Assembly: GCA_900318065.1 (NCBI GenBank)
Contig: ONIY01000018.1
Location: 1 to 35,639 of the forward strand
Length of the DNA stretch: 35,639 bases
Reading direction: 5' to 3'
From: an uncultured Prevotellaceae bacterium
GTDB lineage: Bacteria; Bacteroidota; Bacteroidia; Bacteroidales; Muribaculaceae
Under the pieces are notes generated by a model. The model was not told the origin of the DNA. It searched no databases and was given only the letters and a program-made list of their open reading frames with translations. A program made the position numbers and the translations under genes. Shown in pieces: positions 1 through 35,639 of this stretch. Position 1 is the stretch's first letter; each line of letters begins with the position of its first letter.

Positions 1-59
1 ATCTCCTCAAACCGTGCGTCGAGGCCTTCCAGTCGCTCAAGTAATGAATTGTTTGCCAT
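1..59 (-). CDS. prfA: Peptide chain release factor 1, N-terminal fragment (partial)
   Basis: The left edge holds the first 19 codons of a leftward gene starting at the ATG whose first base is 59. The peptide begins MANNSLLERLEGLDARFEE, which matches the conserved start of Bacteroidetes release factor 1, where a leucine-rich helix (SLLEKL-GL-ARFEE type) opens domain 1. RF1 recognises UAA and UAG stop codons in the ribosomal A site and triggers peptide release. The rest, including the PxT anticodon-like motif and the GGQ loop, lies outside the window. A -7 box lies 27 bases upstream at 86-93. The identification rests on a short stretch but the pattern is distinctive. Confidence 0.75.
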   Translation of the reverse strand, partial: MANNSLLERLEGLDARFEE

Positions 60-85
60 ATAGTAGTCTTTTCTGAATTTGGCTG

Positions 86-93
86 CAAAGGTA
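86..93 (-). promoter_or_regulatory. Bacteroidetes -7 box for prfA
   Basis: On the minus strand this reads TACCTTTG followed by C, an exact match to the Bacteroidetes -7 consensus TAnnTTTG, about 27 bases before the prfA start. I see no TTTG -33 box at the usual 19-20 base spacing. Confidence 0.5.
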
Positions 94-190
94 GTAAATA
101 GTTTTCAGTTGTGGGTTATAGGCAGCGGGTTTTTTATGGCGTTTTTTGTTGATATCGTTGTTTGTTTTTTTCTATTACACTTTTTTTGCC

Positions 191-198
191 TAATTTTG
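191..198 (+). promoter_or_regulatory. Bacteroidetes -7 box for the flavoprotein operon
   Basis: TAATTTTG matches TAnnTTTG and lies 32 bases before the ATG at 231. It probably drives 231-2515. T-rich sequence fills the -33 region without a clean TTTG at standard spacing. Confidence 0.5.
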
Positions 199-230
199 TG
201 CAGTTTATTTGAGTATAATATCTAAGAACT

Positions 231-854
231 ATGTCAAAAGTATTATTGATTAATGGCTCACCTCGCAAGAATGGTAACACATGCGTTGCTCTTGAGGAGA
301 TAGCAAAGACCCTTAATGATCGGGGCATTGAGACCGAGATTGCATGGATTGGCGTGAAGCCCGTGCGTGGTTGCATGGCGTGTGGCAAGTGCCACGAGAA
401 TGGCAATGGCAAGTGCATTTTTACTGACGACATCTGCAACGAGATGATTGATAAAATCAATGAAGCCGATGCTCTGGTGGTTGGCTCGCCAGTGTATTAC
501 GGCCAGCCTGCAGGACCGGTGCTGTCGCTCATTCAGCGTGCATTCTTTGCCGGTGCGCAGGTTGCCAACAAACCTGCCGCCGCAGTGACCGTGTGTCGCC
601 GTGGAGGCTCTACAGCCGCTTTCCAAACTCTGCAGATGCCGTTCCAAATGGTGAACATGCCGCTGGTGACCTCACAGTACTGGAACATTGTCTTTGGCAT
701 GAATCCTGGTGAGGCACAACTCGACAGCGAGGGCAGGCAGACGATGCGCCAGCTTGCACGCAACATGGCATGGATGCTCAAGGGCATTGAGAAGTCTCAG
801 CTGCCCGCGCCCGAAGTGGAAACCGAATGGCAGGGTATGAACTTCATTAGATAG
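231..854 (+). CDS. Flavodoxin-fold NAD(P)H-dependent oxidoreductase / iron-sulfur flavoprotein
   Basis: A 207-residue flavodoxin-like protein. The N-terminus LLINGSPRKNGNT (residues 5-17) is the phosphate loop that binds FMN in NADPH-dependent FMN reductases, and GSPVYYGQPAGP is the second flavin-contacting loop. Four cysteines at 48, 51, 54 and 62 form a CX2CX2CX7C cluster, as in iron-sulfur flavoproteins that carry a 4Fe-4S centre, so electron transfer from a reduced carrier to a small acceptor is likely. The physiological substrate cannot be read from sequence. No signal peptide, so cytosolic. It opens a tightly packed unit: the AlkD-like gene begins 7 bases after the stop. The ATG at 231 gives the expected start of the beta-1 strand. 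Confidence 0.85.
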   Translation: MSKVLLINGSPRKNGNTCVALEEIAKTLNDRGIETEIAWIGVKPVRGCMACGKCHENGNGKCIFTDDICNEMIDKINEADALVVGSPVYYGQPAGPVLSLIQRAFFAGAQVANKPAAAVTVCRRGGSTAAFQTLQMPFQMVNMPLVTSQYWNIVFGMNPGEAQLDSEGRQTMRQLARNMAWMLKGIEKSQLPAPEVETEWQGMNFIR

Positions 855-860
855 GGCGCA

Positions 861-1625
861 GTGGCACAGTTGATTACAGCCACTCAGGTTGTTGACCACT
901 TGCAGTCGCTTGGTGACCAGCGCCAGGCGCAGCACTTGATGCGCTTTTTCAAGTGCGAGCCAGGTGCCTATGGCCATGGCGACAAGTTCCTGGGGATCAA
1001 GGTGCCCGAGACCCGCAAGGTGGCTAAGCAATGCAAGGCTTTGCCACTCAGCGAGGTTGCCCGGTTGCTCGACTCGGAGTGGCACGAAGTGCGGCTGTGT
1101 GGCCTGCTGGTGCTGGTGGCGCAGTTTGAGGCTCAATGCACCAAGCTTGTGCTCGACAATGCCGATGCCACAGCACGTCGCGACGCAATAGTGGAGTTCT
1201 ATTTGGAACATGCGCGCAGTGCAAGCAACTGGGACCTGGTGGACCTCTCGGTATATAAGATTCTGGGACGGTGGCTCATGGTGCCGTCGCGATATAGCGA
1301 CCCTGAGAAACTGGCTGTTATCGACCGTCTCGCCGCAAGCGACAACTTGTGGGAGCAGCGCATGTCGATAGTGTGCACTATGGAACCTCTGCGACAAGGC
1401 GTGCCATTCTACACGCTGCGATATGCCGAGTGGCACCTGCATCACCCACACGACTTGATGCACAAGGCGGTGGGGTGGTTGCTGCGTGAGATGGGCAAGC
1501 GGGTGGACATGGGCCTGCTGCGCGACTTCCTTGGGCAACATGCTGCCACAATGCCTCGCACCGCGCTGCGTTACGCCATCGAGCACATGAGTGAGGACGA
1601 ACGAAAACAATGGCTTACAAAATGA
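861..1625 (+). CDS. DNA alkylation repair protein, AlkD-like DNA glycosylase
   Basis: A 254-residue all-helical HEAT-like-repeat protein of the AlkC/AlkD family. These glycosylases excise positively charged N3- and N7-alkylated bases without flipping the lesion. The NWDLVD motif (about residue 124) carries the Trp and Asp corresponding to the catalytic pair of Bacillus AlkD, and DLMHKAVGWLLREMGKR near residue 200 is the conserved C-terminal repeat. The start is a GTG at 861, chosen because it gives the family N-terminus and follows the upstream stop by 6 bases. It overlaps the next gene by a few bases, which suggests translational coupling. Cytosolic. Family assignment is firm; substrate range is inferred. 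Confidence 0.88.
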   Translation: MAQLITATQVVDHLQSLGDQRQAQHLMRFFKCEPGAYGHGDKFLGIKVPETRKVAKQCKALPLSEVARLLDSEWHEVRLCGLLVLVAQFEAQCTKLVLDNADATARRDAIVEFYLEHARSASNWDLVDLSVYKILGRWLMVPSRYSDPEKLAVIDRLAASDNLWEQRMSIVCTMEPLRQGVPFYTLRYAEWHLHHPHDLMHKAVGWLLREMGKRVDMGLLRDFLGQHAATMPRTALRYAIEHMSEDERKQWLTK

Positions 1626-2515
1626 TTGAAGAGAAGAGAAATACCGACTGGTGGTTTCATGTGGTGGCAATCCTGGTGATAGTGGCATGGGGAGCATCAT
1701 TTCCTTGCACACGACTGCTACTGGATGCCGGCATCACTCCCACCGAGATTTTTGTCTATCGCTCGGCAATAGCCTACCTGGGACTTCTTGTGATTTCACG
1801 TTTCAAGGTGTCGTTCTGGGGCTGGCCCGACGAGTTGCTGGCTTTCTTGTGCGGACTAACGGGAGGCGCTATGTACTTTGTGCTACAGAACATTGCGCTC
1901 AAACTCACTCTGCTCAGTGATGTTGTGATAGTGATAGCTGTTAATCCACTCCTCACCACCATCTTGGCGGCAATATTCCTAAAGGAAGAGCATTTTTCAT
2001 GGAAGATACTCTTGAGTTCGATGGTGGCATTTGCCGGTGTGGCTGTGGTGACTTTTCGCGAGGGATTTGTGTGGGGCAATGGCTTGCTTGGCAATGTGCT
2101 CGCATTCCTGGCGGCTCTCGCTTGGGCGGTTTATTGTGTGATTCTAAAGCGTGTGCAAGGCAGGCACAGCACGCTCTCGATAACTCGCAAAGTGATGATT
2201 TATGGCACGCTGTGCGCTCTGCCTGTGATGTTTTGCGAACCACGAACTCCCTTGTCGACATTGCTGCGGACCGATGTTCTTGCCAACATGCTGTTCCTGG
2301 CACTAATCTGCTCAATGGCGGCGTTCTTTATCTGGAACCTTGTGATAAAGAAGATAGGTGCCATCAGGTCGAGCAATTACCTATATCTCGACCCGGTTAT
2401 ATCTATTATAATAGGTGTGATAGTTCTTAACGAACGAGTGGGAGCGGTGGCGGTAGTGGGCTGCGCACTGGTCCTCCTGGGAGTGATAATGGTCGAGAAA
2501 ATGACGAAAAGATAA
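1622..2515 (+). CDS. EamA/DMT-superfamily transporter (10 TM)
   Basis: A roughly 297-residue inner-membrane protein with about ten hydrophobic helices arranged as two EamA repeats. Typical features are the first helix with VAWGASFPCTRLLLDAG, the NPLLTTILAAIFLKEE end of repeat one, and PVISIIIGVIVLNERV near the C-terminus. The family exports or exchanges small metabolites such as amino acids or nucleotide sugars; the substrate is unknown here. I placed the start at the ATG at 1622, which forms an ATGA overlap with the AlkD-like stop; an in-frame ATG at 1610 would add four residues. A 20-bp repeat shared with 26348-26367 starts just after the stop. Confidence 0.85.
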   Translation: MIEEKRNTDWWFHVVAILVIVAWGASFPCTRLLLDAGITPTEIFVYRSAIAYLGLLVISRFKVSFWGWPDELLAFLCGLTGGAMYFVLQNIALKLTLLSDVVIVIAVNPLLTTILAAIFLKEEHFSWKILLSSMVAFAGVAVVTFREGFVWGNGLLGNVLAFLAALAWAVYCVILKRVQGRHSTLSITRKVMIYGTLCALPVMFCEPRTPLSTLLRTDVLANMLFLALICSMAAFFIWNLVIKKIGAIRSSNYLYLDPVISIIIGVIVLNERVGAVAVVGCALVLLGVIMVEKMTKR

Positions 2516-2516
2516 G

Positions 2517-2679
2517 TGTTAAGTTGCGCCTGCGGCTTTAGTCAATGCATAATTCATAATGCACAATGCACAATTGATCCCTCGACTGCTCGACTGCTCG
2601 ATAGTTCGACTGCTCTACTACTCAACTATTTTACTGATAACTGAAAACTGATAACTGAAAACTGACAACTGATAACTAT
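2517..2679. repeat. Low-complexity intergenic repeats
   Basis: This gap between the transporter and carbonic anhydrase genes holds three layers of repetition: a 20-bp segment at 2517-2536 (core GCGCCTGCGGC) matching 26348-26367 at 19 of 20 positions, CTCGACTG-type short repeats around 2581-2620, and alternating ACTGATAACTGAAA units at 2632-2678 that run up to the next start codon. I see no coding sequence here. Confidence 0.6.
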
Positions 2680-3222
2680 ATGATTGACGACATTCTAAAA
2701 TTTAACCATGACTTTGTTGCAAACAAAGGCTATGAGAAATATGTAACCAGCAAGTATCCTGAAAAGAAACTTGCGGTGCTCAGTTGTATGGACACTCGAT
2801 TGACTGAGTTGCTTCCTGCCGCTCTGGGGCTCAAGAATGGTGACGCAAAGATTATCAAGAACGCTGGCGGACTGGTGCTGTCGGCATTCGACAGTGCCAT
2901 GCGCTCGATTCTTGTCGCTGTCTATGAACTGGGTGTTGAAGAGATAATGGTGGTTGCCCACAGCAATTGTGGAGCATGCCACATGTCGTTCAAGGAATTT
3001 GAGCATCACATGGTTGAGCGTGGTGTAAGTCCCGAAGTGATTACTGCCCTGAATAATAGTGGCATTGACCTGGACCAATGGCTTGAAGGGTTCCACGACA
3101 CCGAGCAGTCGGTGCGCTCTACTGTGGCTACCATTACCCGCCATCCGTTGTTCCCCCGTGATGTTGAGGTGCGCGGTTTTATTATCGACTCCACCACTGG
3201 GGCGCTGCAAGAAATTGAATAA
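2680..3222 (+). CDS. Beta-class carbonic anhydrase
   Basis: A 180-residue beta-carbonic anhydrase, which interconverts CO2 and bicarbonate at a zinc centre. Zinc ligands are visible as Cys36 in CMDTR, and His94 and Cys97 in AHSNCGAC. Asp38 and Arg40 form the conserved dyad that gates the fourth zinc position. KNAGG (about residues 60-64) lines the active site. The length fits the short type II (Cab-type) beta enzymes. No signal peptide, so cytosolic, where it would supply bicarbonate to carboxylases. It stands alone on its strand, with repeat-rich DNA upstream and about 165 bases of AT-rich DNA downstream. I see no strong promoter directly before it. Confidence 0.93.
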   Translation: MIDDILKFNHDFVANKGYEKYVTSKYPEKKLAVLSCMDTRLTELLPAALGLKNGDAKIIKNAGGLVLSAFDSAMRSILVAVYELGVEEIMVVAHSNCGACHMSFKEFEHHMVERGVSPEVITALNNSGIDLDQWLEGFHDTEQSVRSTVATITRHPLFPRDVEVRGFIIDSTTGALQEIE

Positions 3223-3387
3223 AAAAGCGCGAAAAACGCCGTTTTCAGACTGTTTTTTATCGTGAAATATTTGGAAAAGAGTTTTTTTTTGCTTGTTGAC
3301 AAAAAAAAGTGCCTTTATTGCTTGCATAATTCATTTTTTTACTAATTTCGCAAGCGAAAACAAATTATCAATAAAAACAAACAGAAT

Positions 3388-3948
3388 ATGATTTACAAGT
3401 TTCTGATAGGTTCAGAAGAATCAGAGAATTTCAAATTAGAGATTGCTATTGATAGTTCCGATACTTTTTTGCGACTGCGAAACACAATTCTTGAGGCTGC
3501 AGGCTATGACAAGAGCCAGATGGACTCTTTCATCATTTGCGACGAAGATTGGGGCAAAGAGAAAGAAATCACTTATTATGATATGGACTCCGATTCCGAC
3601 GAAGACATCTGGCTGATGGAAGACACTCCGCTCGATGAACTTCTCGACGACGAGGGACAAAAACTCAAGTTTGTTTTTGATTATTTGAGCGACCGTTATT
3701 TCTACATGATTCTCAAGGAGACCGTTCCTGGAAAGAATCTGCACGACCCATTGTGCCAGCGCAAGGAAGGCAAGGCTCCACAAGAGGTGCTTGCCAATGA
3801 GTTCTTTGCCGATGCCAAGACATTGAAAATCGACACTAATATCGAGGAAATGGAAGAGTTCTATGGTGACGAGGAGTTCAATGAGGAAGAACTTGCCGAG
3901 CTCAACGACGAGTTCCGTGAAGAGCAAGGTGGAGGCGACGACCTCTAA
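3388..3948 (+). CDS. IS1096 passenger TnpR-like / plasmid pRiA4b ORF-3-like protein
   Basis: A 186-residue, very acidic protein. The N-terminal half (IYKFLIGSEE, then DTFLRLRNTILEAAGYD, then LKFVFDYLSDRYFYMILKE) resembles the pRiA4b ORF-3-like fold, a family first noted on plasmids and insertion sequences but common as single-copy genes in Bacteroidetes. The last 40 residues are mostly Glu and Asp with a GGGDD end. No catalytic residues are obvious and no function is established. No transposase or IS ends lie nearby, so I treat it as a resident chromosomal gene. TAATTTCG at 3343-3350 with TTG at 3322-3324 could be a weak promoter. A strong terminator follows at 3978-4013. Confidence 0.65.
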   Translation: MIYKFLIGSEESENFKLEIAIDSSDTFLRLRNTILEAAGYDKSQMDSFIICDEDWGKEKEITYYDMDSDSDEDIWLMEDTPLDELLDDEGQKLKFVFDYLSDRYFYMILKETVPGKNLHDPLCQRKEGKAPQEVLANEFFADAKTLKIDTNIEEMEEFYGDEEFNEEELAELNDEFREEQGGGDDL

Positions 3949-3977
3949 TGGGAATCATTGCTATTGATAGATACAAT

Positions 3978-4013
3978 AAAGCCTTGAGTGAAAATCTCAA
4001 GGCTTTGTTTTTT
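3978..4013. terminator. Rho-independent terminator between convergent genes
   Basis: A perfect 11-bp stem (3978-3988 with 3996-4006) around a 7-base loop, followed by GTTTTTT. It ends the acidic-protein transcript. The left side also has an AT-rich flank, so it may serve the converging galM transcript too. Confidence 0.88.
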
Positions 4014-4057
4014 GGGGTTGCTACATTTCTTCCTGATATACAGCAAGTGATTAGTGC

Positions 4058-5125
4058 TTACTTCTCCACCTTGAATTTGTAGATGGTGCGAGTGTAGTAG
4101 GTCTCGCCGGGACGTAGCTCACACGATGGATACTCGGGGCAGTTGGGGGTGTTGGGGTAGTGCTGGGTCTCAAAAGCCACAGCCGAGCGTGCTGGATAGC
4201 CCACGCCAAACTTCCCTTTCAGGTTCTCGTCGAGGAAGTTGCCGGTATACATTTGTGCGGCAGGCTCGGTAGTGTATACTTCCATCACAATGCCAGTCAC
4301 TGGCGACATCACGCTCAGGGCAACATTGCTGATGTCGCCTGGGTGGTTGAGGGCAAAACTGTGGTCATAGCCATTGCCGTTCTTCAGTTGCTCGTTGTCG
4401 GCATTGATGTCCTGGCCAATGGGTTTGGCGGTGCGGAAGTCGAAGGGTGTGCCGGTGACATCCATGAAAGATCCATCGGTAATCAATGTCTCGTCGGCTG
4501 GAGTGATTCGATCGGCGTCCACTCTTAGCACATGGTTGTGAATGCTTGATGCCAGGTCGCCGTTGAGGTTGAAATAGGAGTGATTGGTGAGATTGACGAT
4601 GGTGGGTTTGTCGGTGGTGGCACTGTACTCAATGTCGATGGCGTTGTCATCGGTGAGGGTATACACCACTTTCACGTTGAGTGTTCCAGGAAATCCCTCG
4701 GTGCCGTCGGGGTCGACGAGTGTGAGCTCCAGGCGGTTGCCGTCTTGCTTGGCGTCCCACACCTTCTTGTCATATCCCTTGAGACCACCATGCAGGCAGT
4801 GCCCGTTATTGTTGATGGGAAGGGTGTATTCATTGCCGTCGAGAGTGAAACGTCCGTTGCCAATGCGGTTGCCGTAACGGCCTATCAAAGCGCCAAAGTT
4901 GCCGTCGTCGGCAAGGTAGTTGACAATGCTGTCGTGTCCTAGTTCCACATCGGTGAGCTTGCCTTCGCGGTCAGGAACCATGAGGCTCACGATCCTGCCA
5001 CCATAGTTGGTGATGCAGGCTTCCACACCGTTAGAGTTGGTAAGGACAAAGAGCTTAACATCTTTCTCATCGACTGTAGCCTCAAAATCTTGAGGATTGA
5101 GTCCCGATTTCGTTAATTTTGTCAT
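4058..5125 (-). CDS. galM: Galactose mutarotase (aldose 1-epimerase)
   Basis: A 355-residue aldose 1-epimerase that interconverts alpha and beta anomers of galactose and glucose, feeding galactokinase in the Leloir pathway. Visible signatures are GRYGNRIG (82-90), HGG at 112-114, the catalytic acid His182 in NHSYFNL, PFDFR at 227-231, YDHSF near 254, and the catalytic base Glu319 in AFETQHYPN. No signal peptide is seen, so it is probably cytosolic, unlike the periplasmic forms some Bacteroidetes carry. No other Leloir genes are adjacent. A -7 box lies at 5194-5201, giving a leader of about 60 bases. Confidence 0.93.
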   Translation of the reverse strand: MTKLTKSGLNPQDFEATVDEKDVKLFVLTNSNGVEACITNYGGRIVSLMVPDREGKLTDVELGHDSIVNYLADDGNFGALIGRYGNRIGNGRFTLDGNEYTLPINNNGHCLHGGLKGYDKKVWDAKQDGNRLELTLVDPDGTEGFPGTLNVKVVYTLTDDNAIDIEYSATTDKPTIVNLTNHSYFNLNGDLASSIHNHVLRVDADRITPADETLITDGSFMDVTGTPFDFRTAKPIGQDINADNEQLKNGNGYDHSFALNHPGDISNVALSVMSPVTGIVMEVYTTEPAAQMYTGNFLDENLKGKFGVGYPARSAVAFETQHYPNTPNCPEYPSCELRPGETYYTRTIYKFKVEK

Positions 5126-5193
5126 GATAATACTATTGAATTAATTGTGAATGATTACCTTAAATAAATATAATAGCAACTATTATTGGTATG

Positions 5194-5201
5194 CAAAGAT
5201 A
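5194..5201 (-). promoter_or_regulatory. Bacteroidetes -7 box for galM
   Basis: TATCTTTG followed by CA on the minus strand, an exact TAnnTTTG match about 70 bases before the galM start. A TTTG at 5226-5229 lies 24 bases away, slightly farther than usual. Confidence 0.55.
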
Positions 5202-5300
5202 TAAAAAAATGATAAAAGTAACGTTCAAATTTGCACATATTATGAAAAATGACGAATTTTGTTTGCTAAAAATAAAGTAATCAATTTCTAAACAACGATA

Positions 5301-6203
5301 ATGATAAAGAAACTCACAATATTGACAATGATTGTTGCGGTAGTTGCCATGACTGGCATGGCCGATAACCGCAACAACAAGAATAAGAACAAGCGCCGCA
5401 GTCCTAAAATCGTTTATGTTGAGGATGAGCCCAAGAAAGAATATGTTGAGCAGCTCACATTCAGTAGTTTAGACCAGCTCTATGGCGAGTGGGACGTGGT
5501 AGAGGTAAAGGGCGAGAAGGTGGACCTGCCTCGCGGCTCAAGGGCTTACTTGTTCTTCGACACCAAGATGCGTGATGACCATGCCGTCAATCTCTATGGA
5601 AACACTGGTGCCAACAGCCTCAACGCGTCGTTCTACATCAACGGCAGCAAGATTAACTTTGGCAATCTTGTGACCACCAGGAAGATGGGTGGCTATCTTG
5701 AGCGCGATGTTGAAAGGGCAATGCTCGACGTGCTCAAGAAGGAGAAGAGCATCGTTCTTGAGATGGAAGGCGAGAGTGAATACATGCTGCTCAAGGAAAG
5801 GAAGAACGTGGTGATGAAACTGCGCAAGCAAGACCTCGACTTCATGAACGGTAGTTGGAAAGTCATGAAAATCAATGACAAGGACGTGGAGAAATGCGGT
5901 ATCATGCTCGTCAACGATATTGACATGAAGAAGGTTAACATCTTCAGTGGCGAGAACATTGTGAACGGTGTCATCTACATTGACCCATCGGTTGACCATG
6001 GCATCGAATTTGAAGACCTGATATCTACCCGCAACCAGTGGAAGTATATCGACACCGAGACTCGACTGCTTATCGCTCTCGAAGAGACACAATATTGTCG
6101 CAAGGACAAGTATAACGACCGCGAGGTTGTGCTTTGCACCAAGGAAATGAAACCTCTGGGCAAGGAGGAGGAAAAAGTGCTTGTAGTATTAGAGAGACTT
6201 TGA
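5301..6203 (+). CDS. Secreted protein with two META-type domains
   Basis: A 300-residue protein with an N-terminal signal peptide (hydrophobic residues 4-20, cleavage probably near MADNR), then a basic, Asn/Lys-rich linker (about 23-35). Two similar modules follow: one opening at LYGEWDVVEV (about residue 60), the other at MNGSWKVMKI (about residue 182). Each starts with the W-V/K-V strand typical of META (HslJ-like) domains and then carries a loop about gene name or value followed by strands. The META family is linked to outer-envelope and stress roles but has no defined reaction. The TPR gene starts within its stop codon region, so the two are likely co-translated. Function otherwise unknown. 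Confidence 0.65.
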   Translation: MIKKLTILTMIVAVVAMTGMADNRNNKNKNKRRSPKIVYVEDEPKKEYVEQLTFSSLDQLYGEWDVVEVKGEKVDLPRGSRAYLFFDTKMRDDHAVNLYGNTGANSLNASFYINGSKINFGNLVTTRKMGGYLERDVERAMLDVLKKEKSIVLEMEGESEYMLLKERKNVVMKLRKQDLDFMNGSWKVMKINDKDVEKCGIMLVNDIDMKKVNIFSGENIVNGVIYIDPSVDHGIEFEDLISTRNQWKYIDTETRLLIALEETQYCRKDKYNDREVVLCTKEMKPLGKEEEKVLVVLERL

Positions 6204-8506
6204 GATTATCATTAAGGAGATACATAGTAACCGCTTTGATTGTTGCGGCAGCAACAATGCACAGCGCAGTGGCAGTTGCTCAAATCAATACCGAGCAGGT
6301 TCTGAACATTGGCCGCAATGCGCTGTACTTTGACGACTACATCCTTGCAATCCAGTATTTTAATCAGGTTATAGCTCAGAAGCCCTATCTTGCTGAGCCT
6401 TATTACTATCGTGCCGTTGCCAAGGTTTCACTGGGCGACTGGACTGGTGCCGATGCCGACGCATCGCAGTGCATCGACATCAACCCGTTCATCCGCGACA
6501 GTTATCGCATCAGGGCTATCGCCAGGCACAACTCTCACAAGTTTGAGGACGCAATCCTGGACTATCAGCACTGTCTCAATGACTGGCCCAACGATAAAGA
6601 CCTCATTCTCAACATGGGCATGTGCAACATGGCGCTCAAGCGCTATGAGCAAGCCGACAGTTGCCTCAAGTGGGTACTGGAGCGCGACACTACCAACGAG
6701 AGAGTGTATCTTGCCATGGCGCAGATGAAGATAGAGCAGGCCGACACGATTGGTTCGCTCGACTACATCTCTCGGGCTATCGACATCAACAAGAGCAATT
6801 CTCAAGCCTATCTCATGCGATGTGAGATTAATTACACCGTGGTAAAAGACACACTCAAGGCTCTTGCCGACCTGGACGAGGTGATAAAGCTTGAGCCTAA
6901 TAAAGTGGCCTACTATATCAATCGCTCAATCATGAGGTATCAGATGTTTGACTATCGGGGCTCTATGGCCGATCTCGACTATGCCATAGCGCTCGAGCCC
7001 GAGAATCTCACTGCAAGATACAACAGGGCCTTGCTGCGCACCGAGGTGGGCGCCAGGAACAAGGCAATCGAGGACTATGACTTTGTGCTTGCTCACGACA
7101 GCGACAATTATCCAGCACTGTATAACCGCACCATGCTTCTCATCAACACCGGGCAATACCAGCAGGGAATCAAGGGCCTCGACGCAATGCTTGCCAAGGA
7201 CAAGAGCGACTTTGTGGCACTCTACCAGCGCGCGGTGCTTCTCATCGACACCAAGCAATACAAGCTCGCCTTGCGCGACTTCAACGAGATCCTGGCTAAG
7301 TATCCTAATTTTGAGAGCGGCTACATGATTCGTGCTCAACTCAAGCAAAAGCTGGGCGATAAGCGAGGCTATGAAAGCGACCTTGAGACGGCTGTTGGCG
7401 TGATGAAAAAGAAAGGTGTGCATTACAGCAGTTTCAATCCCTTGCTCAAAGAGCGCCACCACAGCGAGGAACTGTATAACCGTCGCTTCAAGCAGCATGC
7501 CGACAAGCAGGAGCGTGAAGCGCAAGCCAAGCGTGAAGAGATGGAGCAGCTCGCTGCAAGGAGCAACAGCCTTGAAGAGAGTGTTGAAGATGTGCAGAAG
7601 CGGTTCAGCCAGCTTCTCGCTGTTGATGTTGACAATAATTTCACTCCCGAGGTGGCGGTCGAGAGCGATGGCTTCTATGATGAAATTGCTGGTCATCGCC
7701 GCTACCGTAGTCGCTCACGTGGTTTTGTGCAGGACAACAATGTGGAAGTGGTGCCACAGGGCCAGTTCACCTTGTCCTATTATAGTTATGACAACAAGCT
7801 CAATGGCCGCACCCATTTTATCAAGGAGATGTCGCAGGTCAACGACATGCATGTGCTGCCCAAGACGCTCACTCTGGTTTCCAATGCTATGAATCTTACT
7901 GAGGATGAACTGCGCTCACGGTTTGCCAGTGTGCAGTATTTCAATGGGTTGATATCGACGGCTGCCAAGCCCCGTGCTATCGACTACTTTGGCCGTGCGA
8001 TGGACTACCTGCTGCTGCGCAACGTTGACGCCGCTATTGCCGACGCCACTCGTGCGCTGGAAATGACACCCGACTTCTCGCTGGGTTACTTCTTGCGCTT
8101 TAATGCCCGCCAGCTCAAGCATGAAATGGAGAAGAGCACTCCCGCTCAAGCGACTCAAGAAGATGCTCAGGCGCAGGCTATGCTCAGCAGCCAGAGGCTT
8201 AAGACTGAGTATGCCCAGATGCTTGACGACATTAACATGGTTATCAAGTTGTCGCCACGCAATACCTATGCCTACTACAACCTGGCACATCTGCAGGCAT
8301 CAATGGAGGATTATTCTAATGCTTTGATAAATTATTCCAAGGCAATCAACCTCAAGCCCGACTTGGGAGAGGCCTATTTCAATCGTGGATTAATACACAT
8401 GCAACTTGGCGACAAGGAAAAAGGAACTGCCGACCTGAGTAAAGCCGGCGAACTGGGCATCCTCCCAAGCTATAACATCCTGAAACGAATGTCTAATTCT
8501 CAATAG
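6200..8506 (+). CDS. Exported tetratricopeptide-repeat protein
   Basis: A TPR protein of about 768 residues. From the TTG at 6200 (overlapping the previous TGA as TTGA) the product starts with two arginines and a hydrophobic run ending AVAVAQ, a clean signal peptide. An in-frame ATG at 6134 would overlap the upstream gene by 70 bases and add 22 residues in front of the signal, so I prefer TTG. TPR units run through the first 400 residues (for example PYLAEPYYYRAVAKVSLGDW and LTARYNRALLRTEVG), followed by a charged coiled-coil-like stretch (KQEREAQAKREEMEQ), a less regular middle, and more TPRs at the end. It probably acts as a periplasmic or surface scaffold beside the META protein. The partner is unknown. 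Confidence 0.8.
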   Translation: MRLSLRRYIVTALIVAAATMHSAVAVAQINTEQVLNIGRNALYFDDYILAIQYFNQVIAQKPYLAEPYYYRAVAKVSLGDWTGADADASQCIDINPFIRDSYRIRAIARHNSHKFEDAILDYQHCLNDWPNDKDLILNMGMCNMALKRYEQADSCLKWVLERDTTNERVYLAMAQMKIEQADTIGSLDYISRAIDINKSNSQAYLMRCEINYTVVKDTLKALADLDEVIKLEPNKVAYYINRSIMRYQMFDYRGSMADLDYAIALEPENLTARYNRALLRTEVGARNKAIEDYDFVLAHDSDNYPALYNRTMLLINTGQYQQGIKGLDAMLAKDKSDFVALYQRAVLLIDTKQYKLALRDFNEILAKYPNFESGYMIRAQLKQKLGDKRGYESDLETAVGVMKKKGVHYSSFNPLLKERHHSEELYNRRFKQHADKQEREAQAKREEMEQLAARSNSLEESVEDVQKRFSQLLAVDVDNNFTPEVAVESDGFYDEIAGHRRYRSRSRGFVQDNNVEVVPQGQFTLSYYSYDNKLNGRTHFIKEMSQVNDMHVLPKTLTLVSNAMNLTEDELRSRFASVQYFNGLISTAAKPRAIDYFGRAMDYLLLRNVDAAIADATRALEMTPDFSLGYFLRFNARQLKHEMEKSTPAQATQEDAQAQAMLSSQRLKTEYAQMLDDINMVIKLSPRNTYAYYNLAHLQASMEDYSNALINYSKAINLKPDLGEAYFNRGLIHMQLGDKEKGTADLSKAGELGILPSYNILKRMSNSQ

Positions 8507-8555
8507 GCAAGGGGAGTGTTGTGGCAAGACGAGAAATTTTCATTTTGCAGGTAGA

Positions 8556-8736
8556 GTGTTGCAAAAGACCGAGCAACAATAGCATTGCTTTTTGTCATAC
8601 TTCCCCCATCCCGCTCTTTCAGCATCAATGGGCTGCGCCTCACCAATGCCAAAACAAGTTTTGCCGCTGGCTTCGGCTTGCACCATTGGTCTATCTTAGA
8701 GAGGGAGATGAGGGAACAACCAGCCTTTTGCAACAC
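8556..8736 (-). repeat. Short repeat element copy A with terminal inverted repeats
   Basis: A 181-bp segment bounded by perfect 12-bp inverted ends (GTGTTGCAAAAG and its complement). Read on the minus strand it aligns with 9776-9908: a CCCTCTCTAAGATAGA-like block and then GGGAAGTATGACAAAAAGCAATGC. Copy A carries an extra internal 70 bases containing a CCAATG...CATTGG inverted repeat. It lies in the gap at 8507-8816, where I see no credible gene. Confidence 0.55.
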
Positions 8737-8816
8737 CCTCAGTTTTGTGGAATTCCGTCATTTGTCACAACCAGCATTGACGTAAAAGCATGGTGTTCTC
8801 TCATCTGGGGCTGTTA

Positions 8817-9740
8817 TTACTCACCCAGGAGTTGTTTCACTTCTTTCTCGTCTAGCCCATGGGCAACGGCGAGCTTGATGTCGCGCTCCATATCGCTGCG
8901 GTTGAAGCGCAGCTTGTTGAGCTTGGCGCGCAAGACGTAGATATAAGGGTCGTCGGGGTCGAGTTCCAGGGCATTAGCAATGTCGAGCGAAGCATCGTTC
9001 AGCCGCTTGGTCGCCAGGTAGCAGTCGGCACGGTTGGCGAGTAGGGTGGACGTGGGTCTCACTTTTATTACCTCGCTAAAGCATTCAGCCGCTTTGTCGT
9101 AGTTGCCTGCATGCTTGTTGAGATAGCCTTGCCCCTGTTTTCCCATTCCTGAGTTGGGGTTGATGCTCAAGATGCTGTTGAAATCTTTCTCGGCGGTCTT
9201 GCTGTCGCCCAGGTTAAGCGCAATCATTCCGTGATTATATCTTGACTCAACATCGGCAGGATCGAGTTCCATGATGCGCTCATAGTCGGCTTGAGCACGG
9301 GCGATGCTGTCGACCACAGTGTAGAGTGCCGCGCGGTTGTGAAGCAGCGTGACGGCATTAGGGGTGAGGTCGATGGCCATGGAGTAGTTCTTGATGGCCT
9401 CGGCGAGTTTGCCCTGGCGACGTTGCATGGTTGCCAGGTTCGACAGCAGGAGCGAGTTGCTGGGATTGCCGGGCTCGGCCTTGATGGCGTCGAGCAGGAA
9501 TCTCTCGGCAACGGCCCATTGCTTTAGGTTGATGTGGTGCTGAGCCGAGTCGATAAGGGCAAAATAAAGGGTAGTGGTGTCGATGACGATAGAATAGTCA
9601 ATGGCAGGCTTTTCCTTTACTGGCTCGGGCTTGTCTCTGTTTTCAAACTTCATGTTCTGCTTGTTGATTGACTGTATCACCTGAGCCTGGGCACTTATTG
9701 CCACTGCAAGCATTATTATGATGTGTATAAAGCGTTTCAT
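8817..9740 (-). CDS. Exported TPR protein
   Basis: A 307-residue protein with a signal peptide (MKRFIHIIIMLAVAISAQAQ, cut near residue 20). After a proline- and lysine-rich linker come at least five TPR units from about residue 55 to the end, including GNPSNSLLLSNLATMQRRQG, NAVTLLHNRAALYTV and DVESRYNHGMIALNLGD. Such proteins act as protein-protein docking scaffolds in the periplasm or at the outer membrane. It resembles the TPR architecture of 6200-8506 but is shorter and on the opposite strand. It is flanked by inverted copies of a short repeat; the upstream copy separates it from a consensus -7 box at 9927-9934. Partner unknown. Confidence 0.8.
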   Translation of the reverse strand: MKRFIHIIIMLAVAISAQAQVIQSINKQNMKFENRDKPEPVKEKPAIDYSIVIDTTTLYFALIDSAQHHINLKQWAVAERFLLDAIKAEPGNPSNSLLLSNLATMQRRQGKLAEAIKNYSMAIDLTPNAVTLLHNRAALYTVVDSIARAQADYERIMELDPADVESRYNHGMIALNLGDSKTAEKDFNSILSINPNSGMGKQGQGYLNKHAGNYDKAAECFSEVIKVRPTSTLLANRADCYLATKRLNDASLDIANALELDPDDPYIYVLRAKLNKLRFNRSDMERDIKLAVAHGLDEKEVKQLLGE

Positions 9741-9775
9741 GTTCTATTGTGTGATGGTTCGCTTGTTCTCTAGGA

Positions 9776-9908
9776 GTGTATCAAAAGTGGGTCGTTCCCG
9801 AAACTCCCCCTCTAAGATAGAGGGGGCAGGGGGGAGTATGACAAGCAGCAATGCATTTGTCGCTAGAGTAGTTCCTCTTCGAGGTAGCCTCTCAACCTTT
9901 TGATAAAC
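9776..9908 (+). repeat. Short repeat element copy B with terminal inverted repeats
   Basis: A 133-bp segment with ends GTGTATCAAAAG and CTTTTGATAAAC (11 of 12 positions complementary). The middle CTCTAAGATAGAGGGGGCAG and GGGGAGTATGACAAGCAGCA match the minus strand of 8556-8736. It lies in the likely 5' leader of the TPR gene at 8817-9740. I see no gene in the 9741-10046 gap. Confidence 0.55.
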
Positions 9909-9926
9909 TTTCTGCAAGAATCTTGG

Positions 9927-9934
9927 CAAAGTTA
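9927..9934 (-). promoter_or_regulatory. Bacteroidetes -7 box upstream of repeat B
   Basis: TAACTTTG on the minus strand is an exact consensus. The only downstream leftward gene is the TPR gene at 8817-9740, so the transcript would carry repeat B in a leader of about 180 bases. No -33 box is clear. Confidence 0.4.
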
Positions 9935-10018
9935 ATCACAAAACTCTCAATAAGTGCATAGTTTTAAGTTTTTTAGATAAAATTTGCCTTCTTTGTTCTA
10001 TAGTTGGCAAGAAAATGC

Positions 10019-10026
10019 TAATTTTG
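10019..10026 (+). promoter_or_regulatory. Bacteroidetes -7 box for the MscS gene
   Basis: TAATTTTG followed by C, 20 bases before the ATG at 10047. A TTTG at 9992-9995 lies 23 bases upstream, slightly long for a -33 partner. Confidence 0.5.
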
Positions 10027-10046
10027 CGTTTTAATAATAAACGAAA

Positions 10047-11183
10047 ATGACTTTATCAACTATATTATTGCAGTCGCAGTCGGCAGTTGCCGATTCACTT
10101 GCGCGGGTAACGAAGAAGTTCTCGGCGCTTCCCGATTCTTTGTCGACTCTCACTCCCGAGAAACTCCAGCAAAACATCAAGGATGTTGAATGGAACGAAG
10201 TGTTTTCTCGTCTCACCGACACTGGCGTGACGCTGGGTCTTCGCATTCTTGCGGCAATAGCGGTGTTTGTTGCTGGACGTTTCATAATCAATAAGTTGCA
10301 CAACTTGTTGCGTGCCATTTTGATAAGTCGCAATGTGGATCGCTCGCTCACCACTTTCTTGCTCAGCCTGTTCAAGATAACGTTTATCTTCGTCCTGGCT
10401 ATCATCGTGATTAGCATCATGGGCATTGAGACGAGCTCGTTCATTGCCATCTTTGCCTCGGCAGGAATAGCCGTTGGTATGGCGTTGAGTGGCACTTTGC
10501 AGAACTTTGCTGGCGGTGTGCTCATCCTCTTGCTCAAGCCCTATCGCGTGGGCGACTACATTGAGTTTGAGACTCACAAGGGAACAGTTAAGGAGATACA
10601 GATTTTCCACACCATCATCACCACCTATAACAATGAGTCGATAATAATCCCCAATGGCGGCTTGTCGACAGGAACGATCAATAACTACTCGCGAGAGCAT
10701 GCCCGTCGCCTTGAGTGGCGCGTGGCAATCAGTTATGGCGACGATGTGGATGTGGCACGTGCCACAATTCTCGACATCCTCAATGCTAATGGCCTGCTGC
10801 TCAAGCCTGGCAGTGAGAATACTCACAAGGAAAAGGTTGTCGAGGCCGATGCAGCAGGCGATGAAAAGCCAGGCGAAACCAGTGGCGGTCCGTGGTTCAA
10901 GCGATGGTGGCGCAAGCACATGGAATTGCAGGAGAAGGCCACCGAGTGGCGTGAGGAACGTCGTCATGAACTCGAAGAGAAGATGCCCAAGATAGATTAC
11001 ACGCCAAGCGTCAACGTTGAGAATCTTGGCGACAGTGCTGTGGTCCTCATCGCAAGGGCATGGTGCACACATGCCGACTACTGGCCAGCATTCTACTCGG
11101 TTAATGAAGCTATCTACAAGCAGCTTCCAAAGCATGGCGTCAACTTCCCATTCCCGCAGATGGATGTGCACATGAAATCATAG
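10047..11183 (+). CDS. MscS-family mechanosensitive ion channel
   Basis: A 378-residue small-conductance mechanosensitive channel that opens under membrane tension to release solutes. A periplasmic-side N-terminal helix region (1-60) precedes TM helices at about 65-90 and 105-125, then the pore-lining TM3 with alternating Gly/Ala (ASAGIAVGMALSGTLQNFAGGVLILLLKPYRVGDYIE, about 133-170). The beta domain follows (IIPNGGLSTGTINNYSR). Between the alpha/beta strands, residues about 245-318 form a highly charged, Trp- and Glu-rich insertion not expected in the standard fold, after which the conserved LGDSAVVLIARAW strand resumes. Family assignment is strong; the insertion is the unusual part. Confidence 0.9.
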   Translation: MTLSTILLQSQSAVADSLARVTKKFSALPDSLSTLTPEKLQQNIKDVEWNEVFSRLTDTGVTLGLRILAAIAVFVAGRFIINKLHNLLRAILISRNVDRSLTTFLLSLFKITFIFVLAIIVISIMGIETSSFIAIFASAGIAVGMALSGTLQNFAGGVLILLLKPYRVGDYIEFETHKGTVKEIQIFHTIITTYNNESIIIPNGGLSTGTINNYSREHARRLEWRVAISYGDDVDVARATILDILNANGLLLKPGSENTHKEKVVEADAAGDEKPGETSGGPWFKRWWRKHMELQEKATEWREERRHELEEKMPKIDYTPSVNVENLGDSAVVLIARAWCTHADYWPAFYSVNEAIYKQLPKHGVNFPFPQMDVHMKS

Positions 11184-11214
11184 AATTAGATCAGGCGGTT
11201 AATATCAAGAGACT

Positions 11215-11856
11215 ATGAAGAATTTGCTTAATATTGTGATTGTTGTTGCAACCCTGTGGATAACAACAGGTTGCGTGGAAAGGCTCAGTGATACACACTA
11301 CAAGGTGGAATGTAGCATCGACAAGTCGTTGCGCACCGACAGCGTGGCACTCTTCTTGCTCGAGGATGCCTATAACCGCGTCTATCACGCCTCTACTGTG
11401 GGACTGGACAGCGCCAGCGGTGCTTTTGTCTTTGAAGGACAAGTGGAGCAGCCATGCGTGGCATTTCTCAAGTTCAGCAACGACAGCACTCCGTTCTATT
11501 TTGTTCTTGAGCATGGCGAGTCTCACATTGCCATAGGGACTAATGGGGTGGTTTTCACTGGCGGCAACCTCAATCATGAGTATTTCGACTACCTGAAAAC
11601 GCGTGGCTCCATCATGGCTACCCGCAAGGCGTTGCATTCACAGTATCTTCAACTTGCTGCCCCCGATTCGATAGTCAACATTGAGCAGGAGCGACAGTTT
11701 GCGCAGCAAGACAGCCTCCTTGCCGACTCGCTCGACCGCGTTACTCTCGCCATGATAAATCGTGGCAATCAGGCGTCGCGCATTGTGCTGGAGCGCTTTG
11801 TCAACACCTTGAGTCCAGCGTCATTAAAAGTGCTTAATCAGTCGCAAAAACAATGA
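11215..11856 (+). CDS. DUF4369-like lipoprotein
   Basis: A 213-residue predicted lipoprotein. Residues 4-19 are hydrophobic and end in TTGC, with Cys20 as the likely lipidated residue. The body starts YKVECSIDKSLRTDSVALFLLEDAYNRVYHASTVGLD, followed by FVFEGQVEQP and FYFVLEHGESHI. This is the beta-sandwich pattern of DUF4369, usually found in front of a thioredoxin domain in Bacteroidetes. Here no thioredoxin (CxxC) domain follows; the C-terminal 80 residues are helical and charged. It starts 31 bases after the MscS stop and may share its transcript. Function unknown; envelope location likely. Confidence 0.6.
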   Translation: MKNLLNIVIVVATLWITTGCVERLSDTHYKVECSIDKSLRTDSVALFLLEDAYNRVYHASTVGLDSASGAFVFEGQVEQPCVAFLKFSNDSTPFYFVLEHGESHIAIGTNGVVFTGGNLNHEYFDYLKTRGSIMATRKALHSQYLQLAAPDSIVNIEQERQFAQQDSLLADSLDRVTLAMINRGNQASRIVLERFVNTLSPASLKVLNQSQKQ

Positions 11857-11894
11857 CTTTTGGTATAATAATTCGCTATTATTTGAGTTTATTA

Positions 11895-11924
11895 TTTGAT
11901 AATTGAAAATAATTTATATCTTTG
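11895..11924 (+). promoter_or_regulatory. Bacteroidetes promoter for the acidic lipoprotein
   Basis: TTTG (11895-11898), an 18-base spacer and TATCTTTG (11917-11924), close to the consensus. It excludes translation starts upstream of about 11930 and supports the ATG at 11972. Confidence 0.65.
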
Positions 11925-11971
11925 CACCCAAATTAACTATTTGGAAATCAAATACACTTAAATTATACATT

Positions 11972-12628
11972 ATGAGAAAGAACGCATATCTTTTTTTGAC
12001 ATTGATGCTGGCGTTAGTCTTCACTTCGTGTAAAGACCAGCCACAATATATCTATGTTGACAACATGGGCGACGAGGCAAAGGTGAGCTTCATCGAGGGC
12101 GAGAGCGACGATGACGCCTATGCCAAGGCATTTGAGAATTACTCTAATGCACGTTTTTACCCTGTATTCTCCGAGTATGAGAAGACTCGCAAGTATATCG
12201 CCGAGAACGACAGCGCTTCGGAGGCATGCGAGGGCGATGAGGGCGAGGCTGCTCCTCCCGACGACAGCGGTGCGGCAGGAAGCGTGATTTCTACCGACGA
12301 TGATGTTAACAGCCTCGATGCCATGGGCGATGGACCAGCCTATGAGGAACTCTCGAAGTTTAATGCCCCAAACTTCACGCTCTACAAGATTACCAGTTCC
12401 GATGCTCGTAGCGCTGCTCAAGACTACATCGACAAGAAAATTACCTACGAGGAGTTCCAGAAGAAAGTCAATGGAAATGTGGAGGAGATAAACCTCTTTG
12501 ACAAGAGTTTCGACTCCTGCGTTGCCATCGACCGAAAGGTCTTCGACAAGCTCCAGGCAAAGCTCAAAGCTGCCATCGAGAAAATCGACAAAGACGCAAG
12601 TGGCAAGATAGGCGATGCAGTAGAATAA
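11972..12628 (+). CDS. Acidic lipoprotein of unknown function
   Basis: A 218-residue protein with a lipoprotein signal: MRKN, a hydrophobic run, then FTSC with Cys20 as the lipid site. The mature part is strongly acidic (residues about 75-110 rich in Glu, Asp, Ala and Gly: SEACEGDEGEAAPPDDSGAA) and then mainly helical, with ARSAAQDYIDKKITYEEFQKKV and a C-terminal Lys/Asp helix. I do not recognise a family. The start at 11972 is chosen because the promoter at 11895-11924 lies downstream of the next in-frame ATG at 11903. A strong hairpin terminator follows. Envelope-anchored, role unknown. Confidence 0.7.
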   Translation: MRKNAYLFLTLMLALVFTSCKDQPQYIYVDNMGDEAKVSFIEGESDDDAYAKAFENYSNARFYPVFSEYEKTRKYIAENDSASEACEGDEGEAAPPDDSGAAGSVISTDDDVNSLDAMGDGPAYEELSKFNAPNFTLYKITSSDARSAAQDYIDKKITYEEFQKKVNGNVEEINLFDKSFDSCVAIDRKVFDKLQAKLKAAIEKIDKDASGKIGDAVE

Positions 12629-12649
12629 TTTATCTTTTCTAAGAATATA

Positions 12650-12690
12650 AACAATGGTGATGCCCAGCAGTTGGGCATCACCATTGTTTT
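12650..12690. terminator. Strong terminator hairpin between convergent genes
   Basis: A perfect 17-bp stem (12650-12666 with 12672-12688) with loop GCAGT, followed by TTGTGTTG. It lies between the rightward lipoprotein gene and leftward sodB and could stop transcription from both sides. Confidence 0.85.
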
Positions 12691-12733
12691 GTGTTGTCGT
12701 CTAATTTTGAAACCCGGGATGATGTTCTTGAGA

Positions 12734-12775
12734 GGGGCTCTTTGAGCGCCTTCTTTGAACGCCGCTGATGCGGCG
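12734..12775. repeat. REP-like double hairpin
   Basis: Two adjacent GC-rich hairpins: 12734-12740 with 12744-12750 (one mismatch, loop TTT) and 12760-12765 with 12770-12775 (loop TGAT). They sit in the 3' region of sodB. GC content and form differ from the surroundings and suggest a repetitive extragenic palindrome. Whether it recurs in the genome cannot be seen here. Confidence 0.4.
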
Positions 12776-12799
12776 CAGTACTCCGACAATGGGGCGGTT

Positions 12800-13381
12800 T
12801 TAGCCGTTGTAGCGGCTGTCGATTACTTTCCAGTTGAGAATGCTCCACATGGCTGCGATGTGGTCGGGACGGCGGTTGCGGTAGTCTACATAGTAGGCAT
12901 GTTCCCACACGTCCATTGTCATCAATGGCTTCAATCCCTGTGTGACAGGATTGTCGGCATTGGGCAGTTGCAGGATGTGGAGTGTGCCATCACTGTCGCT
13001 TGCCAGCCATGCCCATCCTGATCCAAAGAGGGTGACTGCCGCAGCGGTGAATTTCTCCTTGAAAGCGTCGACCGAGCCAAACTGCTCCTCAATTGCCTGG
13101 GCAATCTTGCCAATGGGGCGGTTGTCGTCGCTCGGGGCCTGCAGTTGCTCGAAGTAGAGGTTGTGGTTGAGAATTTGCCCGGCATTGTTGAAGATGCCAC
13201 CAGTGGCTTTAGTCACAATTTCCTCGAGAGTGAGGCCTTCCATCCCGCTGCCTGGCAGCAGGTTGTTGAGGTTGTTCACATAGGTTGCCAAGTGCTTGCC
13301 GTGATGCAAAGCAATGGTCTCGGCGCTAATCACGGGCTCCAGCTCGCTCGCGCCATAGGGAAGGTCGGTTAATTTAAACAT
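12800..13381 (-). CDS. sodB: Superoxide dismutase, Fe/Mn (cambialistic-type)
   Basis: A 193-residue Fe/Mn superoxide dismutase that converts superoxide to oxygen and hydrogen peroxide. Metal ligands are His26 (HHGKH), His73 (NHNLYF), Asp157 and His161 (DVWEHAYY). Gln69 in NNAGQ is the outer-sphere glutamine position of Fe-type enzymes, and the sequence closely resembles the Porphyromonas/Bacteroides enzymes known to work with either metal; metal use here is inferred. No signal peptide, so cytosolic. It starts 14 bases after the stop of the upstream secreted glycosidase, so read-through transcription is possible. I see no separate consensus promoter in the short gap. Confidence 0.95.
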   Translation of the reverse strand: MFKLTDLPYGASELEPVISAETIALHHGKHLATYVNNLNNLLPGSGMEGLTLEEIVTKATGGIFNNAGQILNHNLYFEQLQAPSDDNRPIGKIAQAIEEQFGSVDAFKEKFTAAAVTLFGSGWAWLASDSDGTLHILQLPNADNPVTQGLKPLMTMDVWEHAYYVDYRNRRPDHIAAMWSILNWKVIDSRYNG

Positions 13382-13395
13382 AATGATAAAATAGT

Positions 13396-15822
13396 TTAGT
13401 TTCCTAATATTATTGTATAAACTGTAGTCACGTCGCTTGAGGTTATAAAGCCGTCGCCGTCTTGGTCGCCATTTACTAATGAGCTTGTGTCGTTGTTGAG
13501 TAAGTAGCTGTAGAGAGCCGTCACGTCGGCACTCGTGACATCGCCATCGCCATTGACGTCGCCAGGCAATGCCGTGGCGATGGGGTAGTGAGCTCGCAGC
13601 GATTTGAGCTGGATCACATGCTCACCAAAGTTGCTCTTCACGGGAGTGAACTTGATAAGGTGCAGCGAGAGAGGATAGGTGAGCAGGTTGTCGAGTCCTC
13701 CCATGGCGTTGAGGTCGAAATTGAGAGTATAGTCTTTGTTGGCCTCAAATCCTGTGTTCTTTCCAAACTCCAGGTAGTTGAGCTTGTTGAGCACGGTGTT
13801 GCGCACGTCAATTTGCACAAGTTGCAGTGGCAGCGAGCTGTTGAAAGTGAGTGAGATGCTGTCGGGGAGGCTGTAAAATGTGATGTCCTTTGATAGCTGG
13901 ATGTAGGGCGCGCGGTTAGAGCTGTAGGTGAACGACAGGTTCCCATTCTCGTCGAGGACGAGGTTCTTGGCTCCAGCACCTTTCAAGCTCCATCCGTCCC
14001 ACGATTGCTCGATGTATTCCTGGTCGCTAATCTCAACGGTGATGCTGTCATTGTCCACATAGTCGCCTATGATACAGGAAAATGCTGTCTTGCCGTTTTT
14101 CAGTCCCTTGAGAATGCCGTTGTTGATTGTGGCTACGCTTGGATCATCCACCTGCCAAGAGAGTTGGCCGCCGTCGTAGTAGTATTTCTTGCCATAGACA
14201 GTGGCGCTCACCTCAATGGGAAATTCCCTGTTGTCGACAAGTATCATTGGCTTCATGGCTATGCTGGGTTGCGCTTGAAGGGTTCTCACGTGCACCGTTG
14301 CTGTCATGCCGTTGAGGCATGCCGTGAGAGTGCCTTCGCCAGTGTTGCCGCTCAGGTATAGCGTGGAGCCCTGGGTTTGCCCCATCGTCTCGTCGCACGA
14401 CAAGGTGAATCCCGTAACGTTATCGTCAACCACCTCGCCATATTGGTTGAAGCCCACGATGCGTGGTGTGTAGGAAGAATAGATGGGTAGGTCGGCACGG
14501 AAGTCGTAGAATTGTATTGATGCTATTTCATTGTCGACTAGTGCCTCGGTTTCAAGCATCCATCCGCATGCCACCGAGCGAGGTGTTCCCTCGGTAGTAG
14601 TGTTGATGATTCTCCCGTCTACCATCATCTGCGCCGAGCCGCCAGCGTCCATGTTTATCACCTCGGTGATGTTGGGATACAGGTCTTTCAGGATTTGGCA
14701 CATCACCGTCGTTGAGCAACCTGCGCTGGTGCCATAGTATCGGCTGGTAGACTTGTCGATGACAATCATGTAGAGGTGCTTGCCGGTGGCATCGCAACCA
14801 TAGGCAGTGCGGCTATAGACCATCGAGTTGTAGCTCTCATCGTTGTTTCGCTCGGTAAGCACGCCGTTGTGCATCACAGGGGCGTTGCCCTCTACCATGT
14901 TCTCGATAAGGGGAGTGGCTTGTGTCTCCTCGTTATAGGTCCACCCGTGGTTGATGGTGACGACATCGCCCTCGGCAAGCGGGGCAAGATGGTCTTTCAT
15001 CAGCCCGGTGGCAGTAATGCATGCGTCATATTCTCCAAGAGTCTGCCGGTCGGCATTCTTGACCACTTTGGTAATAGTGAACGACATGTCCTGGTTCACA
15101 AACCAGTGGCTGACATTGTTGAAGGTGAGGTAGTAGTTGTCGGCATCGGCGACACCAGTCTCGTTGTAGCCTGTCCAGTTGGTCTCAAACTCGCGAGTGC
15201 GGGTGAATGCCGGCGTCCACAGCACGGCGGTGTGGGGCAGGTTGCGGCGGTTCACAGTGTTCAGTGGTGCTGGTGCCGCAAGCTTGGGTGAAGTGATGGT
15301 TCCGCCGCAGGTGAAATGTCCAAAGTAGAGGGTTTTGTCTTGAGCGATGGCACAGGCACCAGTGCGCGAAGGGCCACCGTTCCAAGCGTCGGCATTACTC
15401 TCGGTGTTGAGATAAACGCTGTCGTTGCGCACCACAGCGCCAAAGGGGTCGCCCAGCTCAAAATCCATTGTGGGCGAGCCATTGCCGGTGACGCACCAAA
15501 AGTTGGCATTGCAAGCCGCGATGGGGCGTCGCGTCTCGGTGCGGTTTCGGTTGTAGGCATTGGTGAGCAGTTCGGTGCGTCCCAGCGTGTTGTAGCCTAT
15601 TGTTGTCTCCACTCGGTTGTAGGGATTGGTCAAGTCGGCCTCAAGCAAGTAGACGTTGAGCGGGAAGTCGGGGATGCGTATTATGGTGTTGTAGATGCCT
15701 GGTCCCACTTGCCTGCGCATGATGGTGTCGGCACTATACTCTATGCCGCCAATGTTGATGCCGGCATGCATGTATATGCCTCCTGTAGCCAGCATTAGTA
15801 ATAGTGTGAGAGTCTTTTTCAT
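13396..15822 (-). CDS. Secreted phosphodiester glycosidase (NAGPA domain) with Ig-like and dockerin-like modules
   Basis: An 808-residue secreted protein. Signal peptide 1-20. The region up to about residue 450 matches the phosphodiester glycosidase (NAGPA, PF09992-type) fold: IENMVEGNAPVMHNGVL, then YSRTAYGCDATGKHLYMIVIDK, then NMDAGGSAQMMVDGRI followed by the RSVACGWML strand. Relatives uncover N-acetylglucosamine phosphodiesters or act on polysaccharides. Two Ig-like (Big2-type) modules follow (about 455-660; the second includes WQVDDPSVATINNG), then a beta-rich possible carbohydrate-binding region (about 665-745). The final 55 residues form a dockerin-like pair of calcium loops (DVNGDGDVTSAD and DQDGDGFITSSD) ending ILGN. 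Probable role: extracellular glycan processing. Confidence 0.8.
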   Translation of the reverse strand: MKKTLTLLLMLATGGIYMHAGINIGGIEYSADTIMRRQVGPGIYNTIIRIPDFPLNVYLLEADLTNPYNRVETTIGYNTLGRTELLTNAYNRNRTETRRPIAACNANFWCVTGNGSPTMDFELGDPFGAVVRNDSVYLNTESNADAWNGGPSRTGACAIAQDKTLYFGHFTCGGTITSPKLAAPAPLNTVNRRNLPHTAVLWTPAFTRTREFETNWTGYNETGVADADNYYLTFNNVSHWFVNQDMSFTITKVVKNADRQTLGEYDACITATGLMKDHLAPLAEGDVVTINHGWTYNEETQATPLIENMVEGNAPVMHNGVLTERNNDESYNSMVYSRTAYGCDATGKHLYMIVIDKSTSRYYGTSAGCSTTVMCQILKDLYPNITEVINMDAGGSAQMMVDGRIINTTTEGTPRSVACGWMLETEALVDNEIASIQFYDFRADLPIYSSYTPRIVGFNQYGEVVDDNVTGFTLSCDETMGQTQGSTLYLSGNTGEGTLTACLNGMTATVHVRTLQAQPSIAMKPMILVDNREFPIEVSATVYGKKYYYDGGQLSWQVDDPSVATINNGILKGLKNGKTAFSCIIGDYVDNDSITVEISDQEYIEQSWDGWSLKGAGAKNLVLDENGNLSFTYSSNRAPYIQLSKDITFYSLPDSISLTFNSSLPLQLVQIDVRNTVLNKLNYLEFGKNTGFEANKDYTLNFDLNAMGGLDNLLTYPLSLHLIKFTPVKSNFGEHVIQLKSLRAHYPIATALPGDVNGDGDVTSADVTALYSYLLNNDTSSLVNGDQDGDGFITSSDVTTVYTIILGN

Positions 15823-15930
15823 AATATAAGAGGTTAGGAATTATCGTTGAAGTTGTAAAGTTAGTCTTTTATTTTCATTTGGAAGATGAATTTATAAAGA
15901 AAAAATGATTATTAATAAAGATTTTACTTT

Positions 15931-15938
15931 TATCTTTG
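15931..15938 (+). promoter_or_regulatory. Bacteroidetes -7 box for the PQQ-propeller lipoprotein
   Basis: TATCTTTG followed by CA, an exact consensus, 29 bases before the ATG at 15967. No TTTG is seen at -33. Confidence 0.55.
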
Positions 15939-15966
15939 CACAAAAATAATATTTAGTTAAGAGATT

Positions 15967-17544
15967 ATGCGTATATTTCGTTTTCTGGCAGCGGTTTTTG
16001 CTGCTTCAGTGTTTGGATATTGCCTTATTTCGTGCAATGGCACCACAACAGGAAAGAGTTCACACGACAGCGACAGTGTGGCAGCCCCCAGGGTTGACAA
16101 GGTGATGCTCCCCGACACCGCTTTTGCCAGCGTTGAGGACCTGACCTATGAGGTGGAACTGCTCGACTCGGCAACGAGTGGGGTGCTTGACAATCTCATC
16201 AACCCCTATGACACTGTGCCAGGCATCTTCACCTTCCGTGGCGGCCATCACCGCGATGCGCGCACCTATAGCGGCAAGGTGAAAGGGGTGCCCAGCAAGA
16301 TTGTTCAAGACTGGGTGTTCAGGACTGCAGTGCGCGGCAAGTGGGGCGGAGGCTCGGGATGGACTGGTGAGCCGGTCTATGTGAAATGGCCTGCCGAGCA
16401 AGTGGAAAAGTTCCGCAAGACATCTCCGGCACTCACTGCCGACTTCAGCGACGAGGAAATCATCGTGGGCTCGCTGTGCGAGGAGCTCTATTTCTTGAAT
16501 TTTGCCAATGGCAAGGAAAGCCGCAAGAGCATTCAGCTTGGCAACCCTGTCAAGGGCTCTATTTCGCTCGACCCGGCATTGAATGGTAGCCTCTATGCAG
16601 GCCATGCCGTTCCTGAGCATGAGCCGTTTGGCCACATAGGCATCGACCTCTACAAGCATGAGATAGCCTATCAGTGGGGCCGTGACCGCAAGGCTAAGCG
16701 AGGATGGGGCGGTTATGACTCATCTCCTATAGTGGCAGGGCAATTCCTGTTCTATCCTGCCGAGAATGGCACGTTGTATAAATATGAGCGCCTGGGCAAC
16801 GGCCAGCTCAAGATGCACAGCACTCTGCGCTATGTGGTCAAGGGTGACAATGGCGCTGGAATGGAGTCGAGCATGGCAGTGTACAAGAACTATGGCTTCA
16901 TTGGTGACAACCATGGCGACATATTGTGTATCAACCTCAACACCATGAAACCGGTGTGGCACTACGATAACCACGACGACATTGACGGATCTATTGTCCT
17001 CGAGGTGGAGAATGGCGTGCCCTACATCTACAGCGGCTGTGAGGTGGACCTGCAAGGTGGCGCCGACACGCGCACTCATTTTGTCAAGCTAAATGGCATG
17101 AATGGCTCACTCATCTGGGAATGGTCGGCTCCCAGCCGCCGCAGTTATCAGGGCGACAAGCACTTTGATGGTGGACTGTATTGCACTCCACTGCTGGGCG
17201 ACGGCAACTGCAAGAACATGATTTTTGCATCGTTCAACCAGCTTGATGGCAAGGGTAGTTCGGAGTTCCTCGCTTTTGACAAGCGCAATGGACAGCTGCT
17301 CTATCGCAAGCCGTTGAATTTCTACGCTTGGTCGTCGCCAGTGGGATTCTATAACGAGAAAAACGAACTCTATATAGTGATAGGCAACTCGAGCGGTCAC
17401 TTGTACCTGATACGTGGCAAGGACGGCGAGATCCTTTTCGACCAGGTGATGTCGAGCAACTTTGAGTCGTCACCCATTGTTAAGGACAACATCCTGGTGG
17501 TGGGTTCCCGCGACGGCGGCATCTACCGCTTCCACGTGGAGTAA
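15967..17544 (+). CDS. PQQ-like beta-propeller lipoprotein
   Basis: A 525-residue predicted lipoprotein. The signal ends LISC with Cys23 as the lipid site, followed by a Ser/Thr-rich linker. From about residue 90 the sequence shows repeated beta-propeller blades of the PQQ/BamB type: DPALNGSLYAGHAVPEHEPFGHIGIDLYKHE, AENGTLYKYERLGNGQL, NYGFIGDNHGDILCINLNTMKPVW, and SSGHLYLIRGKDGEILFDQVMSSNFESSPIVKDNILVVGSRDGGIYRF at the end. The family ranges from dehydrogenases to the BamB outer-membrane assembly factor; no PQQ-ligand set is clear, so I call it a structural propeller. It ends at a bidirectional terminator facing the small lipoprotein gene. Confidence 0.8.
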   Translation: MRIFRFLAAVFAASVFGYCLISCNGTTTGKSSHDSDSVAAPRVDKVMLPDTAFASVEDLTYEVELLDSATSGVLDNLINPYDTVPGIFTFRGGHHRDARTYSGKVKGVPSKIVQDWVFRTAVRGKWGGGSGWTGEPVYVKWPAEQVEKFRKTSPALTADFSDEEIIVGSLCEELYFLNFANGKESRKSIQLGNPVKGSISLDPALNGSLYAGHAVPEHEPFGHIGIDLYKHEIAYQWGRDRKAKRGWGGYDSSPIVAGQFLFYPAENGTLYKYERLGNGQLKMHSTLRYVVKGDNGAGMESSMAVYKNYGFIGDNHGDILCINLNTMKPVWHYDNHDDIDGSIVLEVENGVPYIYSGCEVDLQGGADTRTHFVKLNGMNGSLIWEWSAPSRRSYQGDKHFDGGLYCTPLLGDGNCKNMIFASFNQLDGKGSSEFLAFDKRNGQLLYRKPLNFYAWSSPVGFYNEKNELYIVIGNSSGHLYLIRGKDGEILFDQVMSSNFESSPIVKDNILVVGSRDGGIYRFHVE

Positions 17545-17561
17545 CACCAATTACTGGAATG

Positions 17562-17601
17562 AAAAAAACAGCTTGAAACTTATGCTTCAAGCTGGTTTTT
17601 T
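17562..17601. terminator. Bidirectional terminator
   Basis: A 9-bp stem (17569-17577 with 17586-17594), with an A-tract on the left (17562-17568) and GTTTTTT on the right, between the converging genes ending at 17544 and 17623. Confidence 0.8.
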
Positions 17602-17622
17602 GTTGGGATGAGCAAGAGTTGC

Positions 17623-18153
17623 TTACTTCATCTTTAGGTTGCCGAGAATGGCAGGAATCATCTCGTTGTCGGCGGTCTTGACGTTGGTGGTGTTGACCTT
17701 GATGGTGCCAGAGTTGCCATCGCCAATCTTCATGATAGCACTGTAGGCGTCGCCAGCATCTTGTTTCCACAGGAAGGTGGCATAGGTGTTGTTGCCAAAC
17801 GTCTTCTCTCCCAGGTCTTGCATGCCATCAAGCTCCATTTCAAACTGCTTCTCCTGCGCGAGATTGGACTGCTCGTCGTAGACGAAATTGAAGATCTCGC
17901 CCGAAGGTGCCTTCACGCTAAGTTCGCTTTCTTTCTTTTTGGTAACTTCCCAGTCTTGGGGAACATCAATTGTGAAGTTGTCGCACTCGAGCACGCCAGG
18001 TCCTTTGGCTCCTTCTTCCATGCCGCCGGTTGCAGGCTGCTCGGTGGCTTGAGCGGTGCTGTCGCTTGAGGTGTTGGTGCCACTAGTGTTTCCATTACCG
18101 TTGCAAGCGGTGAGCAAAGCAACAGTTGCAATCATTAAAAATAACTTTTTCAT
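17623..18153 (-). CDS. Small lipoprotein of unknown function
   Basis: A 176-residue predicted lipoprotein: MKKLFLMIATVALLTAC with Cys17 as the lipid site, then a Ser/Thr/Asn/Gln-rich flexible linker (18-45). The mature domain (about 50-176) alternates beta strands and short helices: NFTIDVPQDWEVTKKKE, SGEIFNFVYDEQSN, and a final AILGNLKMK. The strand with VPQDWEV recalls periplasmic domains that follow a signal in PsbP/DUF1795-type proteins, but the match is weak and I do not assign it. It lies downstream of the dockerin protein gene with a gap of about 50 bases. Envelope-anchored; role unknown. Confidence 0.65.
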   Translation of the reverse strand: MKKLFLMIATVALLTACNGNGNTSGTNTSSDSTAQATEQPATGGMEEGAKGPGVLECDNFTIDVPQDWEVTKKKESELSVKAPSGEIFNFVYDEQSNLAQEKQFEMELDGMQDLGEKTFGNNTYATFLWKQDAGDAYSAIMKIGDGNSGTIKVNTTNVKTADNEMIPAILGNLKMK

Positions 18154-18204
18154 TAATAAAGAAATGTTTAAATGGTTAATAAATAGGTGATTTATAATGA
18201 ATTA

Positions 18205-20160
18205 TCAGTTGCCAAGCATAATGCTGTAAACAGTGGTGACATCGGCGCTGGTGATGTCGCCGTCACCATTCTGGTCACCATTGACAATGGCGGAGTCATC
18301 GTTGCTGAGCAGCCAGTTGTAGAGGGCTGTGATGTCGGAGCTGGTAACAGTGCCGTCGCCATTAACATCGCCAGGAATGGTGGCTGGCGTGTCGCTCATT
18401 TCTTCCCAGCGGTAGTTGGTCCAGTGATAGAAATGGATGTTCTTGGCTTTGGCTTGAGCCACTTGCTGATAGGTGGGTGGGTCGTTGTTCTCCATGCTTG
18501 AGGGATAGTAGCAATACACATCCAGCCTGTTGCTCATGGTGGTTGCCGTGGCAATGAAATTGTCCCAACCGTCGCTCTTGATACGGTTCCAGTAGCAATA
18601 CAGCAATGTCAATTTGGTGTTTTGAGAAATATTCAAGGTTGAGAGCCGGTTTTGGTAGCAATATAAATGCGTGATATTAGGGAGGCCCTCAATTCCTGTG
18701 AGGTCGGCGATATTCATGTTTTTAAGATCATATCCAGTGATCTTGGCATTCTCGCTATCATAGATAACGGCATCTAATCCCTCGGCACGAGTGTAAAGGA
18801 AGGTGCGGAACGCATCGTCGGGGAAGTGGTCATAATCTACGGGCCAGTAGTTCTGCAGGGCGTTGAGAGAATAGGTGTTGTTGCCATTCTTCACAATAAA
18901 ATCAAATCCATTGCTTTTTATGGCACCCAGTTGGGAGCGGGTTGGGAGCGGGTTGCGCTCGGCAGCAGTGGCGTTGAAAGCTTCAATCAATCCCTCTTTG
19001 CCACTTGGCACTGGTCTAATAGTCGATGCCAGTCCAGCCCATACTATGCCCACGGGGTTGTCGTAGCACTTCAAATGATAAAACTCTTTATTGGAAGCTA
19101 ATCGCAGGATATTTGTCTTTCCTCCCTGGTCCCACAATCGACGGAAGCAATGGAAATAACCTATTCCAGTCCAGTCCTCCACATTCTTCAAGGCTCTACT
19201 GTCGGATGTCTCAACATTTATTGTGCGCCTCTCAAAAATATCGTAGGTCTCAAGGGTTGAGCCATATTTCTCGGTTACCCATGAGCGGAAGGTAGCATCG
19301 GGGAAGTTTGACTCATCGACGGGAATTCGCTGTGAAATGATGACGTCTCTGCCTGGCAGCACATCGTTGCCTGCGTTGACAAATGTCTTTTGGGTGTTGC
19401 TGAAGGTCGCCGTGCCAAAGATAGTGTAGCTAGTGAAACTGGTAATTGGGTTGACGCCATAACCTATCTTCATAGTGGGATAGTTGGTCAAAGTGAATGA
19501 ATTCACATAGTACATGGCATAAGCCGTTTCGCTGGCAGTGCGCAGCAGCAATGCCGAGCCGTCACATACCACACTCGAAAAGCGTGACAAGGCGCTGCCG
19601 CCAGCGCTATAAATATAAACACGTGAGTGATGAAAGACGATTTTCTCGTTGTTGGTGCTGCTGCTGGATACCGCGGGATTAGAATTTCCATTAAGATACA
19701 TCCTAAAAGTGGCATGGTCGAAGGTGACAGTGGCACCATTGCTGGCATAGAGGCAATTAGCGTCGCCATCGTCGCCATGAACGCTCACCTGCACCAGTGC
19801 CTCGCAAGTGAATGTGGTATTGGCTTCTAACCTGATTGGGGCACATGTTGTGGAGCTTAGATAGCTGTTGGCGGTAGTGAAATAGACTGTCAAGCCGTCG
19901 CAATTCTCGTTGTAGATGCAACGGTTGTCGTTGCCCGTTCGCTCTATCTTCACGTTGTTGAGGGTCACGGTCTTGGTCGACGGGTCATAGGCCACCGAGT
20001 AAGGCTGGCTTGTGTCGTTGGCCTTGATATTAGAGCCTTTCACATTGGTATAGTTGTCGCTATTGACAGCCACACCGCCAATTTTGAAACCATAATAGGT
20101 AGCAGCATGGCTTGCCACAAATGTTGACAATAATAATAGCGAAATAACGAGTTTCTTCAT
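18205..20160 (-). CDS. Secreted internalin/leucine-rich-type protein with dockerin-like C-terminus
   Basis: A 651-residue secreted protein. Signal peptide 1-19 (ends ASHA). The first 270 residues are beta-strand-rich with many Ser/Thr/Asn, resembling a parallel beta-helix or carbohydrate-binding surface region. Two units opening SNFPDATFRSWVTEKYG and DHFPDDAFRTFLYTRAEG recall the N-cap of short leucine-rich-repeat surface proteins, and GLPNITHLYCYQNRLSTLNISQNTKLTLLYCYWNRI is a clear LRR pair (about 500-540). The C-terminal 55 residues hold two calcium loops (DVNGDGTVTSSD and DQNGDGDITSAD) ending MLGN. The start is 2 bases after the upstream stop (TGA TC ATG), so it is co-translated with 20163-23033. 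Likely cell-surface binding protein. Confidence 0.75.
   Translation of the reverse strand: MKKLVISLLLLSTFVASHAATYYGFKIGGVAVNSDNYTNVKGSNIKANDTSQPYSVAYDPSTKTVTLNNVKIERTGNDNRCIYNENCDGLTVYFTTANSYLSSTTCAPIRLEANTTFTCEALVQVSVHGDDGDANCLYASNGATVTFDHATFRMYLNGNSNPAVSSSSTNNEKIVFHHSRVYIYSAGGSALSRFSSVVCDGSALLLRTASETAYAMYYVNSFTLTNYPTMKIGYGVNPITSFTSYTIFGTATFSNTQKTFVNAGNDVLPGRDVIISQRIPVDESNFPDATFRSWVTEKYGSTLETYDIFERRTINVETSDSRALKNVEDWTGIGYFHCFRRLWDQGGKTNILRLASNKEFYHLKCYDNPVGIVWAGLASTIRPVPSGKEGLIEAFNATAAERNPLPTRSQLGAIKSNGFDFIVKNGNNTYSLNALQNYWPVDYDHFPDDAFRTFLYTRAEGLDAVIYDSENAKITGYDLKNMNIADLTGIEGLPNITHLYCYQNRLSTLNISQNTKLTLLYCYWNRIKSDGWDNFIATATTMSNRLDVYCYYPSSMENNDPPTYQQVAQAKAKNIHFYHWTNYRWEEMSDTPATIPGDVNGDGTVTSSDITALYNWLLSNDDSAIVNGDQNGDGDITSADVTTVYSIMLGN
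18208..18372 (-). repeat. Dockerin-coding segment duplicated at 20168-20334
   Basis: The DNA for the C-terminal dockerin-like module here and at 20168-20334 is nearly 90 percent identical by eye over about 165 bases, including synonymous positions, while the rest of the two genes is unrelated. This indicates recent module duplication or gene conversion. The glycosidase copy at 13400-13570 is clearly more diverged. Confidence 0.7.
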
Positions 20161-20162
20161 GA

Positions 20163-23033
20163 TCAGTTGCCTAAAATAATATTATAAACCATAGTGATAT
20201 CGGCACTGGTGATGTCGCCGTCACCATTCTGGTCGCCGTTGACAATGGCGGAGTCATCGTTGCTGAGCAGCCAGTTGTAGAGGGCTGTGACATCTGAGCT
20301 GGTCACTGTGCCGTCGCCGTTCACATCGCCAGGAACGACTTCACCGCCTTGATATAACTGGTCGATTTGGATTGTTGAAGCATTGGCATAAGGCACTTTA
20401 AGCCATGCCTGTCCAGGCTGGTAGTACTTGTAGCTGGCTATGAGGTCAAACACGCATGTAGTAGTGTTGAAGTTGTAGTTTGACGCATCGCCGCTGGTTG
20501 TCTCCACCATCGTGTTAGGCTCGTTGGCACCTCTGAACAGGTTGTTGTAGATATTGCCGTTACTGGTGGTGGTAAAGCGATATACAGTACCAGGATTAGC
20601 CTTGACGAGCATACCACAGAGCGAGTTGACATTTCCTGTTACTTGCTGGGTGGTGATCATCTTCTTGCTCTGGTCATAGCCGCTGGCGATATAAAACTCG
20701 GCGCTGCCGGGCAGGGTCAACGGCTTGTGGCATGAGATGAGGCTCCACTCGGTCTCGGGCTTGATATAGGGGTGCATCTGTGTGCTGGCAGTGGTGCCGT
20801 TGCTGGTCCAAGTGGCGAAGTTGCTCTGGCGGTAGAATGCTGTGAGAGGCACATAGCACTTGAAGCCGCTGGCATTGTTGCCATAGAACTGCCAAGCGAC
20901 AGAACCGCCCGTTGGCTTGCTGATGAAAAGCCCAGGCAGGCTCGCGCAGTTGTAGAAAGAGCGATATCCTATGCTCTGCACCGTTTCAGGCAGTACAACT
21001 TCAGTGTTAAGACCAGTGCCACTAAATGCGTTGTCGCCAATGGTCTTGAGGCAGTCGCCCCAAGTGAAGCTCTTGAGGTTGCTCAGGTTGTAGAATGCTT
21101 GCTCACCAATGGTCTCCACGTGTGGCAACTCGCAGGTGGTGAGGTTGCTGCAATCTTTGAATGCCTGAATTGGAATAGTCTTGACACCGTTGCCGCCTCT
21201 AATCTTCTGTAATGTCACGTCGCCGTCAAATGCATGACGGTCGATACCGGTGATGATGTATCTATCTCCGTTGTAGGAATCAACTGTATAAGCCACAACC
21301 ATTTCTGTTTGGTCGTAAGAGGTGGGGGGATACACAAGCTTGGCTTGACCTTTTGCAGGTCCCGGCTGGACATTGGTGTCGGTATATGGCTCTGCGCTCG
21401 TCACGGTGTAGTAAAGACCGTTTAAATATAGGTCGTAGGGGCCACCGTCAACTATCGAGGCGAAGGAACTGTTCCACGTGTCATTGGCGACAAAGTTGTC
21501 GCGACAGCCGCGAGGCACATATAGCTTGGCATCACTGTTTATATACTCAAACGTAGGGAATGGAAGGTTTAATCCTTCGGCAGTTGTGGTTCCATTAATG
21601 ATTTCAGGAATGGTATCTATATTGAAATAAAGGTGCTTCAGGTTTCTCATATCCCTAAAAGCCGATCGGCTGAAATCAGTCACCGAACTTGGAATCTTGA
21701 TTTTATTGCATTTCTCCATGTCAGCAAAAGCATAGGCTCCAATGTGGGTTATACCGTAAGGGATGTCCAGTGTTGTGATGTTGGCATTGCAGCTAAAGGC
21801 ATAATCGGCAATGCCTTTGGCATAGCTTCGCCAGGTCATTGATGTGTGGCTACTTGCGGCTGGGGCAATCATGAGATAACCATTGCGGGTATCATACAGA
21901 CAGTCATTATATATATCATAGTTGGTGTTCAGTGGACTTTTTGTAATAGTCGTGAGATTCTTGCAATTGCCGAATACGCCAGTGCCAAGATAGGTCAAAT
22001 TTGTTGGTATATAAAGCTCAGTGATTGCACATCCCCAGAATGCAAATGTGCTAATTTCAGAAACTGTATAGTCTGCACCACTATGATTCACTAAATGTAC
22101 CTCATCGAGTGCGCTGCAATCCAAGAAAGCACCGCTAAGAATAAATTTTGCGCAGGTCCATAATGTCTTCAGCGATGTGCAGTTTGCAAAGCTGTGATAA
22201 CCTATAATCTCAAGATATGGAGTCTGGTCGTTCATGTCGCCCACGCTGGTGATTGTGGTGTTATCCCTGAAAGCATAATCAGCAATATACTTCAGGTAGC
22301 AAGAGAAGTTGCTGTTGCCGCCATATTCGCTGTTGGTGGTGTTGGCCATGGAGTTTTTCAGGTCGATGCTGGTCTTTTGGTTATGAGCCCCCACAAGCAT
22401 GGCATATTTTGTGCCGGTGTCTTCTACTGAGTTTGTGACAACATAATACTGGCTGTCGTTCTCAAAATCAAAGGCATAGCGGCCATTCTCGGTTATTGTG
22501 CCGTTGCTGGAGAATGCTTTCCATATATCCTCGTACGATGATTGATAACTTGAATGGAGAACCGGATTGCGCACTATCTCAGGGAGATGTGATGTCATAA
22601 ACGGAGCACCGGTCACCGTGGGCATCTTCTTGTTGGTGGCAATGCAGAACCTCACCAGGTCGCTGCAATAGAATGATTTATCTCCAATTGATGAGACGGA
22701 GCTTGGCAGATAGACATACTTCAACTTCGAGCCATAAAAGGCATTCTGGCCAATGGTCTCCACGCCCCACGCCACTTTCAGGATAGTGGCTGTGGAGTTA
22801 TTTGTGAATGCACCATTTGCAATAGTTTTCACACGATAGCCCACACCATTGTATTGAACGGTGCCGGGCATAAGGATGCTTGCCGAGGTGGTTTGTCCAC
22901 TGGCAACTCCCATGCACGCCACTGTGCCCGAAGGCATGCCGTCGGTTGAGTAAGCCAGCTTACCCGAGGTGAACGTGAGCGCCTGAGCGCTCATCGCCGC
23001 GAGGGCGAACGTTAATAGTAATAATTTCTTCAT
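20163..23033 (-). CDS. BspA-like leucine-rich-repeat surface protein with dockerin-like C-terminus
   Basis: A protein of about 956 residues. The start at 23033 gives a proper signal peptide (MKKLLLLTFALAAMSAQA); the frame stays open further upstream only because it reads through a non-coding tandem repeat. From about residue 30 to 800 it carries LRR_5/BspA-type repeats, such as VKTIANGAFTNN, VETIGQNAFYGSKLKYVYLP, SSVSSIGDKSFYCS, ITHIGAYAFADMEKCNKIKIP and VQSIGYRSFYNCASLPG. Such proteins bind host matrix or other microbes. An Ig-like or sandwich region precedes the final dockerin-like pair of calcium loops ending ILGN. It leads the two-gene unit with 18205-20160, and a regulator pair lies just upstream. 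Confidence 0.82.
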   Translation of the reverse strand: MKKLLLLTFALAAMSAQALTFTSGKLAYSTDGMPSGTVACMGVASGQTTSASILMPGTVQYNGVGYRVKTIANGAFTNNSTATILKVAWGVETIGQNAFYGSKLKYVYLPSSVSSIGDKSFYCSDLVRFCIATNKKMPTVTGAPFMTSHLPEIVRNPVLHSSYQSSYEDIWKAFSSNGTITENGRYAFDFENDSQYYVVTNSVEDTGTKYAMLVGAHNQKTSIDLKNSMANTTNSEYGGNSNFSCYLKYIADYAFRDNTTITSVGDMNDQTPYLEIIGYHSFANCTSLKTLWTCAKFILSGAFLDCSALDEVHLVNHSGADYTVSEISTFAFWGCAITELYIPTNLTYLGTGVFGNCKNLTTITKSPLNTNYDIYNDCLYDTRNGYLMIAPAASSHTSMTWRSYAKGIADYAFSCNANITTLDIPYGITHIGAYAFADMEKCNKIKIPSSVTDFSRSAFRDMRNLKHLYFNIDTIPEIINGTTTAEGLNLPFPTFEYINSDAKLYVPRGCRDNFVANDTWNSSFASIVDGGPYDLYLNGLYYTVTSAEPYTDTNVQPGPAKGQAKLVYPPTSYDQTEMVVAYTVDSYNGDRYIITGIDRHAFDGDVTLQKIRGGNGVKTIPIQAFKDCSNLTTCELPHVETIGEQAFYNLSNLKSFTWGDCLKTIGDNAFSGTGLNTEVVLPETVQSIGYRSFYNCASLPGLFISKPTGGSVAWQFYGNNASGFKCYVPLTAFYRQSNFATWTSNGTTASTQMHPYIKPETEWSLISCHKPLTLPGSAEFYIASGYDQSKKMITTQQVTGNVNSLCGMLVKANPGTVYRFTTTSNGNIYNNLFRGANEPNTMVETTSGDASNYNFNTTTCVFDLIASYKYYQPGQAWLKVPYANASTIQIDQLYQGGEVVPGDVNGDGTVTSSDVTALYNWLLSNDDSAIVNGDQNGDGDITSADITMVYNIILGN

Positions 23034-23090
23034 ACGATATATGTTTTTTTGTTTTTTATTTCGGTTACAGTCAAGAAGAAATGTGGTTAT

Positions 23091-23150
23091 GTCCTTGTCC
23101 TTTGTACTTCGTACTTTGTCCTTCGTCCTTTGTCCTTTGTCCTTCATTCT
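23091..23150. repeat. Tandem repeat of the TCCTTTGTCCT type
   Basis: Imperfect repeats of GTCCTTTGTCCTTCG-like units fill most of the gap before the BspA-like gene and run into the 3' end of the AraC-type gene. Slipped-strand length variation is possible. The rest of 23034-23143 shows no gene. Confidence 0.6.
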
Positions 23151-23515
23151 ATTTCATCGTTCCTGAATTCCGAAGGTGACATTGAAAAGGCACGATGGAA
23201 GGCGCGGGAGAAACTTGTTGCGTCCTCAAAACCGCACTGGAATGCTACATCGGCAACAGTGAGCTCGTCATTGGTGAGGAGCAGTTGCTTGGCGTGATTC
23301 ATTCTCACTTGAAGCGACAGTTGCTGGGCTGTGATGCCAAGCTCGGCCTTGATGCGGCGGTTGAGCTGCCCGCGGGTAATATAGAACTCCTGGGCAATAG
23401 CTTCGAGCGACACTTTTCCGTGTGCCATGTGCGACGTAACAGCAGCACAAAACTGGGCAATAAATTTCTCGCGTTTACTGCCATGACTCTGTGATGTGTA
23501 GTGAGGAATTGCCAT
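23144..23515 (-). CDS. Stand-alone AraC-family DNA-binding domain
   Basis: A 123-residue protein made almost entirely of an AraC/XylS helix-turn-helix domain. The first HTH covers VSLEAIAQEFYITRGQLNRRIKAELG (about 36-61) and the second ends in FSRAFHRAFSMSPSEFRND, the family signature (about 97-118). There is no ligand-binding or dimerisation domain before residue 30, and no membrane segment. The domain aligns along its full length with the C-terminus of the membrane regulator at 23632-25284, at roughly half identity by eye. It could bind the same sites without the sensor. The two 18-bp direct repeats lie just upstream. Cytosolic. A bona fide gene rather than a degraded remnant, since the frame is intact with its own promoter-like site. 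Confidence 0.8.
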   Translation of the reverse strand: MAIPHYTSQSHGSKREKFIAQFCAAVTSHMAHGKVSLEAIAQEFYITRGQLNRRIKAELGITAQQLSLQVRMNHAKQLLLTNDELTVADVAFQCGFEDATSFSRAFHRAFSMSPSEFRNDEIE

Positions 23516-23543
23516 TTTGCAATATCGAAGGTGAATGATATTG

Positions 23544-23610
23544 CAAAGTTCGGAATATATATGCTAAATAACTTGGCAAAATCGTGCATCGGCTTGGCAA
23601 AATCGTGCAT
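23544..23610 (-). promoter_or_regulatory. Activator-type promoter with two AraC-like half-sites
   Basis: The -7 box GAACTTTG (minus strand, 23551-23544) has no -33 TTTG. Instead two copies of CTTGGCAAAATCGTGCAT (plus-strand reading) lie at 23572-23589 and 23593-23610, with a 21-bp period, followed by an inverted half copy at 23618-23627. Same-face 21-bp spacing is the arrangement of the AraC I1-I2 sites. The near edge lies 20 bases from the -7 box, where RNA polymerase would be contacted. Confidence 0.65.
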
Positions 23611-23631
23611 TTGCCTCATTTTGCCAAAGAA

Positions 23632-25284
23632 TTATTTGTCGCGGTATTGTGATGGGGAGAGGCTGAAGGTGCGCTTGAAGGCGCGTGAGAAGCTGGCAAC
23701 GTCGTCGAAGCCACACTTGTAGGCTACCTCGCTCACCTGGAGAGTGCTGTCGCTGAGCAGTTTCTTGGCTTGCTCCAGACGGATGCGCATCACATACTGC
23801 TGGGTGGTGACGCCGGTGATGGCCTTGATGCGGCGGTTGAGCTGGCTGCGCGACAAGCACAGGTCGCCTGCCAGTTGCTCTATCGACACGCTGCCACTGC
23901 TCATCTGCTCCTTCACGGCAGCGACAGCCTTCAGAAGCAGCTCGTTGTCCTGGCCGCTGAGTTTTTTGTCGCTTGTCTCACTATCACCATTCTCCACTTT
24001 TTGCTCTTCACTCTCAGCACTATACACTCCATTATCTTCTTGCGAGAGGGCATTGATAGTGGCCTGCAGTGCTTCTTCGCGCATCTTGAGTTTGCGGTGC
24101 ATGAGCCACCACACGAGCAGGGCAAGCAGCGCGGCGATGAGCAGGGAAGCAAGAATAATGTATAAAGTGGCTTGCTTCTGGCTTTCGTTCTCTTTTTGGA
24201 GCTCGTCAACGCCAAACTCAGCATTCAGCCGTGCCAGTGTCTCGGCATTGGCAGTGCTGTATAAAGAGTCTTTGAGCAAGTCAAAGCGGTCGAGTTCGAC
24301 CTTGGCACTGTCGGGGTTGCTGTGCCACAGGCTCTCATAGAGCCCGCGACGGGAGTGCATCTCATTGGCAATGTCGCCGCTTTCAACGAAGATTGCTGCT
24401 GCCTCACGGTAGTAGGGGATAGCTTCACGCTCGCGTTTCTGTGCCAGCAATGCCTTGCCCATCTTGTTGCAGGCGATGCCCAGTGACAACTTGTCGCCCA
24501 CCTTGTGCATGAAGGGTATGACGTCCTTGAGCAACGCCTCGGCTTCCTGGTATCTTTCTAAACCTATCAGCACCGATGCCTTTTGCGCATTGCGCACCAT
24601 GAGCATGTCGTCACGGCCCAATTTCTTCTCAATGTCACAGGCGATGTTGATGTGCTCAAGGGCTTTCTGGTCGTCAACAAGAGCGTGATATACCTCCGAG
24701 GCCTTGCCTTCAAGCACCGACATGCGGGCGGGGTTGTCGACTTTCTTGGCTAGTTTGATGGCTTTAAGGATGTATTTCTCGGCCTCACGAGGCTGATTGG
24801 CTCCCAGATAGATGCCAGCAATGGTGTTTAATGACGAACTCATCACATCGGGGTCGCCGCTTTTCTCGTCGAGGGCATAGCACTGCTTGGCGTAGGAAGC
24901 TGCCTCGTCAAACTCCGACTGCCTGAAGCACGACAGAGCCAGGATGTTAAGGCAATCGGCCTCTATCTCCTTGCCGCGGCACAGTGGCAGGGCTTTCTTG
25001 CCATATTCTACAGCCTTCTTGAAATCCTGCTTGGCATAGTAGTACTCGCTGCTCCAGTACCACACTTGCTGGCGCAGTGTGTCGGGGTGGGTATTGTTGT
25101 TGAAGACATATTTCTCGTCGGTGATCTGCTCGTCGAAATAGGCTTTCATCAGTTGGTTGGCAATAACGGCTTGTTGCTGGCCGCTTGCGTGCTGGAATTG
25201 CTCAAGGTTGCTCTCGATGTCTACCGCTGCAAGAACCAGCAAGTTGCAGCAAATTGCGAGTATAAATATGGTAAATTTCTTCAT
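23632..25284 (-). CDS. Membrane-anchored TPR / AraC-family regulator
   Basis: A 550-residue one-component regulator. A signal-type hydrophobic N-terminus (about 1-19) leads into a periplasmic TPR domain (about 50-330; examples AEKYILKAIKLAKKVDNPARM and AVLEY/EALLKDVIPF-like helix pairs). A single TM helix lies at about 372-392 (LYIILASLLIAALLALLVWWLM). Then comes a basic juxtamembrane segment, a Glu/Ser-rich linker, and a C-terminal AraC HTH domain (about 460-550) ending FSRAFKRTFSLSPSQYRDK. The likely job is to sense a periplasmic signal through the TPRs and control genes from the membrane. The start at 25284 is chosen because a -7 box at 25305-25312 excludes further upstream starts. It faces the surface-protein genes downstream. 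Confidence 0.8.
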   Translation of the reverse strand: MKKFTIFILAICCNLLVLAAVDIESNLEQFQHASGQQQAVIANQLMKAYFDEQITDEKYVFNNNTHPDTLRQQVWYWSSEYYYAKQDFKKAVEYGKKALPLCRGKEIEADCLNILALSCFRQSEFDEAASYAKQCYALDEKSGDPDVMSSSLNTIAGIYLGANQPREAEKYILKAIKLAKKVDNPARMSVLEGKASEVYHALVDDQKALEHINIACDIEKKLGRDDMLMVRNAQKASVLIGLERYQEAEALLKDVIPFMHKVGDKLSLGIACNKMGKALLAQKREREAIPYYREAAAIFVESGDIANEMHSRRGLYESLWHSNPDSAKVELDRFDLLKDSLYSTANAETLARLNAEFGVDELQKENESQKQATLYIILASLLIAALLALLVWWLMHRKLKMREEALQATINALSQEDNGVYSAESEEQKVENGDSETSDKKLSGQDNELLLKAVAAVKEQMSSGSVSIEQLAGDLCLSRSQLNRRIKAITGVTTQQYVMRIRLEQAKKLLSDSTLQVSEVAYKCGFDDVASFSRAFKRTFSLSPSQYRDK

Positions 25285-25304
25285 GTTTAATGACATTTTT
25301 AATG

Positions 25305-25350
25305 CAAATATAATAATTATTAGATAAAACCACCTTGCAAAATGGTGCAT
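25305..25350 (-). promoter_or_regulatory. Promoter of the TPR-AraC gene with the same half-site
   Basis: The -7 box TATATTTG (minus strand, 25312-25305) lacks a -33 box. CTTGCAAAATGGTGCAT (plus-strand reading, 25334-25350) matches the half-sites at 23572 and 23593 with few changes, in the same orientation and 21 bases from the -7 box. This suggests autoregulation by the encoded AraC domain. Confidence 0.6.
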
Positions 25351-25397
25351 TTTTTCTTTTTTATTGATGCTGTCTCTTAACTATTGAGAAGGGTTAA

Positions 25398-25428
25398 TTG
25401 CGTAATTGACTAATTTTTTGTACCTTTG
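25398..25428 (+). promoter_or_regulatory. Bacteroidetes promoter for the EamA gene
   Basis: TTG (25398-25400), a 20-base spacer, then TACCTTTG (25421-25428). This supports translation from the ATG at 25445 rather than from upstream TTG codons. Confidence 0.6.
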
Positions 25429-25444
25429 CACCCTCAAAAAAATT

Positions 25445-26320
25445 ATGTGGATTCTGCTTGCAGTGATATCGTCGATTAGCCTGGGGTTCTTTGATGTATT
25501 CAAGAAACTCTCGCTTGAGCACAACAATGTGTTTGCTGTGCTGCTGGTCAACGTGTTGCTGTGCACCATAATGGTGAGTCCGCTCACTGTGATGTCGCTC
25601 ATGGGCAAGCCCGAGTGCTCGTTGTCGATGCAAGGGCACATGCTCATTGCCATCAAGTCGCTGGTGGTCTCCATCTCATGGCTTCTGGGTTTTGCTTCGA
25701 TGAAGCACTTGCCATTGAGCATTAGTGGCTCTATCAATGCCGTGCGACCCATCCTGGTGCTGGTGGGTGCCATTGCTCTCTTTGGAGAGAGGCCCAACAA
25801 CACGCAATGGGCTGGTATCATCCTGGGCTTTGTGTCGCTGTTGTGGGTGGGCTTCATTGGCCGTCGCGAGAAGACCGAGAAGGGCCTGGGCAAGTGGCTG
25901 TTGTTTGGCATCCTCTCGATAGTGCTGTGGGCAGCCAGCGGACTCTATGACAAGTGGCTCATTGCAGGCGGCTACACTCCTCTGGCTATCGAGGCGTGGT
26001 ATCCGTTCTATCAAACGGTTATAATGATCATCATCGTTGCCATTGAACATTACTACAAGAAGAGCATCGACCGCTTCCACTGGAACAAGAACATCATAGT
26101 GATATCGGTGTTTATTATCATCGCCGACCTTGCCTATTTCTACAGCCTCACCTATCCCGAGTCGCTTGTGTCGGTTGCGTCAATGATTCGCCGAGGCAGT
26201 GCCCTTGTGGCATTCTTCTATGGTGCTATAGTATTGAAAGAAAAGAACCTGCGACTCAAGATTATCGACCAGATAATCCTCATCGCAGGTATGGCATTAA
26301 TCATTATAGGAAGCCTGTAG
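25445..26320 (+). CDS. EamA/DMT-superfamily transporter (10 TM)
   Basis: A 291-residue inner-membrane protein with about ten TM helices in two EamA repeats. Landmarks are the first helix WILLAVISSISLGFFDVFKK, LPLSISGSINAVRPILVLVGAIALFGERP at the end of repeat one, and MIRRGSALVAFFYGAIVLKEKNLR at the end of repeat two. The family moves small metabolites across the inner membrane; the substrate cannot be deduced. It differs enough from 1622-2515 to be a paralogue with a separate substrate. It has its own promoter and no operon partner. Confidence 0.85.
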   Translation: MWILLAVISSISLGFFDVFKKLSLEHNNVFAVLLVNVLLCTIMVSPLTVMSLMGKPECSLSMQGHMLIAIKSLVVSISWLLGFASMKHLPLSISGSINAVRPILVLVGAIALFGERPNNTQWAGIILGFVSLLWVGFIGRREKTEKGLGKWLLFGILSIVLWAASGLYDKWLIAGGYTPLAIEAWYPFYQTVIMIIIVAIEHYYKKSIDRFHWNKNIIVISVFIIIADLAYFYSLTYPESLVSVASMIRRGSALVAFFYGAIVLKEKNLRLKIIDQIILIAGMALIIIGSL

Positions 26321-26321
26321 A

Positions 26322-26523
26322 TTAAGTGTTAAGTTATAAGTGTTAAGTGTTAAGTAGCGCCTGCGGCGCGAGGGTCGAGGATCGGGAATGGAAGATCGGT
26401 GAGGGAATTGTAGGGACACAGCCTGCTGCATTGGAAACGTGGATTAAGAGTTAAGTGAAAAGTGAAAAGCAGGCTGCAAAAACCAAAGCCGCACGCGGCT
26501 ACACTTAAAACTTTACACTTAAA
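26322..26523. repeat. Intergenic simple repeats bordering the island
   Basis: 26322-26355 holds TTAAGTG repeats; 26348-26367 matches 2517-2536 at 19 of 20 positions. An inverted pair CAGCCTGC/GCAGGCTG spans about 26420-26475, and AGCCGC-AC-GCGGCT forms a small hairpin near 26487-26500. I see no gene. The last six bases, CTTAAA at 26518-26523, recur just outside the right end of the island. Confidence 0.5.
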
Positions 26524-26554
26524 TTTAGGTAATTATATAGGGTTTGACCCCGAA
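26524..26554 (+). repeat. Island repeat copy 1 (left end)
   Basis: 31-bp repeat. Its GTTTGACC (26542-26549) also pairs with GGTCAAAC (26560-26567) to form an 8-bp stem, extendable to 10 with a wobble, followed by ATATTTTTT. This can act as a terminator on the plus strand. Confidence 0.65.
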
Positions 26555-26579
26555 AAAGTGGTCAAACTCATATTTTTTG

Positions 26580-27014
26580 TTAAATCCGATTAATTGATTT
26601 ATAGAAAATGCCGTTTTTTACAATAAAATCCTTGAATAATTTTTTCAATTCAATTAGTTCAATATCGTCCTCGGCAAACCAAACACAATCAAAATACGGT
26701 TTCCCATCTTCACACCACTCTTTAATGTAGAACATTGCTTCATCAAACATCTTATCATATAATCCCAAATAGGGCATATTCCATCCTTGAATTTTGATTT
26801 TCTTAACCTCAAAGTGTAAAATTCTACAAGCGTTTGAGATGGATTTAAGGAATGGGCAATCTTCTTTTTTTAGTGCTATAAAAGCAATTAATTCATCATT
26901 CTGAACTGTTCTATATGAAAAAGACAGTCGTTTTAATGATTCTTTATATGCATCTTCCTCCAATATTTCTGTTGGTGGATATTCATTGAAAAAGTAGGTT
27001 TTTATTTCTTCCAT
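26580..27014 (-). CDS. Unknown island protein 1
   Basis: A 144-residue, probably cytosolic protein with no signal or TM segment. I recognise no family. Aromatic and acidic residues are frequent. The C-terminal part (about residues 88-136, from FDEAMFYIKEWCEDGK onward, with a following acidic helix and LKKLF) parallels the C-terminus of the neighbouring 27105-27683 product. The TAATTTTG box at 27019-27026 lies only a few bases before the ATG, so the transcript may be nearly leaderless. Repeat copy 1 lies 25 bases after the stop and copy 2 lies upstream. Codon use is AT-rich, unlike the core genes, which supports acquisition by transfer. Confidence 0.65.
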   Translation of the reverse strand: MEEIKTYFFNEYPPTEILEEDAYKESLKRLSFSYRTVQNDELIAFIALKKEDCPFLKSISNACRILHFEVKKIKIQGWNMPYLGLYDKMFDEAMFYIKEWCEDGKPYFDCVWFAEDDIELIELKKLFKDFIVKNGIFYKSINRI

Positions 27015-27062
27015 GCCGCAAAATTAGTCATTTTTATGTAATTGCGATAATTATATAATAAA

Positions 27063-27090
27063 AGGGAATTATATCAGGTTTGACCCCGAA
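27063..27090 (+). repeat. Island repeat copy 2 (internal)
   Basis: Matches copy 1 over AGG-AATTATAT and GGTTTGACCCCGAA, same orientation, 14 bases after the stop of 27105-27683. It lacks the partner sequence for the hairpin seen at copy 1. Confidence 0.6.
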
Positions 27091-27104
27091 TGAAATTATC
27101 AAGA

Positions 27105-27683
27105 TTAATTTTCAAGGAGTAATTTTTGAATCCTTTCTTGTGCCATTTCTTCGGTTGTAAAACATTCATTCTTCATAGGTTTATACCCACCATCAATCCA
27201 TTCTTCTATTCGGAAACACATTTCATTTATTTTTGTTATAGTATATTTGTCAAAGACTTGTGGAATGTCCACAACCCCTAAATCAAACGATGGTTGTGTG
27301 TTATTCAATGAATTTCGTGCCCAACATAATTGAATAGATTTGATGTCAGAAACGTTAGTAGCATCCTTATTCCTAAGTAATGCGCAGAGAACAGAGAAAT
27401 CTGTAACCCTTCCTTGATATAAAATTCTGGTTCCAAAGAAATAATCAAATGTTGATAACACTTTAAGATTCTCGTTTAGAGGAATTGTTGAAGTAAAGAT
27501 ATAATGTGTTATATCCCAAATATCGTTTCCTTCCTTAGTAATCAGAATAATACCATTGTGTTTTTTGAAATCATTAAATACACAATCAACAAGTTCCATA
27601 GAGCATATTGAGAGCAGTTTTCTGTAAGTGGTTTCCTTTAAACTTAAATTTCCCATAAATAAACTATTATGAATATGTTTCAT
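27105..27683 (-). CDS. Unknown island protein 2
   Basis: A 192-residue, probably cytosolic protein. No family recognised. The central part is beta-rich (IILITKEGNDIWDITHYIF, LSTFDYFFGTRILYQG). The C-terminus, NEMCFRIEEWIDGGYKP followed by FTTEEMAQERIQKLL, parallels the end of 26580-27014, so the two may share a small domain of about 45 residues. The start at 27683 has a matching promoter (TTTG at 27722-27725, 20-base spacer, TATCTTTG at 27694-27701), giving a very short leader. Repeat copy 2 follows the stop. It diverges from 27730-27972. Confidence 0.65.
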   Translation of the reverse strand: MKHIHNSLFMGNLSLKETTYRKLLSICSMELVDCVFNDFKKHNGIILITKEGNDIWDITHYIFTSTIPLNENLKVLSTFDYFFGTRILYQGRVTDFSVLCALLRNKDATNVSDIKSIQLCWARNSLNNTQPSFDLGVVDIPQVFDKYTITKINEMCFRIEEWIDGGYKPMKNECFTTEEMAQERIQKLLLEN

Positions 27684-27693
27684 TACTAAAACA

Positions 27694-27725
27694 CAAAGAT
27701 AATGATATTTATATAAAAAACCAAA
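27694..27725 (-). promoter_or_regulatory. Bacteroidetes promoter for unknown protein 2
   Basis: On the minus strand TTTG (27725-27722), 20 bases, then TATCTTTG (27701-27694). Both elements and the spacing fit the consensus. Confidence 0.65.
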
Positions 27726-27729
27726 TATT

Positions 27730-27972
27730 ATGAGGAATATTTATAACATTATAAGGCAAAGTGTCAAAGAAGCGTTAAATGAATCTCAAAACCCAATAAA
27801 ACCAATTGATATCTATTTAGATTTAATGCGTTATTTTGAAAGTCAAAGTAGATTCCTAAAACAAAACTATCGAAATAAGTTAAATAAGAAAGAGCCAATC
27901 ACTTGGGAAGAAATTGACCAATTAAATGATAAGATTCATTACGATTTAGACACCATAATGACACGAAAATAA
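27730..27972 (+). CDS. Small unknown protein with an N-terminal amphipathic tag
   Basis: An 80-residue helical, charged protein. The start MRNIYNIIRQSVKEALNES resembles the N-terminus of the next gene (MRYRLTENKLRGMIHEAVKGMLKE): a short segment of the pattern I-R-(E/Q)-x-V-K-x-x-L-x-E. Similar leaders occur on many hypothetical proteins of gut Bacteroidales and their phages. The rest is predicted helical (FESQSRFLKQNYRNKLNKKE) with no known domain. Cytosolic. It is followed after 25 bases by 27998-28441 and is probably co-transcribed with it. Confidence 0.6.
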   Translation: MRNIYNIIRQSVKEALNESQNPIKPIDIYLDLMRYFESQSRFLKQNYRNKLNKKEPITWEEIDQLNDKIHYDLDTIMTRK

Positions 27973-27997
27973 TACAGATATAAAAACAGAGAATATT

Positions 27998-28441
27998 ATG
28001 AGATACAGACTTACAGAAAATAAACTCCGTGGAATGATACATGAGGCAGTGAAAGGGATGTTAAAAGAAACAAATGGCAATGATACAATTGATAGGGAAT
28101 GGTATTCCCAAAAAGGTGCTATTTTAGATGACGAAGAAGAATATATTGCACGATATTGTGATATTTTTGAGAAAGCCTATGATTCTGCTCGTAAATTAGA
28201 CAATTTTTTAAATAAGACAGTAAATGTATATGACTTTGAATATCTTCGTTACCAAGTAAGAAATAATAAAGGTAGTGATATTCAAAATGCCATATATGAA
28301 GCACTTGATGCCGCAAATAATGCAGAGAGTAAACTTCATAATGCCCTTTATATGATGAAGGAATATCAAGCACAAGATGGTTACGGTGTTTATGATGGTG
28401 GTGAAGGCTTCACTGATTATAGTGGAGGCACAGACTATTAA
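27998..28441 (+). CDS. Unknown protein with the same N-terminal tag
   Basis: A 147-residue acidic protein. Residues 1-24 form the tag (LTENKLRGMIHEAVKGMLKE). The middle is helical (CDIFEKAYDSARKLDNFLNK and SDIQNAIYEALDAANNAESKLHNALYMMKEYQ). The last 20 residues are Gly/Tyr/Asp-rich (GYGVYDGGEGFTDYSGGTDY), probably disordered. No family recognised. Its stop overlaps the stop of the oppositely oriented transposase by 4 bases. A 14-bp sequence in its leader (27967-27980) recurs inverted before the transposase start, so it may be a passenger gene of that insertion sequence. Confidence 0.6.
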   Translation: MRYRLTENKLRGMIHEAVKGMLKETNGNDTIDREWYSQKGAILDDEEEYIARYCDIFEKAYDSARKLDNFLNKTVNVYDFEYLRYQVRNNKGSDIQNAIYEALDAANNAESKLHNALYMMKEYQAQDGYGVYDGGEGFTDYSGGTDY

Positions 28442-29421
28442 GCCACCTTGCATAGTTTCAGTTCACTCCAAGTGACAATCAGTCCAACGGACTTGGCAAA
28501 CATATCATAGAAGCGTTCACTCTCGGACACTTTTCTTGTGTTCCAACGGTACACAGCCTCATTGATGTACCCTTGCAAATGCTCATCACTGACATCGTGA
28601 TAACAGCCTGTAATCATTCTGCGGAAATGGCTCCAGAAACCCTCAATGGAGTTGGTGAACATATCACCATTGACATATTCCTCATCCCCGTGACGTACAA
28701 CACCGTGGCTGTAACCAATCTTCTCCAAGCCACTGTATGCGTTCAACTCGTCAGTAATGACAAGTGAACCCTCGGCAACAAACTGCTGAATAATGGGCTG
28801 TAATGTAGCCTTGTCGGTCTTATCCACAACGAATGCGTGAACGTATGACATAGGTTCTTCCTCACCCTTGTCATTCTTAATGGTGCTGCGCTCAATCATA
28901 CCGAACACCGGAGTTTTGGTCAGCGTTGAGCGACCTTGCGTGTGTGGAGTGCGCATTGACTTGTGTTTCCATTTCTCCTTGCCACCGATATACACCTCAT
29001 CGCACTCAACCTTGCCTTCAAAAGCCTCTGCATCACTCTGTGGGTAGAGCAGACGTATCTTTTGGAGCATGTACCAAGCGGTGGTCTGTGTGACGTGGAT
29101 GTCACGAGCCAACTGACAAGAGGAAACACCCTTCTTGTGTGAGGAAATGAGATACATTGCAATGAACCACTTTACGAGTGAGAGGTTGCTGTCCTCGAAG
29201 ATAGTGCCGACCTTGCAAGAGAAGTTGCGCTTACATTGGTTGCAACGGAAATTGCCCTCCTTGCGTGTGGCGCAATGGTGTTTACCGCAATAAGGGCAAA
29301 CGATGTCTTGCTGATTACCCTTGCCCCAACGAGTCTCGATGATGGCTTGTTTGCAGGTTGCCTCGTTATTGAAATACATTGTCATTGCGATAAGGCTGTC
29401 GAACTGAGAAAAATCTATCAT
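28438..29421 (-). CDS. IS1595-family (ISXO2-like) transposase
   Basis: A 327-residue transposase. An N-terminal zinc ribbon uses Cys42, Cys45, Cys60 and Cys63 (CPYC and CNQC). An HTH-like region follows (QLARDIHVTQTTAWYMLQKIR, about 103-123). The ISXO2-type DDE-like domain shows Asp141 in VECDEVYIGG, Asp224 in VITDELNAYSG, and the third acidic region near NSIEGFWSHFRRMITG (257-271). The frame is complete, so the enzyme may be active. I could not define the outer IS ends: the stop abuts a neighbouring gene and no inverted termini with an 8-bp duplication are visible. The promoter lies at 29469-29476 with a palindrome over the start site. Confidence 0.9.
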   Translation of the reverse strand: MIDFSQFDSLIAMTMYFNNEATCKQAIIETRWGKGNQQDIVCPYCGKHHCATRKEGNFRCNQCKRNFSCKVGTIFEDSNLSLVKWFIAMYLISSHKKGVSSCQLARDIHVTQTTAWYMLQKIRLLYPQSDAEAFEGKVECDEVYIGGKEKWKHKSMRTPHTQGRSTLTKTPVFGMIERSTIKNDKGEEEPMSYVHAFVVDKTDKATLQPIIQQFVAEGSLVITDELNAYSGLEKIGYSHGVVRHGDEEYVNGDMFTNSIEGFWSHFRRMITGCYHDVSDEHLQGYINEAVYRWNTRKVSESERFYDMFAKSVGLIVTWSELKLCKVA

Positions 29422-29453
29422 AATATAACCGTTTTATCTGTATTATTTCCTTC

Positions 29454-29476
29454 TGTATTAATGTAATACAAAGTTA
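29454..29476 (-). promoter_or_regulatory. Transposase promoter with overlapping palindrome
   Basis: -7 box TAACTTTG (29476-29469, minus strand) and a perfect 7-bp inverted repeat TGTATTA-ATG-TAATACA at 29454-29470 that covers the expected start site. A wider pair CCGTTTTA/TAAAACGG (29429-29436 and 29490-29497) encloses it. This is compatible with a repressor or autoregulation. Confidence 0.5.
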
Positions 29477-29696
29477 GTAAAAAGTCCAGTAAAACGGGAA
29501 TATTATTAGTTAACTAAAGCTAGACAAAAGCTAAAGATTCCTAGAACGTTAATAAACAAGAAAAATCAACGACATTGAATGTGCTGTCAGTGATTTTATT
29601 TAATTATGTGCTGCTCAGGGACTAATGACCGTGAGGTGTATTCCTCACACATAATATGGGATTAGTTCATCAAAAGAGCAGAAAGGAGATTGTTTC

Positions 29697-29777
29697 ATGA
29701 AAACAAGAGTTTTCACAGAACAATGGCACATTGAAGTCCTTGACTTGATGCGTCGTTTAGAGAATATTAAACTCTAA
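29697..29777 (+). CDS. Possible 26-residue small protein
   Basis: A short frame, MKTRVFTEQWHIEVLDLMRR and then LENIKL, preceded by AAAGGAG 8 bases before the ATG. A Shine-Dalgarno sequence is rare in this window, which makes translation plausible and suggests phage or plasmid ancestry. The peptide is an amphipathic helix candidate. It could be a leader peptide, a toxin-like peptide or chance. A terminator-like hairpin follows at 29837-29863. Confidence 0.3.
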   Translation: MKTRVFTEQWHIEVLDLMRRLENIKL

Positions 29778-29836
29778 ACTTTCTTTTGACATGGATGTGA
29801 TTACACTCACATCAAACAAAAAAACTTCCATTTTCC

Positions 29837-29863
29837 CGGTAGATAAAGGCTGCCGAGTTTTTA
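29837..29863 (+). terminator. Terminator-like hairpin after the small ORF
   Basis: CGGTAG (29837-29842) with CTGCCG (29850-29855), one wobble pair, 7-base loop, then AGTTTTTA. Short stem, so moderate support. Confidence 0.45.
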
Positions 29864-29902
29864 TATAAATATAGGCATCAGTAGAAATAATATCAACAAC
29901 AA

Positions 29903-29933
29903 TTCGGGGTCAAACCCTATATAGTTGCCTAAA
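29903..29933 (-). repeat. Island repeat copy 3 (right end, inverted)
   Basis: Inverted counterpart of 26524-26554, 29 of 31 positions. Followed directly by CTTAAA as on the left side. Confidence 0.65.
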
Positions 29934-29955
29934 CTTAAAACTTAAAACTTAACAC

Positions 29956-29992
29956 TTAACCCTTAACCCTTAACCCTTAACCCTTAACCCTT
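29956..29992. repeat. TTAACCC tandem repeat, five copies
   Basis: Five perfect 7-base units (29956-29990) plus a partial one, preceded by ACTTAAA-type repeats from 29934 and ending just before the stop codon of the HD-RpiB gene. Confidence 0.7.
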
Positions 29993-29997
29993 ATCAC

Positions 29998-31101
29998 TTA
30001 CCCCTTGACCCTTATTTTGTCGATGCGTCGCTGGTGGCGGCCGCCTTCGAATGGTGTTGAGAGGAATGTTTTCACCATTTCAATAGCTTCTTCATTGGTC
30101 ACGAAGCGTCCTGGCATGGCAAGGACGTTGGCATCGTTGTGCTGGCGAGCGAGGCTGGCGACCTCTGGGATCCAGCACAGTGCCGAGCGTATGCCCTGAT
30201 GCTTATTGAGGGTGATGTTGATGCCCTCGCCGCTGCCACACACGGCAATGCCGGGATAGCACTCTCCGCTCTCAACGGCAATGGCGCAAGGGTGGGCAAA
30301 GTCGGGGTAGTCGCAGCTTTCCTCGCTGTAGGTGCCAAAGTCTTTATACTCAATGTTGTTCTCCTTGAGGTATTCAATCACTGCTTGCTTGGTGGCAAAT
30401 CCCGCATGGTCGCTGCACAGTGCCACGGGAATGCCTGGTTTTAAGATTGTTGTCATATTCTCTTGTTGTGTTAGTTTATCATAAATTTCGTCAAACTTGC
30501 GTCTCAAAGCCTCGGGCTGGTGAAGCAGTTTCCTGAACTCCTGTAGCCGCTTGGCATTGCTCGACTCGGGAATCCACAGCTTCAGGTAGCCTCCCTCGTC
30601 ATATTTCTCGGCCATGTGCTCGAGCAGGCGCTGGTAGTTCTCTTCCTTGCTCAGGCCAGGGTAGTGCTTGAACGAGAACTGTATCGTGCGTCTGATGATA
30701 GTGTCGCCATCGATTTGGCGGTCGGCTTCGGCAACGATGCGTCCGTAGATGCTGCGCGGGTCATGGTCGCTCGAGGCGCGGTGGTCCTCGGCGGCCTGGG
30801 CTATGGTCTCGATTTCTTGGGGAGTGAACCACTGCGTTAGTCGCTTGTCTTCACGCACGATGCGCGCGCTCTCGATGTGATGCACCTTGCGGCCCACTTC
30901 CATTCCCAGGTCGTGATAGGCAGCAGCCACCAGGAGCATGTCGCGCCGCACGGTGGGGTAGTACTGAGCAAGATTTTGGCTCTCCTGCATTACATAATGC
31001 ACATGATCACGCCTGTGGCCTGCGTCAAAGGCATCATACCGTGGCACTATCTCTTGTTCAAGAAAAGCAAGTATTTGGTTGTATCTATCGTTTGTTTCCA
31101 T
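29998..31101 (-). CDS. HD-domain phosphohydrolase fused to ribose-5-phosphate isomerase B
   Basis: A 367-residue two-domain protein. Residues 1-215 form an HD-superfamily metal phosphohydrolase: His33 (HRRDHVHYV), His63-Asp64 (YHDLG), His107 (EDHRASS) and Asp127 (AEADRQID) supply the metal ligands. Residues 216-367, starting at an in-frame Met, are a complete RpiB/LacAB sugar isomerase with SDHAGFATK, the catalytic Cys in AVCGSGEGINITLNK, and ARQHNDANVL. RpiB interconverts ribose-5-phosphate and ribulose-5-phosphate in the pentose phosphate pathway. RpiB is normally a separate protein of about 150 residues. No stop separates the halves, but the internal ATG could also give free RpiB. It overlaps the upstream lpxB gene by 17 bases, so it is co-transcribed. 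Confidence 0.85.
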   Translation of the reverse strand: METNDRYNQILAFLEQEIVPRYDAFDAGHRRDHVHYVMQESQNLAQYYPTVRRDMLLVAAAYHDLGMEVGRKVHHIESARIVREDKRLTQWFTPQEIETIAQAAEDHRASSDHDPRSIYGRIVAEADRQIDGDTIIRRTIQFSFKHYPGLSKEENYQRLLEHMAEKYDEGGYLKLWIPESSNAKRLQEFRKLLHQPEALRRKFDEIYDKLTQQENMTTILKPGIPVALCSDHAGFATKQAVIEYLKENNIEYKDFGTYSEESCDYPDFAHPCAIAVESGECYPGIAVCGSGEGINITLNKHQGIRSALCWIPEVASLARQHNDANVLAMPGRFVTNEEAIEMVKTFLSTPFEGGRHQRRIDKIRVKG

Positions 31102-32227
31102 TTAATTCTTCTATTATGCGCTGTGCTGTGGTGGTGGCGCAGTCTTTGGTGGTTAGAATTGCTTGCATGCGCTTGTAGCCTGCGAGCATGTTGCGTCGCT
31201 CGTCGCTGTCGTCAAGCAGCCTGTCGAGCCAGGAATCCACACTCTCCACTGTGCACTGGTGAATGAGCAGTTCGGGGATGATGGGCTCGTCGGCAATGAG
31301 ATTGGGCAGAGTCACATATTTTCCTTTAATCAAGCGGCTGTAGAACTTGTAAAGCTGCTCACTGCCGTTCATGCGGTAACATGCCACCTGCGGTGTGCCC
31401 AGCAGTGCCGTCTCGAGTGTCGCTGTCCCCGAGGTGACGAGTGCCACACGGGCATTGTGAACAAGTTCGAAGGTTTGGTCGTGTAGCACCGGCACTTGAA
31501 ACTTGGTCATGAGTTTCTCGTAAATGCTGTTGTCGATGCTTGGGGCGCCGGCAATAACCGGCTGGCAGTCGCTGTGGTCGAGTGCGGCAGCGAGCATGGT
31601 GGGCAGGTTGTCGCGAATCTCTTTCTCGCGTGAACCAGGCACTATGGCAATGATGGGCTTGGCGGGGTCGAGGCCATTGTCAGAGCGGAATTGGTCCACT
31701 GGACGCATGGTGCCTATGGCCTGTTGAATCTCTTTCACCGTAGGGTTGCCCACATATTCCACCTCATAGTCATGCTTGCGGTAGAATGCGGTCTCGAAAG
31801 GCAATATCGAGAACATGCGCGTCACATATCGCTTGATGTCCTTGACACGGTATTCCTTCCATGCCCACACCTTAGGCGAAATGAAGTAGAACACAGGAAT
31901 GTCTTGCCCCTTGGCCCATTTTGCCATCTTGAGGTTGAACGAAGGGTAGTCGATGAGGATGAGCGCATCGGGTCGGTGGGCGGTCATCGCCTTCTTGGCA
32001 CGCCTCATGAACCCGAGGATGCTGCCCAGGTGCTTTATCACCTCGATAAACCCCATGAACGCCATGTCGCGGTAGTGGATGAGCGGGGCATGACACGCGC
32101 TTTGTGCCATAAGGTCGCCTCCCAAGAACTCAACTTGAGCCTCACTGTCGTGTTGCTTGATGGCATCGATGAGTGCAGCCCCATGAATGTCGCCCGATGC
32201 TTCTCCGGCTATTATAAAGTATCTCAT
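31085..32227 (-). CDS. lpxB: Lipid-A-disaccharide synthase
   Basis: A 380-residue GT19-family glycosyltransferase that joins UDP-2,3-diacylglucosamine and lipid X to make the lipid A disaccharide, a peripheral inner-membrane step in outer-membrane biosynthesis. Signatures: GEASGDIHGA at residues 8-17, HYRDMAFMGFIEV, DYPSFNLKMAKWAK, YFISPKVWAWKEYRVKDIKR, IVPGSREKEI and LVTSGTATLETALLGTPQVACYR. The length is normal. It has its own consensus promoter (32247-32278), diverging from tgt, and its 3' end overlaps the HD-RpiB gene by 17 bases. Confidence 0.95.
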   Translation of the reverse strand: MRYFIIAGEASGDIHGAALIDAIKQHDSEAQVEFLGGDLMAQSACHAPLIHYRDMAFMGFIEVIKHLGSILGFMRRAKKAMTAHRPDALILIDYPSFNLKMAKWAKGQDIPVFYFISPKVWAWKEYRVKDIKRYVTRMFSILPFETAFYRKHDYEVEYVGNPTVKEIQQAIGTMRPVDQFRSDNGLDPAKPIIAIVPGSREKEIRDNLPTMLAAALDHSDCQPVIAGAPSIDNSIYEKLMTKFQVPVLHDQTFELVHNARVALVTSGTATLETALLGTPQVACYRMNGSEQLYKFYSRLIKGKYVTLPNLIADEPIIPELLIHQCTVESVDSWLDRLLDDSDERRNMLAGYKRMQAILTTKDCATTTAQRIIEELNGNKR

Positions 32228-32246
32228 TGCAATCTTGTTTACAGCA

Positions 32247-32278
32247 CAAAATTAGAAATATTCTGTGTGAAATACAAA
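32247..32278 (-). promoter_or_regulatory. Bacteroidetes promoter for lpxB
   Basis: TTTG (32278-32275), exactly 20 bases, then TAATTTTG (32254-32247), on the minus strand, 20 bases before the ATG. Confidence 0.7.
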
Positions 32279-32282
32279 TAAA

Positions 32283-32314
32283 TTTGGCATTTAACTTAGG
32301 TTGTTGTAATTTTG
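32283..32314 (+). promoter_or_regulatory. Bacteroidetes promoter for tgt
   Basis: TTTG (32283-32286), 20 bases, then TAATTTTG (32307-32314), back to back with the lpxB promoter and 21 bases before the ATG. Confidence 0.7.
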
Positions 32315-32335
32315 CACGCATAAAATGAAGATATT

Positions 32336-33466
32336 ATGGACTACAAAGTAGTAGCAACAAATAACGACACAAAGGCTCGTGCAGGAGTGATAACCACCGA
32401 CCATGGCGAGATTCTAACTCCCATCTTCATGCCAGTGGGCACGGTGGGTAGCGTTAAGGCAGTGCACATGAGTGAGTTGCGCGACGACATCAAGGCGCAA
32501 ATCATCCTGGGCAACACCTATCACCTGTATCTGCGCCCAGGCATGGACATCATTGAGCGTGCTGGTGGACTGCACAAGTTCAATAGTTGGGACCGACCCA
32601 TCCTCACCGATAGTGGCGGGTTCCAGGTGTTCTCGTTGAGCGAGAACCGCAAGCTCCGTGAGGAAGGTGTCACCTTCCGCAGCCACATCGACGGCTCTAA
32701 ACACTTGTTTACGCCCGAGAAGGTGGTCGACATCCAGCGCAGCATTGGCAGCGACATCATGATGGCGCTCGACGAGTGCCCGCCAGGCACCAGCGAGTAC
32801 CGCTATGCTGAGAAGTCGCTGCGTCTCACGCAGGGATGGCTCGAGCGTGGATGGAAACATTTCAATGAGACTGAGCCTCGCTATGGTCACCGCCAGGCTT
32901 TCTTCCCCATTGTGCAAGGGTGCACGTTTACCGACTTGCGCCAGGATGCCGCTAAGCACGTCGCCGACCTGGGAGCCGAGGGAAATGCCATTGGTGGACT
33001 TGCAGTGGGCGAACCGGTTGAGGTGATGTATGAGATGATAGATGTTGTCAACGAGATATTGCCACAGGACCGTCCTCGATACCTCATGGGAGTGGGAACT
33101 CCAGCCAATATGCTCGAGGCTATTGACCGTGGAGTAGACATGATGGACTGCGTGATGCCCACCCGCAACGGTCGCAATGGAATGCTCTTCACCCAGCATG
33201 GCATCATGAACATGCGCAACAAGAAGTGGGCCGACGATTTCACGCCACTTCAGGAAGATGGTGCATCGGTGGTCGACCATGTGTACAGCAAGGCCTATGT
33301 GCGTCATCTCTTCATTGCCAATGAGTTGCTGGCTATGCAGATTGCAAGCATCCACAACCTGGCGTTCTACCTGTGGCTGATGGGTGAGGCTCGCAAGCAC
33401 ATATTCGATGGCGACTTCAAGACGTGGAAAACCAGTATGGTAGAAAAGGTGACACGACGCCTGTGA
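32336..33466 (+). CDS. tgt: tRNA-guanine(34) transglycosylase (zinc cysteines absent)
   Basis: A 376-residue TIM-barrel enzyme that swaps guanine 34 for a queuosine precursor in tRNAs with GUN anticodons. Asp92 (TDSGGFQVFSL) is the general acid/base and Asp271 (GVDMMDCVMPTRNGRNG) the nucleophile. GGLAVGEP forms the base-recognition loop. In the usual bacterial enzyme a CxCxxC motif plus His bind a structural zinc. Here the equivalent stretch (about residues 305-320, LQEDGASVVDHVYSKAY) has no cysteine, while the His of IHNL (340) remains. This seems to be a lineage feature rather than damage, as the frame and active site are intact. It is followed after 4 bases by the LptF/G permease gene. Confidence 0.95.
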   Translation: MDYKVVATNNDTKARAGVITTDHGEILTPIFMPVGTVGSVKAVHMSELRDDIKAQIILGNTYHLYLRPGMDIIERAGGLHKFNSWDRPILTDSGGFQVFSLSENRKLREEGVTFRSHIDGSKHLFTPEKVVDIQRSIGSDIMMALDECPPGTSEYRYAEKSLRLTQGWLERGWKHFNETEPRYGHRQAFFPIVQGCTFTDLRQDAAKHVADLGAEGNAIGGLAVGEPVEVMYEMIDVVNEILPQDRPRYLMGVGTPANMLEAIDRGVDMMDCVMPTRNGRNGMLFTQHGIMNMRNKKWADDFTPLQEDGASVVDHVYSKAYVRHLFIANELLAMQIASIHNLAFYLWLMGEARKHIFDGDFKTWKTSMVEKVTRRL

Positions 33467-33470
33467 GACA

Positions 33471-34781
33471 ATGGGACTGGTGAGAAGGAATAAGAAGGGT
33501 AGCGACTCCATTGTGCAGAACACGCAGCAATGGATGCTGGAAAGCGATGGCGTGCAAGCCACTCGCTCCGATATCGACTTTACCCAAATGCAAGTTCCGC
33601 CCATCCCTGCACAGAATCTGCAAGAGAGTGACACACTTGTGTCCGACACTCCAGTTGTCGAGAGCGCCCCACTGCCATCCGAAGAACCTGAGAAGCCGCT
33701 ACGCAAGCCCTGGATAAAGCATTTCGATGCCTATATCATCAAGAAGTTCCTGGGCACTTTCTTCTTTGCAATCTTGCTGCTGCTTGCCATTGTGGTGATG
33801 TTTGACATCAACGAGAAACTCGATGCCATGCTCACTGCGCCATTGAAGGAAACGGTGTTCAAGTACTTCTTGAACTTCTTGCCTTACTTTGCCAACCAGT
33901 TTGCCCCGCTATTTGTATTTATCTCGGTAATCTTCTTTACGTCAAAACTTGCCGACCATAGCGAGATTATCGCAATGCTCTCGAGTGGAATAAGCTTCAA
34001 GCGCCTGATGGTGCCTTATCTGGTGAGTGCAACGATAATTGCTGTGTTCACTCTTGTGCTTGCTCTTTATGTCATCCCGCCTGCCAATGTCAAGCGTATT
34101 GAGTATACCAACCAGTGGGTGAAAAACAAGCGAGTGGACTTTGGCGACAACATCCAGTTACAGGTTAGACCCGGCGTTATGGCCTATATGTCACGTTATG
34201 ACAACACTACCAAGCGCGGATTCCGTTTTACTATGGAGCAATTTGATGGCAACAAACTGGTTTCGCGCATTACTGCACAGGATGTTAGGTATGACTCGCT
34301 TGGTCGCTGGAAACTTAATGACTATGGCATCAGGAAGTTTGACGGTCTAAAGGAGACCTATACCAAAGGGTCTACCATGGACACAATGCTCAATATCGAG
34401 CCACGCGACTTCCTCATTGCCAAGAATGACCAGGAAATGCTCACTTCGCCCCAGCTCAAGGATTATATCTACAAGCAAAAGGCGCGAGGTGTCGCCAATC
34501 TTCAGCAGTTTGAACTGGAGTATGAGAAACGCTATGCAATGACTGCCGCAGCATTCATCCTCACGGTGATAGGACTGTCGCTCTCGTCACGCAAGGTGAG
34601 GGGAGGAATGGGACTTAACATAGGCATTGGACTAATGCTCAGTTTCTCTTACATTCTTTTCATGACAGTGACCCAGACCTTTGCCATAAACGGTTACACA
34701 TCGCCACGACTGGCGATGTGGATCCCAAACATAATTTATACTATAATTGCCATTTTCCTCTACCACCGTGCAGCACAATAG
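33471..34781 (+). CDS. LptF/LptG-family permease with long N-terminal tail
   Basis: A 436-residue YjgP/YjgQ-type permease, one of the membrane subunits that extracts lipopolysaccharide from the inner membrane for the Lpt bridge. Conserved parts start at FDAYIIKKFLGTFFFAILLLL (about residue 82), with the second and third TM helices near 125-160 and 180-200, a large periplasmic beta-jellyroll (about 205-345) and three C-terminal TM helices (about 350-430). Relatives usually start near that first helix, so the 75-residue polar, Ser/Glu/Pro-rich N-terminal tail is extra. The ATG sits 4 bases after the tgt stop, which supports this start. Bacteroidales often place this gene after tgt. Confidence 0.88.
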   Translation: MGLVRRNKKGSDSIVQNTQQWMLESDGVQATRSDIDFTQMQVPPIPAQNLQESDTLVSDTPVVESAPLPSEEPEKPLRKPWIKHFDAYIIKKFLGTFFFAILLLLAIVVMFDINEKLDAMLTAPLKETVFKYFLNFLPYFANQFAPLFVFISVIFFTSKLADHSEIIAMLSSGISFKRLMVPYLVSATIIAVFTLVLALYVIPPANVKRIEYTNQWVKNKRVDFGDNIQLQVRPGVMAYMSRYDNTTKRGFRFTMEQFDGNKLVSRITAQDVRYDSLGRWKLNDYGIRKFDGLKETYTKGSTMDTMLNIEPRDFLIAKNDQEMLTSPQLKDYIYKQKARGVANLQQFELEYEKRYAMTAAAFILTVIGLSLSSRKVRGGMGLNIGIGLMLSFSYILFMTVTQTFAINGYTSPRLAMWIPNIIYTIIAIFLYHRAAQ

Positions 34782-34800
34782 AACAGGAAACAAGGACAAA

Positions 34801-35639
34801 ATGTTTAGGGCTAGGCATGGTTCACGCGAATTACTGCAGATGGTTGCCTGGAGCATAGTCTTAGTTCCATTGTTGCTGTTATTCTTTTCGGTAGACTCTC
34901 CATTTTATGAGATATGGGGAAGGATAGACCCATCCTGGTATTTTACAGCAGGCAAAGCCTGGATGCATGGCATGATTCCCTATGTTGACTTCAGCGATTC
35001 TAAGGGACCTTTGTTATGGTTGATATATGGAATAGGGTATTTGATAAGCAATTTTGATTACGTTGGGGTGTGGTTGCTCACTTGTGTCAATTATTTGGTA
35101 ACTACATGGTTCATATATGGCATAGCAAGAATATTTGTTGATTCAAAATGTCTCTCTTTTCTTGTTGCCGTTGTAATGCTTGCGGTGTATTTTAATCCGG
35201 TCATTCATCATTTCACTAAGTCGGAAGACTTTTGCCAACCTTACATTGCATTAGGCTTGTGGTCGATATGCCGTGTCCTGTATGACAAGTTGCGCGATAA
35301 CTCTCTCCTTCGTAACAGGATTTGTCAAGGAGCATGGTTCATAGGAATATCTATGGGTGCGACATTAATGATAAAATTTACCATCGCACTCATGATTTCA
35401 TTTTTTGCTATAGTGCTGTGTATTGCTGCACGAAAATCAGGAGTGGTGAGAGTGAAGGATGTTGTGTGGAGGGTGCTTGCTGGTTGTGCTGTGGTTTGCT
35501 TGCCATTTGTAGTCTACTTTGCCATACTGGGCAATTTGGATGATTTTATAAGAGAGTATTTTGTGTTAACCTCCAAAATCTCATCCCATTCTCCTCGCCT
35601 GAATGTCATTAAATGGACAATAGGCGGTGGATTCCTTTC
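34801..35639 (+). CDS. Membrane glycosyltransferase-like protein (partial, runs off window)
   Basis: An open frame of at least 279 codons from the ATG at 34801 to the window end without a stop. It starts MFRARHGSRELLQMVAWSIV and shows several hydrophobic helices. After TM1 comes RIDPSWYFTAGKAWMHGMIP and YVDFSDSKGPLLWLIYGIGY, the first-loop pattern of GT39/ArnT-like polytopic glycosyltransferases, in which an Asp near the end of TM1 is catalytic. Such enzymes use polyprenyl-linked sugars to modify surface glycans or proteins. Acceptor and donor are unknown. It follows the Lpt permease gene by 19 bases, and an envelope-glycan role fits that context. Confidence 0.75.
   Translation, partial: MFRARHGSRELLQMVAWSIVLVPLLLLFFSVDSPFYEIWGRIDPSWYFTAGKAWMHGMIPYVDFSDSKGPLLWLIYGIGYLISNFDYVGVWLLTCVNYLVTTWFIYGIARIFVDSKCLSFLVAVVMLAVYFNPVIHHFTKSEDFCQPYIALGLWSICRVLYDKLRDNSLLRNRICQGAWFIGISMGATLMIKFTIALMISFFAIVLCIAARKSGVVRVKDVVWRVLAGCAVVCLPFVVYFAILGNLDDFIREYFVLTSKISSHSPRLNVIKWTIGGGFL

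What the first reader, a model, noticed from the sequence alone, without database searches (positions are those of the whole stretch)
26524..29933. AT-rich island with 31-bp inverted ends and a possible 6-bp target duplication
Both boundaries carry inverted copies of the same 31-bp sequence (29 of 31 identical) directly abutted by CTTAAA. The content is unlike the flanking core genes: four unknown genes, an IS1595-type transposase, a structured non-coding part and AT-rich composition. No standard element class fits: IS1595 elements make 8-bp duplications and have other ends. It may be a cargo-bearing non-autonomous element.
Basis: partly seen in the sequence, partly recalled or inferred. Interest (0 to 1): 0.75.

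Follow-up and report, generated by a model that had tools for sequence, protein, structure and literature searches.

The report
Cargo transposon shared with giant phages
The island is an IS1595-family jumping element whose relatives sit both in bacterial chromosomes and in large bacterial viruses, and whose passenger genes carry a start-of-protein tag found in dozens of proteins of those viruses, which suggests that the passengers are made to be loaded into virus particles.

Summary
The island (26528-29929, 3402 bp) is an IS1595-family element. The duplication is 8 bp (TAAATTTA/TAAACTTA, 7 of 8), not CTTAAA, which belongs to a local heptamer array. With ends chosen without looking at the duplication, 24 of 36 elements have an exact 8-bp duplication; 0 of 36 at each of 8 displaced places. 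In 20 of 29 related loci the flanking genes lie 35-147 bp apart without an island. New: (1) such elements sit in large T4-like phage contigs, intermixed with chromosomal copies in the transposase tree; (2) cargo is hypervariable, but 19 of 30 bounded elements encode a protein with a common tag ('RLTESDLHRIVKESVKRVLNE'-like), found in this host genome only in the island, yet up to 34 times in one phage record; (3) the tag is rich in L/I-x-E, the cut motif of T4 protease gp21, and resembles predicted cut sites of these phages' head proteins. Best reading: cargo loaded into phage heads by capsid-targeting sequences. That function is inferred.

The parts
26520..26527 (.). left copy of the 8-bp target duplication, TAAATTTA
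   Evidence: 7 of 8 match with 29930-29937, best of 60 registers tried, next best 6 of 8
26528..26554 (+). left terminal inverted repeat (outer), begins GG
26542..26578 (+). hairpin GTTTGACC...GGTCAAAC followed by a T run, terminator-like (by eye)
   Evidence: sequence; fold
26580..27014 (-). cargo ORF, 144 aa, no family; 39% identical over 141 residues to cargo of a phage-borne element (L129)
27064..27090 (+). inner, same-orientation copy of the left end; probably the relic of an earlier left border
   Evidence: 20 of 24 match to the right end
27105..27683 (-). cargo ORF, 192 aa, no family
27730..27972 (+). cargo ORF, 80 aa, shortened form of the tag at its N-terminus
   Evidence: (E 2.7e-6)
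27998..28441 (+). cargo ORF, 147 aa, N-terminal tag MRYRLTENKLRGMIHEAVKGMLKE
   Evidence: (E 1.5e-12)
28438..29421 (-). IS1595-family transposase, 327 aa, zinc ribbon + DDE domain
   Evidence: relatives
29451..29777 (+). region beside the right end, in part conserved in other elements, with a short ORF of 26 codons (29697-29774, stop to 29777)
29903..29929 (-). right terminal inverted repeat
29930..29937 (.). right copy of the 8-bp target duplication, TAAACTTA

Best explanation
An IS1595-family transposon with exchangeable passenger genes that uses large T4-like phages of Bacteroidales as a second home. Shown by sequence: ends, 8-bp duplication, transposase, related copies in phage contigs and chromosomes, hypervariable cargo, and a tag shared with dozens of phage proteins. 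Inferred: the tag is a capsid-targeting sequence like that of T4 internal proteins. When the element sits in a phage genome, its tagged cargo would be drawn into the prohead core, trimmed at L/I-x-E by the phage's gp21-type protease, and injected with the DNA into the next cell, where it would act early (counter-defence or host takeover). That would reward the phage for carrying the element. During infection the transposase would move copies between phage and host DNA; the window holds such a chromosomal copy. Cargo would grow when one element inserts in a relative in the same orientation and the next transposition uses the outer left and inner right end; the inner left end at 27064 is the trace.
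For: Ends and duplications. Family. Empty sites. Phage homes; gp21-type protease PF03420 in 2 of 8 and 8 of 12 of the transposase-bearing records searched, including 6 of 6 of 235 kb or more; major head protein, head protease and terminase in one record and tail sheath and tube in another by PHROGs. Tree of 36 transposases: the host/phage label needs 8 changes, 5 forced by starred branches; the window groups with phage copies L128 and L131 at moderate support, 83/82. Tag: own genome 2 matches, both in the island; 1 to 34 per phage record; genus: 19 matches in 13 of 101 genomes, 13 of them inside elements with both ends and 2 beside transposase fragments. Cut sites: all 9 head proteins found carry a hydrophobic-x-E|A site at residue 60-62; T4 gp21 cuts after L/I-X-E and the gp23 propeptide has 65 residues (PMC9026906, passages). 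Cargo: 48 ORFs from 24 elements fall in 33 clusters; 4 of the 6 multi-member clusters hold host and phage elements. Stacked ends: window, and L052 with an exact outer duplication.
Against: No protein has been shown in a virion; packaging, cleavage, injection and any benefit to the phage are inferred. The profile was built from tags, so the count of L/I-x-E sites inside tags is largely circular; 57 of 342 untagged phage ORFs also have two or more. 10 of 20 phage records searched gave no protease match (all shorter than 150 kb; three carry only distant transposases). 11 of 30 bounded elements have no tag at E 1e-3. In 15 of 65 tagged phage ORFs the tag is internal. Tagged genes are spread over the phage genomes, not confined to head modules. 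The window's 192-aa and 147-aa cargo found no relative in IMG/VR. In the isolated Flavobacterium phage immuto the profile finds only weak matches (best E 0.053 in the 100 kb examined). The window's own duplication is 7 of 8 in a repetitive flank. 4 of 19 tag matches in the genus lie outside any element that I recognised. In 12 of 36 elements the best inverted pair had no exact duplication; 2 of these 12, the window among them, had one mismatch and 10 had four or more.
Confidence: 0.6

Rival explanations
1. Ordinary IS1595 transposon with passenger genes; the tag is merely what is left of phage genes that were captured, and has no role for the element.
For: IS1595-family elements with passenger genes are known (tISCpe8, MTnSag1; PMC5704250, passages). 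Tagged genes are common in these phages, up to 34 per record, so a transposon living there would often pick one up.
Against: Tag in 19 of 30 bounded elements; in 14 of the 16 distinct ones it lies in the gene that converges on the transposase, while the rest of the protein differs. Present in bounded elements of eight genomes of the genus, one genome per species.
Confidence: 0.25
2. The tag is a signal for something other than the head: a partner-binding helix, a localisation signal such as entry to a phage compartment, or a degron.
For: Tagged genes are spread over the whole phage genome, not only in the head module; some tags are internal.
Against: By eye the pattern recurs in scaffold N-termini, and it ends in the same hydrophobic-x-E motif as the predicted cut site of the major head proteins; the phages are T4-type by protease, sheath and head protein.
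Confidence: 0.2
3. Chromosomal copies are a host defence: tagged proteins made by the host enter the heads of infecting phages and spoil them.
For: Open tagged cargo genes in chromosomes; one element in a viral contig carries a GmrSD-type nuclease gene and an adenine methyltransferase gene.
Against: Some of the same cargo families sit in phage elements, where a spoiler would be selected against.
Confidence: 0.1
4. Chance inverted repeats, or a rearrangement, at a gene-poor spot.
For: Low-complexity heptamer arrays in both flanks.
Against: 24 of 36 elements with this architecture have an exact duplication at the ends, 0 of 36 at displaced places.
Confidence: 0.01

Closest known systems
IS1595 family of insertion sequences, including members with passenger genes (tISCpe8, MTnSag1)
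   Same: transposase with zinc ribbon and DDE_Tnp_IS1595, 8-bp duplication, passenger genes
   Different: cargo is hypervariable, mostly without known families, often with a phage-wide N-terminal tag; copies alternate between chromosomes and large phages
T4 internal proteins (IPI-III, Alt) with capsid-targeting sequences
   Same: N-terminal tag with L/I-x-E sites, variable bodies behind a conserved tag, phages with gp21-type protease
   Different: tag longer, with two or more sites; encoded inside a transposon; packaging not shown; no sequence relation to the T4 tag was tested
Phage hitchhikers (PICIs and other hitcher elements)
   Same: would use phage for spread between cells
   Different: sits inside the phage genome, as an insertion; no packaging or replication gene was recognised in the window element
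Composite (compound) transposons
   Same: outer ends mobilise what lies between
   Different: one transposase and a stacked second left end, not two complete flanking insertion sequences

Membership tests
IS1595 family | DDE_Tnp_IS1595 domain | tested here: met
   PF12762 E 4.9e-43; NF033547 E 1.2e-55, 188.8 bits against cut-off 75
IS1595 family | N-terminal zinc ribbon (all groups except IS1016) | tested here: met
   PF12760 E 1.6e-7, 31.6 bits against cut-off 25.4
IS1595 family | 8-bp target duplication | tested here: met
   window 7 of 8; ends chosen on the inverted match alone: 24 of 36 elements exact, 0 of 36 at each of 8 displaced places. An earlier scan that favoured low mismatch gave 29 exact of 32 pairs from 57 transposase places (25 exact after 4 duplicate loci are removed)
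IS1595 family | terminal inverted repeats (GG ends: stated for the related Merlin elements in PMC8101967; for IS1595 recalled) | tested here: met
   GG...CC, 22 of 24 matching; the scans required GG/CC, so the GG is supported by where the exact duplications fall
IS1595 family | single transposase gene | tested here: met
   one transposase ORF in the island; passengers besides
IS1595 family | transposition activity | not testable with these tools
   needs a transposition assay
IS1595 family | place within a named subgroup (ISPna2, ISH4, IS1016, IS1595, ISSod11, ISNwi, ISNha5) | not tested
   no subgroup reference sequences were compared
T4-type capsid-targeting sequence | short sequence at the N-terminus of otherwise variable proteins | tested here: met
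   50 of 65 tagged phage ORFs start the tag within 10 residues, 15 do not; cargo in 33 clusters
T4-type capsid-targeting sequence | L/I-x-E cleavage site | tested here: met
   65 of 65 tag windows hold two or more, largely by construction of the profile; 57 of 342 untagged ORFs do
T4-type capsid-targeting sequence | phage encodes a gp21-type prohead protease with matching specificity | tested here: inconclusive
   PF03420 in 10 of 20 records, 6 of 6 of 235 kb or more; specificity inferred from head proteins only (9 of 9 found)
T4-type capsid-targeting sequence | sequence relation to the T4 sequence itself | not tested
   a likeness of two cargo N-termini (L060, L061) to T4 internal proteins is recalled only
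T4-type capsid-targeting sequence | found in virions and trimmed | not testable with these tools
   needs mass spectrometry
Composite transposon | two complete insertion sequences flank the cargo | tested here: not met
   one transposase, two left ends, one right end

The most novel reading that the evidence does not exclude
A lineage of bacterial transposons whose payload is built for the inside of a virus particle: capsid-targeting tags make any suitable T4-like head load the cargo, so the element arms phages and travels in them, and chromosomal copies such as this one could also load their proteins into the heads of phages that infect the cell, delivering host-encoded proteins to the next cell.
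Probability: 0.4. Interest if true: 0.88.

Novelty: new variant of a known kind. Interest (0 to 1): 0.72.

Why it matters
T4 internal proteins are described as a diverse set of injected defence proteins behind one conserved targeting tag (PMC3012670, passages); to my knowledge how phages gain new ones is little understood. If the tag here is a targeting sequence, these transposons are a delivery route: they shuttle ready-tagged proteins between phage genomes and chromosomes and stack new cargo by sharing ends. The tag would also be a sequence handle for predicting injected proteins in large phages of Bacteroidales, and a natural means of loading proteins into their capsids.

Tried and rejected
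Rejected: a 6-bp CTTAAA duplication (the flanks are CTTAAAA-like arrays; relatives show 8 bp at GG). Rejected: a new element class (the IS1595 features tested are met). Rejected: integron-like cassettes, considered because of the same-orientation repeats at 26527 and 27063; no integrase match in the island, and the repeats are transposon ends. Rejected: structured RNA of a known family (only manA-II at E 0.25, 26.2 bits against gathering 100). Led nowhere: the AlphaFold model of the 144-aa cargo (mean pLDDT 39.6), so no fold search was run; PHROGs and PADLOC on window cargo (weak or no matches); tag against annotated phages by tblastn (no match at E 10); relatives of two window cargo proteins in IMG/VR (none); PHROGs with the tag alone (best E 0.0073). 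A DNA pattern of the ends in IMG/VR gave 16 stretches, but a partner end with an exact duplication within the stretch in only 2 of 16, so it shows that such ends occur in phage contigs and little more. Literature: 9 searches of the open-licence library, some lists capped (one search showed 12 of 115, 8 of 29); no title or abstract start that I saw named IS1595 elements in large phages or tagged cargo in transposons; others (IS1595 with jumbo phage; ISXO2, phage genome, passenger) returned 0 papers. Subscription papers, including the one that defined the IS1595 family, could not be read.

One head module that I had called cut by the record end was only outside the stretch fetched; it was fetched and its head protein has the same site.
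Full report
WHAT IS THERE. The two 31-nt inverted copies are real (29 of 31). A search that required GG at the left end and CC at the right end, with a 24-nt inverted match, and compared the next 8 bases gave for the window 26528-29929, 3402 bp, 22 of 24, with TAAATTTA / TAAACTTA. The duplication in the window alone would be weak, since both flanks are heptamer arrays; 7 of 8 is the best of 60 registers and the next best is 6 of 8. It is the relatives that fix the boundary.

RELATIVES AND THE 8-BP DUPLICATION. The transposase has relatives in 27 of 101 genomes of the genus at E 1e-3, many of them distant. Wider stretches were fetched around 14 transposase places and one place with the end motif. 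In one search, 57 transposase places (chromosomal and viral) were examined; 32 gave an end pair, 29 with an exact duplication (25 after four duplicate loci are removed). That scan kept only pairs with at most 2 mismatches, so it was repeated on the inverted match alone (best pair of 19 of 24 or more, duplicates removed): 36 elements had such a pair; the duplication was exact in 24, had one mismatch in 2 (the window and L200) and four or more in 10. At 8 displaced places it was exact in 0 of 36. So the ends and the duplication are those of the IS1595 family, whose members usually have 8-bp duplications, one transposase gene, a zinc ribbon (except IS1016) and the DDE_Tnp_IS1595 domain (PMC8101967, passages); all are met. 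Siguier et al. 2009, who defined the family, was seen only as a reference.

EMPTY SITE. The island lies between an EamA-type gene (25406-26320, named from recall) and an HD-RpiB-type fusion gene (29998-31101, likewise). Of 30 loci fetched with the first protein, one is the window's own. In 20 of the other 29 the two genes are neighbours with 35-147 bp between them: 13 with the same convergent fusion gene (40-135 bp) and 7 more distant ones with only its RpiB half beside (35-147 bp). In the other 9 the second gene was not found in the stretch held. The spacers are too divergent for a base-exact breakpoint. Some carry the same kind of AAGTGTTAAGT and ACACTTA units, so the element probably went into an array.

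PHAGE HOMES. In IMG/VR the six closest relatives (69-77% identity over the full length) lie in contigs of 16-335 kb. With an alignment of nine transposases 37 loci were found, in contigs of up to 413 kb, some of them copies of one another. In two of these records PHROGs recognises major head protein, head protease and terminase large subunit (G147), and tail sheath and tail tube (G143). I searched 20 of the records, chosen mainly by size, for the T4 gp21-type protease (PF03420): 2 of 8 and 8 of 12 have it, including all six of 235 kb or more; the 10 without it are 16-147 kb, three of them with only distant transposases. A tree of 36 transposases (22 phage, 14 host) needs 8 host/phage changes, at least 5 forced by starred branches; the shuffled mean is 11.3, so the labels are also clustered to some degree. 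The window groups with two phage copies at 83/82. The island itself is chromosomal, by its syntenic flanks.

CARGO AND TAG. Cargo differs from copy to copy: 48 ORFs of 70 aa or more from 24 elements fall in 33 clusters. Six clusters have more than one member; four of these mix host and phage elements (three duplicate loci, three distant ones and three transposase fragments were dropped first; the largest cluster is partly held together by the tag). The window's 144-aa ORF is 39% identical to cargo in a phage element (E 3e-32 as a pair). Of 34 cargo proteins given to Pfam, 5 pass a curated cut-off: two acetyltransferases in L204, a GmrSD-type nuclease and a D12 methyltransferase in L206, leucine-rich repeats in L202. 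What recurs is a tag of about 26 residues. At a domain E of 1e-3, 19 of 30 bounded elements carry it (16 of 27 without three duplicate loci); the table prints 21 because it counts two weak matches. With a profile of 15 tags the host genome has 2 matches at E 0.1, both in the island (27998, 27736), against 10, 1, 10, 3, 2, 34, 13 and 5 in eight phage records, elements included. In the genus there are 19 matches at E 1e-5 in 13 of 101 genomes: 13 inside elements with both ends, 2 beside transposase fragments at contig edges, 4 elsewhere (G124, G138, G034:C29, G048). One of the 13 (L251) is a 1385-bp element without a transposase ORF and with an exact duplication.

WHY A CAPSID TAG. T4 gp21 cuts after L/I-X-E; internal proteins enter the head by N-terminal propeptides of 10-19 residues; the gp23 propeptide has 65 residues (PMC9026906, passages). 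T-even internal proteins are described as highly diverse defence proteins with only the targeting sequence conserved (PMC3012670, passages). In the phage head modules fetched protease, scaffold and major head protein lie in that order, in some with other ORFs between. A head protein was found in 9 of 10 modules (in G462 the protease lies at the contig edge and no head protein was found); two records (G463, G464) look like near copies. All 9 have a hydrophobic residue, any residue, E and then A at residue 60-62, before a conserved NSGSF stretch: LLRE, LISE, LMTE, LIYE or LLNE. By eye, scaffold N-termini hold tag-like helices, e.g. ALLGEAVRDTYAKLLSED, and tagged ORFs lie within 1 kb of the protease in L246, L247 and L249. 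All 65 tag windows in phage loci have two or more L/I-x-E; 57 of 342 untagged ORFs do; the first number is largely built in. Two cargo proteins in other host elements (L060, L061) begin MKDIKSFITES / MKDIRTFITES, which I recall as like T4 internal proteins; this was not tested. In an isolated relative, Flavobacterium phage immuto, several proteins begin MKKSQLRQIIKEAL, MKKSQLREIIRKEL, MKKSELVKLIKEEL or MKKSQIVKAVQEVLEEM; the profile scores them weakly (E 0.053 at best), and the one paper I looked into for virion data does not mention this phage in the passages found. In 15 of 65 tagged phage ORFs the tag is not at the start of the open frame; in many of these a methionine stands at the tag, so a second start or a two-part protein is possible.

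HOW CARGO MAY ACCUMULATE. The window has a second left end at 27064, same orientation, with the 144-aa gene between the two. L052, in another species, has the same plan: outer end at 3503, inner end at 4856, one right end, and an exact duplication TAAAAATA outside the outer pair. The 8 bases before its inner end, ACAAGATA, are bases that in L053, L056 and L052 itself stand just before the start of the tagged gene, and the ORF of the outer module ends at that junction. The simplest account is insertion of one element into another at ACAAGATA, then transposition from outer left to inner right end as a unit. This is inferred from two cases.

LIMITS. No function of any window cargo protein is known. 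The structure attempt failed. Phage records are metagenomic and mostly fragments. The step from tag to packaging rests on pattern and context.

Noticed in passing
window 29697-29777 (+): A 26-codon ORF (MKTRVFTEQWHIEVLDLMRRLENIKL) with AGGAG upstream, in a region 67% identical over 319 bp to element L052; peptide relatives also in phage element L133 and, weakly (E 0.003), in host element L055.
   Followed up: partly
L159:9440-10594: The gp21-type protease gene of a 335-kb phage record seems interrupted by an intein-like insert (two PF03420 pieces; sequence; by eye).
   Followed up: no
window 29998-31101: HD-type and RpiB-type proteins in one open frame; one match covers both in 15 other genomes of the genus, while in most others listed the two halves match at separate places.
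   Followed up: no
window 26322-26355 and 29934-30003: Heptamer-like arrays (TTAAGTG, CTTAAAA, CTTAACC) around the island; similar units in spacers of some relatives.
   Followed up: no
L254:3355-4936, L255:3118-5484: Tandem ORFs with tag-like starts in two chromosomes, without the end pattern that I searched for.
   Followed up: no
L206:1655-4814: Element in a 38-kb viral contig carrying a GmrSD-type nuclease gene and a D12 adenine methyltransferase gene.
   Followed up: no
L127:9835-11034, L132:11052-12257, L256: TnpB-like ORFs (named by eye, not searched) near IS1595 elements or ends in phage contigs.
   Followed up: no
L053, L055, L056, L127, L129, L195, L199: The ORF upstream of the tag is open in frame into it for 110-205 codons, in some ending like ENKQHKTRYN before the tag's own methionine.
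   Followed up: partly
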